From positions 89,365 to 153,364 of the forward strand of contig JACVGT010000019.1 of assembly GCA_018992685.1 (NCBI GenBank): DNA of 64,000 nucleotides, read 5' to 3'. Source of the stretch: Theionarchaea archaeon. GTDB lineage: Archaea; Methanobacteriota_B; Thermococci; Methanofastidiosales; SZ-28-30. This document shows positions 1 through 64,000 of this stretch, one piece after another. The notes under the pieces were generated by a model. That model was given only the letters and a program-made list of their open reading frames with translations, searched no databases and was not told where the DNA came from. Positions within the stretch are counted from its first letter, which is position 1. Each line of letters opens with the position of its first letter. Position numbers and translations under genes: made by a program.

Positions 1-66
1 AAAAGCTGCAGGCAAACTCAGACTTAGCATTATCACGAGCGCTATCGTTATAGTTTTACCTTTCAT
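1..66 (-). CDS. Secreted protein, N-terminal fragment (cut by window edge)
   Basis: Only the first 22 codons lie in the window. They read as a signal peptide: MKGK followed by a hydrophobic stretch ending in LSLPAAF. A strong ribosome binding site (AGGAGGTG on the minus strand, 75-82) stands 8 bases before the ATG, and a TATA-like element lies further upstream at 113-126. Promoter, ribosome binding site and signal peptide together make a real gene likely. The mature protein is outside the window, so no function can be given. Confidence 0.6.
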   Translation of the reverse strand, partial: MKGKTITIALVIMLSLSLPAAF

Positions 67-112
67 GTATCTTTCACCTCCTATGAGATGTGTGTGTACT
101 TTATCCCCTTTG

Positions 113-126
113 TCTTTATAAACTTT
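113..126 (-). promoter_or_regulatory. TATA box of the partial secreted-protein gene
   Basis: On the minus strand this reads AGTTTATAAAG. A start site about 25 bases downstream (near 90) would give a short leader containing the AGGAGGTG site before the ATG at 66. Confidence 0.45.
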
Positions 127-466
127 TCGGTTTTAATTACGTGTGTGAATAAATCTCTCCGATTCTGCATACCAAAATCTAAACATATACATGTAGAGAT
201 CATCTGTTGACACAAAAGTCCGAATTTTGTTACATTAGGAAACTTCATCCTAATTCGAATAAAAGGAATTCTTTCATATTCCCTCTTTTTCTAAAGATGT
301 CTGACACTGGTTCAAAGATCAGATTTGGGCTACCGAATAGAACTTCTATTTTGAATAGAATTCCGAAATGTCTCCGTGACTCTGGAGCGAATTCTGGAAA
401 ATCCTCAAATACTCACTGTCGGACAGAGAGCAGTATGAATGTGGAGTGTCTGACTGCACGATAAGT
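127..466. other. Gene-free stretch with short inverted repeats
   Basis: No convincing coding sequence. A perfect inverted repeat, TTCTATT-TTG-AATAGAA, lies at 344-360, and another AATAGAA copy sits at 336-342. The role is unknown; it lies downstream of the stop of the MutS2-like gene and could be a 3' end signal. Confidence 0.35.
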
Positions 467-2443
467 CTACGAACTGAAGTTCTCGAGTATTTTTCCATAG
501 ATGGCCTTCTCTTTCCCCGAGCTCTTCTTGAACAATTTTTCCACAATGAGCTCCGGTGTTGACTTTCCCACCGTTCCAAACACAGGTTGTCTGTCAACCA
601 CCAATTCTAACCGTTCATCCAGCCCTGTGGCTTCAATGCCGTCGATGCGTGCTGTGGTCAATTCCGAGATCTCTTTCCCCAGGTGGGTAACCAGAGTGCA
701 CAACGCATGTTCGTTTTGAGCCAGAAATGTCAGGAAAGATGCGATGATTTTAGCCGCAGAGCCGGGTTCAGTTATCGCCTCCAGCTCATCAATGAGCACC
801 AACTTTTTGGTTATTGACAAGGCCAGGGGAATCAAGCTTCTGATGGTGCTTTCAAAGGCGCCTGCATCCTGGCTCTTGGGCTTCCTCAGATAGATGATCT
901 CTTCACAGATCGGGCAAAAACACTCCTCAGCAGGGACAAAGAACCCCATCTGAGCCAGGATCTGGATATACAGTATAGTCTCCAGCAACGTGGTCTTTCC
1001 TCCAGAATTGGCACCTGTCAGGACCACCGTGCGATCCGAGGTTGCAAATTCATGGGGAGTCTTCCCAATCTTGTAGGAAACAGGCTGCGCATTCTTAATG
1101 GTGATGCTTGTCCCGCCTGTGAAGCTCAATCCAGTCTCCACAAAAGAGGGAGCAGTCATCTTATATTCAGAAAAGAACCTCCCGACAGCTAGCTTGAAGT
1201 CCAGTTCGTGCATGTCCCTCTCTTTTTCTAGGAGGTATTCCCAGTTCTTGCCAACGCGGGCAGCATTTCGTGATGCTTTGAACTCCTTCAAGGCCTGACC
1301 TTTTCTGATGTCATCTTTCAGTTCCTCAATTCCATCCCTGTCAGCTTCAACAGGGTACGTCAGTTCGAGAGAGAATGGTTCTGCACGTATGCCAACCTTC
1401 TCAGTAACCTCCCTGTTGGCTTCACCTACCAGTCGACCATACAGTGAAACAACAGAATCCGGGATGGATTTCCTCAGAGCCAGCACAGGGTCTGTCCGCA
1501 TCTGCTGCATCATGGACAGGATCTCTTTTCCCTTGAGCTCAATCTGCTCCTGCTGCATAGCCTCATCAAATTGCCTGTTTATTCTGTCTTCCAGTTCAGC
1601 CACCAGAGCTTCAATATCGTACTCTTTGAATGAAGTTTTCTCCTTCAATGTTTCCAGAGCGGATCGAACCTCCTTTAATCGAAGATCCTCCTGGTGAAGG
1701 ATCTCACTGATTTCACACATCAAAGAGATTGTTCTCTCATTCTCAGCGAATTTTTCAACCTCAAGTTCGGGAATAACTTCTTCAAGTGCAAAGTCGTCAT
1801 ACAGAAACTGCACATCAGAGCATTCCAGCAAGTGTTCATACAGGGCTGATTCTGCAGTATAAACATAAAACACCAGAGGGTACTGCTCTACGGCAGAAAT
1901 ATCTGCAGGGTCTTCCACAAGCAGTACATCACAATATTCATTTTTCAGGTCTGCGTATACCTCAACCGAATCAACGACAATGACCCGATCCCTGTACTTC
2001 TTCTTTCTGGGTACTGTAAGAGGACTGAGGCGACGCAGGTTCTCCAGTAGCTGAGACACAGCTTCATCGGTGAGAAGCCTGACAAACTCAGCTGCCTCTT
2101 TCGAGTATTGAAGTCTCTTCTTAATGATATCTTCACTGGTAACGGGGTAGTAGACCAGGATCCTGTTTTTTCCGTTCTGCGTACAGGGGTATTCCTGCAG
2201 TCTCTCCAGAAGATCCTCATAGACGTCTGAGGCATCGCCACACAGAATGTCCTGGAATTTCTCCCCTGTCTGTACCTCGTAGGCCTGACGCAGTATGCTG
2301 AGAGCTGTCTTCCTGCCCAGCCCGGGAACCTCCATCAACTTTTCGATCTCCAGATTCTCAACAATCTGTTCAGCAGAAGAGCCGTAGTACTCTCTGATCT
2401 TTCTGGCTATTCCGGGAGTAGTTACCTTGTCCAGCATAATCAT
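467..2443 (-). CDS. MutS2-like ATPase without Smr domain
   Basis: A protein of the MutS/MutS2 DNA-binding ATPase superfamily, about 658 residues. An N-terminal helix-hairpin-helix-like stretch (about 5-55, with VPGLGRKTA) could bind DNA. A long charged helical region (about 230-430) matches the lever/clamp part. The C-terminal ATPase has Walker A TGANSGGKT (about 478-486) and Walker B LVLIDELEA (about 549-557). The C-terminal Smr nuclease domain of bacterial MutS2 is absent, so mismatch repair or nuclease activity should not be assumed. The start overlaps the TrmO-like stop (TGATG). It is the third gene of a ligase-TrmO-MutS2 operon, suggesting a recombination or repair role. Confidence 0.85.
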   Translation of the reverse strand: MIMLDKVTTPGIARKIREYYGSSAEQIVENLEIEKLMEVPGLGRKTALSILRQAYEVQTGEKFQDILCGDASDVYEDLLERLQEYPCTQNGKNRILVYYPVTSEDIIKKRLQYSKEAAEFVRLLTDEAVSQLLENLRRLSPLTVPRKKKYRDRVIVVDSVEVYADLKNEYCDVLLVEDPADISAVEQYPLVFYVYTAESALYEHLLECSDVQFLYDDFALEEVIPELEVEKFAENERTISLMCEISEILHQEDLRLKEVRSALETLKEKTSFKEYDIEALVAELEDRINRQFDEAMQQEQIELKGKEILSMMQQMRTDPVLALRKSIPDSVVSLYGRLVGEANREVTEKVGIRAEPFSLELTYPVEADRDGIEELKDDIRKGQALKEFKASRNAARVGKNWEYLLEKERDMHELDFKLAVGRFFSEYKMTAPSFVETGLSFTGGTSITIKNAQPVSYKIGKTPHEFATSDRTVVLTGANSGGKTTLLETILYIQILAQMGFFVPAEECFCPICEEIIYLRKPKSQDAGAFESTIRSLIPLALSITKKLVLIDELEAITEPGSAAKIIASFLTFLAQNEHALCTLVTHLGKEISELTTARIDGIEATGLDERLELVVDRQPVFGTVGKSTPELIVEKLFKKSSGKEKAIYGKILENFSS

Positions 2444-2757
2444 CAAACCGGTCTCAAGTCGATAATGGTGGAGTCTATCCGGGCTTTCAGCCCATGAACA
2501 ATCAGGAGATTGCCTTCCACCGTGGCAAGTTCTGCAATGTCAACGCCCAGGGGATTCGGTCTTCCTGTGTATTCTGTTGCAAAGACTCCTCGCTGCTCGT
2601 AGAAGGGCTTGTTCTCAGGATTCTGAACCCAGTATATGACCATGACTTTGTGATGGCTATCCAATCCAGCGAGCTGTTCTTCATATTCTTTATCTATGAG
2701 CAATTTGAAGGTATCTCCTTCGATTTCGATGATTTTTCCAATGGATTTCAGCTGCAT
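2443..2757 (-). CDS. TrmO/TsaA-family tRNA methyltransferase-like protein (UPF0066)
   Basis: About 104 residues. The C-terminal part holds the family signature: RGVFATEYTGRPNPLGVDIA, then VEGNLLIVHGL and a terminal IDLRPV. TrmO proteins use S-adenosylmethionine to methylate N6 of threonylcarbamoyladenosine at position 37 of tRNAs. The protein is shorter than typical TrmO (usually 130-160 or more), with the N-terminal beta-barrel region compressed, so activity is not certain. It sits 4 bases after the ligase gene and overlaps the MutS2-like gene, so the three are probably co-transcribed. Confidence 0.8.
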   Translation of the reverse strand: MQLKSIGKIIEIEGDTFKLLIDKEYEEQLAGLDSHHKVMVIYWVQNPENKPFYEQRGVFATEYTGRPNPLGVDIAELATVEGNLLIVHGLKARIDSTIIDLRPV

Positions 2758-2761
2758 TCTG

Positions 2762-4396
2762 TCACTCTCCTAAGATCTCATGCAGTCGGTCTATGTCATC
2801 TGCTTCTTCCGGACTCTTGTCTTCTCTCATCCTGACCACCCGCGGAAATCGAAGTGCATAGCCCGATTCATAGTTGGGTGATTTTTGGACTTCTTCATAC
2901 GCCACTTCCACCACCAGGTAGGGTATTAACTTAACGGTCTTCCCCTTCTGTTCTATGATGTACGGGGTGAGCTTATCGGTCAATTCCTTGAACAGTTCAT
3001 CAGTGATGCCTGTACCCACCTTGCCAATTTCCATGAAGGTGCCCTGCTCATCCCTGATCCCCAGGAGGAAAGAGGCCAGCCAGTGGGCCCTCCGTCCTTC
3101 TCCCCATTCAGCTCCAATGATGGCCAGATCCAGAGTCTCCATGGTCTCTTTAATTTTCAGCCATTTCTTCCCCCGAGCACCCGGCTGGTACACAGATTCC
3201 ACATCTTTAATCATCAATCCCTCATGCCCCATCTTGATTGACTGGTTGAAGAACTCCTGAGCCTCTTCAACATCCTCTGTAACCAGAACGGTAGATATCT
3301 GAGCTGATGCTCCTTCCCTGACGAGAGCCTCCAGGACTTCGCGTCTCTTTCTGAAAGGAAAATCAAGGAGGGGACCATCTTTGTACAGCACGTCAAAGAC
3401 ATACAGGCTCAACGGGATCTTCTCCATCATCTCCTGTATATCATATTTTCGTCTCAGTCTCCTCAGAACGTACTGGAAAGGACGGGGGTGATCATGTTCC
3501 ATGGCCACAATCTCTCCTTCGACAATGGCATCTTCCACAATACTCTTTCTCACGGCTCCCACCACATCGGGGAGGGCAGAGGTGATGTCCTCCAGCCTCC
3601 GGGAAAAAATTTTTATCTTCTTTCCCTTCTTGTGAATCTGTGCCCTTGATCCATCATACTTTATCTCGCAGGATAAGAGATGCATGCGCTCTTTTGCCTC
3701 CTGGAGGGTGGCTACCTGGGCAAGCATGAACTTGATGGGCCTGAAAAATGTTATGTCCAGCTTATCCAAATCTGCCACATTCTTCCTGGCTGTCTTTGCC
3801 ACCAACCCGAAATCATTGGTCAGCATGTATGCTCTCTCCACCTGAGAGGGATCGCAGCCGAACCCCCGGGCTACAGCATCCCGCACAGTCCCTTCTCCAA
3901 TGCCTGTGCGCATGGTGCCCAGAACAATCCGTACCAGGTACCGAGCTTCCTTTCCTGTAGCTGAGGAAAACAGATTAGACAAATACTTGAGCTTTTTCTC
4001 CTGAGAACGTGCTCCAGAAAACTCACTGAGCTTAGTCAATATTTCATATACATATTCAACAGATAACTCTTCTGAAAATAGAATGACCTGTTTTTTCTCA
4101 TTGATGGCTCTTTCACAGGCTTTCCCCATGTCCCCTTCTTCTCTGACATATTCTTCGATCATAGATTCAGGGACACCTGACACGGTGGAAACTACACGGA
4201 TTACCAGTTTGGTGCCTACCCCGAGTTCTGCATCCATCCAATCAGGAAACACTTTCCCCAGGAGGAAGTAAACCACAACATCTAGGACATCTTCTGGACT
4301 CTCCTTCAAGAACTGGGAGACAATGTCTGTCATTTCCAACCTCTTTGTCGTGTCCTCCAGAGATTCATATACACTGATGAGTGTGGAAAACTTCAT
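2762..4396 (-). CDS. lig: ATP-dependent DNA ligase
   Basis: The archaeal replicative-type ligase, joining DNA nicks with ATP. The nucleotidyl-transfer motif CEIKYDGSRAQIH carries the adenylated lysine (KYDG). The N-terminal DNA-binding domain includes the characteristic GTMRTGIGEGTVRDA stretch, and the C-terminal OB-fold domain ends with a KSPNYESGYALRFPRVVRMR-type motif VI region. Length (about 544 residues) fits the family. An ATG eight codons further upstream exists, but the TATA box overlaps it, so the ATG at 4396 is the better, leaderless start. First gene of the ligase-TrmO-MutS2 operon. Confidence 0.95.
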   Translation of the reverse strand: MKFSTLISVYESLEDTTKRLEMTDIVSQFLKESPEDVLDVVVYFLLGKVFPDWMDAELGVGTKLVIRVVSTVSGVPESMIEEYVREEGDMGKACERAINEKKQVILFSEELSVEYVYEILTKLSEFSGARSQEKKLKYLSNLFSSATGKEARYLVRIVLGTMRTGIGEGTVRDAVARGFGCDPSQVERAYMLTNDFGLVAKTARKNVADLDKLDITFFRPIKFMLAQVATLQEAKERMHLLSCEIKYDGSRAQIHKKGKKIKIFSRRLEDITSALPDVVGAVRKSIVEDAIVEGEIVAMEHDHPRPFQYVLRRLRRKYDIQEMMEKIPLSLYVFDVLYKDGPLLDFPFRKRREVLEALVREGASAQISTVLVTEDVEEAQEFFNQSIKMGHEGLMIKDVESVYQPGARGKKWLKIKETMETLDLAIIGAEWGEGRRAHWLASFLLGIRDEQGTFMEIGKVGTGITDELFKELTDKLTPYIIEQKGKTVKLIPYLVVEVAYEEVQKSPNYESGYALRFPRVVRMREDKSPEEADDIDRLHEILGE

Positions 4397-4416
4397 GGGA
4401 AACGGTAGAAAACGAT

Positions 4417-4427
4417 TCATATAAAGG
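4417..4427 (-). promoter_or_regulatory. TATA box of the ligase operon
   Basis: The minus strand reads CCTTTATATGA. It is centred about 25 bases upstream of the ATG at 4396, predicting a leaderless transcript. This decides between the two possible ligase starts. Confidence 0.6.
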
Positions 4428-4538
4428 TTATGTGCATGGGGATGGGGATTGCAGGTGGAATATTCTATATCTTCTCCTGGTGTCTTCTGTCTCGGGGTGT
4501 TTCTGAACCATGACGATCCGGCCTTGCCACTGGTTCAC

Positions 4539-4964
4539 TCATCCTGAGTAGGATTCAAGTGTTCTCCTATTCCTGAACCTGAAATAGAGAAGAAGGCACA
4601 CGGTAGTATTTCCTACCAGGAGGAGGAAAAGTCTCTGTACGTCCGACGGTGCCACAAAAATAGCAAGATACACGCAAAAAACGATGACACAAAAAATGTC
4701 TACGTAGAATTCCAAAATGGCACCGAACCACAAAGGGTATCCTCCCCCGACTTTTCTCTTCCAAAAGTCATAGGAGAGTCCAAATTTCGTTCCCGTCATC
4801 ATGAAAAATCCATTAATTATGCCGAAAATCGCCAAAGGAATCCCCGCAAGGAAAGGGCGGATTACTCTGCCCGTATAGAACTGAAGGTACAGAAAGATTA
4901 CTAGAAGGCCAAATGAGAGACAGAGCGAGGCAAACCCAAATAACTTCCTGATTTCTGGCTCCAT
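4539..4964 (-). CDS. Four-helix membrane protein, paralog of the next gene
   Basis: A 141-residue protein with about four hydrophobic helices and no recognised domain. It is clearly homologous to the product of 5290-5715: same length, shared FMMTGTKFGLSYDF versus HMMTGKKPGLSYDF in the middle, and VQRLFLLLVGNTTVCLLLYFRF versus a near-identical C-terminal stretch. The two are a tandem duplication on the same strand. The conserved TG-K-GLSYDF loop between helices 2 and 3 is the most characteristic feature. Function unknown. Confidence 0.7.
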   Translation of the reverse strand: MEPEIRKLFGFASLCLSFGLLVIFLYLQFYTGRVIRPFLAGIPLAIFGIINGFFMMTGTKFGLSYDFWKRKVGGGYPLWFGAILEFYVDIFCVIVFCVYLAIFVAPSDVQRLFLLLVGNTTVCLLLYFRFRNRRTLESYSG

Positions 4965-5289
4965 GAGGTAGGTTGATGAGTGAGAATAAAAGTGTTTCTA
5001 TCCCCTCTTGTCTCCTTTTCTTGAAGAGACACATGGGGTGCTTGTTGGCTCAAGACGAGATATTCATCTCTCTCTGATTTGTGGTGGTAATGTGGCTCAA
5101 AGCCTTCAACTGAGTGAGTGTACTGAAATCCTGAACATTTAGATGGGCACCTGCCATAAAAGCACATTGAAATGTCAGACCTTTAGGTCAGACTATACGA
5201 GTTTACAGGTTTTCAGATTCGCCAAAATTCTTGAATGAATTCCATTCTCAATCTCAAAAGGAGAAATCTTGCAGCCCATCTCGTTCTTT
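4965..5289. other. Spacer between the two paralogs
   Basis: About 325 bases with no supportable gene. Open frames here lack family features or start signals and look incidental. Confidence 0.4.
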
Positions 5290-5715
5290 TCACCGTGAGT
5301 CAATGTAGGGCCTCTCATTGTCAAACCTCAGATAAAGAAGAACACACACAATAGTATTTCCCGCCAGCAACACGAATAGTCGCTGTACGATTGAATGTGT
5401 AACAAAGACGGCAAGAAAAACACAGAAAATGATAATACTCCCTATGACAACATACGACGTAAGAAGTGGTCCCAGCCATTGAGGCCACTTCAACCGGGAC
5501 CTTGGTTTTCCGAAATCGTACGAGAGGCCCGGTTTCTTTCCAGTCATCATGTGGAGTCCCCTGATCATGACTGTGACACAAAGCAGGAGCAGGGGAGCAA
5601 GAAGTCGAAGACTCCATATCCCTGTATAGGCCTGAAGTAGCAGGACTCCTATGAGGAATGCGAAGGAAAAACACACAGCAGCAAACCCTGTTATCCTGGT
5701 GACCTGGGGTTGCAT
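5290..5715 (-). CDS. Four-helix membrane protein, second paralog
   Basis: A 141-residue integral membrane protein paired with the product of 4539-4964. The two align along their whole length, with identity concentrated in the central MMTG-K-GLSYDF motif and the last helix (VQRLFVLLAGNTIVCVLLYLRF). The N-terminal helix is less conserved. No catalytic residues or known domain are visible. The long spacer between copies suggests separate transcription. Function unknown. Confidence 0.7.
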   Translation of the reverse strand: MQPQVTRITGFAAVCFSFAFLIGVLLLQAYTGIWSLRLLAPLLLLCVTVMIRGLHMMTGKKPGLSYDFGKPRSRLKWPQWLGPLLTSYVVIGSIIIFCVFLAVFVTHSIVQRLFVLLAGNTIVCVLLYLRFDNERPYIDSR

Positions 5716-5926
5716 GAGTCATGTTACCAAGTATTCTTAAAAGAGTTTCTATTCCTATGTTGTGAGTTTCCTCCATGAACAAAGGTATTCGTCAGTCTAT
5801 CAAGAAATTCAGAATCTCTATTGTCTGAAATTCTAGAAAAGGATTTACCTCCCAACACAAGGAGTTTACTTACATGAATATAGAATCAATAGTCACTCCA
5901 GAATATATAGAATGTATAGGCAAGCC

Positions 5927-5935
5927 TTTTATATA
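5927..5935 (+). promoter_or_regulatory. TATA box of the FIST gene
   Basis: CTTTTATATAG lies about 30 bases before the ATG at 5964. A weak site, AGGTGA, lies just before the start. Confidence 0.5.
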
Positions 5936-5963
5936 GGGTATCCCTTACCACTCAGGTGACATT

Positions 5964-7196
5964 ATGAAGGGTCCTTTAAGTATTGGAATTGGATTTAGTG
6001 ACACTGGCGATGCTGAAAAAGCAGCAAAAGACGCACAAGAGATGGCAGGAACGAAAATTGGCTTTGCTATTCTGTTCTCCTCCTCTCACTATGATCCCAC
6101 CAAGGTATATGAGGACACATCCTCAGTGTTCAAAGACGCAAACATCATTGGGTGTACGACAGCAGGCGAACTGTGCAACCTGGCAAAGAATACTACCACA
6201 GATTCTGTGGCTGTTCTGGGCATCGGTGGAGCTCGTATGCGAACAGCAGTGGGTGTGGGAACTGGTCTCTCACAACGAGGAGAGCAGGCAGGTGCAGAGG
6301 CTGCTACTTCAGCGTATCAATCTTTGAATTTTGATCCTTATACCATGTTTGTGGGAATGATGCATAAGACGCCTCTTGACCTGGTTAAGATGAAGATGTT
6401 CTTGAATGTCATCATACCAGACGGTCTTTCTGCAGGGGAAGAGAATTTTCTGAGAGGACTGGTAACAGTGACAGGACGAAATTCTCCCATAATTGGCGGT
6501 TCTGCTGGAGACGATCTCGACCTGAAGAAGACATACCAATTCGGCAATGGAGTGTACAGTGATGCAGGAGTCCTGGGAGTTATTACCGGGGGCATCAAGC
6601 TGGGAACTGCTATCGGAAACAGTTATGTCCCTGTCTCGGGGAAAGGAGCCGCAGTGACCAAGTCCAAAGGGAGAACAGTTCAGGAGTTTAACAACAGACC
6701 CGCAGGTGAGGTGATGAAAGAACTGCTGGGCGTTGACGAGCTGACCTTTGACCTCAATGCACAGAAACCCCTGGGATTCAAGAGTGTGGATGTCTCCAAT
6801 GAGTATGTGATACGCAGCATCAGCCAGGAGAACCCTGATGGGAGTCTGAATTTCTTTTCTGAGATTCCTCAGGGTGTGTACTTCAGCGTTATGGAGACTA
6901 ACAAAGAACTCCTGGAAAAGCGATTCAGTGAGACACTGAGAAAGGCTTTATCTGACGCTGGGAATCCCAAGGAAGTGGGCGCTGTGGTAGTATTCAATTG
7001 TATTTACAAGCACCTTGCCAACGTCCGGTGCGGGTGCAATGACTTTTCTGTCATACGAGAAGAACTGGGAAGGGATGTTCCAGTAATTGGGTTCAATACG
7101 TATGGTGAGCAAGGCTCAACCTCAGGAGGCGCAGTGGGACATCACAACCAGACCTCATCGCTCATGATTATTGGGAATGAGCTGGTATCACAGTGA
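5964..7196 (+). CDS. FIST domain sensory protein
   Basis: A 410-residue soluble protein with the FIST N domain (about 20-210; early GIGFSDTGDAEKAA, then IIGCTTAGELC) and FIST C domain (about 220-390; NCIYKHLANVR, ending in PVIGFNTYGEQG). FIST proteins are predicted to bind small ligands, possibly amino acids, and are usually found near or fused to signal-transduction modules. Here it stands alone with no kinase, methyl-accepting protein or regulator next to it. No signal peptide or membrane segment, so it should be cytoplasmic. The partner is unknown. Confidence 0.88.
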   Translation: MKGPLSIGIGFSDTGDAEKAAKDAQEMAGTKIGFAILFSSSHYDPTKVYEDTSSVFKDANIIGCTTAGELCNLAKNTTTDSVAVLGIGGARMRTAVGVGTGLSQRGEQAGAEAATSAYQSLNFDPYTMFVGMMHKTPLDLVKMKMFLNVIIPDGLSAGEENFLRGLVTVTGRNSPIIGGSAGDDLDLKKTYQFGNGVYSDAGVLGVITGGIKLGTAIGNSYVPVSGKGAAVTKSKGRTVQEFNNRPAGEVMKELLGVDELTFDLNAQKPLGFKSVDVSNEYVIRSISQENPDGSLNFFSEIPQGVYFSVMETNKELLEKRFSETLRKALSDAGNPKEVGAVVVFNCIYKHLANVRCGCNDFSVIREELGRDVPVIGFNTYGEQGSTSGGAVGHHNQTSSLMIIGNELVSQ

Positions 7197-7568
7197 CGAT
7201 TCTCTCAGATCAAGACCAGAGTTATATCCTCCTACCTTTCCTTTTTTGCAGAAAACATCTTTGTCTTCGGTGGTTTGCTGGTAGAATGGTTCTTTGCAGT
7301 TCGATTCTTTCATTACCTCATTGATGCAGACAACTTCTCACGTGGTGCCCTCCCCATAGGTCTGTCGACCTGTGTTCTGCCACTTCTCGTCACCTTGCCA
7401 GCATACGACATGGTCTGAACGTGTTTTCTGCACTTCATGCAAGTATCTCCTGTTGTGGCTCTATCCTTGCGACCTCAGAGAGCGTGGGGGTGCACGTTTT
7501 TCCTGTGACACAAATGAAGACGCCGTGAAGAAAGGTATCTTTAAAAAGAAGGACGCAAAGGAGTAAAG
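7197..7568. other. Gene-poor spacer before a small secreted protein gene
   Basis: About 370 bases. A 64-codon frame at 7372-7566 has unlikely composition (many Cys, Trp and Arg) and no family features, so it is not called. The 3' end holds a TATA-like TCTTTAAAAAG (about 7537-7547) and an AAGGAG ribosome site (7558-7563) for the next gene. Confidence 0.4.
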
Positions 7569-7949
7569 ATGAAAGTGAAACTAGCAATACTCTTGGGCAT
7601 ACTTCTCCTATCCAGCTACCCAGTTGCTGGCCTTGCAGTCATACCGCCTCCTCCTCCCCCATCTGTTCCTCAGCCCCCGAATTCAAATAGCATGATGGCT
7701 CCTCTTGCTCAGAACAGGCTTTCAATCGTTCTTTCCTTACAGCAAGAAGCCTACGATCTTCTGGATCAGGCCAGTGAACAGGGACTGGACGTTGAGGATA
7801 TTGCGAATTCCATTTCGGAAGCGGATGCCCTTGTGGAGAAAGCCAGACAGATTGTCCTGTCAAACCCCATTTCTGCCCTCAATATGCTGAGGGAAGCTGC
7901 TAAAATCTACGAAAAGGCAATATCAGACCTCGAGACACTCCTGAGTTAG
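7569..7949 (+). CDS. Small secreted helical protein with proline-rich linker
   Basis: A 126-residue protein. Residues 1-24 are a signal peptide (MKVK then ILLGILLLSSYPVAG). A run of prolines follows (about 28-40), then a mature part of three amphipathic helices rich in Ala, Leu, Glu and Gln (about 48-126). Such helical bundles occur in many archaeal exported proteins without assigned function. AAGGAG precedes the ATG by five bases. No cysteine or obvious catalytic residue is present. No function is offered. Confidence 0.65.
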   Translation: MKVKLAILLGILLLSSYPVAGLAVIPPPPPPSVPQPPNSNSMMAPLAQNRLSIVLSLQQEAYDLLDQASEQGLDVEDIANSISEADALVEKARQIVLSNPISALNMLREAAKIYEKAISDLETLLS

Positions 7950-8013
7950 GTTTTATTTCTATTTTCTTATTTTTGTTCATTTCCACAGCCTTTGCTCACT
8001 CATGTCTACGAGG

Positions 8014-8457
8014 TTATGGTTCCTCCTTCGTGGTAAAGAAGCACCCACAGGTCACTGACTTTCCCACGCCTTTTACCTCCCTCAATCTGTCAATCACCAA
8101 TTCGCCGATCTTTTCCAGGGAAGAAGATCGTACCTTGATCATAATGTCCCACTCCCCTGATATGAGATGGACCTCGCACACACCCTCCAATTCAGCAATC
8201 TTCTGTGCTACTTCCCGCTGCTTGACGTCCGCTGTGGGGAGGAATGAGACCAGAATAAAGGCAGTCACCGGGATTCCAATCTTTTTGTAATCAGGGATGA
8301 CAGTGAACTTCTTGATTATTCCGTCCTGGATCATTTTCTTGATTCTGTGATGAACAGTTGTCCTGGGAATTCCCATCTTCTTGGAAATCTCCTTCGTTTT
8401 CAGTCGTGAATTGCTCTTCAACATCTTGATGATTGTCTCATCCTTATCATCCAACAT
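8014..8457 (-). CDS. Lrp/AsnC family transcription regulator
   Basis: A small DNA-binding regulator: N-terminal winged helix-turn-helix (LDDKDETIIKMLKSNSRLKTKEISKKMGIPRTTVHHRIKKM region, residues 2-42) and C-terminal effector/oligomerisation domain (about 65-145, including GEWDIMIKV). The frame is open further upstream, but the TATA element sits there, so the start is probably ATG 8457 (MLDDK) or 8466. It is divergent from the PEPCK-like gene and shares its intergenic region, so control of that gene and of itself is plausible. Confidence 0.9.
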   Translation of the reverse strand: MLDDKDETIIKMLKSNSRLKTKEISKKMGIPRTTVHHRIKKMIQDGIIKKFTVIPDYKKIGIPVTAFILVSFLPTADVKQREVAQKIAELEGVCEVHLISGEWDIMIKVRSSSLEKIGELVIDRLREVKGVGKSVTCGCFFTTKEEP

Positions 8458-8478
8458 GATTATCATAATGACAATTAC

Positions 8479-8490
8479 TATATATAAATG
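8479..8490. promoter_or_regulatory. Shared TATA region between Lrp regulator and PEPCK-like gene
   Basis: CTATATATAAATG is nearly symmetric and could serve the minus-strand regulator (start 8457, about 27 bases away). A second T-rich element at 8516-8526 is better spaced for the plus-strand ATG at 8557. Confidence 0.45.
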
Positions 8491-8556
8491 CTTGCATACA
8501 TCCAACAATATGACCATTTTTTTATCCAAAAGTTTAAGAAGGGTTCCCGGACTACA

Positions 8557-10386
8557 ATGAGAATGCTTGAAGTAGAGCCAGGGTACTACCTGGATGAATC
8601 CCAGGTGATGGTAGCCCCACAGGACCAGGATTTCATGTCACTGTTGAAAGACTACTATGTCATAACGAAAGATGGTCAGTACCTGTTTGCTTCCCAACAG
8701 ACAGGAAGAAGGCCTGACAGAGTCTTCTATATGGTGCCTCCGGGGTACAGGCTGGGAAAGAACCAGAAAGCTTTTGACCCGGAGACAGGACACCAGCTCT
8801 ACGCCATTGTGAAAGAGTATCTCAGAACCGTTCCTACCATCGTTCAGGATGGAATTCAGGGGGATCCGGGATATGAAACGGGGATCAGGGTGGTCATAAG
8901 CATAGAGAATCCACACAGTGCGTATCTTGGTTGGTTTGGAAAGCTGATGATTTTTCCTCCCAAAAAGTCCGTGAAGGTGAGCTGCTTCAACTACATTGTA
9001 CCAGAAAGACTTCCCACACGGTACATCACGAAGATCAGGAGCGTCTGGCCTGATTACAGCCCCGGTGAGCCCATTACGCTGTATGACTTTACTGGCATTG
9101 AAACGGATGTACGACGGGTGATCAGTCTGGGAGTGGACTACTTCGGTGGTGCCTACAAGAAGCCCAACCTGACAATGGTGTGGAACAGGGGGGAGTATGA
9201 CGGTCTCATATCATACCATGCTGGATGTACAAGGGACATGGTCATGAAAGGACTGAGTGGTACGGGGAAGACCACGCTCACGGTGGGACCAACCATTGAA
9301 CAAGATGACGCACTGCTTGGAATTCCCGAATACACCAACGGAAGAATCGCCCGTGTCCGTATCATAGGACTGGAGGCTGCAAGCTTCGCTAAATCAGAAG
9401 AACTCACCCCGGAAAGCCCCGAGTGGGAAGGGTTGATGAAATCCAGGTCCGTGGAATCAGGAACCCGCCACATTGTCCTGGCCCTGAATATTGATTGTGA
9501 GGGTGTGTTCTTTGTCACAAGGACAAGCGGCAATCACAGAGTCAGAGTCCCCCTGAAAATACCGGGACATCCCATTGGCTCACTCCTGTGCACAGACTAT
9601 ACACAGAGCAGGACCACCAATGGACGATTCATCTTCCAGTTCAACGAGCTTAATAAAGAGTGGAGCAGGGAGCCCCTGTACCTGAGATGCGAAGGTCTTG
9701 CTTTCAAGAGAGCCACCATTCTTGATCCCGTATTCCGGGTCCTTGACCCTCTCATGGCTGTCGCCCTAGACAGTGCCTGCGAGACCAAGATAACCTCAGC
9801 CATTGCTGGCCAGACAATTGGAAAAAAAGTCATGTCCTATGCCGCAACTGATTTCATGGCAGGCGAGGAATCCCGTCAGGCTCTGCTGAAGCTGACAGTA
9901 TATCAGGATCTGGGACTGGATTTCTCAGGGGGCCTGTTGTTCTTCATAGTGAATTCCGGATACTATGGAAGTACAGAGAGGAAAAAAGGAGAGAAGATAC
10001 CAGTGAAGGACACGAAGAGACTCATCGATCTAGTCATCCATAAGAGAATTAAGAAGTGGCTGCCACATCCCATTTTCAGGTATCTGATTCCGCACCCAGA
10101 AGAACTTGAATGTGAACACTGCATAAAAAACTACGCACGACGGTTTAATCCCCTGAATTACTACAGCCCTGAGAAGGTCCTGGAGCTGGCAAGAAGGGAC
10201 ATAAAAGAGAGAACAGCCTTTCTGGAGGGGCTATTCGGTAATGAAGAGGGCGGAGACGAACTATATGAGGTTATCCATGTGTGGGACTCACTTGACCTTC
10301 CCACTGTCGATGAGCTGGAGGCTTTCTATGAAGCACACTATGCTGTAACCGAGGAACCCCTGACTCAGGCTCTTTACTGGTTTTGA
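8557..10386 (+). CDS. Divergent ATP-type phosphoenolpyruvate carboxykinase-like protein
   Basis: About 609 residues. The PEPCK P-loop is clear: GLSGTGKTTLT (about 233-243). It is followed by a kinase-2-like EQDDA and GLEAASFAKSEEL, matching the NFEGGCYAK segment of ATP-PEPCK. Before it, DYFGGAYKKPNLTM resembles the YAGEMKKGVFT segment. The family interconverts oxaloacetate and phosphoenolpyruvate using ATP. The protein is longer than usual (about 530) and much of its N-terminus is unfamiliar, so substrate and phosphate donor are uncertain. The frame is open from 8488, but that part overlaps promoter elements; ATG 8557 is preferred. Confidence 0.7.
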   Translation: MRMLEVEPGYYLDESQVMVAPQDQDFMSLLKDYYVITKDGQYLFASQQTGRRPDRVFYMVPPGYRLGKNQKAFDPETGHQLYAIVKEYLRTVPTIVQDGIQGDPGYETGIRVVISIENPHSAYLGWFGKLMIFPPKKSVKVSCFNYIVPERLPTRYITKIRSVWPDYSPGEPITLYDFTGIETDVRRVISLGVDYFGGAYKKPNLTMVWNRGEYDGLISYHAGCTRDMVMKGLSGTGKTTLTVGPTIEQDDALLGIPEYTNGRIARVRIIGLEAASFAKSEELTPESPEWEGLMKSRSVESGTRHIVLALNIDCEGVFFVTRTSGNHRVRVPLKIPGHPIGSLLCTDYTQSRTTNGRFIFQFNELNKEWSREPLYLRCEGLAFKRATILDPVFRVLDPLMAVALDSACETKITSAIAGQTIGKKVMSYAATDFMAGEESRQALLKLTVYQDLGLDFSGGLLFFIVNSGYYGSTERKKGEKIPVKDTKRLIDLVIHKRIKKWLPHPIFRYLIPHPEELECEHCIKNYARRFNPLNYYSPEKVLELARRDIKERTAFLEGLFGNEEGGDELYEVIHVWDSLDLPTVDELEAFYEAHYAVTEEPLTQALYWF

Positions 10387-10483
10387 CACAAAGACAATAT
10401 TTCGGTAAGGAATTGTACTTTTTTCAACATAGAGACGACATTTTTAACAAAATGTTTAATAAGGTGGGGAATATGAACACTGT

Positions 10484-11420
10484 ATGAAATCAATCGAAGA
10501 CGCTGTCAGATTCAGGTATTTGAATATACGCACTGACAGGTCACGAGCTATCCTGAAGATACAACACGTACTCATAGGCGCCCTGAGAGAGTTCCTCACA
10601 GAACATGGATTCTGCCAGATTCTGGCACCTGTGGTGGGTCCAGTTACTGATCCGGGTATCAGAGGGGCTGGCATCGTTCACTTTGATTTTTATGGAACGT
10701 CCTACGCCATTATGAGCAGTATGATTCTGTACAAGCAAATGGCTTTGGGCGCTTTTGAGAGCATTTTTTCTCTGTCACCCAATGTGCGGCTTGAGGAAGC
10801 ATCCACCATTGACACCGGAAGGCATCTGGCTGAATTCTACCAGCTTGACCTTGAGTCTGCCAGGAAGAGTTGCCAGGAGATGATGGACCTGGGAGAAGGA
10901 ATGATATGTCACTCTATGGACGCAATACGAGAATGCTCGGAGGAACTGGATACCCTGGGCAGACATCTTCCTTCTTTACACCCCCCCCTTCAAGAGGATA
11001 GCCCATAGAACACTTGAAGAACAGCTGTCCATACACGGTGAAATACCGTTTGAGAAAGAATATGATCTTTCCAGGGCTTCTTCAGAACCATTTTGGATCT
11101 ATGATTATCCTGTGGGGTCTCGAGGGTTTTACTACCTGGAAAAAGATGGGGTTCTCAAGTCCATGGATTTGATCATGCCTGAAGGGTTTGGAGAAGTCAT
11201 CTCCGGGGGAGAACGAGAGGTTAGATATGAGGAAGTGAGAAGGCTCCTCACGAAAGAGGGAATTGCTGATGAGTACTCCTGGTATCTGGATATGTTGAAG
11301 GCAGGTGTCCCGCCTTCAGCAGGATTTGGGTTGGGCATTGAACGGTTTACACGCTATGTGTGCGGGCTGGACCACATCTGGGAGAGTTCCCCCTTCCCAA
11401 AAGTTCCCGGTATTCCATAA
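10484..11420 (+). CDS. Archaeal asparagine synthetase related to AsnRS (frameshifted)
   Basis: A class II aminoacyl-tRNA synthetase-like catalytic domain without an anticodon-binding domain, as in the archaeal asparagine synthetase AS-AR, which makes asparagine from aspartate, ammonia and ATP. Class II motifs: FSLSPNVRLEEAS, EFYQLDLE, and motif 3 GFGLGIERFTRYVCGL followed by ESSPFPKVPG. The frame breaks inside a run of eight C at 10981-10988: frame 1 stops at 11008, while the matching sequence (PPFKRIAHRTLEEQ) continues in the next frame to 11420. One C fewer restores a single protein of about 311 residues. A sequencing error or a recent frameshift are both possible. Confidence 0.75.
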
Positions 11421-11537
11421 TGGTGATGGATACGTGGTGACTCAGGGTTCCAGGAGCACAGGCAGGGGAATCTGCACTTTAATCTCCTGTAATTCGTGGA
11501 TAGAGAAGAGAGGAGTCTGTCCTCCTCCACCACATTC

Positions 11538-11858
11538 TCAGAATTCTCGAGCAACAGGCCTGTGGGCATTCCATAGTTGAGCCGGATTGAGACAGGTGAA
11601 TTCCTTTGAAAGGCAGGGAGCTATCAGTGACATAACATTCCCTCCACCACTGATCCATTTTTCCCACGCCTGTTTGGCGCGGCCGTCGGAAGCGTACAAT
11701 CCCATGCTCTTGAACGGTTCCAGACTCTCCTGGTCGTACAGGAAACTCCATATCGCCAATTCCATTTCAAGGTCCTGAGTTAGCTTGAAAAACCTTTCAA
11801 CAAATTCGGCTTGTTCTGATTCGCTGCTCTCCCAACCTGGAGGACTGGAATCTGTGTG
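11538..11858 (-). pseudogene. Read-through tail of the lipoprotein gene beyond an in-frame TAG
   Basis: In the same frame as the gene at 11859-12629, codons continue after TAG as HTDSSPPGWESSESEQAEF, then VERFFKLTQ and FLYDQESLEPFKSMGL. These have the character of the last part of a TIM-barrel glycosidase-like protein. The likely original codon is TGG, since E-I-G-W is a common pattern at this place. The open frame ends at 11538, though the true C-terminus may be earlier. Confidence 0.5.
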
Positions 11859-12629
11859 CTAGCCAATCTCAACAAATGCGATGGGGTTTTGTGTGTGCTG
11901 TTGAATGTCTGTGTAGTAGTCTGCGGGGATTTTTGAAGGCGTCTCATATATCAATCCCGGATAGGTGGTGAAGGCTGCAATGTCTGAAGCGAATCTATCA
12001 AGGAGGAACCAGTGAGCAGTCTCTGGATCATTTGCACCGCCATATAATCCGCCGTTCAGTCCTTTCATTTTTTCCAGTTGAAAGACAGTGAAGACCACAG
12101 TGCTTGGTGACACTTCTTTCACTGCATCATACACCTCACGGTAGAGCGTGACGAATTTCTCAAAGTCAGCAGGGGACTTTTGATAGAGAACATTCACCTC
12201 AATGCCGAAGCCGAGATATTCGGGGCTATGTGTTCGGGCAAAGGTGACTGCACTGGTCACGTAAGTCTGGGTTGTCGCTTCATTCAGGGGGCGTGCTACC
12301 CTTCCAGTAGACTGTGTGAAAAATTGAGTTAATACGAGGGGAGTATAGTGGTAGGTTGAAGCCAAGTCTGTTATGACGGCTGGACCGCCCCTGTCTGTCT
12401 CAAGCTCAATCCAATCTCCAGTCCAGGATATGATTTCTCCTGCCAGGACCGCTTTCTCAAAGAACTCTGTGAAATCATCAGCCCGGAAGCTCTTTGGAGA
12501 AAGACTGACACCTTTCAGTGGAATGGATTCCCTTCTGGTTTCTGCCAGATGACTGTCTTCCTGCCCAATGCAGGTAGTCAGTAGGGCCACAATGACAAGG
12601 ATGATCATTATTCCTGCTGGGTTCTTCAT
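11859..12629 (-). CDS. Lipoprotein with glycoside-hydrolase-like fold, cut by TAG
   Basis: A 256-residue exported protein. Residues 1-22 form a signal peptide with a lipobox-like LLTTC, so membrane anchoring through a lipidated cysteine is likely. The rest looks like a TIM-barrel glycosidase-like domain: EIISWTGDWIEL, then GFGIEVNVLYQ, VVFTVFQLEKMKG, AAFTTYPGLIY and, at the very end, NPIAFVEIG followed by TAG. The barrel's last strands lie after the stop (see 11538-11858). The product is therefore truncated unless TAG is suppressed. No specific sugar substrate can be named. Confidence 0.6.
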   Translation of the reverse strand: MKNPAGIMIILVIVALLTTCIGQEDSHLAETRRESIPLKGVSLSPKSFRADDFTEFFEKAVLAGEIISWTGDWIELETDRGGPAVITDLASTYHYTPLVLTQFFTQSTGRVARPLNEATTQTYVTSAVTFARTHSPEYLGFGIEVNVLYQKSPADFEKFVTLYREVYDAVKEVSPSTVVFTVFQLEKMKGLNGGLYGGANDPETAHWFLLDRFASDIAAFTTYPGLIYETPSKIPADYYTDIQQHTQNPIAFVEIG

Positions 12630-12815
12630 GGCATCGTCTTGTTCTCACCAGTTAAGTGGTTTACCCTTGCAGGGCCAGGAGACCCAGAAGCTGAACCCAG
12701 AGATTCCAGTCCTCCCGGTGTTGCCTTCTTGTGCTGTAGCGACGGCATTCATTTCCGTGCCGGCCCCACCCTTGTGAACAAAAACCCTTTTGTAGGTCGA
12801 GGTCTGAGATAGCTC

Positions 12816-13340
12816 ATGAGGATCGCCATTACAGGGACCCCGGGTGTGGGAAAGACTTCTGTAGCAAGAGAAATATCTGAAGCATTGGGACTAACCCTTA
12901 TCGACATATCTGCAGTGGCTGAGAAAAGTGGGGCAGTAGTGGGAAAAGAAGAAGACAGTCTGGTGGTGGATGTAGAGACCGTGAAGAAATCTCTTGAATC
13001 GGTGGATAATATCGTTATCGATTCACATTTCGCAGAAATGTTCGATGTGGATTTCGTGTTTGTGCTGCGCTGTGAACCCTCGACTCTCTGTGAGAGATTG
13101 AAAGCGAGAGGATATTCACAGGAAAAGATACGGGAGAACGTTTTGGCCGAGATACTGGACTATTCTCTGCAAAATGCTCTCACATTTCACCAACCAGAGA
13201 AGATCTTTGAAATTCTTGAGAATCCTGTCCGAGAAATAGTGAGTGTCATTAACAATCCAGATACCAAGAGAAGCGCAGCCTGTGGGAGTAAAACCCAGTT
13301 CCTCACTGAAGAGAATTTAGCCTTGGTGAGAGAATGCTAA
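12816..13340 (+). CDS. AK6/Fap7-type adenylate kinase
   Basis: A 174-residue P-loop kinase of the archaeal AK6 family. The P-loop GTPGVGKTSVA is at about 7-17, and a lid-like stretch RLKARGYSQEKIRENVLAEI lies near 90-112. AK6/Fap7 proteins combine adenylate kinase activity with a role in small ribosomal subunit maturation; that role is known from eukaryotes and archaeal homologs and is not shown here. The tail (TKRSAACGSKTQFLTEENL) extends beyond the usual fold. It lies on the same strand as the SPL-like gene, 91 bases apart. Confidence 0.85.
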   Translation: MRIAITGTPGVGKTSVAREISEALGLTLIDISAVAEKSGAVVGKEEDSLVVDVETVKKSLESVDNIVIDSHFAEMFDVDFVFVLRCEPSTLCERLKARGYSQEKIRENVLAEILDYSLQNALTFHQPEKIFEILENPVREIVSVINNPDTKRSAACGSKTQFLTEENLALVREC

Positions 13341-13431
13341 CCTGTCTGCTGGAGGCAGGTTCATATGATGTGATGAAGACAGGATACTCACACCATGAAC
13401 CTTTTTTAGCAATGGGAACGTAGGGTTCACA

Positions 13432-14265
13432 ATGATCATTCGGGAGTTTGATCCCTGGAAGTCACGCCTGTGTACCTGTCCACCCAAATACTCTCTGAAT
13501 CCCTACACAGGATGTGATCATCGATGTGTGTACTGTTATATTACGGGGTACATTACGAATGCTTTCCACTGCAGGCCAAAATCTGATCTGTTGACCAGTT
13601 TGAAAAGGGAATTGAAGAAGATCGACAGCCATAAAATCATCTCTATGGCAAACAGTTCAGATCCCTACCCTCAGCTGGAGAGGAAGATGGAATTGACCAG
13701 GAAGGTGGTTCTCCTGTTTGCCAGGGAGAACTTCATGTTCCACATTGTCACCAAGTCTGATCTCGTAACCCGGGACATTGATGTGTTGAAAGATGCAGCC
13801 TGCGCTGTTGCAATCACGATTACCACCATGGACGAGGTCCTTGCCAGGAGGCTGGAACCAGGGGCGCCTCCTCCTGAAAAGAGAGTTGAAGCACTGAGAC
13901 GACTGAAAGAGAGCGGAATTCCAGTCTCTGTGAGAATTGATCCCATTATCCCTGGGGTTACAGCCCCTGAAGAAGTGCTTCAACAGGTCCCCTTTGTCGA
14001 CCATGTGACAGCTTCCACACTGAAACTGCGACCTGATGCAATCAGGAGAATGATGGCAGCAGTTCCAGAGGTAATGGCAACTCTGAAACCCCTCTATACC
14101 GAAAGGATTGGAAATGCCCTGTACTTACCTGAAAGAGTCCGGTTTCATACGTTGAACTCACTTGAAAAAGCGTGCAGAGAGAACAACGTGTCATTTGGCA
14201 CCTGCAGAGAAGGGTTGAACAGTGGAAGTAGCTGTGATGGGAGTCATCTTATACGTGACAGGTGA
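13432..14265 (+). CDS. Radical SAM protein of the SPL-like family
   Basis: A 277-residue radical SAM enzyme. The [4Fe-4S] cysteines are C28, C32 and C35 in GCDHRCVYCY, just after SLNPYTG, the usual context in spore photoproduct lyase-like radical SAM proteins of prokaryotes without spores. Further family features are NSSDPYPQLERKMELTRKVV and VSVRIDPIIPG. The biological substrate of the archaeal members is not established; DNA photoproduct repair should not be assumed. The C-terminus has additional cysteines (C..GTCREGLNSGSSC). Confidence 0.85.
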   Translation: MIIREFDPWKSRLCTCPPKYSLNPYTGCDHRCVYCYITGYITNAFHCRPKSDLLTSLKRELKKIDSHKIISMANSSDPYPQLERKMELTRKVVLLFARENFMFHIVTKSDLVTRDIDVLKDAACAVAITITTMDEVLARRLEPGAPPPEKRVEALRRLKESGIPVSVRIDPIIPGVTAPEEVLQQVPFVDHVTASTLKLRPDAIRRMMAAVPEVMATLKPLYTERIGNALYLPERVRFHTLNSLEKACRENNVSFGTCREGLNSGSSCDGSHLIRDR

Positions 14266-14291
14266 GAGAGTTCCCACCGGGTGTAGTGCAA

Positions 14292-14804
14292 TCAGATAGG
14301 CTGAGAAGCCTCAATAGCCTCTCGGGCAAATTGGTCCTTCTTGCATGATATACAGTAAGATTCAATGTTGTTCCTGTCCTTATCAAGGAGTCCGACCTTT
14401 TCTATCTTCTTTCTGATCTCTTCCATGTGTCTCCTGGTAGTAATCACTTTCCCACATCCCTGACACAGGATAAGGTCATGTTCAATCTCATCATAGGACT
14501 CTGCCCTGTTTAAGGTGGCCATTTCAAACTTCTGGGTAAGGTTGATCCCCTCCCAGGGGCAGATATCCTGGCAGCTCCGGCAAAAAATGCACAACCCATG
14601 GTCGATTCTCATGGTCCTGGTCTTTTTCTCATCTACAATGGTGATGGCCTTTGGGGGGCACACCGCAGCGCAGGCGCCGCACCCAACGCACTCATCGGTG
14701 AACTCTGTCCTCCCTCTGAATCCTTCAGGGGCTGGAGAAGGCTCAAACGGATATTTTACTGTAAAAGGTTTCTTAAACAAGGAAAATAGTGCTTCAAGTT
14801 CCAT
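14292..14804 (-). CDS. Hydrogenase iron-sulfur subunit (MbhN/NuoI-like)
   Basis: Last gene of the hydrogenase operon; 170 residues. Two [4Fe-4S] motifs relay electrons to the small subunit: C39, C42, C45, C49 and C72, C75, C78, C82. The C-terminal third, absent from minimal NuoI, carries two further pairs, C114/C117 (CQGC) and C151/C154 (CISC), as in some formate-hydrogenlyase-type subunits, possibly a zinc site. It is cytoplasmic and docks on the peripheral arm. The start overlaps the NuoH-like stop. Confidence 0.9.
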   Translation of the reverse strand: MELEALFSLFKKPFTVKYPFEPSPAPEGFRGRTEFTDECVGCGACAAVCPPKAITIVDEKKTRTMRIDHGLCIFCRSCQDICPWEGINLTQKFEMATLNRAESYDEIEHDLILCQGCGKVITTRRHMEEIRKKIEKVGLLDKDRNNIESYCISCKKDQFAREAIEASQPI

Positions 14805-15688
14805 TAAATCACCACCCTTACGAGATCAATGACTGCCAGAACCGCCATGTATTTCCAGAAGAAAACAAAACTCTGTTCTGTCTTCACCCTGGCTGAAATG
14901 ACCTTGATAAAAATGAACAGGAGCCACAACAGCCCACCAGTAATCAAGAACATCCACCAGTTCTGCCAGAAGAACAGGATAACTACCAGAGAGATCACCG
15001 TAAACACTTTGACCTGGTTGGAAAGGGTGAAAATTGCCAACCTGTACCCGGAGTACTCCACCAGAGGTCCTCCCAGAATTTCCTGTTCGGCTTCTGGTAT
15101 GTCGAAGGGTTGCAACCCGATCTTGGCGGGTACAATGCTCAAGAAGGCAATGCAGGCAAAGGGAAGCTGGTAGAACAACATGCCGTGAACTTCCTGGGCC
15201 TCAGCTATTCCTGTCAAGGAAAAACTGCCTGCCCTCACTGCCACCGCCACAATGGAAATTGCCAGGGGCAGTTCATAGGCAAAGAGCTGGGTTACTTCTC
15301 TCGATCCTCCCACAGCGCCAAAGGGGCTGGCTGAAGAAAATCCTCCAACTGCCAGCATGATTGACGACATGTTCAGCACATAAATGACCACAATCACATC
15401 GCCAGCAAAGGACAGTCCCCACACCGGGAACAGCATGGGCACCACCAGGATAGAAGCCAGAGCAATGATGGGAGCCCAGGTGAACAGAGCGCCCGCTTTC
15501 TCAGGCCTAACACTGTCTTTGGACAGTAACTTCACGAAATCATAGAAGGGCTGCAAAAATGGTGGGCCACGTCTGTTCTGCATGCGTGCTCTCACCTTTC
15601 GGTACATCCCTGCATACAGGAACGTCATCACCGAGGTGAATAACAGCCCCGGAATGATGAAAATCGAAATCAATGGATTGAGACTCAT
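14804..15688 (-). CDS. Membrane anchor subunit of group 4 hydrogenase (MbhM/NuoH-like)
   Basis: A membrane protein of about 294 residues with roughly eight helices. The family signature follows helix 1: RARMQNRRGPPFLQPFYDFVKLL. A second signature, FDIPEAEQEILGGPLVEYSG, contains the acidic loop proposed to couple electron transfer with ion movement. A longer frame exists, but the ATG at 15688 has an AGGTGAT site before it and follows the large-subunit stop closely, so it is preferred. Confidence 0.92.
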   Translation of the reverse strand: MSLNPLISIFIIPGLLFTSVMTFLYAGMYRKVRARMQNRRGPPFLQPFYDFVKLLSKDSVRPEKAGALFTWAPIIALASILVVPMLFPVWGLSFAGDVIVVIYVLNMSSIMLAVGGFSSASPFGAVGGSREVTQLFAYELPLAISIVAVAVRAGSFSLTGIAEAQEVHGMLFYQLPFACIAFLSIVPAKIGLQPFDIPEAEQEILGGPLVEYSGYRLAIFTLSNQVKVFTVISLVVILFFWQNWWMFLITGGLLWLLFIFIKVISARVKTEQSFVFFWKYMAVLAVIDLVRVVI

Positions 15689-15692
15689 GATA

Positions 15693-16778
15693 TCACCTAT
15701 CCGTACAGCAGAAACACGGGTCAATGCTTGCCAGCGTAATAGGAACGTCACCCAGGGTGTCCCCCTCCAGCATCACCGGGACTGCCTGTACATTGGCATA
15801 TGTGGGGGCACGTATTTTCACCCGCTCAGGATAAAAGGTGCCGTTGGACCTGACATAGTGGAACACTTCTCCGCGAGGAGCTTCGTATCTTCCAACTCCT
15901 TCGCCAGGTGGGATTTCTTTCACTGGAACTGCTATTTCCTTTCCCTTCAACCCCTTGAGAGCTGCTACTGCCTGTCTGATGATTTTCACTGATTCGAAAA
16001 CCTCAAGGAGCCTGACTTTTGCCCTGGCCATATTATCTTCTTCATCCAGGACGATTTTCTCGAAGTCCACTCTATCATATGCAAGGTGTGGATCATCCTT
16101 CCTCACATCAACAGCATAGCCTGACGCTCGGGCCAGAGGACCTACTGTACACAGCCTCCGTGCATCGTCTCTGGGCAGTGTCCCAGTTCCTACCAGTCGT
16201 GCTCTGATGGTCCTGTTTCTCAGGAAAGAATCAATGTAGTGTTCTGTCCTGCGCTCCACAACCTCGAGAGCGGTCAGCAGACCCGGGATCTGCTTTTCAG
16301 TGATGTCCTTCCTGCATCCTCCAACAGTATTCCATGCGTAATGGTTCCTGTTACCCGTTATTGTTTCAAGCTGATCCAGAACGAATTCTCTGTCTCTCCA
16401 CGTGTACATGAACAGTGTTTCAATCCCTATTATTTCAGCAGCTATTCCCGCCCACAACAAGTGGGAGTGAATCCTTTCCAGCTCAGCAATGATCATCCTC
16501 GAGTATTCAGCTCTTTCAGGCAGTGTGACACCAGCAATGTCCTCTACTGCCTGTGTGAATGCCAGAGGATGGGACATGGAACAGATGCCGCAGATTCGTT
16601 CCACCAGTAGTATGTCCTGTTCATAGGTTTTTCTTTCTGCAAGCTTCTCTACGCCTCTGTGGTTGTATCCCATGGTAATATCTACGTTGATGACTTTTTC
16701 TCCTTCTGCATACACTTTCAAGCGCTCAGGTTCTGCCAGAGCCAGGTGCTGGGGTCCAAATTGTACAACGACATCCAT
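15693..16778 (-). CDS. Group 4 [NiFe] hydrogenase large subunit (MbhL/NuoD-like)
   Basis: A 361-residue catalytic subunit. Both nickel-binding cysteine pairs are intact: RICGIC near the N-terminus (C63, C66) and DPCFCC at the very end (C355, C358). An intact site means H2 production or oxidation is chemically possible; related complex I and Mbx-type subunits have altered motifs here. The protein ends only three residues after the last ligand, so no separate C-terminal processing peptide is visible, as in other group 4 enzymes. Between NuoC-like and NuoH-like genes, in Mbh order. Confidence 0.95.
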   Translation of the reverse strand: MDVVVQFGPQHLALAEPERLKVYAEGEKVINVDITMGYNHRGVEKLAERKTYEQDILLVERICGICSMSHPLAFTQAVEDIAGVTLPERAEYSRMIIAELERIHSHLLWAGIAAEIIGIETLFMYTWRDREFVLDQLETITGNRNHYAWNTVGGCRKDITEKQIPGLLTALEVVERRTEHYIDSFLRNRTIRARLVGTGTLPRDDARRLCTVGPLARASGYAVDVRKDDPHLAYDRVDFEKIVLDEEDNMARAKVRLLEVFESVKIIRQAVAALKGLKGKEIAVPVKEIPPGEGVGRYEAPRGEVFHYVRSNGTFYPERVKIRAPTYANVQAVPVMLEGDTLGDVPITLASIDPCFCCTDR

Positions 16779-16779
16779 T

Positions 16780-17199
16780 TCAATACCTCCTCAAAGGATA
16801 TTCTGTATAGTCATCAGGAAGGAACAGGTGCCGGGGATCGGGGTGATTGACCACAATGATACCCATCATTTCCATGGCTTCCCTCTCGTACCAGGCTGCA
16901 GATGGGTAGAAATCAGATATGGTCTCAATCCTGGGATTTCCCCGTGGAGCAGACGTCTTCAGGCTCACCTGCAGGGGGGTAATCTCGAAGTGATAGACCA
17001 GTTCCAGCTCTTCGCCCAGGTCCACAGAAGAGATCACTGAGAGGTGGCCTCCCATATCCTGAAAGAGCTTGACTGCCTGTCTGTGGGATCCATTCTGCAC
17101 CTTGATAAATACTCTGTTTCTCCGCGTCGGGGTAACCTCCAGCACATTCTCCCTGAGATGAGTTCTCAACATTTCTTTCAACTCCGGAACAGTGACCAT
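16780..17199 (-). CDS. Hydrogenase subunit MbhK/NuoC-like
   Basis: A 139-residue peripheral-arm subunit. The family motif lies near the C-terminus: ISDFYPSAAWYEREAMEMMG followed by HPDPRHLFLPDDY. It has no cofactor of its own and helps assemble the large and small subunits. It begins directly at the small-subunit stop and ends one base before the large-subunit start region, so it is translated as part of the operon. Confidence 0.9.
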   Translation of the reverse strand: MVTVPELKEMLRTHLRENVLEVTPTRRNRVFIKVQNGSHRQAVKLFQDMGGHLSVISSVDLGEELELVYHFEITPLQVSLKTSAPRGNPRIETISDFYPSAAWYEREAMEMMGIIVVNHPDPRHLFLPDDYTEYPLRRY

Positions 17200-17628
17200 T
17201 TACTCACCCCACAGAGCATTCAGTGCCGTGACAACCCCGTGCAGAATGGCCTGAGGCCTCGGTGGACATCCCGGAATGTATGCAGCCACCGGAATTACCT
17301 TGTCCGCAGGGCCATATGATGCATAGGTCTCATTGAAGATGCCTTTGGTGATGGCACAGGAACCAATGGCTACTGCAGCCTTTGGGTCCATGGTTTGCTC
17401 ATATAATCGTTTCAGTACATCCCTTGTCTTTAGTGTAATAATTCCAGTCACTACGATGATATCTGCATGACGAGGATTTGGCTTTAAGACTCCTCCAAAC
17501 CGTTCCACATCAAACCGGGGGGCAAGAGCGGCCAGAACTTCGATATCGCAGTTATTGCATGACCCGCAGCTCACGTGAAGCAGCCAGGGGGATTTCTTCC
17601 TGCAGTAATTCACCATTTTATCCAGCAT
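17200..17628 (-). CDS. Hydrogenase small subunit (MbhJ/NuoB-like)
   Basis: About 142 residues. It carries the cysteines for the proximal [4Fe-4S] cluster: CGSCNNC (C21, C24, C27), GSC (C91) and PGC (C121). This passes electrons to the nickel-iron site. A GTG lies five codons upstream, but the ATG at 17628 overlaps the stop of the preceding MrpD-like gene (TAATG), the usual coupling in this operon, and is preferred. Confidence 0.92.
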   Translation of the reverse strand: MLDKMVNYCRKKSPWLLHVSCGSCNNCDIEVLAALAPRFDVERFGGVLKPNPRHADIIVVTGIITLKTRDVLKRLYEQTMDPKAAVAIGSCAITKGIFNETYASYGPADKVIPVAAYIPGCPPRPQAILHGVVTALNALWGE

Positions 17629-19445
17629 TAAACCACCCTCCACAAATACACGATCACCACAACAAGAGTGAATACTACCCAGAACACGTAGTTCTGCAGC
17701 AGTCCGCTGTGTTCAGATTTCAGGTACCGGTAGAATCGGCCAAGCGGAGCCATGATACCATAGTACAGGTTTGAACCACCTATATTGACATAGTAGTCTT
17801 CTTCCCCACAGATATATACGTCGTCTCTGGCATCAGGCTTCTTGTCTGATTTGTCTGATTCTGGCGCCAACGCTTTCCCTGTCCTTAGGGTCAAGAACAC
17901 AAAGGCCATGAGAAACAGCAGTACCAGCGAGATCATGACAGGACTCCAGTACGCATATTCAAGGTTCAACCCCAGGTTGTAGGCACCCACGTCCACCGGG
18001 ACACCCAGGAGGGAAGAGGACGCTTTCCCTACCAGCGTCAGAGGCAGCCTGGGGTAGACGCCAAATATGATGCATGTTACCGCAAGGATACCCATGGGGA
18101 CCTTCATCAGGAAGGGAACATCTTTCACCTCTCTGAATTCCTCTTTGAGCTGGCCCAGGAATGCAGAGTCCAGAGCCTTCAAGAACGAGCTCAAGGTGCC
18201 AACACTGGCCAGGATCAGGACTACGGTGAAAAAGTAGTACTCCTTCTGGTAGGTACCCACGTAAAGCATCCACTTGCTGACGAACCCATTGAAGGGAGGG
18301 ACTCCTGAAATTGCCAGCGCCCCTATGAAAAAGCAGAACGTGGTAAAAGGCATCTTCTTGGAAAGTCCACCCATCCTGTCAAGGTCCCACGTGCCAATCC
18401 GGTAGAAAACAGCCCCTGCACACAGGAAGAGGAGCCCTTTGTATACGGCATTGTTCATGAGATGGAACAGCCCTCCTGAGACTCCCAGAGGTGTCGCCAG
18501 TCCGATACCTGCTATAATATAGCCGAGCTGGGAGACAGCGTGATAGGACAGCAGCCGTTTGAAGTCGTGCTGCACCAGAGCCATCATGACACCCACGAAG
18601 GCTGTAATCACGCCGAAGGTTGCAATCATAGGGCTCGTGGCATCCATGGCATCAAACACCACGTACAGGACACGGGCAAGAAGATAGACACCAGCCACCT
18701 TGAAGGTACCTGCCAGGAGCATGCCCGTGGGAGTGGGAGCTGCAGGGTAACTGTCAGCAGCCCAGAAATGGAGCGGTACAATCCCTGCCTTGAATCCGAA
18801 TCCCACAACAAAGAATGCCAGAGCAACAATGTCCACAGATGACATGACGATCTTTGACGTGAGGTCCACCATGTTCAGAGTCTGGTACTGGGCATACAGC
18901 AGTGCCACTCCAAACAGGATAAACGTGGATACGACACCACCCAACGTCAACAACTTGAAAGCAGCTTCCGCTGAATCCCATTTTCTGTGATATGACACCA
19001 GAGCATAGGTGGAAACTGACATGATCTCAAAGAAGACGTACAGGTTAAACATGTCCCCTGTGAGGACGACACCTGAAATTCCTGCAATCTGGAGACAGAA
19101 CAGCGTGTAAAACTTTCCTCTGCGGGGATCTTTCCTCATATAGGGGACAGCATACAGTGCAGAGAAAGAAGCCATTCCTGCTGCCACGCACGCTGCAAAG
19201 AGGGATAGTGCGTCAACATACAAGGTAATACCATAGGGGGGGCTCCTGTTACCCAGTGCATAGACAATCACATCACCAGAGAGAACCTGCGATATCATGG
19301 TCAGTCCGCATACCAGGCTCCCTACAAACGCCAGGAAGGGAATGTAATCCCGCAGCCGGCCTGACCCCAGTCCTACAAGGGGAGTTATGAACGCTGCAGA
19401 CAGAGGCAGCAAAACCATGAAAATGGGTGCATGTTCAGTAATCAT
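17628..19445 (-). CDS. MrpD/NuoL-like ion-pumping subunit with fused MbhI-like tail
   Basis: A 605-residue antiporter-like subunit with about 14-16 helices. The pumping residues are present: Glu in MFNLYVFFEIMSVSTYAL, Lys in GFGFKAGIVPLHFW, and Lys in FNGFVSKWMLY. After the usual end (about 510), a tail of about 90 residues carries YICGEEDYYVN, then a helix-loop and a final membrane helix. In Pyrococcus Mbh this tail is a separate small protein, MbhI; no separate MbhI gene exists here, so the two appear fused. It overlaps MrpC by four bases. Confidence 0.9.
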   Translation of the reverse strand: MITEHAPIFMVLLPLSAAFITPLVGLGSGRLRDYIPFLAFVGSLVCGLTMISQVLSGDVIVYALGNRSPPYGITLYVDALSLFAACVAAGMASFSALYAVPYMRKDPRRGKFYTLFCLQIAGISGVVLTGDMFNLYVFFEIMSVSTYALVSYHRKWDSAEAAFKLLTLGGVVSTFILFGVALLYAQYQTLNMVDLTSKIVMSSVDIVALAFFVVGFGFKAGIVPLHFWAADSYPAAPTPTGMLLAGTFKVAGVYLLARVLYVVFDAMDATSPMIATFGVITAFVGVMMALVQHDFKRLLSYHAVSQLGYIIAGIGLATPLGVSGGLFHLMNNAVYKGLLFLCAGAVFYRIGTWDLDRMGGLSKKMPFTTFCFFIGALAISGVPPFNGFVSKWMLYVGTYQKEYYFFTVVLILASVGTLSSFLKALDSAFLGQLKEEFREVKDVPFLMKVPMGILAVTCIIFGVYPRLPLTLVGKASSSLLGVPVDVGAYNLGLNLEYAYWSPVMISLVLLFLMAFVFLTLRTGKALAPESDKSDKKPDARDDVYICGEEDYYVNIGGSNLYYGIMAPLGRFYRYLKSEHSGLLQNYVFWVVFTLVVVIVYLWRVV

Positions 19446-19792
19446 TCTTTCAACCCCCTGATTTCTGTAATGTCCAGGGTGCCATAATGTCGGTAGAGGA
19501 CAATAGCTATACTCAAGGCAAGAGCAGTGACACTGAGCCCGATGACAATGCTGGTCAGCACCAGTGCCTGGGGCAAGGGATCTACCATGACAGCAGTTTC
19601 AGAGGTTACGTCAGGCAGGACCACAATGGGAGGTGACCCGCCCTGAACGTACCCTGTGGCAATAAGGAAATATTGAACCGCATAGTCCATCAGACTGAGT
19701 CCCACCACGATTTTGATGAGATTCTTCTTTACCATGACAGCATACAATCCAATGACAAATACAATAGTGCAGACGATATAGTCGATATTCAT
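19442..19792 (-). CDS. MrpC/MbhG-like (NuoK family) subunit
   Basis: A 116-residue protein with three membrane helices, homologous to MnhC/MrpC and NuoK. Helix 1 begins IDYIVCTIVFVIGLYAVMVK; later DPLPQALVLTSIVIGLSVTA matches the conserved MrpC segment. It joins the Na+/H+ antiporter half of the complex. The start codon overlaps the MrpB stop. Confidence 0.92.
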   Translation of the reverse strand: MNIDYIVCTIVFVIGLYAVMVKKNLIKIVVGLSLMDYAVQYFLIATGYVQGGSPPIVVLPDVTSETAVMVDPLPQALVLTSIVIGLSVTALALSIAIVLYRHYGTLDITEIRGLKE

Positions 19793-20217
19793 GGGGGACT
19801 CCTCCTCATGTTGTTGAAAATGGCTGTCAGCTCTGTCCCCACTTTAACACCAATTGCAATGTAGATCGGACCCAGAATCCCTGCGCTGAGCAACGTTCCT
19901 GGTTGTCCCAGTCCAACAGCATTCCACAGGAAATTTCCTCCTTTCAGTATGCCAATACACCCGAGGCCAATGAAACACAAGGCTGCTACACTTTCGAGAG
20001 CAGTCATCACTGATTCGGGAATTCTCAGTGTGCCAAATCCCAGGTAGAGCAGGATGATGCTTGAAGCAATGATGGTACCTCCCTGAAACCCACCTCCAGG
20101 TGTCAGATGGCCATGAACAAAGATATAGACCCCATACACAAAAGCCAGGGGGAAAACCACGCGGGTTATGCTCTTCACAATGACACTGGGTTCGCGGGGG
20201 TCCTCATTCTTTTTCAT
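19789..20217 (-). CDS. MrpB/MbhF-like subunit
   Basis: About 142 residues with four helices. The MnhB family signature is FVHGHLTPGGGFQGGTIIAS. The frame is open upstream to 20322, but that part overlaps the preceding gene and lacks family sequence; the ATG at 20217 (MKKNEDPREPS) is chosen, overlapping the MbhE-like gene by 14 bases. Confidence 0.9.
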   Translation of the reverse strand: MKKNEDPREPSVIVKSITRVVFPLAFVYGVYIFVHGHLTPGGGFQGGTIIASSIILLYLGFGTLRIPESVMTALESVAALCFIGLGCIGILKGGNFLWNAVGLGQPGTLLSAGILGPIYIAIGVKVGTELTAIFNNMRRSPP

Positions 20218-20485
20218 TGTCTTCCCTCCGCTTCCTCCAGAATAGTGCAGCCACTCCTGTCGTCGCAGTGAACAGGACAGTGACTTCTCCCAGCGTGTCA
20301 TATCCTCTATAGTCCAGCACAATATTCGTCACCAGGTTGGTGGCTCCGGCTTCTTCAAGTCCGTCTTCCAGGTAGTGCTCTCCGACCCCGATAGAATGGT
20401 CTCCAAACCTGTTGACACCAGTAACTGTGTAGATCAGAACTGACATCAGTAATCCCAGCAAGAGATAGCTCAGTGCACGCTTCAT
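20204..20485 (-). CDS. MbhE-like subunit (MrpA C-terminal part)
   Basis: A 93-residue membrane protein with two helices. The stretch TNIVLDYRGYDTLGEVTVLFTATTGV is the hallmark of the MrpA C-terminal (MbhE) segment. It overlaps its neighbours by a few bases at both ends. Confidence 0.88.
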   Translation of the reverse strand: MKRALSYLLLGLLMSVLIYTVTGVNRFGDHSIGVGEHYLEDGLEEAGATNLVTNIVLDYRGYDTLGEVTVLFTATTGVAALFWRKRREDNEKE

Positions 20486-20718
20486 TCTTCTGACCTCCGG
20501 GTATGGCTAATGGCTAAAAGCAGGATAAATGTGGACAGAGCAGCCCCAATAGCAACTTCTGTCATGGCTACATCTGGAGCCTGCAGCTGATAGAAGAGTA
20601 AAGCCAGGCACAGGCTGCACATCCCCAGAGACACGGCTGTATATATCAGATCTTTGAACTCTACGGCCACCAGCGCACTGGCAGCAAAGAGCACCAGCAA
20701 GATGAGATGTGAGATCAT
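20482..20718 (-). CDS. MbhD-like subunit (DUF4040, MrpA C-terminal part)
   Basis: A 78-residue protein with three helices. LLFYQLQAPDVAMTEVAIGA is the conserved DUF4040 segment, with a Glu thought to lie on the ion path. In many Mrp systems MbhD and MbhE are one polypeptide (MrpA C-terminus); here, as in Mbh, they are separate. Confidence 0.9.
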   Translation of the reverse strand: MISHLILLVLFAASALVAVEFKDLIYTAVSLGMCSLCLALLFYQLQAPDVAMTEVAIGAALSTFILLLAISHTRRSEE

Positions 20719-21041
20719 TCAAACTCCTCCTTGAACGCGTCATAACTCCCGATTTTCATGCGGGTTCCTGATCTGTATGCAGCCCGGGCTATTGCATGGG
20801 CAGATGTTGGATTTCCCAGGACAATGAAGACGATGATAATGACAGCTTTGATGGCCACTTCTCCCTGCATGAGGAGTGCCACACCCAGAAGCGTGCACAT
20901 GGCACCCAGCGTGGTGCATTTGGTGGCTGCATGCATCCGGGTGAACATGTCGGGAAGTCGAAGCAATCCAATAGCACCCACCAGGAGAAAGAAGGTGCCT
21001 ATTGCGATGAGAATATCTGCGATGAGAGTTCCTGCCATCAT
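20715..21041 (-). CDS. MrpG/MbhC-like subunit
   Basis: About 108 residues with three helices. Family signature: GLLRLPDMFTRMHAATKCTT and later GNPTSAHAIARAAYRSG. A longer frame runs to 21125, but the ATG at 21041 follows a GGAGGG site and overlaps the MrpF stop. Confidence 0.9.
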   Translation of the reverse strand: MMAGTLIADILIAIGTFFLLVGAIGLLRLPDMFTRMHAATKCTTLGAMCTLLGVALLMQGEVAIKAVIIIVFIVLGNPTSAHAIARAAYRSGTRMKIGSYDAFKEEFE

Positions 21042-21301
21042 AATCCTCCCTCCAAGTAACGTGCAATGGCAATAACAGCAATAAAACTCAGCAGCGCGTA
21101 GATAATTGCCACATCTATCAACCACGTTCTATTATAGACAACGCCAAGAACAACCAGGAGAGCAGTAGTAATGGTGGTAGCAGCATCCAGAGCAATGACC
21201 CGGTCCCCTGCTGTAGGACCTTTCACGGCTCTCAAGAATGAAAGCAGAAATGCGAAAGAAATGACAAATACTGCACCCTGCAGAAAAGAGAGTTCCATCA
21301 T
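21038..21301 (-). CDS. MrpF/MbhB-like subunit
   Basis: An 87-residue, three-helix protein. LRAVKGPTAGDRVIALDAATT is the MnhF family motif. It overlaps MrpE and MrpG by four bases at each end. Confidence 0.9.
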   Translation of the reverse strand: MMELSFLQGAVFVISFAFLLSFLRAVKGPTAGDRVIALDAATTITTALLVVLGVVYNRTWLIDVAIIYALLSFIAVIAIARYLEGGL

Positions 21302-21789
21302 GAAAACACCTTGTTCAAGAATCTCATGAATCGGCCAGTAATCATCTCTGCAGCTTCCTGTGGGTTATACGTTTGAATGTTCAGCCAGTGCACATAGAAA
21401 TTAGTGCCCACAACGTCCAGCGTAAGGGTCCCGGGAGTCAGAGTAATTGAATTTGCCAGAAGAGTCCTTCCGTAGTCTGACTGCAGGGATACAGGTACCC
21501 GGACGATTCCTGGGTTTATGGGCATTCTCGGATGGAGCACTCGATAGGCCACATCAAGGTTGGATTTGATGATCTCCCAGAGCAGGGCAGGGATATACAC
21601 GAGGAAGAAGACCACTCTCCTGGGATGAAGGCTCACAGCAGGGAACAGGTTCCTGGACAGGACTGCCACGATGAAAGCTGCAAGCAACCCCACTGCAAGA
21701 GGAGGATACCCCTGTTCCTGGATTTCAGACCAGGTCAGAAGAACCCACAGGATCAACGTTGCGATGAATGCAGAGATACATTGCTTCAT
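21298..21789 (-). CDS. MrpE/MbhA-like subunit
   Basis: A 163-residue membrane protein. After two N-terminal helices it carries the MnhE core: EIIKSNLDVAYRVLHP and LANSITLTPGTLTLDV, then YVHWLNI. First antiporter gene of the Mrp module. An AGGTG site lies before the ATG. It begins just after the CODH-like stop. Confidence 0.92.
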   Translation of the reverse strand: MKQCISAFIATLILWVLLTWSEIQEQGYPPLAVGLLAAFIVAVLSRNLFPAVSLHPRRVVFFLVYIPALLWEIIKSNLDVAYRVLHPRMPINPGIVRVPVSLQSDYGRTLLANSITLTPGTLTLDVVGTNFYVHWLNIQTYNPQEAAEMITGRFMRFLNKVFS

Positions 21790-21793
21790 AGGT

Positions 21794-22972
21794 TCACCTC
21801 AGAACTTCCACCACTTTGGTAGAGTCCATTTCCACTCTAATACCCGCGTCAGCCAGTTGATTCCGTACTGAAGGGGTTATAAACGGCATTGTTCCCATGA
21901 TCACAGGGATCTTTTGTGACGCCAGTGCAAGAGCAGCTGTCAACATCCTGGGGTCTCTCCACCTGGGCATGAGGACCGTGAGGGCTCGTATCCCCAGGAG
22001 TTTTGCCGGCTCGCAGCATCCCGCATTGATCACACAGGGGACCTGGAATTCGTTCATGAGAGCACATTGATGATCAGGATGTTCCAGCAGGCCACATGTC
22101 AAGTTCAGAACCATGAATTTCTGGCTGATCAACTGGTGAACGATGGCATCGAGGTTCCAGGTGCTCTTTCCAGACGCACAGCCCATGATTGCCACCACTC
22201 CCGCAATGAGACCAGAATCCACCGCCTTGTTGAGTGTTTCAGTGTCCACAGGATAACCCACTGTTGCACGTCGAGGAGTAACCTTTCTGAACGATGCCTG
22301 GTCCCTCCTGGAGAAATTTTCAACAGCAGTCTCACAGGCAGCAGCCACATCTCCACCTTGATACACATAGTCTATCATGTCGCCCGCTTCTTCAAGAATG
22401 TCAATTCCACCCAGCAGGGGAATCCCGAAATTCGAGGCAGCTTCCGCCCCTTCACACAGGGCACCTACAAGGTTAATCCCTCTGGCAGTGCGTCCCCTGG
22501 CCAGATCCCTCATTTTCTGACTTCTGGCCTGCTTTATTATGTCAGGAGAGTATACAGTGGTCACAATGTTCACTGCGTCCTTCTGTAAGACTCCAAGGCC
22601 AGACTCAACATTCCGAGGTTTTTTCTGATCTGACTGCCACTGGCCAACCAGCGTCTGCGAAGGTTCCAGAATGGAACCACTGGCTTTCACCAGATCCTGA
22701 ATAGTAACCCCTGCCTCATGGGTGTGAATCATCCTATCTAGTGAAAGAGGCACAGAGATTCCCACTCCATAATCAGTCAATCCCTTGAGGACATGCAGTC
22801 CCAGGTTCACAACATTCATACCTTCTGCATCAATCCCACAGGCCCCCACGTGGGGTTCTTCATCAAAAGGGTTTACAATACATGGCCCTAAATCACAATA
22901 CGTACACATCATACCGGCAGAAGCCAGCTCATTCTGAGGCTTCTGAGCCTGTAATCGATCCATTGTTTTCAT
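21794..22972 (-). CDS. Short CODH-like iron-sulfur protein lacking canonical C-cluster ligands
   Basis: A 392-residue homolog of Ni-CODH (CooS, usually about 620-640). The B-cluster motif is intact: C23, C26, C31, C45 (CX2CX4CX13C). The D-cluster cysteines are missing. For the C-cluster, four CooS cysteines have counterparts: C173 (LVGALCEGAE), C265 (IMGCASG), C293 (LTCG), C319 (NAGCC). The His ligand segment HGHNP is replaced by TTVYSP (138-143), the DVQC cysteine is absent (MIDYVYQGG), and the CooS catalytic Lys appears replaced by Arg (WRDPRM). CO oxidation is therefore doubtful. It sits between the CooF-like ferredoxin and the hydrogenase, implying it feeds or takes electrons there. Confidence 0.8.
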   Translation of the reverse strand: MKTMDRLQAQKPQNELASAGMMCTYCDLGPCIVNPFDEEPHVGACGIDAEGMNVVNLGLHVLKGLTDYGVGISVPLSLDRMIHTHEAGVTIQDLVKASGSILEPSQTLVGQWQSDQKKPRNVESGLGVLQKDAVNIVTTVYSPDIIKQARSQKMRDLARGRTARGINLVGALCEGAEAASNFGIPLLGGIDILEEAGDMIDYVYQGGDVAAACETAVENFSRRDQASFRKVTPRRATVGYPVDTETLNKAVDSGLIAGVVAIMGCASGKSTWNLDAIVHQLISQKFMVLNLTCGLLEHPDHQCALMNEFQVPCVINAGCCEPAKLLGIRALTVLMPRWRDPRMLTAALALASQKIPVIMGTMPFITPSVRNQLADAGIRVEMDSTKVVEVLR

Positions 22973-23433
22973 GCCTTTCCTCTCCTCTCTTTCATGATCT
23001 GTGAAAACTCACCATATACGAGAGCATTGGTGGGGCAGGCACGGACACATGCGGGTCCTCCTACATTCCTGCACAGGTCACACTTTACCATTATCTGTCC
23101 ACGGGAATCAGGTTCAATGATTCCAATGGGACAGGCCACACTGCACGATCTGCACCCGATACACAGACCATCATCGATAACCACGATGCCATCGTCTCCC
23201 TTTTCAATGGCGTCCACCGGGCAGGCTTCCATGCAGGGAGGAACCTCACAGTGACGGCAGCTGAGCACAACAGTCTGTGTATTATCACCCTTCAGGAAAA
23301 TCCGAGTCTTGGGAAGAAGAGGTGCAGTAAGAGCCTGGTATACCGTGTCTGCATGCTTCCATGCCATGGAACATGCTACTTCACAATTGCGGCAAGCCAC
23401 ACATCGCTCTGAATCATAATAAAGTGCTTTCAT
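22969..23433 (-). CDS. CooF-like ferredoxin with four [4Fe-4S] clusters
   Basis: First gene of the 15-gene operon; 154 residues. Sixteen cysteines form four cluster motifs: C11/C14/C17/C21, C59/C62/C67/C71, C91/C94/C97/C101 and C118/C121/C129/C133. This is the CooF/HycB pattern, which carries electrons between a catalytic subunit and a hydrogenase. Its stop overlaps the start of the CODH-like gene (ATGA), so the two are tightly coupled. Confidence 0.92.
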   Translation of the reverse strand: MKALYYDSERCVACRNCEVACSMAWKHADTVYQALTAPLLPKTRIFLKGDNTQTVVLSCRHCEVPPCMEACPVDAIEKGDDGIVVIDDGLCIGCRSCSVACPIGIIEPDSRGQIMVKCDLCRNVGGPACVRACPTNALVYGEFSQIMKERRGKA

Positions 23434-23454
23434 TCGGGAACCCCTTCTGGTGCT

Positions 23455-23469
23455 ACCTTTTAAATTTTA
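23455..23469 (-). promoter_or_regulatory. TATA box of the hydrogenase operon
   Basis: The minus strand reads TAAAATTTAAAAGGT. It is centred about 29 bases before the ATG at 23433, so the mRNA would have almost no leader. No other strong promoter is visible inside the operon. Confidence 0.5.
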
Positions 23470-23987
23470 CGCATGAAAACACATGTCCTCCGTGGACCCC
23501 CATGTCTCCCCTCTCATCGGGCAATAGTATCCTAGAATCTGTATTTATCGTGTGGATGTGCCTTGTCAAATCCATGGTACCTCCTCACAGCCAGGTAGCC
23601 CACGCTGCTTCTGTATCTTGCCAGGCTATCGATTTCAGCACAGACAATGATCTGGAAAAGTGTCAACGAAAGAAGAGAAAGCATTCTCCTGGGTGTGAAA
23701 GATTACGATACGATTCCTGGGTTGAAAGGTATTGCCTGTTCCCGCCCCAGGTTCGACAGCATGCCACGGATTATCAGTATCTGTAGAACCCAACTCCTGA
23801 ACGTGGGTAGAGAATGGTTACGAGCTTCTTTCCCTCAAGAAGTATGACTACTCCTCTTTCAGTCTCAGCTGGGCGATCACTCATAGGGCAGGCCTCGCAC
23901 CCTGACCGGGGAAAAGTTTTTATGCTCACCTCCATCATGTAATAACGCTAAGAGTTATTGATTAACAACATCGGCCCGAGGCACACC
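23470..23987. other. Non-coding stretch between hydrogenase operon and dacZ
   Basis: About 520 bases. A short coding-like stretch at roughly 23640-23790 reads VNERRESILLGVKDYDTIPG and may be a gene remnant; I cannot assign a family. At the right end there is a TATA-like GTTTTTATGC (23916-23925) and an inverted repeat AATAAC/GTTATT (23941-23959). Confidence 0.35.
23941..23959. promoter_or_regulatory. Inverted repeat at the predicted dacZ transcription start
   Basis: AATAAC-GCTAAGA-GTTATT, perfect 6-base arms with 7 bases between. It lies about 25 bases downstream of a TATA-like element and 29 bases before the dacZ ATG, a fitting place for a repressor site or a leader hairpin. Confidence 0.35.
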
Positions 23988-24788
23988 ATGAGCAAAGAAC
24001 TGCTGATCCAGAAAGGCAAAGAAATGCTGCTCGAAACGGGAGCCAAAGCTCTGCTGTTGTATGTTGAATCAGATTCAGATTTGGGACTTGCGCCTGAGAA
24101 CACCATTTTTGTGTATGACAACAAGAAGTTCAGTGAAATTGATGACACGGGAGTTCTCATTCCACTGAACGTAAGTCCTGAAGAGAGAATGAACCTCGCT
24201 ATTGCCGGAGCCATGGAAAAAGGCCTGCTCCACAAGAATGACAAAGTGATATACGTGAATAATAACAGTATTTCATTAAAAACAGCGAAAGAACAAATGG
24301 ATAAAGGGATATACAAGATCCTGTTCACTGCCGCAAATATTGACCCTGACGTGGTCAAAGAAGTCCTGGAAATCGCTGTTGAATTGGGGAAGAAAGGGCG
24401 AGAAGGAAAGCCTGTAGGAAGCACCTTCATCATTGGAGACTCAGGAGAAGTCATGAACAGGTCAACTCAGATCACATACAATCCCTTTCAGGGGAGCATG
24501 GTCAATATTCAGGACGACGTGGTGCGCAGCATGATAAAGGAGTATTCAAGGTTGGATGGAGCTTTTATCATTAGTGGCAAAGGGAAGATCATTGCGGCAG
24601 CACGATTTCTTGAATGCGGAAAGGAAGGAATCAAGATGCCCAAAGGATTGGGTGCTCGTCACATGGCTGCAGCATGGATAACCAAGAAGACAGATAGCAT
24701 TGGTGTTGTCCTCTCAGAATCAGATAATATGATTCGTGTCTTCTGGGACGGTGAGATGATTGAAGAGCTCGATCCTGAGAAGTTGTAG
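23988..24788 (+). CDS. dacZ: Diadenylate cyclase DacZ
   Basis: An archaeal c-di-AMP synthase of about 266 residues, making c-di-AMP from two ATP. The N-terminal part (1-140) is the archaeal-specific nucleotide-binding-like domain. The C-terminal DAC domain has DGAFIISGKGKIIAAARFLE (DGA at 190-192) and LGARHMAAAWITKKTDSIGV (RH motif near 224). Length matches DacZ rather than bacterial DisA, which carries a DNA-binding domain. The frame extends ten codons upstream, but MSKELL fits family starts. An MscS channel gene follows within ten bases, linking the signal to osmotic control. Confidence 0.92.
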   Translation: MSKELLIQKGKEMLLETGAKALLLYVESDSDLGLAPENTIFVYDNKKFSEIDDTGVLIPLNVSPEERMNLAIAGAMEKGLLHKNDKVIYVNNNSISLKTAKEQMDKGIYKILFTAANIDPDVVKEVLEIAVELGKKGREGKPVGSTFIIGDSGEVMNRSTQITYNPFQGSMVNIQDDVVRSMIKEYSRLDGAFIISGKGKIIAAARFLECGKEGIKMPKGLGARHMAAAWITKKTDSIGVVLSESDNMIRVFWDGEMIEELDPEKL

Positions 24789-24794
24789 GAGGTG

Positions 24795-25619
24795 ATGCTG
24801 ATTTCATTTATTGAGGAATGGTTTGGACAAGTGATCAATCAACTGGAAGAACTGATCCCTCGACTGGTTAAATTCCTGGGAATCCTCATAGTCGCCTATA
24901 TTCTGGGGAGAATTCTCGCCTGGCTGGTAGCCACAATTCTTCGCAAACTGGAGTTTGAGCGGCTGACCAAGAAATCAGAGGCAGAGAGAATTGCACGACG
25001 ATTCGGCATGTCGTTAATTGGACTGATTGGATCGGTTGTGAAGTGGACCATTTATCTGATCGGGCTGCAGGTGGCTGTTGAAGCTGCTGGTCTTGATATT
25101 CTCAATCGGTTGATGCGGGGGATTGTCAGTTACATGCCCAACCTCATTCTGGCTCTAGCTATCTTCATTGTGGGAATACTGATAGCTGAGAAAGTGGGCA
25201 ACTTTGTGCAGGGTCTGGCCGAAGATGAAAAGGTTCCTCGATTCTGGATCCTGGGAAACCTTGTGCGGTACACAATATATCTGGTCGTAATGATTATGGC
25301 CCTCTCACAACTGAAGATATCCACTGATGTCCTGATAATCGTTACCGGTTCGATCTTTGCTGCCATCGGGTTGATTGTAGTCATTAGTTTGAGAGATGTT
25401 GGACCAAACGTTGCTGCAGGGATCCATTTGCTGTACGAAAAGACATTGAACGTCGGAGATACAGTCAAAGTCGGCCGGTATGAAGGGATCATTGAAGATA
25501 TTGGCATTGTGAAATCTATCATAAAGAATGAAGAGGGAGAGTTCATTGTCATCCCCAACTCACAGTTGATGAGAAGCATCATAATAAAGAAACTGTCTCC
25601 TGAAGAAGCACTGGAGTAG
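24795..25619 (+). CDS. MscS-family mechanosensitive channel
   Basis: About 274 residues. Several membrane helices (about 20-45, 75-100, 110-135, 160-210) are followed by the MscS beta domain: GPNVAAGIHLLYEKTLNVGD, then YEGIIEDIGI and IVIPNSQLM. The C-terminal alpha/beta domain of E. coli MscS is absent, as in small archaeal MscS proteins. GGAGGTG overlaps the start region, so the exact start (GTG 24792 or ATG 24795) is uncertain. Co-transcription with dacZ suggests a joint role in osmotic balance. Confidence 0.88.
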   Translation: MLISFIEEWFGQVINQLEELIPRLVKFLGILIVAYILGRILAWLVATILRKLEFERLTKKSEAERIARRFGMSLIGLIGSVVKWTIYLIGLQVAVEAAGLDILNRLMRGIVSYMPNLILALAIFIVGILIAEKVGNFVQGLAEDEKVPRFWILGNLVRYTIYLVVMIMALSQLKISTDVLIIVTGSIFAAIGLIVVISLRDVGPNVAAGIHLLYEKTLNVGDTVKVGRYEGIIEDIGIVKSIIKNEEGEFIVIPNSQLMRSIIIKKLSPEEALE

Positions 25620-25771
25620 TCAGAGGCTTCTCATTTGTTTTGGCTGAGAAGGGGACACAGTCACGAGGCTCGTGATGTCATTACAGTCCCGGACCACAGA
25701 AAGAACATGGCTCTATGGGGGTTTCCTTTTTTCTCTTGTTCCTGATTGAGAGAAGTGACTGATTGGGAAAG

Positions 25772-25779
25772 TATTTAAA
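25772..25779 (+). promoter_or_regulatory. TATA box of the phosphodiesterase gene
   Basis: TATTTAAAG centred about 26 bases before ATG 25801. This supports the ATG over a TTG three codons upstream. Confidence 0.5.
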
Positions 25780-25800
25780 GGAACAACAATCTTGAAGGAT

Positions 25801-26994
25801 ATGAAAGTTCTGGCTGTATTCATGACTCTTTTGCTGGTAACAATGTCAGCATATGGGGAATTTGGACACGCCTCGCAGGTCATACTTCTGGTGGTTGATG
25901 GGGGTGACCCAGAGGTACTGTCTTTGGAAGGATTTCCTGTTGAAGGTCAAGGTACTGCTGTCTTCCCCCCCATGACCAGCACTGGACATATATCTCTTCT
26001 AACTGGAGTGTATCCCTCCCACCACGGCATCCTGGCCAATGAGTACAATGATGAACAGAAAACCCGGACCTACACATCCGATATGATAGAAGCTAAGACT
26101 CTCTTTGAAATCCTGAAGGAAAACAGGAAGAAGGGAATATTCATTTCTGGCAAGAAGGGATTGGCCGCCCTTGCAGGTGCAACAGCGAATCTGACAGTAA
26201 GTCCCGACTCCTATCCAGTGTACCTGAGAGATCCACCTCAGGATCAGGAGGGACTGACCCGCTGGCTCTTTGAAGCGATTACAGAAATTGACATACGAGA
26301 GCATCCTGACTTTTTTTGTGTCAATATTCCCATTCTAGATGGTGTTGGACATACGTACGGACCTTCCTCAGAGGAGTGTGAAGAGGCTGCCAGATTGGTG
26401 GAGGATTTGATTTATTCCTTGAGAGATTCCCTGGACAGTGAGACAGCCCTGATCGTGACCAGTGACCATGGAATGAGTTCTGTGTCCAAAACTGTCCCCA
26501 TTCATGCCCTGTTGAGGGCGGCGGGCTATGCGACCTGGCCACTGCATGTGGGTCGATGTGCATTCCTCTATGACGTGGAAGAGGGTGCAAGAGAGTTTGT
26601 TTCTAACCTTGAAGGAGTAGAGAGGATTGTTGAGCCTGACGCGTATCCCACGTTACATGTTGATCATGAGAGTGCTCCTGATCTGATCCTTGTGGCAAAG
26701 AAGGGATACCTGTTCATTCCAGAACCATTGCTGCAATACTACAGAGGGATGCATGGTTCATTTGATGAACAGGATATACCTCTTTATATGACTGGAGCGG
26801 GGATTTCCTCTGGGTATGTTGAGTGTAGTCAGGTGGACATTGCTCCTCTGGTGGTGGAGCTTCTTGGTCTTGAACCTGGGGTTGCATTTGATGGTTCAGT
26901 GCCCCAGGTACAAGAGAAAAAGGTTCAAGGGTACGGAATCCTGGTGGTAGCAGGAGTCGTCCTCTACCTCATCGGAAGGAACCTGTGGAGGTAA
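25801..26994 (+). CDS. Surface-anchored type I phosphodiesterase/alkaline phosphatase superfamily protein
   Basis: About 397 residues. N-terminal signal peptide (MKVLAVFMTLLLVTMSAYG), then the nucleotide pyrophosphatase/phosphodiesterase core: LVVDGGDPEVL with a metal-binding Asp, TSTGHISLLTGVYPSHHGI around the nucleophile Thr/Ser, and SDHGMSS with metal ligands. The last helix (GILVVAGVVLYLIGRNLW) anchors it in the membrane, so the enzyme should face outside. Substrate unknown; family members split phosphodiesters or phosphomonoesters. Leaderless promoter. Confidence 0.85.
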   Translation: MKVLAVFMTLLLVTMSAYGEFGHASQVILLVVDGGDPEVLSLEGFPVEGQGTAVFPPMTSTGHISLLTGVYPSHHGILANEYNDEQKTRTYTSDMIEAKTLFEILKENRKKGIFISGKKGLAALAGATANLTVSPDSYPVYLRDPPQDQEGLTRWLFEAITEIDIREHPDFFCVNIPILDGVGHTYGPSSEECEEAARLVEDLIYSLRDSLDSETALIVTSDHGMSSVSKTVPIHALLRAAGYATWPLHVGRCAFLYDVEEGAREFVSNLEGVERIVEPDAYPTLHVDHESAPDLILVAKKGYLFIPEPLLQYYRGMHGSFDEQDIPLYMTGAGISSGYVECSQVDIAPLVVELLGLEPGVAFDGSVPQVQEKKVQGYGILVVAGVVLYLIGRNLWR

Positions 26995-27120
26995 GACCTC
27001 CATTCAGCGCAGATGCGGGTTGTCACAGTAAAGCTCATATACATTGAGGTCCGTGCATTGATTGATGGTTGAGCTAACTCAGGTTGGATGCTCACGAGAA
27101 GCCACCATGAGGTGCTGGCT

Positions 27121-28560
27121 ATGGATATTTTGAATGTGCAGCAACGGTTGAATTCTGATGTAGAGAAAATGATAACAGAGAGGGACATTCAGGGACTGGT
27201 AACCACATTAGAGAAGGGAAAAGACTTTGCAACCCGAATGAGAGCAGCTGAAGGCCTAGGATTTATCAGAGATGAGAGAGCCATTACACCATTAATGAAC
27301 CTATTGAAGAGGAACCGAGGTGACGTCAAAGCTCTTGCACTCGTAGCTCTGGGGAGAATTCAGGGCAGAAGGGCTACTCAACTCCTTATTGACACGTTGA
27401 AAGATGATTCTCCTTACTGCCGCGAAGTATCAGCGATGATGCTCGGAGACTCAGGGGATGAGAGAGCTGTCGCCCCACTGATAGAGGCATTGAATGACCT
27501 GGATCATATTGTCGGGGAGAAAGCACGGTGGGCTCTGGTGGAGTTTGGAACGATGGCATTGTATCCGCTGATAGATGCACTTGAACATGGAAGCTCAGGA
27601 ACTCGAGAGGCAGCAATCCGGGCTCTGGGAGAAATAGGTGATGAACAGGCTACCTCTCCTCTGATACGGGCACTTGAGGACGAAAAGGATACCATACGCG
27701 AGGCGGCAGCTCAGGCCCTGGGAAGGATGAAGGGTAAGAGAGCTGTTCAACCCTTGATTCGCCTTCTTGAGGACAGGAACCCCAGTTGCCGCGAAGAAGC
27801 TGCTCGGGCTTTAGGTCTGATCAAGGATGGAGGAGCAGTAGGTGCTCTAATCAACATCTGTGGAGACGAAAACAAGGACGTTCGAGAGTCCGCAGTTCAA
27901 GCACTGGGAGAACTGGGTGATAAACGAGCCGTTGCTTCATTAACGAATTCTCTCCAAGACACGAATAAAGAGGTTCGGAAAGCAGCAGTTCAATCCCTCG
28001 GCAAAATAGGAGAAGAACAGGTGAAAGAACTTCTTATTCGGCTGTTACAGGAGAGTGACCGTACGTTACGGGAAGGAGCAGCAATGGCCCTGGGAGAGCT
28101 TCAGGAACTCAGAGCAGTAGATCCTCTCATATACGCTCTAGAGGACCCCAGTGGAAGGGTCCGTGAAGCAGCAATCAGAGCACTGGGGATGCTCAGAGAT
28201 AGAAGAGCTCTTGAACCATTGAGACGGGCGCTCAAAGAAGAATGGATTCGATGTAGCGTCAGGATGATGGGCTTTGAAACCAGAGTTACCAATTTGCCGG
28301 TCCTTGACAATAATTGGAATCAAATGCAGATTCTGAGCGCTCTCTACGAAATTCAGGGTGATAAGACCACACAATCTTTGATTGAAGCCCTCGAGGAGGC
28401 ACAAATCAACATTGGGAGAGATCTGACGCAGACCATCCACGACTACATTGAGAGATGGGGCGAAGTATTCCCTGGAGTCACCCGTGCTCAAAACAGATTC
28501 TTGAGAGCCTGGAGAATTCTCAAAGAAGGATTGACAGACACAGAGCGGGAATCGCAGTAG
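27121..28560 (+). CDS. HEAT-repeat (PBS-lyase-like) protein
   Basis: About 479 residues, nearly all made of about 11-12 short HEAT-like repeats of about 31 residues, with the pattern DERAVAPLIEAL followed by VREAAIRALGEIGD. Such solenoids are binding scaffolds. The C-terminal 90 residues depart from the repeat (EEWIRCSVRMMGFE onwards). The start at 27121 is favoured because GAGGTG lies eight bases before it; an ATG eleven codons earlier lacks such a site. No signal peptide. Partner unknown. Confidence 0.85.
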   Translation: MDILNVQQRLNSDVEKMITERDIQGLVTTLEKGKDFATRMRAAEGLGFIRDERAITPLMNLLKRNRGDVKALALVALGRIQGRRATQLLIDTLKDDSPYCREVSAMMLGDSGDERAVAPLIEALNDLDHIVGEKARWALVEFGTMALYPLIDALEHGSSGTREAAIRALGEIGDEQATSPLIRALEDEKDTIREAAAQALGRMKGKRAVQPLIRLLEDRNPSCREEAARALGLIKDGGAVGALINICGDENKDVRESAVQALGELGDKRAVASLTNSLQDTNKEVRKAAVQSLGKIGEEQVKELLIRLLQESDRTLREGAAMALGELQELRAVDPLIYALEDPSGRVREAAIRALGMLRDRRALEPLRRALKEEWIRCSVRMMGFETRVTNLPVLDNNWNQMQILSALYEIQGDKTTQSLIEALEEAQINIGRDLTQTIHDYIERWGEVFPGVTRAQNRFLRAWRILKEGLTDTERESQ

Positions 28561-28621
28561 TTACCTGTACAGAGCGAGGCACCACAAGAAGAAAAGGCAG
28601 AAAAAAGGTTATAAAGACTAT

Positions 28622-29128
28622 CTAGGAAACCTCGAGATCAGTGACCCACCATACCCAGGCTTCAGGAGCATACACCTCTTGAGCGTCCTCTGAAAATACA
28701 ATCTTCAATGGTCCACCTGACTTGGTGCCAATCTCCTCACCATCTGCAGTATAGGCAATGAGAATACCGAGACCCAGATCCTCTGCCTTAATCACTGCAG
28801 AATAACCATCAGTTGCCACCACTGTTACTTCTGCGAAATTCTCTGCCCCGAGGTAATCCAGGATGTCCTTCAGTAAGACACCGCCATACTCTATGGTGAC
28901 CTCCAGGTGGGGATCTGGTATGACAATTGTGGTGTAGAGCAGTGACTTCAGAGTTTCCATGTCAAATTGAAATGAGCTTCCTGCGTTGACCTTTCCAATG
29001 TTTCCAGATACGGTGAGTACCACTTCCCCCTGTGGCCCGGGGACACTCACAGATTCCGTCTGTGAATCAGGTTGTTGAGTGAGGCACCCCACCATGAACA
29101 TCAGTCCTATAACAAGCAGCCGTTTCAT
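28622..29128 (-). CDS. Lipoprotein with oxidoreductase molybdopterin-binding-like domain
   Basis: About 168 residues. Signal peptide with lipobox (LLVIGLMFMVGC). The mature part resembles the sulfite-oxidase-type molybdopterin-binding fold: GGVLLKDILDYLG, VVATDGYSAVIKAEDL, LIAYTADGEEI and GGPLKIVFSE. The cysteine that binds molybdenum in true sulfite oxidases is not seen, so it may bind another ligand or act as a binding protein. A perfect AAGGAGGTGA site precedes ATG 29128, deciding the start over an upstream GTG. It follows an ECF-like membrane protein gene directly, so the pair probably act together. Confidence 0.65.
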   Translation of the reverse strand: MKRLLVIGLMFMVGCLTQQPDSQTESVSVPGPQGEVVLTVSGNIGKVNAGSSFQFDMETLKSLLYTTIVIPDPHLEVTIEYGGVLLKDILDYLGAENFAEVTVVATDGYSAVIKAEDLGLGILIAYTADGEEIGTKSGGPLKIVFSEDAQEVYAPEAWVWWVTDLEVS

Positions 29129-29133
29129 TGCTA

Positions 29134-30675
29134 TCACCTCCTTACAAAGTTGGTTAGTCCGAATCTTTTTAAAGGAATAATTACCCCAATCCCAAATACG
29201 GTGGCAAAAAACGCCATGAACATTCTCTCCACTGGATAAATAAATAGAAATGCCCTGAAGATTCCTGTATTTAATTCAAGAACCTGAACAGCCAGGAAAT
29301 TTCCAATCATCAAGTCAGAAAGAACTGCAAATCCAGAGATCACAAAGTATGCTACAGAGAGTTTCTCCAGAGAAATGTTCAAGAAGAAGGATATGCCCAG
29401 AATCACCAGAGCTGCGAATATCAGAAGCCATCCCAGATGATTCATATAGAGGGGCAGGACTTTTTCACCATAGTACGTGAAGGTACTGATCAGAGTAATT
29501 TCATGCCCAAGAGATTCTGTGGAGAAGGGGATTCTTTCATCCAGCCGTAACAGTTCAGTTCTCATGACCTGGGACTGCAACGAGAGCAGGAGAACCTGCT
29601 GCATCAATCCCAGAATCCCCGCAGCAAGAAATGTAAATCCGCACCATTTCCTCAGTGATTCGACAGGTTTCAGATGCACTACAGCGAACAGAAGAACTCC
29701 CAGAATGACTGCAGCATAAGCCAGAAGCCTGAACCCGGAGTACCATCCTGACTCACCCATTGAGGATGATACCTCAATTCCCAGAGTGGCAATTACTGAC
29801 ACGAGCAGTCCACAGAGAGACACCAGGAACCACACCTTGAACGTATCAGAATCAAGAGCCAGGACTCCAAGAGCACAGGTACTGCAGAAAAGTACGGTAC
29901 TCACCAACAGAAGGCTTTCACCATACGTCCCGTACGCTCCTGCAATGGCGAGTATCCCACTGACCACAGTAAGACCACCGGAGATCTTCCTTACTCTGGG
30001 CAGGTCTCTCATCACAGCAATCAGGATTCCAGCAACACCTGCTGTGCCACACACAATGCCTGTGCCCAGAATCCACAATCCACTGAGGGTCACGACTATC
30101 CACGCACCTCCTACTAAACTCACCCCTGCTAGCAGAAACCATATTCCTGCTCCTCTGAACCCTACCAGCTCACCATACTGCACGTGGATCCATTCTCCCA
30201 GGTGCTCTCTGAATAGCAGTCCCAATCCCAGAAAGAGAAGCGGCATATAGGGGTAGTAGTACAGTTCCCTCCCGATTGAAGTTGAATACCACAGCAGAAG
30301 AACCCCCACCATGACTACACAGGCTGTCTTCCATTTCTTGTGGGCCAGTAACCCTGCAGTGGCTGCTCCCACAGTGGGAGGAATGAACGTCAGCAACCCA
30401 AAAATCGCTCCTTGAGGCGCGAGAATCTGTCCCACAAAACCCCCTGCAGCAGCAGCATATGTCCCCAGGACGGGTCCCAGAAGGACACCCACCAGGGGCT
30501 CCAATGCCACCGCAGCAGAAATCACCTTGCCAACACCTGCTACCACAGTCACCGGAATGAATGCAGCTACTGCCATAACTGCTGCCATTATCCCGCTAAA
30601 AGCGATTTCCTGTGCAGTTAGCCTTTGAGGAACTATCGCACCAATTCTATCACGCAGTCGCTGACCAAGTGTCAT
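29134..30675 (-). CDS. Multi-helix membrane protein with ECF-type S-component-like N-terminus
   Basis: About 513 residues and roughly 13 helices. The N-terminal 130 residues (QEIAFSGIMAAVMAVAAFIP, then LEPLVGVLLGPVLGTYAAAAGG) resemble substrate-binding S components of ECF vitamin/metal transporters. The rest is hydrophobic without known domains. No ECF ATPase or T component is next to it. An upstream ATG at 30699 lies in the promoter and operator region, so 30675 (MTLGQRL) is favoured. It is coupled to the lipoprotein at 28622-29128. Confidence 0.6.
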   Translation of the reverse strand: MTLGQRLRDRIGAIVPQRLTAQEIAFSGIMAAVMAVAAFIPVTVVAGVGKVISAAVALEPLVGVLLGPVLGTYAAAAGGFVGQILAPQGAIFGLLTFIPPTVGAATAGLLAHKKWKTACVVMVGVLLLWYSTSIGRELYYYPYMPLLFLGLGLLFREHLGEWIHVQYGELVGFRGAGIWFLLAGVSLVGGAWIVVTLSGLWILGTGIVCGTAGVAGILIAVMRDLPRVRKISGGLTVVSGILAIAGAYGTYGESLLLVSTVLFCSTCALGVLALDSDTFKVWFLVSLCGLLVSVIATLGIEVSSSMGESGWYSGFRLLAYAAVILGVLLFAVVHLKPVESLRKWCGFTFLAAGILGLMQQVLLLSLQSQVMRTELLRLDERIPFSTESLGHEITLISTFTYYGEKVLPLYMNHLGWLLIFAALVILGISFFLNISLEKLSVAYFVISGFAVLSDLMIGNFLAVQVLELNTGIFRAFLFIYPVERMFMAFFATVFGIGVIIPLKRFGLTNFVRR

Positions 30676-30693
30676 CGATATCCATCCTGTGTA

Positions 30694-30713
30694 GATCATT
30701 ACACTGGATGATC
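30694..30713. promoter_or_regulatory. Inverted repeat in the divergent promoter region
   Basis: GATCAT-TACACTGG-ATGATC, perfect 6-base arms. It lies between the divergent ECF-like gene and the winged-helix regulator gene, just upstream of the regulator's TATA box at 30727-30737. A likely binding site of that regulator. Confidence 0.45.
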
Positions 30714-30726
30714 ATATTGTACAATA

Positions 30727-30737
30727 GGTATATAAGG
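30727..30737 (+). promoter_or_regulatory. TATA box of the winged-helix regulator gene
   Basis: GGTATATAAGG, about 26 bases before ATG 30758; a leaderless transcript is predicted. Confidence 0.55.
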
Positions 30738-30757
30738 TTTTTCCCCCATGGTACCAC

Positions 30758-31258
30758 ATGGAACAACCGCTGCTTTCCATAACTGATGACGTGCTGCCGT
30801 ATGTCATATTCCTTCCCTCAGACAGAGATACACAGATGAAAATGCTGTCTGCTGTTTTTGGGTCTGAAGTCAACCTGAAGATACTCACCCAGTTCTGTGG
30901 GAGTGACAGGGTATATCAAAAGGCGCTCATTGACGAGTTACCCTACTCCAACAAGACTATTATCAATCATTTGAAGGAGTTGGTATCCCTGGAGGTCTTG
31001 AAAGAAGGAATGGAAAAACAGGAGGGGGAAAAAAATGTGTGGGTCAAGTATTTTGAAGTAGAACCGTCCAGGAGATGGCTTATTTTCCTCATCTATGATC
31101 CTGAAACTATTTCTCCAGAGACCATGCAGGAGCTTATAGTGGAAGTGGTCCGGTATTATGTCAAGAGAATCATGGAGCTGGCTGCTGAGTTTGGGATAGA
31201 CGAACAGGTCATCAGAAACCTCTTTGAGGATGGAATCCATGGGCAAGAAGGTGGATAA
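30758..31258 (+). CDS. ArsR-like winged-helix transcription regulator
   Basis: A 166-residue protein. A winged helix lies at about 35-95: FGSEVNLKILTQFCGSDRVY, then YSNKTIINHLKELVSLEVLKEG and a wing with KNVWVKYFEVEPS. The C-terminal helical part may dimerise. It is divergent from the ECF-like gene and overlaps the PfkB kinase gene downstream. The inverted repeat at 30694-30713 suggests self-control and control of the membrane protein gene. Confidence 0.75.
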   Translation: MEQPLLSITDDVLPYVIFLPSDRDTQMKMLSAVFGSEVNLKILTQFCGSDRVYQKALIDELPYSNKTIINHLKELVSLEVLKEGMEKQEGEKNVWVKYFEVEPSRRWLIFLIYDPETISPETMQELIVEVVRYYVKRIMELAAEFGIDEQVIRNLFEDGIHGQEGG

Positions 31259-32174
31259 TTTCAGTTCCTCATCTCTGGAAAACGGGACTATCAGTGACGA
31301 CCACATCCTTAGAACCGGCACGCCAATTTTGAATGATGTAGTGTGTATTGGCCCTGCAGCTGTAGATACTGTTTTCCTGGTGAAGGAATTCCCTGTATCG
31401 GATGAGATTTCTCTTGCCTCCTGGTCAAGAGAATTCTTCGGGGGTTCATCAGCAAATGTGGCAGTGGGACTGTCACGGCTGGGGTTCTACTCAGGACTGG
31501 TCAGCAAGGTGGGGAGAGATTCAAGGGGCGTTGGCCTTCTCAGCAAGCTGATCTCAGAAGGAGTTGATATCCGAAAGATCTCTATCTGTGATAAGACTGC
31601 TCAGAGCGTAGTCCTGATCAACGAGGAGGGGGAGAAAGTAATTGTGGCAGATACGCAGTGTGCACTGAGAACAGAAGAGGATGTACCTGCAGGGTATCTT
31701 GCCAAGAGTAGAGCGTTATATCTTGGAGAGTGCTTCCTACCAGCAGCTGCGAAAGCAGTGGAACGAGCTCTGGAGGAGGGGCTACACATCTTTCTCAGGC
31801 TGAAAAATGTCCATCTCTCCTTTTTGCTGGATCTGGAAAGGATTGTCAGGAATGCTGACTTTGTCATCATGAATGAAAAGACTCATGCACAAATGAAGGA
31901 GACCCGTGAGAATTTTGTCATCACCAGGGGAAAAAGAGGGTGTTACCACCCGGCAGAAGACATTGAAGTACAGGGTATGTCTGTTCCCTGTCTAGATACG
32001 ACGGGAGCAGGAGACGCCTTCTGTGCAGGATTCATCTGTCAGGTGATGGAAGGGAAGTCTGTGCCAGAGGCCCTCAGGTTTGCCAATGCAGCGGGAGCAG
32101 CATCCACAACACGGTATGGGGCCATGGATAGCATGCCTTCACTCAGTGAAGTGGAATCACTCCTGAAGCACTGA
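31239..32174 (+). CDS. PfkB-family carbohydrate/nucleoside kinase
   Basis: About 311 residues. PfkB signatures: GGSSANVAVGLSRLGF (signature 1) and DTTGAGDAFCAGF (signature 2, with the catalytic Asp and anion hole). The family phosphorylates sugars or nucleosides with ATP; the substrate is not readable from sequence. The extra N-terminal 30 residues are unusual, and the start (31230 or 31239) overlaps the regulator gene's end. The 3' end overlaps the converging archaemetzincin gene by 18 bases. Confidence 0.85.
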   Translation: MGKKVDNFSSSSLENGTISDDHILRTGTPILNDVVCIGPAAVDTVFLVKEFPVSDEISLASWSREFFGGSSANVAVGLSRLGFYSGLVSKVGRDSRGVGLLSKLISEGVDIRKISICDKTAQSVVLINEEGEKVIVADTQCALRTEEDVPAGYLAKSRALYLGECFLPAAAKAVERALEEGLHIFLRLKNVHLSFLLDLERIVRNADFVIMNEKTHAQMKETRENFVITRGKRGCYHPAEDIEVQGMSVPCLDTTGAGDAFCAGFICQVMEGKSVPEALRFANAAGAASTTRYGAMDSMPSLSEVESLLKH

Positions 32175-32642
32175 ATGGAACTTCCTCAGGCATGCTCGGC
32201 AGAATTCAACACTCTTGTAATCGGTATCAGACAGGATGTTGGAAAAGTGCATCACACATTGGGGATTCGGACAGTGAACAAGTGATAGTACGTGGCCCAA
32301 CTCATGAACAGCTTCCTTTGTTATCCGTTCTTCCAGACGAGGTCCCTGCAGCCTGGCAGTGGAGATTATGGCATTGGCACCAGGTGCATAGCCGAAAATG
32401 TAATTGAGGCCTTGAGCATACAGGTCCACAGTGGTGATGAGGAGATGGTGACCTTTCCTGATTTCCACTATATCCATAAAGGGATACACCAGGTATTGTC
32501 CTCTTGTAGGGTCGTATGCTTTCTCTGGTATTGGCTGTTCCTCTCCAATAGAACAAGAAAAGCCCATGGACTCCAAGTGGGACTTAACTACCTCCAGCAG
32601 GGTTCTTTCAATAGTTCCAACGGACACAATGATCACTTCCAT
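32157..32642 (-). CDS. amzA: Archaemetzincin zinc protease
   Basis: A 161-residue archaemetzincin-type metalloprotease. Active-site motif HELGHVLSLVHC (Glu as base, three His binding zinc), followed by a conserved structural-zinc set of cysteines, CPNPQC and FCRAC, with the Met-turn in VMHFSN. Family members are small, soluble, broad aminopeptidase-like proteins of unclear role. It converges on the PfkB gene and diverges from uvrA. Confidence 0.93.
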   Translation of the reverse strand: MEVIIVSVGTIERTLLEVVKSHLESMGFSCSIGEEQPIPEKAYDPTRGQYLVYPFMDIVEIRKGHHLLITTVDLYAQGLNYIFGYAPGANAIISTARLQGPRLEERITKEAVHELGHVLSLVHCPNPQCVMHFSNILSDTDYKSVEFCRACLRKFHSVLQE

Positions 32643-32782
32643 GATTTCTCTTGGCTCAAGGACATAAAGAGTCTTCTTCGTTACACGGTGGATAATTCAA
32701 GAGCGTCCATAATTCCAAGAGGAATCTCCAACAGTCATGGTCGAGACCGCGACACTTCACCAACATTTCCTGACCTTCACAA

Positions 32783-32794
32783 CCTTTTTATACC
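32783..32794 (+). promoter_or_regulatory. TATA box of uvrA
   Basis: CCTTTTTATACC, about 38 bases before ATG 32827, allowing a leader of about 10 bases. Confidence 0.5.
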
Positions 32795-32826
32795 TCGACT
32801 ATTCTTCCCATGTGCTGGGTTTTACT

Positions 32827-35685
32827 ATGGCAACTGACAGAATCTTCATCAAAGGTGCATCTCAGCACAACCTGAAAAATATAGACGTAGAGATACCGCG
32901 GAACAGTCTGGTGGTGATTACTGGTGTTTCAGGTTCAGGGAAGTCCTCTTTGGCCTTTGATACCATCTATGCTGAGGGACAGAGGCGCTATGTGGAATCC
33001 TTATCGGCCTACGCCCGTCAGTTTCTGGAACAGATGGACAAGCCCGATGTGGAATACATTGAAGGGTTGTCTCCCGCCATCTCTATTGAACAGAAAGGAG
33101 TGAGCAAGAACCCCCGCTCTACCGTGGGGACGGTTACTGAAATATATGATTATTTACGATTGCTGTACGCCAGAATTGGTGTCCCTCATTGTCCCGAATG
33201 TGGGAAAGAGATCAGAAAGCAGACGCCGCAGGAGATTGTGGACCAGGTGCTGGTATTCCAGGGGAAAGAAATCTCTGTGTTGTCCCCCATTGTGAGAGGC
33301 AGAAAAGGGATCTATAAGAGAGAGCTGGAGAACCTCCTGGCCCAGGGATTTACCAGAGCACGCGTTGACGGGGTAATCAGGCACCTGGATGAGGAAGAAA
33401 TAGACCTGGAGAAGTACAAGAAACATGACATTGAGGTAGTGGTGGACACCCTTACTGTCTCTCCAGACGAGAAAGAACGAATCGCTGATTCTGTGGAAAT
33501 GGCCCTGGATCTCAGTGAGGGACTGGTGATCATATCGACCCCTGAAGACCACATGTATTCTGAACATTTCTCGTGTCCTGACTGTGGCATTTCTTTTGAA
33601 GAACTGGAACCCCGGATGTTCTCATTCAACTCACCTTTTGGGGCCTGTCCTGAATGCCACGGGCTGGGAGAGAGGATGCGCATTGACCCTGAAAAAGTGC
33701 TTGACAGCAGACGGTCCATCCGAGAAGGTGCCATTCGACCCTGGAAGTCTTCCAACCAGGACGGGTACTACATGTCAAAATTGTCCCAGCTGGCAGCGCA
33801 TCTGAAAATCCCCATGGACAAGCCACTGAAAGAGGTTCCTCAGAAGACCCTTGATATAATATTATATGGTACACGAGAGCCCATTCATTATGTATTTGAA
33901 GGTGACAGGTCCAGATGGGAATATACCGGAGGATTTGAAGGAGTCATCACCAACCTCAAGAGACGGTACAGCCAGACCAAGTCTGAGTACATCCGATCAG
34001 AAATTGAAACCTTCATGAGCAGCATAGCGTGTCCTGTTTGCAAGGGAAAGCGGCTGAAGCCAGAGAGCCTGTCAGTGACCATACAGGATATGTGCATCAC
34101 AGACATTACAGAAATGTCCATAAAGGAAGCACAAGAGTTCTTTGATACACTTGACCTGTCAGAAAAGGAACAGATAATTGCAAAGCAGATTTTGAAGGAG
34201 ATCAACGAACGGCTGGGGTTCATGGTTTCAGTCGGGCTGGAATACCTCACCCTTGATAGAAAAGCTGCTACATTATCTGGAGGAGAAGCTCAGAGGATTC
34301 GCCTGGCAACCCAGATAGGGTCATCGTTGATGGGTGTTCTGTACATACTGGATGAACCTTCCATCGGACTGCACCAGAGGGACAATGCCAGGCTGCTGGC
34401 CACCTTGCAGCAGCTGAGAGACCTGGGGAACACCGTGATTGTCATTGAGCACGACGAAGCTACCATGAGAGCTGCAGACCACATCATTGATATGGGACCA
34501 GGAGCAGGACTGCATGGAGGGTACGTCGTTGCCCATGGAACAGTCACTGATGTCTGTCAGAACCCTCGATCACTGACAGGAAAATACTTGAAGGGTGAAC
34601 TGTCCATTGAAGTGCCGGCGCAGAGGCTGGAATGGAATCGGAGTCTCACCATGAAGGGCGTGCGCCATAATAATTTGAAGAATGTTGATGTGGAAATACC
34701 ACTGGGAGTATTTGTCTGTATAACAGGTGTCTCAGGATCTGGGAAATCATCACTGGTGGATGATACACTGCACAAGGCACTAGCCCAGTACTTCTACGGT
34801 TCCTCAGAGAAACCAGGAGCATTTGATGGCATGGAAGGACTGGAAGCTGTGGATAAGGTAATTATTATTGATCAATCTCCCATTGGAAGGACTCCCCGGT
34901 CCAATCCTGCCACATATACGGGTGCCCTCTCCCCCATACGACAGCTGTTTTCTCAGATGCCTCAATCCAAGAAGCGGGGGTATAGGCCAGGACGATTCTC
35001 GTTCAATGTGAAGGGAGGGCGATGTGAGGCCTGCAAGGGACATGGACTGGTGAAAATTGAGATGCACTTTTTGCCAGATGTGTATGTACCATGCGAAGTG
35101 TGCAAGGGCAGACGGTTCAACAGAGACACACTGAGTGTCCGATACAAGGGAAAGAGCATTGCAGATGTTCTGGACATGAGCGTGGAAGAGGCTTTGGATT
35201 TCTTTGAGAACATACCCACAGTCAAGAGAAAGTTGAAAACGCTGTATGATGTGGGAATGGGATATATCAAACTGGGGCAACCTGCCACCACGTTGTCTGG
35301 AGGAGAGGCCCAGAGAGTGAAACTGTCCCGTGAACTGTCCAAGAAAGGAACTGGAAGCACCCTGTACATACTGGATGAACCCACCACTGGACTGCATTTT
35401 GATGATATCTTGAAACTGCTCAATGTGCTCAAGAAGCTGGTGAAGCGAGGAAACACTATCCTGGTCATTGAACACAACCTGGACGTGATAAAGACTGCAG
35501 ACTACATCATTGACCTGGGACCTGAGGGGGGAGAAGAGGGAGGATATGTTGTGGCCACGGGTACTCCTGAGCAGGTGGCCCAGACAGACACTCACACAGG
35601 GAGATTCCTGAGAAAGGTACTTCATGAAGAAGCACACAGCATTGAGGAGTCAAGCTCAGAAAGAGCCGGTATCTCTGCATCCTAG
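32827..35685 (+). CDS. uvrA: Excinuclease ABC subunit A
   Basis: About 952 residues, full length. Two ABC ATPase halves: first Walker [17 protein letters not shown], second [15 protein letters not shown]; signatures [12 protein letters not shown] and [12 protein letters not shown]; Walker [16 protein letters not shown] and [15 protein letters not shown]. Zinc-binding pairs include [12 protein letters not shown]...CPECHG and CEACKGHG...[10 protein letters not shown]. It scans DNA for damage and loads UvrB. uvrB and uvrC are not in this window. The frame is open 30 codons upstream, but family alignment and TATA position support MATDRIF at 32827. The UvrABC system in archaea is of bacterial origin. 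Confidence 0.97.
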
Positions 35686-35878
35686 AGGCAAGCAAAGAAT
35701 ACTCCTTTTCTCCTTCATCATCTCTTCTTATGAGGGTGCACCAACCGTGTCTTGATGGGGTCTTGCTACGTGACCTCTCTCCGATATTTTTCCACTGCTC
35801 TTGCGTAACCTCTTTATGGTGTGTTCTGCTAAACACAAATGTGTTCGTAGCATACAGAAATGAACAGAGGTAGTTCAA

Positions 35879-36157
35879 ATGGAAAAGCAGGAAGAATTCA
35901 TCAAAATGCTGGGTTCTAAGGCCACTCGGAGTATACTGCAGTTTCTGGACAGGGAGGAGAAAGCGAGATACAAGCAATTTCAGGAGTTTGTGAATACACA
36001 CACCCTGAACACCCGCCTCAGAGAACTCATGGACTATGACCTCATTCAGCACCACATGGTTAGAGAAGACACCAGGAAGGAATGGTACGAACCAACTGAA
36101 CGAGGCCGAAAGGCTCTCCAACTGCTGAATGAACTGGCAGAAATGGTAGACTGTTGA
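35879..36157 (+). CDS. Small winged-helix regulator
   Basis: A 92-residue single-domain DNA-binding protein: helices MLGSKATRSILQFLDRE, YKQFQEFV, recognition helix THTLNTRLRELMDYDLI and wing WYEPTERGRKALQLL. This HxlR/PadR-like arrangement binds DNA as a dimer. A GAGGT site is 9 bases before the start. Target unknown. Confidence 0.75.
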   Translation: MEKQEEFIKMLGSKATRSILQFLDREEKARYKQFQEFVNTHTLNTRLRELMDYDLIQHHMVREDTRKEWYEPTERGRKALQLLNELAEMVDC

Positions 36158-36457
36158 GATTTCCGGAGCAGTTCTGTTCCGGCGTGAGTTCGTACGGTCC
36201 AAAAAGTCATCTGCTGGGCTCGGAGGGGCGAAAAAACATTCATTTTTTTCTGCTGTTAACAGACCAGATTCACTTTTTCAGTAGTCATTCATCCGCAGAC
36301 TGAAGAATCACATTAAGACCACAAAATCACTTCATGAGAAAAAGAAGGCAATTCAGAAGATTTTCGGCCTATTTCGCATAAATTCTTTCAGCCTATCATG
36401 GGGAGATAGAGATGATCAACCACAAAAGTTAATAAGTATTTGAAGCATATAGAAATC

Positions 36458-36919
36458 ATGAAGAGAGTAGCACTCGTGGCGTTGGTGTTGATGATCCCGG
36501 TTCCCGCTATGGCACAGCAGATGTGCTGGATTTCACCTGCAGAAGGCAGTGAGAATATTGTGATACTGAGGGTTGAGCACACTGCCACGATTCCAAATGA
36601 TGAGTATGTTGTCATCTATAATACTGGTAGGACATCAGTTGATCTGTCCGGATGGGTGGTTTTTGACAGTTATTACGAAACCTACAGGCATCTCCCACCC
36701 ACAGCGCGGACAGACCCACTCATCACGATGCATATTTATCGGATACCGTATGGGGTGGTACTGAAATCCCACTGCTGGGTCAGGATTTGCTCAGGTTATG
36801 GAAAGAATAATGGACTGTACCTGTATCGAGACTTGAGAACACAGTGGCTCAAAGATGAGGGGGATACGCTCTACTTGATGGATAACTACTGTAATCTGAT
36901 CAGTCAGTTCACCTGGTGA
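36458..36919 (+). CDS. Secreted lamin-tail-domain protein
   Basis: About 153 residues. Signal peptide MKRVALVALVLMIPVPAMA, then a single lamin tail domain: DEYVVIYNTGRTSVDLSGWVV, with a later KDEGDTLYLMDN. Prokaryotic lamin-tail domains are found in secreted nucleases and cell-surface proteins as binding modules. No other domain is present. The short start at 36458 matches the signal peptide; six codons upstream are open. Confidence 0.75.
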   Translation: MKRVALVALVLMIPVPAMAQQMCWISPAEGSENIVILRVEHTATIPNDEYVVIYNTGRTSVDLSGWVVFDSYYETYRHLPPTARTDPLITMHIYRIPYGVVLKSHCWVRICSGYGKNNGLYLYRDLRTQWLKDEGDTLYLMDNYCNLISQFTW

Positions 36920-37200
36920 ACAAAAAAAGGAAAAAAGAGGGATTGGATCGATCTCTCTTCTTGACAACCTTCTCCTTTCTTTTTCCCGTATCCCCACTGT
37001 ACTTTGAAGATCCTTTCTTATAAATATATGGGGCTCTTGGTACTTTTTTGCATAATTCGTGATTCAGCTATGATACTCTCACTGCATGATTATTCTCGTA
37101 TATCTTGGCAGCATTCCTGAGATACTGTAGTCATTTCTCTCCAGTAGATACCGTACTGGTCAGGTACCCATTTCTTATGTTATAGAATCTCAAAAGGGTT

Positions 37201-37665
37201 ATGGATGTGCACTACAAGGTAATAGAGGACAGAAGGGAGCTTGGGGCATCTAGATTTCTGAGATACAAGGTTTTTGTAGAGGAACAGAAGGTCCCTGAAT
37301 GCCTCGAAAAGGATCGGTTGGATGATGGATCGATTCATGTCATTGCATGCAGGGGAAGAAGAGTCATCGGGACCGGTAGGATAACAGCAGCACACGGCAA
37401 TGCGAAAATATCAAGATTGGCAGTCGAAAGAAAGGAAAGAGGAAAGGGATTAGGCAGAGGAATTATGCTCGAATTGGAGAGTATCGCTAAGAGGAAGGGA
37501 GTCAAGAAAATTATATTAAGTTCGAACTTCCAGTCTATTCCGTTTTATGAAAAGCTCGGATATAGGAAGAGAGGAAGCCCCTTTGTTGAGTGTGGGGGCG
37601 AAGTCCAGGGGATGACAAAGTGTCTGAGTCTCAGCCCATCTTCTCAAGGCCGCCTCCAGGATTAG
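37201..37665 (+). CDS. GNAT N-acetyltransferase
   Basis: A 154-residue GNAT enzyme. Acetyl-CoA-binding motif A is ISRLAVERKERGKGLGRGIM (RGKGLG loop), followed by motif B, LSSNFQSIPFYEKLGY. The N-terminal FLRYKVFVEEQKVP resembles the ElaA/YjcF-like subgroup. Substrate unknown. Confidence 0.85.
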   Translation: MDVHYKVIEDRRELGASRFLRYKVFVEEQKVPECLEKDRLDDGSIHVIACRGRRVIGTGRITAAHGNAKISRLAVERKERGKGLGRGIMLELESIAKRKGVKKIILSSNFQSIPFYEKLGYRKRGSPFVECGGEVQGMTKCLSLSPSSQGRLQD

Positions 37666-37814
37666 GAGAAGGTTCTGGATGAATTGCTGGTCCGCTGGAG
37701 GATTGAGGACGAAGGGATGTGCGTACCTGGATACAAGAAAAGCCAAAAGACAGACAAAAAGCTCCACAGGACAGTAATTGTTGCACCAGGAGAATTAATC
37801 TCAAGATCGGAAGA

Positions 37815-37887
37815 CGCCGCCGCCAGGACTTGAACCTGGAACCATCCGCTTAACAGGCGGGCGCTCTGCCAATTGAGCTACGGCGGC
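37815..37887 (-). tRNA. tRNA-Asn (GTT)
   Basis: A 73-base cloverleaf on the minus strand. Acceptor GCCGCCG pairs with CGGCGGC, discriminator G; T arm CCAGG-TTCAAGT-CCTGG; anticodon loop CTGTTAA with anticodon GTT. No intron. CCA is not encoded (TC follows), unlike the two tRNAs at 55.7 kb. The outermost anticodon-stem pair is a C-A mismatch. A TATA box lies at 37909-37918 (ACTTATAAAC on the minus strand), 26 bases upstream. Confidence 0.93.
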
Positions 37888-37908
37888 TGTGAGATTATCG
37901 GACTAGCT

Positions 37909-37918
37909 GTTTATAAGT
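37909..37918 (-). promoter_or_regulatory. TATA box of tRNA-Asn
   Basis: ACTTATAAAC on the minus strand, about 26 bases upstream of the mature 5' end. Confidence 0.6.
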
Positions 37919-38250
37919 CTTTCTTACCCTTCCAGATTTGTAATATAAGAGATTGCATCAGAAGCCTCTTTTGGGTATAATAAAGCTTACAGAGCTTGCA
38001 TATAAAAGCTTTTCGGTGTGAACTCTTTCTCAAAAAGCTCCCATATTGTTAATAATAGATTCTCATTCTTGTACATTGCTAAATCAGTTACATCATTCCT
38101 TTTCTCTTTTTGATTTTTGATGGAAGTTAGGCAAAATATTATTAATTTTCATCAAATAGCATTATATATTGAGTTTATTTTTACCATGTGAATGGTTCAT
38201 AGTCTCTTTCACAAAAAAACTATCACCTAGTATCATAGGAAATTTTCGAC
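37919..38250. other. AT-rich gene-free stretch
   Basis: Clearly more AT-rich than the surroundings. A TATA-like GCATATAAAAGC at 37998-38008 could start a plus-strand transcript near 38030, but no open frame or RNA structure is evident there. Confidence 0.3.
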
Positions 38251-38598
38251 ATGGTAAAAGTAAGTAAAATGTCAGATGAAGACGTCTTGGAGTTGTACAG
38301 GGAGGGATTAACCAATCGCCAGATAGCAGACAGGCTAGGTGTCACACTACCTGCTGTCCAGTACCGACTACAGAATCTAGAGCTGATGAACAACTTCCAC
38401 CACTACAAGCCTGCAGATCCCACAGAGGTAAAGATTCTTCACGACATGAGATTGACCACGGTAGGGATCTCGCAGTTACTCAGAACGAATGCCAAAACGA
38501 GTCTAGAAACCATGAAAGATCTGGAGCTGGAAGACAACTGCAACAGACTCGAGGAACTACTGAGGAAAGACAGTCAGGAATGTGAATGTGGTGATTGA
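38251..38598 (+). CDS. Small helix-turn-helix protein
   Basis: A 115-residue protein with an N-terminal helix-turn-helix: LELYREGLTNRQIADRLGVT, then LPAVQYRLQNLEL (about 14-45), of the HTH_23/homeodomain-like kind. A second helical region (60-100) may be another DNA-binding or dimer part. The tail holds CNRLEELL and ends with CECGD. Probably a transcription factor; target unknown. Confidence 0.65.
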   Translation: MVKVSKMSDEDVLELYREGLTNRQIADRLGVTLPAVQYRLQNLELMNNFHHYKPADPTEVKILHDMRLTTVGISQLLRTNAKTSLETMKDLELEDNCNRLEELLRKDSQECECGD

Positions 38599-38772
38599 TC
38601 GTATTGAGTTTAGTTCCCTCTATTCTAACACTTTCAATCTGATTCAAATCCAGTACTGATAAGTTATAATTGTACTGTACAAAAAGACGCTTGCACAATC
38701 GCATTTTTGGCTCGAAGGTGGCTCTGTGGAGGGCAAGAATAGAAAAGGAGACAATACTTCAATCTTCTTAAT

Positions 38773-39273
38773 TCAATATTCTCCTTGTAGGGATTCTATA
38801 TCCTCAGTATTCTCAGAGACTGTTTCGAAGGCAATTCCTTTGGTCTTGCACATGGTTCTGATAACCTCTATGAGCTCTTCAGTATTCTCAATATCAGAGA
38901 AGGACACGGCATGGGTTCTCCCACTCTTCTTCGATACATAAAGATTCAGGCCTTTCTCTTTTAGTTTGATCTTCTCAATTTCATCCCATTCTACGATCCT
39001 GTAACCATATTCCAGAATGAAGAAGTGTTCGCATATTCGTGCAGCTGGCCTGGTTGCGTTCCAAATGAGTTCATGGATTACTATAATAAAGAGACATCCA
39101 AAGATGAAACCCATGCTGCTGTAAAGATAGAAGTGTCTTCTTATCATATCAAAATCATAGAATAAGAGAAGAAAACCGAGAAAGGTATAGAAGCTAAGAA
39201 TCACCATTGCCTCGATTATCCTAATGTATGATACTCTTTTCTTTGCCTTATATGCTTTTTTTGACACATTCAT
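38773..39273 (-). CDS. Two-helix membrane protein with PH-like domain
   Basis: About 166 residues. Two membrane helices (about 25-75) follow a basic N-terminus; the soluble C-terminus (YRIVEWDEIEKIKLKEKGLNL...) resembles bacterial PH-like (bPH/YdbS-type) domains. The start at 39273 has AAGGAG nine bases upstream; a preceding in-frame ATG overlaps that site. Function unknown. Confidence 0.6.
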   Translation of the reverse strand: MNVSKKAYKAKKRVSYIRIIEAMVILSFYTFLGFLLLFYDFDMIRRHFYLYSSMGFIFGCLFIIVIHELIWNATRPAARICEHFFILEYGYRIVEWDEIEKIKLKEKGLNLYVSKKSGRTHAVSFSDIENTEELIEVIRTMCKTKGIAFETVSENTEDIESLQGEY

Positions 39274-39431
39274 AGTTATCATCTCCTTTAATTCTCTTGG
39301 TTATTCAGGTGACTCTGAACAGTGGCAACGTGGAGTCGTTCTGTCTTCATTGCAGTTGTCCTTTTGTTCTTCTCTTATCACCTTACTTGTTCTAACGCTG
39401 GAGTTTTAAACCTATCGGACTTGAACCTTTC

Positions 39432-40319
39432 CTAATAGTATTGGTTGGGCTCCCTGGGCGCATAATCTCCTGTACCCGACCCGCCACTCGAGCTGGATGA
39501 CGAATCATTACTAGTTGGTGGAGGGTCATCGCCTGGAGTCGGAACTGGAACAAAATCATCACCCACTCTCTTGAATATCTGCTTACTGCCATTGCCGAAA
39601 GTCACAGTATATGTATCATCACCAGAATTGTATGCAACATTATATCCATCCTGTACAGCGATTCCAGCCTCTACCATATACTCTGCGATAGCATTAGCGA
39701 GGAGAACAGCGTCTTCTTCACTCGATTCTCTATCTTGATTTGTAGCAATCATGGCACTAATTACGGCGAGAATTACGGCGACAATTATGGCGGCAATTAT
39801 GCCAATGATAAGTTGGTTGGTATTGGGATGATCTATCAACCATTCACTTAGAGCAGTGGCAACTCCGCTCAGAAATCCATAGAGACCCAGACCTACAACT
39901 TCTCCAGCTGCCCACATACCAATGGGAATTGCAGCACATCCAACCCAAAACCAGAAGATAAGGGGCTCATCAGTAATCTCAACGTCTACATACGCTATAT
40001 TGTCCACATTTTGACTCCATGTCCAGGTTTTACCCAGGTTCTTTTCCCTGTCACAAAAGATGGGATCTCTTCCATCTGGATCTACGAACTTCAAAGGATT
40101 ATTGAGGCAATAGGCGTACCGGTTGAGAGTCTGAGGGGCTTTCATGTAGCCCCCAGACAAATCTCGAGTTATGAACCTCCCCAGATCAGGGTCATAGTAG
40201 CGAGCACCAAAGTAATATAGGCCAGTCTCATCTCTCTCCCTTCCAGTAAACAGGTAATCCTCTGATCCTTCCTCAATCCCAGTCTCCCCAAATGGATGAT
40301 ATGTACATTTCCGTGAAGC
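39432..40319 (-). pseudogene. Orphan C-terminal fragment of an RHS-repeat protein
   Basis: The open part reads YHPFGETG, FTGRERDETGLYYFGARYYD, DPDLGRFITRDLSGGY and RYAYCLNNPLKFVDPDGRDP, which is the RHS-repeat core boundary. The following about 220 residues are a variable tail with membrane helices (WFWVGCAAIPIGMWAAGEVV and IIGIIAAIIVAVILAVISAM) and a Ser/Gly/Pro-rich end. Upstream the frame ends at a TGA (40320), and no RHS repeats are found before it. The large repeat-bearing body, about 1000 or more residues in whole proteins, is missing, so this is a decayed or displaced tail. Confidence 0.7.
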
Positions 40320-40454
40320 TCATGTTCAGCATCTGATATCTTTCCTGTTTTCCAAGGAAGAGCAAGGTTTCGACTGTAGGCTGCCAGGAAATTCATGGGT
40401 TGATCAGTAACCATGGCATACCCTTCAACCTGTCCCCGGAGCACGACCTTTCCT

Positions 40455-41648
40455 TCAACCTGCAAGGTCAAAACCTCCCACAGCCTCCTCTAAACACGTG
40501 TCCAACGATCTGTAGTACACCGGTGCATAGTACCTCATCTTGCCCGAATTGGTAACAATTGACCGTCTCCTTAAGCTGGGAGTTTCAAATAGTGCGAGAG
40601 GACATAAAGACACCAGCGAAGCACCTGTTCTCTCAAGAGACTCAACATGCTCACTTTCCATAAACTGCTTTCTGACATGGTCGCTGGTATTCACCAACAG
40701 TTTTACGCCTTTTCGTATTTTGGTTCCTTCGAGAAGGCGTGATACGCGAACAAGCTCTCCATACGAAAGATGAGGACATCCAATGAAGACCATATCCGCC
40801 CGTTTTGACCCTGCACTCAGTTCCTTTTCCTGTTCAGAGAGGGTCTCATCTGTTATACTAATCGTATCTGCGTCATCACGGAGACTATCCTCACCCAAAG
40901 CCCTAGCTTCTGGAGTGACCCCTTCAACGTGAAACAGTCCCACTCCGCCAGATGCTGCCATGGCTGCGCCCATATTCTTGAAATCATCCTGAGTTCCCTG
41001 CAATCCCCGGATGTAGGGAATCCCGCTCGGGATAACCTTCCCTATGAGATACCCGAGCACTGGAAAGTCCACGTGTCCAATATCGGTCTCCACAAGAACC
41101 TCTACTGTTCCTTTCCTATTCTCGTCCAGAAGCAAGCCCATGGATGGAGTGACTCCCAGAACCGCACTGATCAAATCAAGGATCCCAGAATTACGATTTG
41201 TCCTCGCACCCAGAACTGAATTTGCATAAATAACTGCACTGGATTCTGCCCACGATATAACATCTCCTTTCCGTGGGACATTTCCGCACAAATAAGGGGT
41301 GCAGGAATAAGTCTCTATCCCTCCAAGTTGCCTGAAGTATTCCCTGAACACGTTATCGTTCTTCAAGACATACTTCTGGATCACTCCAGGGTTGTCTGTG
41401 GTAAAGTGAGGATTGATGGTCGTGGGCACTGCGAATTGGATTCCCTCTCGTACCAACTGCTCTACAATGTCAAGATACGTCTTGAATAGAATTGACCCGG
41501 AGCTCATGACAAGGTGGGCACTCCGAATGGGAACCAGGGTCTCTGCACTGAAGAACTGTCCATACTTCACAAGCGTCTTCAGACATTTCTGCAGCGTTTC
41601 TCCCTTTCGGCCTATGAGAATGGCTTCGTGTTCATCGGAAAGGTTCAT
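40455..41648 (-). CDS. Phosphomevalonate dehydratase large subunit (AcnX-type)
   Basis: A 397-residue aconitase X large subunit. Family features: SAHLVMSSGSILFKT, the iron-sulfur cysteine regions ETYSCTPYLCGNVPRKGD and FIGCPHLSYGEL, and WAESSAVIYANSVLGARTNR. In archaea this protein with a small DUF126 subunit converts phosphomevalonate to trans-anhydromevalonate phosphate in the modified mevalonate pathway for lipid isoprenoids. The small subunit is not adjacent. AAGGTGA precedes the ATG; TATA at 41703-41713. No neighbouring pathway gene is seen. Confidence 0.88.
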   Translation of the reverse strand: MNLSDEHEAILIGRKGETLQKCLKTLVKYGQFFSAETLVPIRSAHLVMSSGSILFKTYLDIVEQLVREGIQFAVPTTINPHFTTDNPGVIQKYVLKNDNVFREYFRQLGGIETYSCTPYLCGNVPRKGDVISWAESSAVIYANSVLGARTNRNSGILDLISAVLGVTPSMGLLLDENRKGTVEVLVETDIGHVDFPVLGYLIGKVIPSGIPYIRGLQGTQDDFKNMGAAMAASGGVGLFHVEGVTPEARALGEDSLRDDADTISITDETLSEQEKELSAGSKRADMVFIGCPHLSYGELVRVSRLLEGTKIRKGVKLLVNTSDHVRKQFMESEHVESLERTGASLVSLCPLALFETPSLRRRSIVTNSGKMRYYAPVYYRSLDTCLEEAVGGFDLAG

Positions 41649-41702
41649 TGAGTCACCTTGGGTTCTGGTATCTTACACCGGCTTTGGTGTCCGTGTGATA
41701 AT

Positions 41703-41713
41703 TCTATAAAAAT
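41703..41713 (-). promoter_or_regulatory. TATA box of the AcnX gene
   Basis: ATTTTTATAGA on the minus strand; with an AAGGTGA site before ATG 41648 it implies a leader of about 30 bases. Confidence 0.45.
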
Positions 41714-41823
41714 GTTTGCATATTACACTGTACTTTCCATGTGACGTAAAGCCCAATGTACTACCATTCTCAATCCTTCACCTCGATAATGTACAGCATA
41801 TGAAATCAAAGAGAATCAGGAGA

Positions 41824-42738
41824 TCACTTCTGCAAGGCATCCCTGACTCCTGCCACAATCAAGGGGAATCCGATGGTGGCATCACAGTAACAGGTGCACA
41901 GTCTGGAATCTTTCGACACCTTGCCCCAGGAAATCGCTTCTTCCAGTGTTGCTCCAGATAATCCACCATATTCTGGCCTGTCGGTAGTTATCTGAAGAGC
42001 ATACTCAAAGGTACGAGGGGAGAGCAGCATGGCTTGAAAAATGAAATTCTTGGGAACTCCTCCTCCCAGAAAGATTGCCCCTGCTTTTGATCCAGAACTG
42101 GTCAATTCCACCATTCGACCAATATCTTTAACATGATCAACAATCAGGTGATGATCCTGAGCATACAGGAAGGTGTGCAGCCCTAGAATACTGTCAGTGA
42201 AGGCAGGAACAAAAACAGGGACCTCCTTAAGGAAGGCCTGCCTGACAAAAGAATAAGGAGATGCTAAATGTCTGCCAATCTCCCGCATCAGGTCACTGAC
42301 AGAAATGTCCCCCTTTACGGTGGGCAGAATCTCTCCAATCTTCTTCTCAAACAATCTAAAAGACTCATCTGCAATAAAAGCATCATAGATCCTGTCAATG
42401 CCCTTCTCCCGAAGCTGAGAATCATCTTCCACTACACCCTTGTAGTGAGACCCTCCAAAGGCCTCTATTAGATCATGGGTGGCATTAGCCCCTGTGGTGA
42501 CCACCACATGTACCATGTCGTCCCGTATCAGATCAGCTACTATCTTGCCCAGCCCAGAAGGGACCAACGCCCCTGCCAGTCCTAGGAAAACAGTACAGTT
42601 CTCAGTGAGCATCCCAGCATAGGTTTCAACAGCCTCTGCCATGGTACCTGATCCAAAAGCGCCTTTTTCATATTCCCGTATGAGATCAGCTATAGTCATA
42701 CCCTTTCTTATGTCCAGGGGACATATTTTCTTAGACAC
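41824..42738 (-). CDS. dys: Deoxyhypusine synthase
   Basis: About 304 residues. It transfers the aminobutyl group of spermidine to a lysine of eIF5A. Features: VFLGLAGALVPSGLGKIV, VVTTGANATHDLIEAFGG, FLGGGVPKNF, and the catalytic-lysine region EYGGLSGATLEEAISWGKV. The frame is open to 42825, but the GTG at 42738 ([10 protein letters not shown]) overlaps the agmatinase stop by eight bases and begins at the family's usual N-terminus; a GTG start is inferred. Last gene of the eIF5A-agmatinase-DHS operon. Confidence 0.93.
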   Translation of the reverse strand: MSKKICPLDIRKGMTIADLIREYEKGAFGSGTMAEAVETYAGMLTENCTVFLGLAGALVPSGLGKIVADLIRDDMVHVVVTTGANATHDLIEAFGGSHYKGVVEDDSQLREKGIDRIYDAFIADESFRLFEKKIGEILPTVKGDISVSDLMREIGRHLASPYSFVRQAFLKEVPVFVPAFTDSILGLHTFLYAQDHHLIVDHVKDIGRMVELTSSGSKAGAIFLGGGVPKNFIFQAMLLSPRTFEYALQITTDRPEYGGLSGATLEEAISWGKVSKDSRLCTCYCDATIGFPLIVAGVRDALQK

Positions 42739-43549
42739 GGGTCTTCCTCCAGAAGGCAAGCATCTTATACAATACGTGGGCCGCCGTGACAGCAGTTCTG
42801 TCTGCATACCGGGAACACACTTCACAGAGGTCCATACTGGTGACAGTATTATGGGTAATCACTGCTTCAAGGAGAGAGAATGCAGTATCCAACGATATCC
42901 CATTAGGGACAGGGTTGGAGACGTTTGGGGCTACACTTGGATCCAGAACATCCATGTCAAAGGATACATGAACCTTCTTGCCTTCAGGATACCACGCGTG
43001 TTTCAGCTCTGAAGGTCGATACGCAGGGAGAGACTTCTCTTTCAGGAAGGAGAATTCCTCCTGTGAACACTCTCTGTATCCATATACTGCTATGTCGCAG
43101 ATTTCCAATAACCGTCTGGACGTACATGCATGGGACAGTGGCTCTCCCAGAAACTCCTCTCTCAAGTCCAGGTGTGCATCCAGTATGACGACAATCTCCG
43201 GACGTGATACCGACACCACTGGATAAGCGACAGTATGCTCCCCTCCGAGGGCAATGAAAGGTTGTGCCAAGTCAGAACATGCTTTTCTGATTATTTCATG
43301 GGTTATGCACGGATTTCCAAATGAACAATTTATATTCCCCATATCTCTTACTCGAATGTCAGTGAGATCAAGCTCCAAATCACAGTCGAAAACCTCCAGT
43401 TGACATGATGCCTCCCTGATTGCATCAGGTCCGAACCGGGCTCCCGTATTAGCACAACAGGTAGAGTCGAAGGGCACACCGAATAGAATCCAGTCAGGTT
43501 CTTCTTCACAATGGAGTGCAATTTTCCCGGGTGAAGAAAAGAAGATCAT
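42731..43549 (-). CDS. speB: Agmatinase (arginase/ureohydrolase family)
   Basis: A 272-residue manganese hydrolase that splits agmatine into putrescine and urea. Metal ligands are in [17 protein letters not shown] and SFDMDVLDP. Placed between eIF5A and deoxyhypusine synthase, it supplies putrescine for the spermidine consumed in hypusination. It overlaps eIF5A by four bases and DHS by eight. Archaeal homologs may accept N1-aminopropylagmatine instead; that cannot be told from sequence. Confidence 0.93.
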
Positions 43550-43956
43550 GAGCTTTTTCCTTTTACCCTGACAATCTTGTACCGTCCCAAGGTCTCCAGA
43601 TACTCCACCTCTACACTCTCATCCAGGTCACCTTCGACGTCTTCAGGCCTGGGCAAAGGAACTTCAAAAGTCTCGTAGGACTCCATGTCCATGAGCTGCA
43701 CTCTATTACCCATGATGGCTGTAACCATGCCATTCCTCTTATCGATGATAGGTGCATCAATTTTGTCTCCGGTGGGCTTTATGATGCTCCTCTTCTTGTC
43801 GTCAAAGATTCCAATAGCCTCGATTCTGGCCTTCGCAGATCCGTGCTTTCCTGGAGATGATGTAGTGATATCCGAGATCTTGCAGGGTTCGTCTTCTACG
43901 ATGATGTAGCGTCCTCTTTTCAACGTCCTTACTTCTGCAACGGTTTTTCCTCCCAT
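43546..43956 (-). CDS. eif5a: Translation initiation factor 5A
   Basis: A 136-residue factor that helps ribosomes over difficult peptide bonds. The hypusine site is K37 in [10 protein letters not shown]. The N-terminal domain (1-70) holds this loop; the C-terminal OB-fold ends with the acidic [13 protein letters not shown] stretch. First gene of the operon with the enzymes that make its modification. TATA at 43986-43995. Confidence 0.97.
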
Positions 43957-43985
43957 TGAAACACCTGTAGTAACTGTTGAATTGA

Positions 43986-43995
43986 TTTTATAAAG
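43986..43995. promoter_or_regulatory. TATA box of the eIF5A operon
   Basis: CTTTATAAAA on the minus strand, about 34 bases before ATG 43956. Its near symmetry could also serve the plus-strand HTH fragment at 44031. Confidence 0.5.
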
Positions 43996-44030
43996 GTTGT
44001 GTTTGCTGCAGGGCTGTAATATGTAGAGCC

Positions 44031-44390
44031 ATGGGTAGCATTTTGGCAGAAGGTGATCCCATTGGACGTGGTAACAGAACGATGGAAATTACTCCAACTG
44101 CCAGGAAGGAACATCTCACAATGATAGAAGCATGCCATCGCTGTAGCGTCTCTTGGAAGACCTACTACAGGCGGAAGAACCGGCTTAGAGAAGAAGGTAT
44201 TGATAGATTAAAGAATCGATCCCGCAGACCTGGATTATCGCCCAGAAAGACCGAAGCTCAAACTGAATTTGAAACCGTCAGGATCAAGGCTGTTCCTTCG
44301 ATTCATATTGAATGTGTGCCTGTGGCAATATCTGAAGAGCATGGAGCGTGGAAATACCTCTTGGGATGGTGCACAACCTTTTTGTGGTGA
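44031..44390 (+). pseudogene. Transposase-like helix-turn-helix fragment
   Basis: The stretch HLTMIEACHRCSVSWKTYYRRK, then REEGIDRLKNRSRRPG is typical of the N-terminal helix-turn-helix of IS481/IS3-type transposases and integrases. No DDE catalytic domain follows: the frame continues with unrelated sequence and stops at 44390. Probably a remnant of an insertion element, possibly the cause of local rearrangement; a small stand-alone DNA-binding protein is less likely. Confidence 0.5.
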
Positions 44391-44431
44391 CCTCAGAGCC
44401 CGAAAACGGTCAGCCAGATCAGTCGGGAGTC

Positions 44432-45721
44432 CTACCCCTTCCTAGAAAGTGCGCTCTTTGCATACCTGGCTGCACAGCCTGAAAGTGAAATCGCAAAGAC
44501 AGCAACGACGACCGCCTCGACACCCACATCATAGAATCTAACCCCCATTCTTTCTAGTACGCGAGAGGGGCCATCAAGAAAGAAGGGCCCTGGAAAAGGA
44601 AGAACCTCCTTCATTCCAGGAGCGTCCGCATGGCCTGGAAGGCTATTGTCGTGCAAATAGATGTTCTCTGTGAAAAATGTAGGGCCTGTAAATCCATCAA
44701 GGTGATTCGGAGCGGCATCCTCCTTCGGAATCCCTCCAAAATGCATGAGATCTCCCGCAGCATATGCTCCAGCAATGAGCAGCAGTGCAAAAGCCCAAAA
44801 AGAAACTACGTATAGCCAGATATTGCTCTTCCTGGATCCAGACAACAGCATGTCTGTTCTCGCTCTAAAATCGGATTTGACAAGCGGAGTTGATGTAATT
44901 GATAAAATAGACCTTTTCTTCTGAATGTGGAGCTCACCCAATCGGACCAGCGCATACAGGAACGTGATTTTCTCTTTTTTCTTATCGGAAACTCTGTCTG
45001 CAAGGTATTCCCTTTCACGTGCTATCTTCCTGCTCAAAATATGTACTACAGGATTCATGAACAAGAAAATCCGCATGGAAACCAGAAGCGGTTTTAGAAT
45101 ATTATCATGATGTTTAATGTGATTCATCTCGTGTCTCAAAATCAGCCTGAGCTCCCGTTCGCTGGTGTTTTTCAAGAGATCTTTCCCCACTGCCAGGCTT
45201 GCCGGGAGACCGAACACAAAGGCATTGACCCCTTCAACGAGGAATACCTCAGGAATCTTCATATTCAAGGTACAACACACGGTTTCCAGGGCAGCTGTGA
45301 GTCTGATGTCCTTACACTCTTCAGCGTGAAACTGCTTCTTGATGTAATACCTGGACAGGAATACAGTAACGAGAAAGAAGAAAAAAGACGCAATAAGCAA
45401 GATTGTGAGTATAAATCTGAAATCAAAAATGACTTCTTCTTCAATCCAATGGGAAAAACCCATTCTCAAAGTAATCTCCATCTCCTTGACAATATTCGGC
45501 ACGTACAGGAAAATACGATTCTCACGCGCCTGAATATTAAACAGGAAGGGAACATACAGAATACTGAAGAAACAAGAGACAAGAGCCACCATATACAAAT
45601 GAGATTTCTGGGAACTGCATTGTATTCGTGTCACCTTAACTATGAATTCCACCAGAAGAAACCCCAGCATAGAAGCAATCACACCTATCAAGAATCGCTC
45701 CGCAAAACCTAAATCAATCAC
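44432..45721 (-). CDS. M56-family membrane metallopeptidase (BlaR1-like)
   Basis: A 429-residue membrane protease. N-terminal helices (about 5-30, 45-65, 100-125) precede the zinc site HEMNH (197-201) in ILRHEMNHIKHHDN. After it come ARVIA-like segments, KIAREREYLADRVSDKK holding the third zinc ligand, then helices near 310 and at the C-terminus. BlaR1 senses beta-lactams with a C-terminal penicillin-binding domain; that domain is absent here, and a short extracellular loop lies in its place. It is encoded behind a BlaI-like repressor, overlapping by eight bases, as in bacterial BlaI/BlaR pairs. Confidence 0.82.
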   Translation of the reverse strand: MIDLGFAERFLIGVIASMLGFLLVEFIVKVTRIQCSSQKSHLYMVALVSCFFSILYVPFLFNIQARENRIFLYVPNIVKEMEITLRMGFSHWIEEEVIFDFRFILTILLIASFFFFLVTVFLSRYYIKKQFHAEECKDIRLTAALETVCCTLNMKIPEVFLVEGVNAFVFGLPASLAVGKDLLKNTSERELRLILRHEMNHIKHHDNILKPLLVSMRIFLFMNPVVHILSRKIAREREYLADRVSDKKKEKITFLYALVRLGELHIQKKRSILSITSTPLVKSDFRARTDMLLSGSRKSNIWLYVVSFWAFALLLIAGAYAAGDLMHFGGIPKEDAAPNHLDGFTGPTFFTENIYLHDNSLPGHADAPGMKEVLPFPGPFFLDGPSRVLERMGVRFYDVGVEAVVVAVFAISLSGCAARYAKSALSRKG

Positions 45722-46094
45722 GCTTCATCTCCTCTTCTAAGCGCTCCTTGAGTTCTCTTATCTCCTTTTCATCTTCATCAAGCGTTTCTGAAAGATAACT
45801 TATGGTTGCCCGTTCGAACTTTTCGAAAAGACCGAAAAGGGTTTCTTTCACTCTTTTTTCCTCGAATTCCTTCCTTGACTTGGTCGGATAATACACGTAC
45901 TTGAATCCACCTCTGGATTTGGTTTTCTCCCTTTCCAGCAATCCTTTCTGAAAAAGTCGTACCAGGGTTGTGTTAATAGTGGAATATGTGGTTTTTCGCT
46001 CTTTTCTTATCGCCTCATAGATTTCTCGAGCATCTGCTTTTCTTCGTGTCCACAGCATTTCCATGAGTTCTCTTTCCAGATACCCTATCTCCAT
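45714..46094 (-). CDS. BlaI/MecI/CopY family repressor
   Basis: A 126-residue winged-helix repressor. MEIGYLERELMEMLWTRRK starts the family domain; TTYSTINTTLVRLFQKGLL is the recognition helix region, and RGGFKYVYYPTKSRKEFEEK the wing and dimer linker. Bacterial members are cut by the partner protease to release transcription. It starts at a TATA-driven leaderless site; a palindrome lies immediately upstream (46131-46149). Confidence 0.9.
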   Translation of the reverse strand: MEIGYLERELMEMLWTRRKADAREIYEAIRKERKTTYSTINTTLVRLFQKGLLEREKTKSRGGFKYVYYPTKSRKEFEEKRVKETLFGLFEKFERATISYLSETLDEDEKEIRELKERLEEEMKRD

Positions 46095-46114
46095 GCTGCA
46101 AAGCCAGTCTTCTA

Positions 46115-46124
46115 CTATTTAAAT
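46115..46124 (-). promoter_or_regulatory. TATA box of the BlaI-like operon
   Basis: ATTTAAATAG on the minus strand, 25 bases before ATG 46094; a leaderless mRNA is predicted. Confidence 0.55.
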
Positions 46125-46130
46125 GTTGTG

Positions 46131-46149
46131 GTACTATTGACAATAATAC
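46131..46149. promoter_or_regulatory. Palindrome, probable BlaI-like operator
   Basis: GTACTATTG-A-CAATAATAC: an inverted repeat with 8 of 9 arm pairs matching. It is 7 bases upstream of the TATA box of the BlaI-like gene, where a bound repressor could block the transcription factor B element. BlaI/MecI proteins bind such dyads. Confidence 0.5.
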
Positions 46150-46262
46150 TATTTTCATCAGTGTCTCCTGGACTCTACTTGGTGCTGGACAATTGTACTC
46201 CAGAGCCTCCTCCCCTCGCAGGTCAAATATATAAAGATGAACGAGACAGTACTCACCTGAAC

Positions 46263-46601
46263 ATGAACAGGAACCCCAATCCCTCACTACTGAACGAAGA
46301 AGGGCGAATTGCCAAGGAAGAGAGTAGAGAGTCTGAGTCAGGTCTCCCTTTACTGAAGCACGATATTCAAAGATACTGTGGTGTGCCTCCTCTCCAGAAG
46401 AGGATGCACCAGTATTCGGAGACTGCACAGGGGTATGTCCTGCTATCAGGGCACAGGGAGAAAGAGGGACTGGCTACAGCAGAGCAAAACTCATCAATCC
46501 TTCCTCAAGTACGATTGTACACCACAAGGTTTTTAAATAGTATTATCGGCGATAAGAGCATGACCAGTAATCCATCGAATCCAATCCATCTTGAGGAGTG
46601 A
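46263..46601 (+). CDS. Doubtful small open frame
   Basis: A 112-codon frame that begins about 30 bases after a TATA-like AAATATATAAAG (46226-46237). The predicted protein is hydrophilic, with no known motif or signal, and its composition (many Ser, Glu, Arg, Pro) does not clearly look coding. A second TATA-like TTTTTAAATAG (46531-46545) lies inside it. The stretch 46150-46884 may instead be non-coding. Low confidence. Confidence 0.2.
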   Translation: MNRNPNPSLLNEEGRIAKEESRESESGLPLLKHDIQRYCGVPPLQKRMHQYSETAQGYVLLSGHREKEGLATAEQNSSILPQVRLYTTRFLNSIIGDKSMTSNPSNPIHLEE

Positions 46602-46884
46602 TGATCTGAAAGAGTGATACTGACTGCAAAAGACGTTGCAGATGTGAGGGCTGGTCAATGTGGTGAGAATATGGCGATACAAGGAAGATGGATGTCTGAT
46701 TGCAGTGCACGGAAGACCGGGGTCACACGAGAACTATCGTGACCCCTGTGAGAGATTGACATGAGAACCCCAGCTTGAAAACTACAATGGCTCCGGTTCG
46801 CTTTTGCCACCACGGCATTATGAAAAGGGATGCAAGAATCTTACAAGAAGCGAAAAAATGACCTGGAAATCAGGAGGTGCAAAA
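46602..46884. other. Upstream region of the ABC operon
   Basis: No supportable gene. The frame of the next gene is open from 46804, but the AGGAGGTG site at 46872-46879 places its start at 46885. Confidence 0.35.
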
Positions 46885-47622
46885 ATGTTACAGATATTGA
46901 ATCCTTTCAAAGCAGGAAGCGAATTCCAGAAGCTGAAACTGAGGAAAAGGTGGATTCTAGCCATAACAATTGTTCTTATTCCAACAATACTGTCCACGGC
47001 CGGGAATTACCTGGTTCAACAGGAAACCCAGACTTTTTTCCAGCAACTACAGGAGCAGGAAGGTAGCCAGTCAGCGACACAATCACAGAGACAGGGGGCA
47101 GCACGCAACCGGAACCCTATGGGAATGGTCTTCCCAATGGGCCGCCCTCAAATGGAAGGCACAGTAGGCAGCTCAGGGACCCTAACCACCGGGCTTGTCT
47201 TGGGCCTCATCGCTGCACTGATATACTGGGTCCTAAAATCAGTTGTCTTCCATATTGGGTCAAAAATTCTGGGAGGGGAAGGAGTGAATGTATCCTCCAC
47301 CATTCATATGACTGCCTACACCAGCATTCCTCTCATGTTCAAGGGAATTCTTGATCTCATCAAAGGGATAACCTACGATGTACCTTCCCAGATCGGGACA
47401 TTCGTGCCGCCCACGGGAGCTGACAGTCTGTTCCTGGATTTTGTCAGGGATCATTTCACCATTTTCGTAGTGTGGGCAGTACTGCTGATGATTGTGGCGG
47501 TAAGGGAACAGTACAGTCTGAGTAACACGAGAGCGCTATGTGTCGTCCTTGTACCATATGTTGTGGTGTGGATTCTGCAACTGACACTTTTTTCTTCAGG
47601 CGGATTTCTGGGAGTGATCTGA
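46885..47622 (+). CDS. Yip1-domain-like membrane protein
   Basis: About 245 residues. A first helix (about 20-45) is followed by a Gln/Ser/Arg/Pro-rich outer or cytoplasmic loop (50-95), then four or five helices: LTTGLVLGLIAALIYWVLKS, an IGSKILGGEGVNVSSTIHMT segment as in Yip1-type proteins, then FIVVWAVLLMIVAV-like and LVPYVVVWILQLTL. ATG 46885 has a perfect AGGAGGTG site six bases upstream. First gene of a five-gene operon with an ABC transporter; the stop overlaps the ATPase start. It may be an accessory of that transporter. Confidence 0.7.
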   Translation: MLQILNPFKAGSEFQKLKLRKRWILAITIVLIPTILSTAGNYLVQQETQTFFQQLQEQEGSQSATQSQRQGAARNRNPMGMVFPMGRPQMEGTVGSSGTLTTGLVLGLIAALIYWVLKSVVFHIGSKILGGEGVNVSSTIHMTAYTSIPLMFKGILDLIKGITYDVPSQIGTFVPPTGADSLFLDFVRDHFTIFVVWAVLLMIVAVREQYSLSNTRALCVVLVPYVVVWILQLTLFSSGGFLGVI

Positions 47623-48308
47623 TGCTTGCATTCCATGCAGAGAACGTTGAAATGCAGTTTCATATGGGCAGTACCGTCGTCAATGCACTACGGGGCGTCT
47701 CTTTACAGGTGCACGAGGGAGAGTTCGTCTCCATCGTGGGTACCAGTGGTTCTGGCAAGTCCACACTGTTGAACCTTGTGGGGGGGCTGATGAAACCTAC
47801 ATCTGGAAAAGTCTATGTCAAGGGGCATGATTTGACAGCCATGAATGAGAACGAACTGGCCTTATTTAGGAGGCAATATGTTGGATTTGTTTTCCAGTCG
47901 TTCAACCTCACCAGCACGCTGACTGCAGTAGAAAATGTGGAACTTCCTTTAGTGTTCTCCGGGATTCGTCCAGCAGAAAGAGAAACGAGAGTGAGAACTC
48001 TTCTCGCAGGTCTCGGGTTGGACGACAGGTTGGATCACAAGCCTTCTGAGCTGTCCGGCGGTCAGCAGCAGAGAGTGTCCATCGCCAGGGCAATCATCAC
48101 TGAACCTGAGATCATTCTTGCAGACGAGCCCACGGGTAATCTGGACTCTCGCACATCTCGGGAGATAATGGAGGTCCTGTATGCCCTGAACAGGAAAGGT
48201 CAGACCTTTCTAGTGGTCACCCATGATATGGAAGTAGCCCACTATGGAAATCGTATCATCCATATGACGGATGGCAGAATTACAAAAATCGAGGAGGTGT
48301 CATCATGA
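47622..48308 (+). CDS. ABC transporter ATPase (MacB/LolD type)
   Basis: About 228 residues. Walker A VGTSGSGKSTLLNL, Q-loop FVFQSFNLTSTLTAVENV, signature LSGGQQQRVSIARAI, Walker B IILADEPTGNLDSRT, and H-loop VVTHDME. These are the marks of MacB/LolD ATPases that drive FtsX-type permeases. The frame is open from 47538 but the ATG at 47622 is coupled to the preceding stop (TGATG). The permease is at 49394. Confidence 0.95.
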   Translation: MLAFHAENVEMQFHMGSTVVNALRGVSLQVHEGEFVSIVGTSGSGKSTLLNLVGGLMKPTSGKVYVKGHDLTAMNENELALFRRQYVGFVFQSFNLTSTLTAVENVELPLVFSGIRPAERETRVRTLLAGLGLDDRLDHKPSELSGGQQQRVSIARAIITEPEIILADEPTGNLDSRTSREIMEVLYALNRKGQTFLVVTHDMEVAHYGNRIIHMTDGRITKIEEVSS

Positions 48309-49393
48309 AAAAAGGATTCATTGTAGTACTGATTATAGTGAGCACAGTATTGATCCCCTGCTTAACGCGGGCAGAAGAGAATGCAGAACTGACAGTGGTG
48401 GTGTCAAACATATATGGAGACCTCATAAATGATGCCCGTGTGTCTGTCAAGTATGTGTTCCCTCAGGATGATGATGTGGACATCCCCTATCAGTTTACCG
48501 GAAATGGGAAGGCGACATTCTCTCTGGAAGCTGACCGGGAGTACGCAGTATCTGTCACCAAGGCTGGGTTTTCCCCGCACACTGAACAAGTAGACCTCGA
48601 AGAGGATACGACACTTTCTGTCACGCTAGAGTATGTTCAGAGTGTGCCTCTTCTTCGTATGAAACGATACTCTGTATCCCCGGAGCAGGTGGGACCAGGA
48701 GAATCATTCCAGCTGTACCTGGTAATCGAGAACGAAGGAACGGGGGATGCGCTTAATGTAACAGTCAGTTTCGATCTTACAGAAAATTTCTCTCCAGCTC
48801 AGCCGGCAAGTTCAGCCTATTTCGAGCGATTGGACATAAGAGAGCTGACATCTGTCTTGCAGACATTTGTGGTCTCTGGAGAAACAGTTTCAGGCGTCTA
48901 CGACTTGACTGTGACTCTATCGTATTCTGACGCTTCAGGCTCTTCTTACACTGTACAAGAGACAGTGGGCATATCTGTCTTGAGAAAGCCTCTGATCAAA
49001 TTGCTGAACGTGGATTACCCGACCGAGGTGATGCAGGACGAGACGTTCAAATTCTCCTCTGACATTGCCAACGTTGGACGGTTTGCAGTCAATGGCGTCT
49101 ATCTGGAAGTAGAAAGTGATATGGACTGGGAATACAATTCATATTACATTGGCAGTCTTGAAGCGGGAGACTTCGATTCGTTTGAAGCCGAAGTCGTTCC
49201 AACACAACCGGGAGAGCACACCTTCATTATCAGGATTGGGTTTGTTGATGATTTCAACAAAGAACACTTCCAGGAGGAATCCTTTTCTGTGTCGGTGACA
49301 GAGAAGGTGCCAGAACAGACCTACACTCCTGAGGAGAAGGGACTGTGGCAGCGCTTCATTGACTTCCTGAAATCTTTCCTGGGGCTGGACTAG
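48305..49393 (+). CDS. Exported protein with carboxypeptidase-regulatory-like and CARDB-like domains
   Basis: A 362-residue exported protein. Signal peptide (1-23, MKKGFIVVLIIVSTVLIPCL). Then a carboxypeptidase-regulatory-like beta domain (about 25-110: ENAELTVVVSNIYGDLINDA) and two CARDB-like domains (about 118-225 and 232-340), with SPEQVGPGESFQLYLVIENE and VMQDETFKFSSDIANVG. The end (FIDFLKSFLGLD) is amphipathic. Such proteins act as extracellular binding modules. It starts with GGAGGTG and an ATGA overlap, and lies between the ATPase and permease, so it is likely an accessory of the transporter. Confidence 0.8.
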   Translation: MKKGFIVVLIIVSTVLIPCLTRAEENAELTVVVSNIYGDLINDARVSVKYVFPQDDDVDIPYQFTGNGKATFSLEADREYAVSVTKAGFSPHTEQVDLEEDTTLSVTLEYVQSVPLLRMKRYSVSPEQVGPGESFQLYLVIENEGTGDALNVTVSFDLTENFSPAQPASSAYFERLDIRELTSVLQTFVVSGETVSGVYDLTVTLSYSDASGSSYTVQETVGISVLRKPLIKLLNVDYPTEVMQDETFKFSSDIANVGRFAVNGVYLEVESDMDWEYNSYYIGSLEAGDFDSFEAEVVPTQPGEHTFIIRIGFVDDFNKEHFQEESFSVSVTEKVPEQTYTPEEKGLWQRFIDFLKSFLGLD

Positions 49394-50686
49394 ATGCGCT
49401 TCGATGATCTTATCCGGATTGTTATTCGGAACCTGAATAGAGTTCGAACCAGGACAATTCTGACTACGCTGGGCGTGATAATCGGGGTGGCAGCCATTGT
49501 CACCCTGTTGTCCGTTGCCATGGGATTTCAGCAAACCATCACAGGACAACTGGAAGAAATGAGCGACATTACTCAGATCACAGTCTCGCAGGCACGGTTC
49601 GGCCCGGGAATGATAAGGGGCGGGGGTGCGGTGGCACAGTCAGAGGAGATCAAGATACTAGACGATGATGTAGTTGAGGAAATCGAAGCATTTGACGGTG
49701 TAGAAGCAGTCATTCCAATCGTCTCTACATCCAGCACCATTGAGGTGGGCAGGTACACAACTCGAATGAGTTCAATCACAGGGATCGACCCGAGAAATGC
49801 TGACGATATGGATATCGAAATGATGGATGGACGATTTTTGCGGAATAATGACAAGAATGTCATCGTTGTTGGGTACAGTGTGAATGACGAGTTCATGGAA
49901 AAGAAAACAGAGAAAACTGTGGAAGATCTTGATATCCAAGGAAAAAATGCGGAGATTATAATTGAAAGAACTACTGATGAAGGTGAAGCGGAATCCAGGT
50001 CTATCCGGGTAAGAATAGTAGGGGTGATGGCTGAACAGGGCACAGAGAGCGACTATCGGATTTACGCGCCTCTGGATCTGGTCGTCGAAATCAAGGAATG
50101 GACAATGCAGGAATCGAATCTCTTGAAAGAAGAAGGCTATGACAGGCTAACCGTAAAGGCCACGGATTCCAGTGTGGTAGATGATCTGACTGAGAAAATC
50201 ACTGAACTGGGATTCCAGGCATTTTCCTCAAAGCAGATCATAGACAGCATGAATCAGATCTTTGTTATCCTGCAGATCTTTCTTGTGGGAATTGGCGCAA
50301 TTTCCTTATTCGTCGCTGCATTAGGAATCACGAACACCATGATGATGTCCATCATGGAGAGAACCAGAGAAATTGGCATCATGAAAGTCATAGGTGCTTC
50401 CAATTCAGATGTCACGCGAATCTTTCTTATGGAGGCTCTGTTTATCGGATTACTGGGTGGCGTGGGCGGTGTGATACTGGGATATGTGATTTCGAAAATT
50501 ATTGATCTGGTTGCTGGCAGCTACCTGACACAACAAGGAGCGACTGCACAATCCATCTCAGTAATGCCTCTGTGGCTGATTGCATTTGCCCTTGGATTTG
50601 CCATGCTGGTGGGACTAGTATCAGGAGTATATCCTGCGGGGAAGGCAGCGAGATTATCTCCTGTGGAGGCTCTACGCCATGATTAG
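49394..50686 (+). CDS. ABC transporter permease (MacB/FtsX type)
   Basis: A 430-residue permease. First helix follows LNRVRTRTILTTLGVIIGVAAIV; a large extracellular MacB core domain (about 45-275, with VVEEIEAFDGVEAVIPIVS) is next; three C-terminal helices follow (LVGIGAISLFVAALGITNTM, FIGLLGGVGGVILGYVIS and ALGFAMLVGLVSGVYPAGKA). MacB-type systems move peptides, lipids or lipoproteins away from the membrane by mechanical motion. Directly follows the CARDB gene and overlaps the S-layer-like gene. Confidence 0.94.
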   Translation: MRFDDLIRIVIRNLNRVRTRTILTTLGVIIGVAAIVTLLSVAMGFQQTITGQLEEMSDITQITVSQARFGPGMIRGGGAVAQSEEIKILDDDVVEEIEAFDGVEAVIPIVSTSSTIEVGRYTTRMSSITGIDPRNADDMDIEMMDGRFLRNNDKNVIVVGYSVNDEFMEKKTEKTVEDLDIQGKNAEIIIERTTDEGEAESRSIRVRIVGVMAEQGTESDYRIYAPLDLVVEIKEWTMQESNLLKEEGYDRLTVKATDSSVVDDLTEKITELGFQAFSSKQIIDSMNQIFVILQIFLVGIGAISLFVAALGITNTMMMSIMERTREIGIMKVIGASNSDVTRIFLMEALFIGLLGGVGGVILGYVISKIIDLVAGSYLTQQGATAQSISVMPLWLIAFALGFAMLVGLVSGVYPAGKAARLSPVEALRHD

Positions 50687-52910
50687 AAGTGGCGAGAAAT
50701 CGTGGATTGCAGTCGGGGTTCTCGTCATAAGTCTCCTCTGTTCCCCCGCTATGGATGCATCAGGATATGAGTCGATCCCACATGCATTTTTTGTAGATCT
50801 GAATGGAAATCAAAACTGCCTCATTGTTGTGGGTGAACAGGCAGACGCAACAGACATCACGGAAGCTTCGCGACTGGCAGTCACCATTGGTGAATTGTTC
50901 AGCCCGAAACAAGAGATCCCTGTGGTCCGGGAAATTGACATCACTCATGAGAATGTACCTCCCGGCACCTGTATTGTAGAGACTCCTTTGGAGCTGAGTA
51001 CCTTGTGGTATTTCGATGATTATGATCACGGGGTGTATGGAAACGGGAATGCGAAATTCGATCCCTGGGAAACCCACGAAGAAATCCAGTTGATCATTGA
51101 CGACATTGGAGAGGTTGATCCATTCCTGGGTGTTTCTGTGGGAAACAAGTATCTGGATTTTTCTACCATTTATCGAATTGACAATGTCAGATGCCCCCCC
51201 TATGTGTGGGTGTATTCATTGGTGGAAGCCGCAAGAGGAGAACACATTACAGGACTTCAGAACCAACAGGTGAGAAGTTATGCAATCATCGACCCATATT
51301 TCGTCATAAATGGGTACCTCCCTGAAGTCTGCATATTTGGGACAACGTATACCGTAATCAACATCAATAGTTCCGCGCTCATCACAGGCGAGCCACATGT
51401 GAACTATGTATACCTGTACGGGAACCAGCCTTTTGTGACCGAAGAGTTCACCATCTCGTTACTCGATGTTGATGTAGATCACAACAAGTGCTACCTAAGT
51501 GTTCAAGGTTCTGCTGTTCGGGAAGAATTCTGGATGGTTCTGGACCCTCTGCACGGATTCTCACCTGATCTCCAGGAGAGTGGTTCACAGGACATCCTCT
51601 CGTACGACATTGACGGGGATGGAACAGTGGATTACAGCGATAAGACAGAGATTGGACTTTCAGAACTGGACGTATGGGGCCACAACACGGGCGGGGGAGC
51701 AGCTGACCTGGTCATTGACGGGATCAAAATCTTCATTGGGGAAGAGATTGGTGTATATCTGGGAATCTACTGGGTGGAAGACGCTGTGGTGTGGAATGAG
51801 TATTCCTGCTGCGATCCTTTTACAACCCACCCGCAGTACTACAGTTTTCAAATCAGGCCTGAAACTGTGGCGCTGCAGGCCGTTGAGGACGCCTATGTTG
51901 ATCAGGGACTGCCTCTGCAGAATTTTGGAGGAGAATCCTTTTTGTCTGTGAGGTCTTCTCTTGGCACAAATACGCGTTCATTTGTGAAGTTCAATCTACC
52001 CACTCTACCAGAAAAAGCCATCATCAGTCGGGCAACATTGCAGCTTATCCCATTGAATGATCCTGACGCCAGGGTGTACGAAGTTTCTCGGGTTACGTCG
52101 ACGTGGGATGAAGCAAGCATCACCTGGTCCACCCAGCCTGGCAGTTCCTTGACCGGGACTCAGACGAACAACATCATGCAGTGGGATGTGACCTCCGATG
52201 TTGCCAGCTTTTACAGCGGAACTCCCAACTATGGATGGAGAATTTCAGATCAGACGGAGAACTCGGTCATACCGCATGAAACACAATTCGGGTCCAGAGA
52301 GTCCAACCTGAAGCCCCGGCTCTTTCTCGAATACACCTTTGACTGCAATCAGGGTGTGGAGACTGTTCCTCACCTTCAAAACTGGATCAATACCTTCTAC
52401 GATGATGTCGAAAATGATGCAGTAGTAGACGCTGTCTATGAGATTGACATAAGTCTCTGCAGTCTCATCAAGACTGTATGCAGCCCCCTGTTCTTTGAAG
52501 GGCCAAATTACTACTATTTTGTCGATTTCACAGATACCTACTTCAGCACAGGAGTAGACTTCAGAGTGTACCAGACACAGAGAGTGAAAGAATACAGTGT
52601 CTATACGGTGGTGCCAGAACCCTGGAAGCTCATCAAACTGGATCATGAGATTACAGAAGAAGACGCTGAATACAACTGGATTCTTATTGGGGGAGAGAAT
52701 TCTTGGGTACAGCTGCTGGTGGACAGGAACATTAAGCCGGACGACAATTATCCTGCTGATTGGTTCATAAAAGAGGCAGGGTACAAACTGTACTCTGATC
52801 CCCTTGGATTCGGAAACAGGATACTGGTAGTGGCGGGCAAGACCTCTGCTGACACACAGAAGGCCATCCGAATGCTCATTGAAGACATGAGGACCTCCCG
52901 ATCTCCCTAG
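50679..52910 (+). CDS. S-layer-like secreted protein with DNRLRE domain
   Basis: A 743-residue exported protein. Signal peptide at the N-terminus (VGVLVISLLCSPAMDASG). Early NQNCLIVVGEQADATDITEA resembles the N-terminal motif of archaeal S-layer proteins, and the C-terminus with ENSWVQLLVDRNI plus RILVVAGKTSADTQKAIRML matches their closing motif. In the middle (about 395-555) is a DNRLRE-type beta domain: AVEDAYVDQGLPLQNFGG...STWDEASITWSTQPG. The inserted domain suggests binding to sugar. Co-transcribed with the MacB-like transporter, so it may be its cargo or the structure it remodels. Confidence 0.8.
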   Translation: MIRSGEKSWIAVGVLVISLLCSPAMDASGYESIPHAFFVDLNGNQNCLIVVGEQADATDITEASRLAVTIGELFSPKQEIPVVREIDITHENVPPGTCIVETPLELSTLWYFDDYDHGVYGNGNAKFDPWETHEEIQLIIDDIGEVDPFLGVSVGNKYLDFSTIYRIDNVRCPPYVWVYSLVEAARGEHITGLQNQQVRSYAIIDPYFVINGYLPEVCIFGTTYTVININSSALITGEPHVNYVYLYGNQPFVTEEFTISLLDVDVDHNKCYLSVQGSAVREEFWMVLDPLHGFSPDLQESGSQDILSYDIDGDGTVDYSDKTEIGLSELDVWGHNTGGGAADLVIDGIKIFIGEEIGVYLGIYWVEDAVVWNEYSCCDPFTTHPQYYSFQIRPETVALQAVEDAYVDQGLPLQNFGGESFLSVRSSLGTNTRSFVKFNLPTLPEKAIISRATLQLIPLNDPDARVYEVSRVTSTWDEASITWSTQPGSSLTGTQTNNIMQWDVTSDVASFYSGTPNYGWRISDQTENSVIPHETQFGSRESNLKPRLFLEYTFDCNQGVETVPHLQNWINTFYDDVENDAVVDAVYEIDISLCSLIKTVCSPLFFEGPNYYYFVDFTDTYFSTGVDFRVYQTQRVKEYSVYTVVPEPWKLIKLDHEITEEDAEYNWILIGGENSWVQLLVDRNIKPDDNYPADWFIKEAGYKLYSDPLGFGNRILVVAGKTSADTQKAIRMLIEDMRTSRSP

Positions 52911-53062
52911 TCTTGAACTGAACGTCCAGGAGCATCAGGTCCCAAATCACTGTCAGATCTCCTGTGGAAGATGGATGCTTCCTGAGGGACGGTTCATGTC
53001 TCAAATTGAGGAACGGATAGTTCACCTGATTTCTGAAGGAACCACATGAAGGGGTCTCAAAA

Positions 53063-53073
53063 CATATATAAAT
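53063..53073 (+). promoter_or_regulatory. TATA box of the metallophosphoesterase gene
   Basis: CATATATAAAT about 25 bases before ATG 53093, indicating leaderless translation from there rather than from the in-frame ATG at 53072, which overlaps the box. Confidence 0.55.
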
Positions 53074-53092
53074 GGGCAGGGAAACGGGATAT

Positions 53093-54496
53093 ATGGGAAT
53101 ACTTGTCCTTGCAGACACTCACTTCGGACTTATGAAAGGCAAAATAAACATGAGCATGCCAGGATACCTGGCTGAATTCCTGGAATGGGTTGGCAGCCTG
53201 GAAAGGGAAAAAATTGCTGTGAAAGTAATCGATGGAGAAATAAAGGAAGAAAACATCCGAGTGAAAATCATTTCTCCTCCAGAAAAAATAATATTCCTGG
53301 GAGATATGCTGGAGCTGTGGGACTCCAAAAATGAAACAGTATCAGCCAGCATTCTAACGCTACTGTCCAATCTCACCAAGACAAAGGCAGAAAAGATCTA
53401 CGTTCTGGGAAACCATGATGATATCCTCAGAAGAATCGTCCTTGAAACCTCACGTGCTGGAGAATACCTGAATTACCCCCTGGGTGAGTCTATACTCAAG
53501 GTGTTTCCAGATAGATACCCTCCTGTCATTCCTGGAATGGAGAGTGCTGCCGTACTGCCTTCGGGAGAGGAAAAATACATATTTGTCCACGGCCACCAAT
53601 TTGATAGGGACTTTACCAGGTCCTTAAGCATCTACAAAGTGTATCCCCTGTTGAGAACGGTCTCCAACAGTCTGACTGTGTACGTACCCGCTCTATTTGG
53701 ACTGAGTTTTCTGGTTCGGGCTGTGAACTTGATTTTTAGGACCTCTTTCTTGTGGGGAGACCCCTTGGTTTTTTGGTTGCTGTTTGGTCTCTCTCTTCCC
53801 TGGATTGGCACCAGCATTGCCAGACCCATCTGGAGCCGTGTGGTAGGAATGAGGTACAGAGAAGAGGAAACTGTGAAGAGTTTTATTCAGTGGTGGAAAC
53901 GGGTTCTGAGTTCTGAATCGCTCCCAGAGAACGTGAATGTTGTCTACGCACACACCCACTTTCTGAACTACATACCGTCTCCCAAACATGAAAGGACCAT
54001 GGATGAACAGGAGGTGGTACATCACGGGAAGACGTCTTCACGATACAGAAAGAGGCTGTCAGATCTGGGTGTAAAGGAGAAGGATATGCCAGCTCTCATA
54101 AATATATCTGCATGGATAACTGATTTTCCATCTTTCAGCGAGAAACTGTTCATGAGAAGTGAAATTGCATACGCACGCATGGCAGAAACATCTGGTAAGG
54201 CAAAAGATTTCCTGCTCAAACAGGCAGAAGAGAAGAAAAAAGATAGATTAGATCCTGAACTGGTGACGGTGGCAACGTTCTTGTACATAGATGAGGATGG
54301 ATTCGAAGTTTTCGGGTGGAATTGGTATTCAAATGACCCAGAAAGGCAGAAGGTTTTCAGTGTCCCCAAGAGCGCAATACAGATGAGGAGGGAACAGGGA
54401 GCTATCACCGACGAAGGCGCCAGGACTGTTCTTAAGAACATCGGGTGGCCCGAAGAATTGTTGATCGTATGGACAAGAGATCCTCATCTACACTGA
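53093..54496 (+). CDS. Metallophosphoesterase with two internal membrane helices
   Basis: About 467 residues. Phosphoesterase motifs in order: LADTHFG (I), LGDMLELWDS (II), LGNHDDILRR (III), VHGHQFD (IV) and AHTHFL (V), enough for a binuclear metal site. Between motifs IV and V lies a hydrophobic insert (about 200-255; YVPALFGLSFLVRAVNLIF and PLVFWLLFGLSLPWIGTSIA), so the enzyme should sit on the inner membrane face. The family includes UDP-diacylglucosamine hydrolase-like enzymes; the substrate here may be a lipid or membrane-linked compound. A basic, coiled stretch follows motif V (VKEKDMP...). Confidence 0.8.
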   Translation: MGILVLADTHFGLMKGKINMSMPGYLAEFLEWVGSLEREKIAVKVIDGEIKEENIRVKIISPPEKIIFLGDMLELWDSKNETVSASILTLLSNLTKTKAEKIYVLGNHDDILRRIVLETSRAGEYLNYPLGESILKVFPDRYPPVIPGMESAAVLPSGEEKYIFVHGHQFDRDFTRSLSIYKVYPLLRTVSNSLTVYVPALFGLSFLVRAVNLIFRTSFLWGDPLVFWLLFGLSLPWIGTSIARPIWSRVVGMRYREEETVKSFIQWWKRVLSSESLPENVNVVYAHTHFLNYIPSPKHERTMDEQEVVHHGKTSSRYRKRLSDLGVKEKDMPALINISAWITDFPSFSEKLFMRSEIAYARMAETSGKAKDFLLKQAEEKKKDRLDPELVTVATFLYIDEDGFEVFGWNWYSNDPERQKVFSVPKSAIQMRREQGAITDEGARTVLKNIGWPEELLIVWTRDPHLH

Positions 54497-54637
54497 TTTC
54501 ACGCTGCTTTGACGACTCTTGTGCCCTCGTGTCCAGTCAGGTAACAGGAGTCCACCCTGCAATCCACACTTCTGAAATGCAACAGACTGTAGACCGGAAT
54601 GGGAGAATGGGAGAATGGCAGAACTCGTCTCCCACGT

Positions 54638-55369
54638 CTAGGAGGTCTTCTTTCTCCTCTCAATCAGCCGTGCCACCACAATACTCACCTCAAACAGAGC
54701 ATACAGGGGGACACCGACAAGGGTCTGTGATACCACAGTGGGATCAGGAGTAATAATCCCTGCCACCACAAAAATGATTACCAGCGCATATTTCCTTTTT
54801 GTCGTGAGAACCTCATGGGTAATGACTCCCAGTTGAGTCAGAACAGCAATAACCAGAGGAAACTGGAAAACTGCTCCAAAAATAAACAACATGGAAAAAA
54901 CAAAGGACAGCGTATTGTCAAGGCCGAAGAGAGGCGTCGACATCCTGTACGAAAAGGAGAAGAAGAACTTCAAAGTCACGGGCAAGATCAGAAAATAGGC
55001 AAAACACGCTCCTGCCAAGAACAGAAAAATGGTGGGTATCAGCGCAGTAATGATCATCTTGCGTTCTTTCCCCGTGAGTCCGGGGGATACAAATGCCCAT
55101 ATTTCATAGATGATAAGGGGAGATGATACCACCACACCACCATATATGGATGCCTTGAACGTGACAAATATGGCCTCCATGGGAGAAAAGGAGTGTAAGG
55201 TAACGTTAATGAGGTTTTGCCGTAGTATTTCAATGAATCGGGGCATAAAAGGGAATAGAGCAGCAGAAGAGGCAATAACAGCAAGTATTATGATAATGAC
55301 CCGCTTTCGTAATTCTTCCAGATGATCAAAAAAGGATAGTTCTTTCTCTGCCATCGTCTCAGTCTTCAT
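54638..55369 (-). CDS. tatC: Twin-arginine translocase subunit TatC
   Basis: A 243-residue, six-helix protein. Signature SFFDHLEELRKRVIIII at the N-terminus and SPLIIYEIWAFVSPGL with a conserved Glu and Pro. It binds twin-arginine signal peptides and works with TatA to export folded proteins. It overlaps the tatA stop, so they form one operon. Confidence 0.95.
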   Translation of the reverse strand: MKTETMAEKELSFFDHLEELRKRVIIIILAVIASSAALFPFMPRFIEILRQNLINVTLHSFSPMEAIFVTFKASIYGGVVVSSPLIIYEIWAFVSPGLTGKERKMIITALIPTIFLFLAGACFAYFLILPVTLKFFFSFSYRMSTPLFGLDNTLSFVFSMLFIFGAVFQFPLVIAVLTQLGVITHEVLTTKRKYALVIIFVVAGIITPDPTVVSQTLVGVPLYALFEVSIVVARLIERRKKTS

Positions 55370-55520
55370 CTGCCGGTTCTTCGATTTCTTTCATAGCTTT
55401 CTTGAATTCTCGTACTGACAATCCCAGGGAACGGGCAAGTTCCGGGAGCTTGGTGGACCCAAACAGCAGTAACAGAATGATGAGAATTAGCACGATTTCT
55501 TGAGTTCCAAGTCCAAACAT
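55359..55520 (-). CDS. tatA: Twin-arginine translocase subunit TatA
   Basis: About 53 residues: FGLGTQEIVLILIILLLLFGSTKLPELARSLG has the single helix, the FG hinge and the amphipathic helix. Ten upstream codons are open, but AGGTGATT before ATG 55520 and family starts decide for this codon. TATA at 55551-55560. Confidence 0.93.
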   Translation of the reverse strand: MFGLGTQEIVLILIILLLLFGSTKLPELARSLGLSVREFKKAMKEIEEPADED

Positions 55521-55550
55521 GTAATCACCTGCTGTGACTATTCCATGCAA

Positions 55551-55560
55551 ACTTAAATAG
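55551..55560 (-). promoter_or_regulatory. TATA box of the tatA-tatC operon
   Basis: CTATTTAAGT on the minus strand. Start near 55530, so a short leader carrying AGGTGATT precedes the ATG. Confidence 0.45.
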
Positions 55561-55686
55561 TTTGTGAGAGTTGGTGTGGGAGTGAAACTGAAAGGATGGC
55601 AATACTCTCAGGAGAGTTCCACATGGCAATGCAGATAGCTGTGGAGGATGAGGGGAACGGACAGAACCGAATTAGGTGTCGAAAGG

Positions 55687-55696
55687 CTTAAATAGC
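55687..55696 (+). promoter_or_regulatory. TATA box of the tRNA pair
   Basis: CTTAAATAGC, about 27 bases before tRNA-Arg at 55718. No other promoter is visible before tRNA-Gln. Confidence 0.55.
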
Positions 55697-55717
55697 TATC
55701 ACAGGTAAGAAAATTGA

Positions 55718-55806
55718 GGACCCGTAGCCTAGCGGATATGGCGGCAGCCTTCTATTGTAGCACAGAAGAGAGCTGCAGATCGGGGGTTCGAATCCCTCCG
55801 GGTCCG
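55718..55806 (+). tRNA. tRNA-Arg (TCT) with 16-base intron
   Basis: Acceptor GGACCCG pairs with CGGGTCC, discriminator G; CCA is encoded at 55807-55809. Anticodon stem GCAGC/GCTGC encloses the loop CTTCTA-A, with anticodon TCT at 55751-55753. A 16-base intron (55755-55770) sits after position 37; the anticodon region CTTCT pairs with AGAAG in the intron, as expected for a bulge-helix-bulge splice site. T arm CGGGGGTTCGAATCCCTCCG. It reads AGA codons. Confidence 0.9.
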
Positions 55807-55810
55807 CCAC

Positions 55811-55883
55811 AGCCGGGTAGGGTAGGGGACAATCCTGCGGGACTCTGGATCCTGCGACCGCGGTTCGAATCCGCGCCCGGCTA
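55811..55883 (+). tRNA. tRNA-Gln (CTG)
   Basis: Acceptor AGCCGGG pairs with CCCGGCT, discriminator A, CCA encoded at 55884-55886. Anticodon stem CGGGA/TCCTG with loop CTCTGGA gives anticodon CTG. T arm CCGCGGTTCGAATCCGCG. It begins one base after the CCA of tRNA-Arg, so both come from one transcript with no true spacer. Confidence 0.92.
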
Positions 55884-56070
55884 CCATTTTCATTACCCAG
55901 ACTCCATCATCTAATCCTGATCAGCACGTGTCACGTGATTACTGACGAATAGTTGCCACAATAAAAAAAGGGAAGAAGAGAGTCCCGTGTTTAAGAAAAA
56001 AGAGAGGAAGGTTGTGGAATTCTTGAGGACTCCACTTCTTCCACGAACCGTTTGTCGCCAAAAAGAGCGA

Positions 56071-56088
56071 GCAGGAGTTTCCTCCTGC
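56071..56088. repeat. Perfect hairpin (7-base arms)
   Basis: GCAGGAG-TTTC-CTCCTGC. It lies 185 bases after tRNA-Gln and 131 before the adenine deaminase start. No T run follows, so a bacterial-type terminator is unlikely. Confidence 0.4.
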
Positions 56089-56190
56089 CCATGTCAGTCA
56101 CGTGCTCCAAAGCCATCACCTGACATCAGTGTCTACAAAAATCATAAAAGGTTTAGGTGTGTCAAAAATCCAGCAGACTGAGACAAAAAC

Positions 56191-56199
56191 GCTATATAC
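56191..56199 (+). promoter_or_regulatory. TATA box of the adenine deaminase gene
   Basis: GCTATATAC, about 26 bases before ATG 56220; leaderless start. Confidence 0.55.
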
Positions 56200-56219
56200 G
56201 CCATAGTATACAAGATATC

Positions 56220-57827
56220 ATGGACATCAAAGGAATTCTGGTTAATGTGTTCACAGGGGACATGTATCCTGTCCAAGTTGAATTCTCCAGTAGGATTATC
56301 TCTATCAAAAAAATCAACGAAGAGTCACCTGTGTACATTCTTCCAGGGTTCATAGACTCCCACATCCACATTGAAAGCTCCATGTTGTGTCCTTCTCGAT
56401 TCGCAGAGGCTGTGGTTCCACGAGGAACTACCTGTACTGTTTCTGATCCCCACGAAATAGCCAATGTAATGGGGATGGCAGGTGTGGCCTACATGATGGA
56501 GGACACATCGGTGCTCAAGGTGTACTATACCGCTCCCTCATGTGTCCCTGCCACTGCTTATGAGACTGCAGGAGCTGTCCTCACTGCACAGGATATCAAA
56601 GAACTGTTTACAGAATATGGGCTGATCGCCCTTGGAGAGGTCATGAATTATCCCGCAGTTGTCCAGGGAGATAAGGCTATCCTTGGAAAGATTGAGATGG
56701 CAAGACAATGCAGCAGGCCGATAGATGGTCATGCACCTGGGCTATCCGGTGAGCCCCTTCAAAAGTATCTGTACCACGGAATCTCTACAGACCATGAATG
56801 TACCACGTACCAGGAAGCGCAGGAAAAACAGAACCTGGGCATGAGAATCATGATTCGAGAAGGAACTGCCTCCAAGAATCTTACTGACTTACTGGGATTG
56901 AAGTATGAGACCTGTTTTCTGGTTTCTGACGATCTTCACCCTGAAGATCTCAAGAAGGGCCACATTGACACTCTGCTGAAGAAGGCAGTCTCTCATGGTA
57001 TTGATCCAGTGACCGCAGTGAAAATGGTCACCATTAATCCAGCCAGCCATTACAAGTTGAATGCAGGTGCCATTGCTCCGGGAAGAGAAGCTGACATCGT
57101 TATTGTTGATAACCTAAAGACGTTCTCAGTAAGAAAAGTATTCATCGATGGAGTGCTCGTGGCGCAGGATGGAAAACCTCTTTTTTCAGCAAGTCCAACC
57201 CCGGTGCAGACAACGTTCAGAGCACAGAAGAAACTCCCTGAGGATTTTGCCATCCCGAGTACGGGAGGTGACGCTGCTCTGGTCAGGGTCATCAGAATCA
57301 CAGAAGACCAGCTCTACACTGCTGAAGAGCAACATGTAGTACCCTGTTCACAGGGAAGAGTTCTCCCAGATACACCGCAGGACATACTCAAATTGGTGGT
57401 AGTTGAGCGCTACGGTCACAACAGGATAGGAAAAGGGTTTGTCAAAGGATTTGGCCTGCAAAGAGGAGCTATTGCCACCAGTGTTGCACATGATTCCCAT
57501 AATATTGTTGCAGCCGGGGTTTCTGACACTGCTCTTGCCCAGGTGGTCAACGCGATCATTGAGTGTGGTGGTGGGATTGTCGCCTGTGACAAAACGTGCA
57601 AGGTGCTGGAACTACCAGTTGCAGGACTCATGTCTCACGAACCATTGAACACAGTTGCTGAAGCTCATAGAACGGTGCAGGACTATGCCGGTGAGCTGGG
57701 CTGTGTGTTGCAGAACCCATTCATGCACCTGTCGTTCCTTGCCTTGCTGGTTATCCCTGAGCTGAAGCTCTCTGACAGAGGACTCTTCGATGTGAGAACC
57801 TTCTCTTTTGTTGATGTGATTGTATGA
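56220..57827 (+). CDS. ade: Adenine deaminase
   Basis: About 535 residues of the amidohydrolase fold, turning adenine into hypoxanthine and ammonia for purine salvage. Metal-binding GFIDSHIHIESSM, then SDPHEIANVMG, GHAPGLSG, DHECTTYQEA and DDLHPEDL are the family motifs; a second domain (about 370-530, with NCVLQ-like FMHLSFLALLVIPELKLSD near the end) is typical of Ade. The frame is open 21 codons earlier, but the TATA box sits there. Its stop overlaps the Trm1 start. Confidence 0.93.
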   Translation: MDIKGILVNVFTGDMYPVQVEFSSRIISIKKINEESPVYILPGFIDSHIHIESSMLCPSRFAEAVVPRGTTCTVSDPHEIANVMGMAGVAYMMEDTSVLKVYYTAPSCVPATAYETAGAVLTAQDIKELFTEYGLIALGEVMNYPAVVQGDKAILGKIEMARQCSRPIDGHAPGLSGEPLQKYLYHGISTDHECTTYQEAQEKQNLGMRIMIREGTASKNLTDLLGLKYETCFLVSDDLHPEDLKKGHIDTLLKKAVSHGIDPVTAVKMVTINPASHYKLNAGAIAPGREADIVIVDNLKTFSVRKVFIDGVLVAQDGKPLFSASPTPVQTTFRAQKKLPEDFAIPSTGGDAALVRVIRITEDQLYTAEEQHVVPCSQGRVLPDTPQDILKLVVVERYGHNRIGKGFVKGFGLQRGAIATSVAHDSHNIVAAGVSDTALAQVVNAIIECGGGIVACDKTCKVLELPVAGLMSHEPLNTVAEAHRTVQDYAGELGCVLQNPFMHLSFLALLVIPELKLSDRGLFDVRTFSFVDVIV

Positions 57828-58876
57828 TGAAATTTACTGAAGGCAAAGCTGTTATCACGGTTCCTGAATTTGAGAAAATCACCTCTAAATCTGAAGTATT
57901 CTACAACCCTGACATGTCATATGATCGTGAGCTGTCTCTCATCATGTTCAAGGCCTCGCACAAGAGAAAGGTTTGTGATGCATTTTCTGGATCAGGAATA
58001 CGGGCCATTCTGTATGCGTTGGAAGGTGCCCACGTCACTGCCAATGACAGAAACCCCTGTGCTCTGACCTCCATCAAAGAGAATGCGGAATTGAACAACG
58101 TTTCTCTGACTGTGTGCAATGAGGATGCCAATCTCCTGCTGAGGAGAGAAACATTTGAGGTCATTGATGTGGACCCTTTTGGGTCCCCTGTTTACTATCT
58201 GGATTCTGTGGTCAACGGGTTGGACTATGATTCTTACTTATTTGTCACTGCCACGGATGTAAAAGCTCTGTGCGGCTTTGCCGGAAAAGCTGCTCTCCGG
58301 AAGTATGGCATTAAGACTGTAAAGACTCCTTTTTCCAAAGAATTAGGGGCTAGGGTATTGGTCACTGCCATTCTCAGGGAAGCAGCCAAGTACGGGATAG
58401 GATTTGAGGTGTTGCTCTCATACTGGAAAATGCACTATATCAGAGTGTTCATGCATACCCAACACAGTAAGAAAGCTGCCTTCACCTGTATGAATATGGT
58501 AAACCCTGTCTACGTGTGTGCATGCGGGTGGTTCTCTTCCCGAACGGCAGAATTCTGTCCGTATTGTGGAAGGGAAACTCAGTGCATAGCCTCTGTGTAC
58601 CTGGGACCCTTGAAGAGTGATAGATTCTTGCATGATATAGCGGGTCACGATCTTATTGATCGTGTGAAAAGAGAGCTCGATACCCCTTTCTACCACGATA
58701 CACACTATCTTGCTTCCTTTCATGGGTTTCAACCCCCACGAGTAAAAGATCTTATTGAACGTCTTGTGATGAAAGGGTACCAAGCTTCTCCTACTGTTTT
58801 TTGTTCCACTGGTGTGAAAAGCGATGCCCCTTTTGACGAGGTTGTGAAGACGTGTTTTGACCTGCAGACGTTTTGA
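57824..58876 (+). CDS. trm1: tRNA (guanine26-N2)-dimethyltransferase Trm1
   Basis: A 350-residue SAM-dependent enzyme that dimethylates guanine 26 of tRNAs. SAM motif: VCDAFSGSGIRAILYALEG; NDRNPCALTSIKENAELN; catalytic VIDVDPFGSPVYYLDSV. The C-terminal domain has a zinc site CACGWFSSRTAEFCPYCG. Length and order match archaeal Trm1. It is translated with adenine deaminase (ATGATG overlap). Confidence 0.95.
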   Translation: MMKFTEGKAVITVPEFEKITSKSEVFYNPDMSYDRELSLIMFKASHKRKVCDAFSGSGIRAILYALEGAHVTANDRNPCALTSIKENAELNNVSLTVCNEDANLLLRRETFEVIDVDPFGSPVYYLDSVVNGLDYDSYLFVTATDVKALCGFAGKAALRKYGIKTVKTPFSKELGARVLVTAILREAAKYGIGFEVLLSYWKMHYIRVFMHTQHSKKAAFTCMNMVNPVYVCACGWFSSRTAEFCPYCGRETQCIASVYLGPLKSDRFLHDIAGHDLIDRVKRELDTPFYHDTHYLASFHGFQPPRVKDLIERLVMKGYQASPTVFCSTGVKSDAPFDEVVKTCFDLQTF

Positions 58877-59129
58877 GCCACTCCGGACGTTCGCAGGTAC
58901 GAAGTCTTGCAGACACATCATCGCCACCTCTTCACGGCTGCCACCCAGAAACAACATTCCATTGTGGTGATCCACAGGGGATGTGAGAGAAGAGTGCACA
59001 TGTCTTTTGTGCACATACAGATATGGTTTCGAGTTTCACACGTTGAGGCTCATGAGAGCGGAGTGTCACAAGCAGTGGATATCATCCTCCATGAAGTAAA
59101 ATCCACTCTGACCGTGAGAGTCAACAAGG

Positions 59130-59138
59130 TTTATATTA
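59130..59138 (+). promoter_or_regulatory. TATA box of the GTPBP1-like gene
   Basis: TTTATATTA, about 25 bases before ATG 59159. It shows that the long open frame upstream (from 58907) is not translated. Confidence 0.5.
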
Positions 59139-59158
59139 ACCCTTGGCAATTGTCATGC

Positions 59159-60739
59159 ATGGACATTTCCCAGATTCTCCAGAACGGGGAAACTTCCAAC
59201 ATCGAATTCAAATCCACGCTCACCAGTGAGCATCTGGAAAAAGACAGAATTGAGCGGCTGGTCGCCCAGATGAGATATCGCCTGGACTCTGGCAAGGGGA
59301 CTGCTTTCTACATACTGGGAGTCTACGATGATGGCACTCCCTGTGAAGCAACGCAACAGCAACTGCAGCAGACTCTGGATATCATCAGCACAGCAGCCCA
59401 AGAAGCGGATGCTCGAATAACAAGAGTGGAGACTTTCAATGAAAGAGGCCACCTCCTGAGAGTTACTATCCAGCAGGAAGGGAAAGACAGAAAAAAACAC
59501 CTGATCGTGGGAACGATCGGCCATGTGGACCACGGAAAATCAACGTTACTGGGCAGTCTGACCACAGGGTACCCTGATGACGGAAAGGGGAAAACCAGGA
59601 TGTTTTCAGACTTCCTCCCACACGAGATTGAACGCGGACTATCTGCTGAATTGTCCCATCTCATCTACGGGTTTGCTCAGAATGGTGAGGTCCTGACAAT
59701 GCGTAACCCTCTTGATAAGAAAGAAATGGCGCAGCTCATTGACCAGTGCCACAAATTCATTTCCTTTGTAGACTGCCCGGGGCATGCACCCTGGCTGAAG
59801 ACGACCATCAGAGGAGTTCTGGGGCAGAAAATAGACTACGCCCTCTTGACAGTAGCAGCCGAGGACGGCGTCACCCCCATCACCAAAGAGCATCTGGGAA
59901 TTGCTTTTGGGATGAAATACCCTGTTCTGGTGGCTATCACCATGGTGGACAAGGTACCAGAAGAGAGAGTGAAGGCAGTGGAGGAGGAATTGTTTCGTCT
60001 GGTACGAAGTGTGGGCCACATACCATACAGGATTAGAGAGAAGGAGGATGTTTCTCTGATAGCAGACAAGGTTGCAGATGGAATCCTGGTCCCCATCTTA
60101 AGAACGTCTGCTATTACCATGAAGGGACTCGACCTTCTGAGTTATCTCTTATTCAAGTTACCTTCAACAGCCACGGAAGAGGAATTCAGGAGACCCTTCC
60201 TGTTGTACATTGACAAGGTATTCTCAGTGAGAGGAGTGGGAACAGTCATTACAGGTACCGTCAGCGAAGGTCTGGTCAAGAAGGGACAGGATTTGCTCTT
60301 AGGTCCTGTGAAAGGTGAGTTTAAGAAGGTGCGGGCTCTTTCAATCATGCAGCATCACTATCTCATGAACCAGGCGACAGTGGGAGACCTCATAGGAATT
60401 GCCATTAAAGGAGTGAAATTTGATGATATAAAGAGGGGCATGGTGGCCACTGATGCCGATTCGGTGAGGTGTTCGAGGGAATTCGAAGCTGAAGTGCTAA
60501 TACTCAACCATCCTACCCGAATAAAGGAAGGATATGAACCTATCATTCATTTAAAGACTGTTTCCGAGAGTGCGAAATTCCTGGAAATCTACGATAAAGA
60601 ATTCCTGTGTACTGGGGACATGGCCAGGGTAAGAGTGAGGTTCAAATACAATTCACATTACATTAGAGAGGGAGATCAGTTTCTTTTCAGGGAGAGCAGA
60701 TCCAAAGGACTGGGGGGAATAACCAGAATATGTGACTAG
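59159..60739 (+). CDS. GTPBP1-like translational GTPase with N-terminal AlbA-like region
   Basis: About 526 residues. The N-terminal about 105 residues (GETSNIEFKSTL..., GVYDDGTPCEATQQ) resemble an AlbA/Schlafen-type nucleic-acid-binding module. Then an EF-Tu-like GTPase: G1 GHVDHGKSTLLGSL, switch region with ERGLSAELSHL, G3 VDCPGHAPW, G4 position TMVDK (usual NKxD or TKxD), followed by beta-barrel domains (VFSVRGVGTVITGTVSEG, GDLIGIAIKGVK). GTPBP1 relatives act in RNA surveillance or translation. The Met in place of Lys in G4 is odd. Confidence 0.85.
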   Translation: MDISQILQNGETSNIEFKSTLTSEHLEKDRIERLVAQMRYRLDSGKGTAFYILGVYDDGTPCEATQQQLQQTLDIISTAAQEADARITRVETFNERGHLLRVTIQQEGKDRKKHLIVGTIGHVDHGKSTLLGSLTTGYPDDGKGKTRMFSDFLPHEIERGLSAELSHLIYGFAQNGEVLTMRNPLDKKEMAQLIDQCHKFISFVDCPGHAPWLKTTIRGVLGQKIDYALLTVAAEDGVTPITKEHLGIAFGMKYPVLVAITMVDKVPEERVKAVEEELFRLVRSVGHIPYRIREKEDVSLIADKVADGILVPILRTSAITMKGLDLLSYLLFKLPSTATEEEFRRPFLLYIDKVFSVRGVGTVITGTVSEGLVKKGQDLLLGPVKGEFKKVRALSIMQHHYLMNQATVGDLIGIAIKGVKFDDIKRGMVATDADSVRCSREFEAEVLILNHPTRIKEGYEPIIHLKTVSESAKFLEIYDKEFLCTGDMARVRVRFKYNSHYIREGDQFLFRESRSKGLGGITRICD

Positions 60740-60750
60740 TGGGTCTAATT

Positions 60751-61575
60751 ATGAACAAAGGCATCATATTGGCAGGAATTGCTGGAGTCTTATGGGGGAC
60801 CATTCCCATCGCTGTGAAACAGGTGTATGCTACTGGTTCTGCCACAGCTCTCGAGATGAGTTTCTTCAGGTTTGTGGTTGCTGCAGCACTTGTTGGTGGA
60901 CTGACCAGGGCAAGAAACCAGCCTGTTCTTCTCAAGAATAGGTGGTCTGTGCTCATGGGGTTCTGGGGAATCTTTTGGATGTCATTCATCAGTTTTTATG
61001 GCATCCAGTACACGTCCGCTGTTAATGCCACCATCCTGTTCAATTCCAATCCGTTAATGGTGGCGGTGCTGGTCATGGCGCTCCGGTGGGAAACGGTAAC
61101 TGCAAAGACAATTGGGGGAGTGATACTGGGAATTGTAGGAGTGTGTGCGGTTTCAGGGATGAGGGCTGACGTGCACATCCTTGGAGACGTCCTGGTTTTG
61201 GCAGGTGCCCTCGGATGGGCAGTGTACACGATCCTGGGCTACAAATTGAAAGCATATGCCAGTTTCACAGTGACGTCAAGCAGTTTCTTGTGGGGTCTTC
61301 CGTTCTTCGTGATATTCTTCAGAGAGATGCCAGCCATTTCGAATGTTGGTTGGCTGTGGATTCTCTATATTGGGTTGATACCTACTGCTTTTGCCTTTGC
61401 CTGCTATGTGAGAGCTGTAGACCTGATAGGATCAACTCATGCAGCCGTGTTTCAATACCTGGCCCCTGTGGTGGCGGTAATCATATCCGTTGGGTGTGGA
61501 CTGGAGCAAGTGACCCTTCTTCAGGTGGCTGGCGTCGTCATGATAATTGGAGGAATAGAGCTGGTCAGGAAGTAG
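60751..61575 (+). CDS. EamA/DMT-family transporter
   Basis: About 274 residues and ten helices in two EamA repeats. Repeat 1: AGIAGVLWGTIPIAVKQVYA, with YGIQYTSAVNATILFNSNPL; repeat 2: VLAGALGWAVYTILGYKLKA and GLIPTAFAFACYVRAVDLIG. These move amino acids, nucleosides or metabolites out of or into cells; substrate unknown. A GTG four codons upstream is possible, ATG 60751 preferred. Confidence 0.88.
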   Translation: MNKGIILAGIAGVLWGTIPIAVKQVYATGSATALEMSFFRFVVAAALVGGLTRARNQPVLLKNRWSVLMGFWGIFWMSFISFYGIQYTSAVNATILFNSNPLMVAVLVMALRWETVTAKTIGGVILGIVGVCAVSGMRADVHILGDVLVLAGALGWAVYTILGYKLKAYASFTVTSSSFLWGLPFFVIFFREMPAISNVGWLWILYIGLIPTAFAFACYVRAVDLIGSTHAAVFQYLAPVVAVIISVGCGLEQVTLLQVAGVVMIIGGIELVRK

Positions 61576-61639
61576 GGGGGACTGAAGACAGTTCCAGGAA
61601 TCCCTATCTCAAAGTCTTCAGGAGAAGGGTTTACGCAGC

Positions 61640-63799
61640 TCAGGAAGGCTGCCACTCATCTGCTCTTTCCTCTACAGGCGAATTAAGGTTTTCCTGAGGT
61701 GTCCTGTGTATTTTGAAGACCTTGACTGTGCCAAAATCAGCTACTTCCTCAAAATAGTGCAGTCCGCCTCCATTGAAAAAGAACAATTGTACCATCATGG
61801 TATCCATGGCATCAGAGGGGATCAAGATAGCCAATGAATCTGAACCAAACCAGACAACACCCAGGGTGCCATTCACTCGTGTCAGAAAATATGTAGTTCC
61901 ATTCGCCGCATACACCGTCCCCTGGGTAGACACCAGAGACTGTCCTTCCAGGATGTAGCTATGATACTCCCCCTGAGTCTCGAATATCATAATGTTCCCG
62001 ACTGCAGTGGAATACAGGTGTTCTGTGACCTGAGGCCTCAAAACAGTTCCCACCGGAAAAGCTCCATAGAGGTAGGTAGCCTCACCTTCTCCCGTGACGT
62101 AATCCCATGTCCCAAGGTAGGAGACCACATCAAACAGCATCGCTGTCCTGGAATCCAGGACCAAATACGCATCCTGTCCCTCTACAGCGAAAGGACCCAT
62201 TTCCGCTTCTAGCAATTCCAATCCCTTCTCCCCCGGAGGATACGGCCGCACCCGTCTTGCCTCATCAACACTGTCAAACCCATACACTTCCTGGACTGCA
62301 ATCTTCTCAGTGTTCGTATTCAGGATCGTCCCGAATTTGAGCAGCCTCCAGTAGATATCATAGTGCCCGCCGTTCATCACTGACCTTCGTTCCGCAATGG
62401 ACTCTATCCAGTATCCATACTCCCAGTCCGATATCACCACACTCCCAGTGGGGGTATTCTCTCGTATCCACAGGAGCGCATCCCACCAATCATCACTCAT
62501 TTCACTTGCAGCTGTACCTGCCCCTCGAGCTGTGACGCACACCGGGACCATCAGGGCTACCATCAGGCACACGGCCACCAACTTCCTTCCTGGAGACCCC
62601 TTTGCAATGAAGTCCCATATTCCTGACAGCGCAACTCCTGAGACAATGAGCACAGGTATCATCAGGATCAAGAGGAATCTCACACCTGAAAGGGACATCA
62701 AAATCGCTCCTGCAAGATAAAGACTTATAAATAGGAACCTGTTGAGTGAATTCTTCTGCTTCAGCAGAACATACAAGCCAACAGGGGCCAGGAATAGTCC
62801 AACAGTGAAGTATTCAAGAAGATATTCCAGAGTAACAGGCTGCCTCTGGGAAATGAATGGTCCAATATTTGGATAGAGTGCACCTCTTGTTTCCGAGACA
62901 GGTTGCGAAAGGCTGAGACTACCGGCAGCCCTGGACAGAAATTCCTCCCGGTAGAGTATGATCAGAAGAACACTCAAGACCCCGAGAATCACAACACGTT
63001 GTCGACCGGGGTACTTGAACGTCGCAAGGAGTAAGAGAGCAGCTACCCCCAGGATGGCACCCTCGATAAAGAAGTGGGAATAAAGACTGTGAGGCAGTGC
63101 GAAAGAGAGAAGTAGTAGACTGACAGGGATCAGATTGACAGGTTCTTTCTTGAGGAATTTGATGAGTATTACGATGAAAGAGGCTCCTCCCAGTAGAAGC
63201 AACAGGTGCCAGTATCCCACCCAGGTCAATTCAAAGAGGAACAGGGACACCCCTGCAAGAACAGCATATGTAGACTTCCACGGATCTGAAAAAGCCTTCA
63301 CCCACAAATAGGTTGAAAGAAGAGAGAAAACAAGGATGAATCCGTCAGTATCTGCAAATCCCATCAAGGTCCTCGTGACTGAATATGCAGTTAATCCAAA
63401 TAAGAGAGCACAGAAAAGGCCCCCTTTGGTGTTGGAGAATTCCTTCCCCACGAGAAAAGCCAGAATAACAAATAAGATCACCGGAATAACTATGGAATAG
63501 CTGCACCACGACAAGAGGTTATGGTTGGTAACCCACCCAAAGAGACGGAATGAATAGGCGAGGAAGTAGGGAAATAAGGGAGGATGTTTGTTACCGGGCT
63601 GGCCAGTGGGCCAGGAGGCCATGTAGTCCCACTCTGGTCTGTGTTCCTCTTCCACAATGGTTCCTGCCATGCGATAATAGTAATAAGGATCATAGCGGAG
63701 GAGACGATTGCTGTCTTCTAGAACGTAGTCAGCTCTCACCACCACGGAAATCCCTATGATAACAATAAGCAGGATGATCGCTTTCTGATTCTCAGACAA
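61640..63799 (-). CDS. aglB: Archaeal oligosaccharyltransferase AglB/STT3 with variant DWEYG motif
   Basis: A 719-residue integral membrane enzyme that moves lipid-linked glycan to Asn of secreted proteins. About 13 helices (1-430) and a soluble C-terminal domain. Catalytic features: DPYYYYRM (Asp37), GFADTDGF (Asp150/Asp152), QPVSETRG (Glu303), GVRF (Arg373). The acceptor-binding motif, almost always WWDYG, reads DWEYG (458-462) within VISDWEYGYWIES. The start is a TTG with an AGGTG site five bases upstream; TATA at 63831-63838. Confidence 0.88.
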   Translation of the reverse strand: MSENQKAIILLIVIIGISVVVRADYVLEDSNRLLRYDPYYYYRMAGTIVEEEHRPEWDYMASWPTGQPGNKHPPLFPYFLAYSFRLFGWVTNHNLLSWCSYSIVIPVILFVILAFLVGKEFSNTKGGLFCALLFGLTAYSVTRTLMGFADTDGFILVFSLLSTYLWVKAFSDPWKSTYAVLAGVSLFLFELTWVGYWHLLLLLGGASFIVILIKFLKKEPVNLIPVSLLLLSFALPHSLYSHFFIEGAILGVAALLLLATFKYPGRQRVVILGVLSVLLIILYREEFLSRAAGSLSLSQPVSETRGALYPNIGPFISQRQPVTLEYLLEYFTVGLFLAPVGLYVLLKQKNSLNRFLFISLYLAGAILMSLSGVRFLLILMIPVLIVSGVALSGIWDFIAKGSPGRKLVAVCLMVALMVPVCVTARGAGTAASEMSDDWWDALLWIRENTPTGSVVISDWEYGYWIESIAERRSVMNGGHYDIYWRLLKFGTILNTNTEKIAVQEVYGFDSVDEARRVRPYPPGEKGLELLEAEMGPFAVEGQDAYLVLDSRTAMLFDVVSYLGTWDYVTGEGEATYLYGAFPVGTVLRPQVTEHLYSTAVGNIMIFETQGEYHSYILEGQSLVSTQGTVYAANGTTYFLTRVNGTLGVVWFGSDSLAILIPSDAMDTMMVQLFFFNGGGLHYFEEVADFGTVKVFKIHRTPQENLNSPVEERADEWQPS

Positions 63800-63830
63800 G
63801 GCAACACCTGTATTGATGGTTTGATACCAC

Positions 63831-63838
63831 TATTTAAA
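63831..63838 (-). promoter_or_regulatory. TATA box of aglB
   Basis: TTTAAATA on the minus strand, 35 bases before the TTG start; a short leader carrying the AGGTG site is expected. Confidence 0.5.
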
Positions 63839-64000
63839 GATTACGGGTGGGGGGGTTTTGGGACGAAAATAGCTAAATAGCTTTTAAGCCTAAGGGAAGC
63901 AGCTTGCCTTTTCGGTTCCTTTTCTCATGCTCAGGAGAGGTCTTCACTGTTTTAGAGGAGTTTTCATCTCGCTTCCTCTTTGAACTGCACGTATTCTTCC

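Follow-up and report, generated by a model that had tools for sequence, protein, structure and literature searches.

Tentatively, and at somewhat short of an even chance, we propose that, in a sediment archaeon, a hydrogenase of the Mrp-Mbh type has a reused CO dehydrogenase (CODH) scaffold as a redox subunit, which does not act on CO and would exchange electrons with the hydrogenase through a ferredoxin. The CooS-like protein concerned (P0001) is encoded in a window of 64,000 nucleotides, which is the whole stretch of DNA that was analysed and belongs to a 3.03-Mb archaeal metagenome-assembled genome (contig C15, about 91% complete). The first-pass annotation had described a CooS homolog of 392 residues, whose gene is coupled by an ATGA overlap to that of a CooF-like ferredoxin and lies at the head of an operon for an energy-conserving hydrogenase. 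Both open reading frames were recovered and overlap by these four bases (Table 1), and the downstream Mrp/Mbh operon is complete with intact [NiFe] motifs. P0001 scores 80.1 bits against the Pfam family Prismane (PF03063, E=1.8e-22), which is above the gathering cut-off of 27, and 90 bits against the NCBI CODH equivalog TIGR01702 (E=1e-25), which is below the cut-off of 478; CODHs in the PDB are matched with E=3e-19. The protein is a member of the superfamily of CODHs and hybrid cluster proteins (HCPs), and this assignment is far above chance. Comparison with the homolog of a congener (G001; 86% identity) yields a dN/dS of 0.067, which shows that P0001 is under purifying selection. Since ligand pattern and operon recur in the congener, and in view of this dN/dS value, an assembly artefact as the origin of the locus is unlikely.

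Table 1. Genes of the CooS-like protein, its ferredoxin and the Mbh operon in the window
Feature	Position	Strand	Remark
CooF/HycB-like polyferredoxin, 154 aa, 16 Cys (four [4Fe-4S] motifs)	22969..23433	(-)	first gene of the operon
CooS-like protein P0001, 392 aa	21794..22972	(-)	predicted CODH core fold; B-cluster kept; C-site C173/C265/C293/C320; no D-cluster
MbhA / MrpE	21298..21789	(-)
MbhB / MrpF	21038..21301	(-)
MbhC / MrpG	20715..21041	(-)	start by inspection
MbhD-like small membrane subunit	20482..20718	(-)	by position and sequence
MbhE-like membrane subunit	20204..20485	(-)
MbhF / MrpB	19789..20217	(-)	start by inspection
MbhG / MrpC	19442..19792	(-)
MbhH / MrpD antiporter-like subunit	17628..19445	(-)	C-terminal extension may stand for MbhI
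MbhJ, hydrogenase small subunit	17200..17643	(-)
MbhK, 30 kDa subunit	16780..17199	(-)
MbhL, [NiFe] catalytic subunit	15693..16778	(-)	RICGIC and DPCFCCTDR intact; without C-terminal maturation extension
MbhM, NADHdh membrane anchor	14804..15688	(-)	start by inspection
MbhN, two-cluster ferredoxin subunit	14292..14804	(-)

A structure prediction, which had been suggested as a check of the annotation, points to the same superfamily. The AlphaFold2 model of P0001 has a pLDDT of 80.8 and a pTM of 0.80 and was built from an alignment of 15 sequences including true CODHs, which may bias it towards the CODH fold. It matches the CODH of Thermococcus AM4 (6t7j) with a Z-score of 27.0 and an rmsd of 2.6 Å over 381 residues, CooS-V with Z-scores of 24.9-25.1 and a class III HCP with a Z-score of 24.3. 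P0001 is thereby predicted to possess the full CODH core minus some segments. Residues 1-40, which contain three of the four B-cluster cysteines, have a pLDDT below 50. The model of one member from a sister family is alike (pTM 0.81, Z-scores up to 29.4).

The metal ligands were mapped using a MAFFT alignment with Thermococcus CODHs and are numbered according to CODH-II of C. hydrogenoformans. All four cysteines of the B-cluster are kept (C23, C26, C31 and C45), and the D-cluster is lost, with N14 and M22 at the positions of Cys39 and Cys47; both had been read correctly in the first-pass annotation. The D-cluster is also absent from some accepted CODH groups (PMC6344411). Only four of the six C-cluster ligands (one histidine and five cysteines) remain, namely Cys295 (C173), Cys446 (C265), Cys476 (C293) and Cys526 (C320). 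His261 is replaced by Y141, and the position of Cys333 falls inside a deletion of around 43 residues, which agrees with the earlier remark that the C-cluster histidine and the cysteine of the DVQC motif are gone. Three of the four C-type cysteines named at that time could be retained; the fourth, C319, is an additional residue, and its neighbour C320 aligns with Cys526 (GSCV/GCCE). The acid-base pair is lost as well: His93 corresponds to Y68, and Lys563 is replaced by R342, as had been noticed for the catalytic lysine. Judging from these ligands, binding of a normal C-cluster is not to be expected. The hybrid cluster of HCPs likewise lacks its ligands, as the equivalents of His261 and Cys333 are missing and position 295 is not a glutamate. 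The shortened loop preceding C320 contains additional histidine and cysteine residues (H298, H301, C303, C313 and C319), which are candidates for substitute ligands of a rebuilt C-site.

The genes for P0001 and the ferredoxin are co-directional with the complete Mbh operon from A to N, whose gene order is the same as in the Mbh cluster of P. furiosus. Together with the Mrp module, the subunits J-K-L-M-N and both Ni-binding CxxC motifs identify an Mbh-type group 4 [NiFe] hydrogenase, and the nearest PDB match of MbhL is Mbh (6cfw). HypD is encoded in the same genome; MbhL stops directly after the second motif and should therefore need no C-terminal cleavage. The ferredoxin, whose 16 cysteines form four motifs, is 38-40% identical to Thermococcus CooF, and the cluster path through ferredoxin, MbhN and MbhJ appears complete by motif. 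In a phylogeny built from 29 large subunits, in which the label "formate-type" is inferred, the CODH- and formate-linked forms of Thermococcales group together (98/98) and the MbhL of the window lies outside of this clade, its own place not being fixed (support 81/79). Descent from the CODH-linked hydrogenase of Thermococcus is thus not supported, and the link is one of operon analogy and not of direct descent of the complex. The first-pass annotation had relied on the CooS-CooF-hydrogenase-Mrp logic of Thermococcus, which holds for gene content. The genome encodes a second group 4 large subunit (L103:1643-2743), which also ends right after DPCxxCTxR without a maturation peptide and probably represents the remnant of Ehb that has been described from Theionarchaea (PMC9635834).

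Members of the P0001 family were found in six of 396 genomes from 216 genera, and the six carriers all belong to one order. A scan of GTDB contigs returned the same five relatives, although only two peptide patterns were used and distant relatives may have been missed; among the viral contigs and plasmids searched, there were none. The Mbh-linked form is known from two genomes only: G001, the sole congener found, retains the P0001 homolog and the Mbh operon together with the terminal part of the ferredoxin gene. The remaining four genomes belong to one sister family, f3, and their proteins are 28-32% identical to P0001, share its deletions and form one clade with it (100/100). They keep the B-cluster and C320 and have a lysine at the position of R342; however, C173 is replaced by tyrosine or alanine, and C265 and C293 are replaced by alanine. 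No Mbh or CooF neighbour is present in the available sequence around these four genes, although two of the contigs end close upstream. The suggested check whether relatives always sit with Mbh genes was therefore negative for four of the six members found. Since the sister family shares the deletions but shows no Mbh neighbours, the loss of the CO site is probably older than the Mbh link, which is lineage-specific.

Further genes accompany the family. A DacZ-type diadenylate cyclase and an MscS channel are encoded divergently from the operon (window 23958-25619), and in each of the four sister-family relatives (L022-L025) this pair lies no more than a few kb from the CooS-like gene, which supports orthology. 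One relative lies near CofE (G006), and in G003 a fusion of a small subunit with FrhB and an FrhA-like subunit, i.e., an F420-reducing hydrogenase set, is divergent from the CooS-like gene (L022:8405-11660). Within the genome of the window, which is about 91% complete, neither CdhC nor a further PF03063 protein was found. The congener, as read from sequence, has what looks like a complete CODH/ACS gene cluster, including CdhA and a CooC-like gene (L102:8090-14260), and a replacement of a lost CODH by P0001 is thus not supported. Elsewhere in the window (39432-40160), a protein begins like an RHS-repeat core (NRYAYCLNNPLKFVDPDGRD) and differs in its C-terminal part.

Several known systems resemble the locus. 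The 16-gene Mrp-Mbh-Codh cluster of T. onnurineus makes H2 from CO (PMC4731540) and likewise combines a CooF-like ferredoxin, a CooS homolog, Mbh and Mrp (TON_1017-1031); however, the Thermococcus CooS proteins compared have around 630-660 amino acids and complete D, B and C motifs, P0001 is far shorter, with a broken C-site and no D-cluster, and the catalytic subunit of its hydrogenase lies outside the clade of the CODH-linked Thermococcus hydrogenases. CooS-V (structural group D-1) is also a CODH scaffold that lost CO chemistry by ligand change, and with C295E it has no CO activity (PMC9311411). In contrast to P0001, which keeps Cys295 and lacks His261 and Cys333, CooS-V is of full length, keeps the latter two and has glutamate in place of Cys295. 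Full-length CooS of this type, with NIETGQE at Cys295 and with His261 and Cys333 kept, is encoded in the sister families f3 and f4 (L066:8869-10773, L068:8134-10143, L069:415-2316), and CODH scaffolds may therefore have acquired new roles on two occasions within this order. Class III HCPs share the superfamily fold and homologous cluster sites but keep the equivalents of His261 and Cys333 and add glutamate ligands, none of which is found in P0001. The nearest named short form is mini-CooS (clade G), which has a tyrosine at the acid-base histidine position as does P0001; mini-CooS was reported with a complete metal motif (PMC8776680). In a survey of 1942 Ni-CODHs, [NiFe]-hydrogenase neighbours were seen only for groups with complete motifs, which was taken as a sign that CODH/hydrogenase coupling requires complete motifs; no group in its Table 2 keeps Cys295 and lacks both His261 and Cys333 (PMC6344411). 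By gene neighbourhood, the P0001 locus is an exception to this rule. The published surveys required 550 amino acids and no motif deletions (PMC6344411) or 400 amino acids (PMC8776680), and these filters would have excluded P0001.

It is conceivable, though rather unlikely, that P0001 is an enzyme in its own right and acts on a new substrate. A four-cysteine cluster at the C-site would then expose an open iron at the former Cys333 site, and substrate oxidation would yield H2, or a reduction would be driven by H2. Elsewhere, CODH or formate dehydrogenase serves as the head of Mbh operons. A CODH head is known from T. onnurineus (PMC4731540), and the extra histidines and cysteines before C320 could complete such a site. 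All 12 cysteines of P0001 are conserved in the congener, but at 86% identity this is weak evidence, and the sister family lost the equivalents of C173, C265 and C293 and yet kept the fold. The more specific version, in which the four-cysteine Fe-S site oxidises a low-potential substrate and thereby drives H2 evolution and ion pumping via Mbh, is unlikely; if true, P0001 would be a CODH-descended respiratory head that makes no use of CO. The first-pass annotation had suggested another substrate or cofactor from the altered site, which is not established given the loss of three of the four C-site cysteines in relatives without Mbh or ferredoxin neighbours; what stands of its interpretation is a CooS homolog without a normal C-cluster next to a CooF/HycB-type ferredoxin and a complete Mbh/Mrp operon in both genomes of the genus.

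Retention of the B-cluster beside an eroded active site, and the existence of relatives outside hydrogenase operons, would also suit gating of the hydrogenase by P0001 as a redox sensor or a regulatory subunit, and regulatory roles were proposed for CODH clades C and D (PMC13056359). The overlap with a four-cluster ferredoxin gene and the presence of the whole Mbh operon favour a structural subunit, however, and a sensor is improbable. A working CODH with substitute ligands, forming a CO-to-H2 complex as in Thermococcus, would be in line with the operon content of T. onnurineus and the additional residues near the site, but with His261, Cys333, Lys563, the acid-base histidine and the D-cluster all lost, it is highly improbable. 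Turnover of hydroxylamine is known from HCPs and from CooS-V (PMC9311411), and the class III HCP is structurally close to the model; the HCP equivalents of His261, Cys333 and the glutamate at position 295 are all missing, however, which leaves a scavenger that reduces hydroxylamine or NO with ferredoxin electrons as the least probable of these readings.

A role in electron relay or docking is preferred to a new substrate site, given that the fold and the B-cluster persist in the sister family while most C-site cysteines are dropped there. From the gene anatomy, its conservation and the predicted fold, we infer an electron flow in which the B-cluster of P0001 would connect the four ferredoxin clusters with a soluble partner or a small substrate; the old C-site (C173/C265/C293/C320) may, in this genus, hold an ordinary Fe-S cluster that joins the relay. 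From the ferredoxin, electrons would travel via MbhN and MbhJ and reach the [NiFe] site for the production of H2, and the Mrp module would move Na+/H+; oxidation of CO by P0001 would play no part. Counting against the relay, the four kept C-site cysteines and the dN/dS of 0.07 would also agree with an active site for a new substrate. In this family, the scaffold and the B-cluster may matter more than the catalytic metal site. As P0001 lacks the two ligands, His261 and Cys333, which both catalytic CODHs and HCPs keep, it is well suited to test what scaffold and B-cluster can achieve by themselves in energy conservation, and this within an archaeal order that is a relative of Thermococcales.
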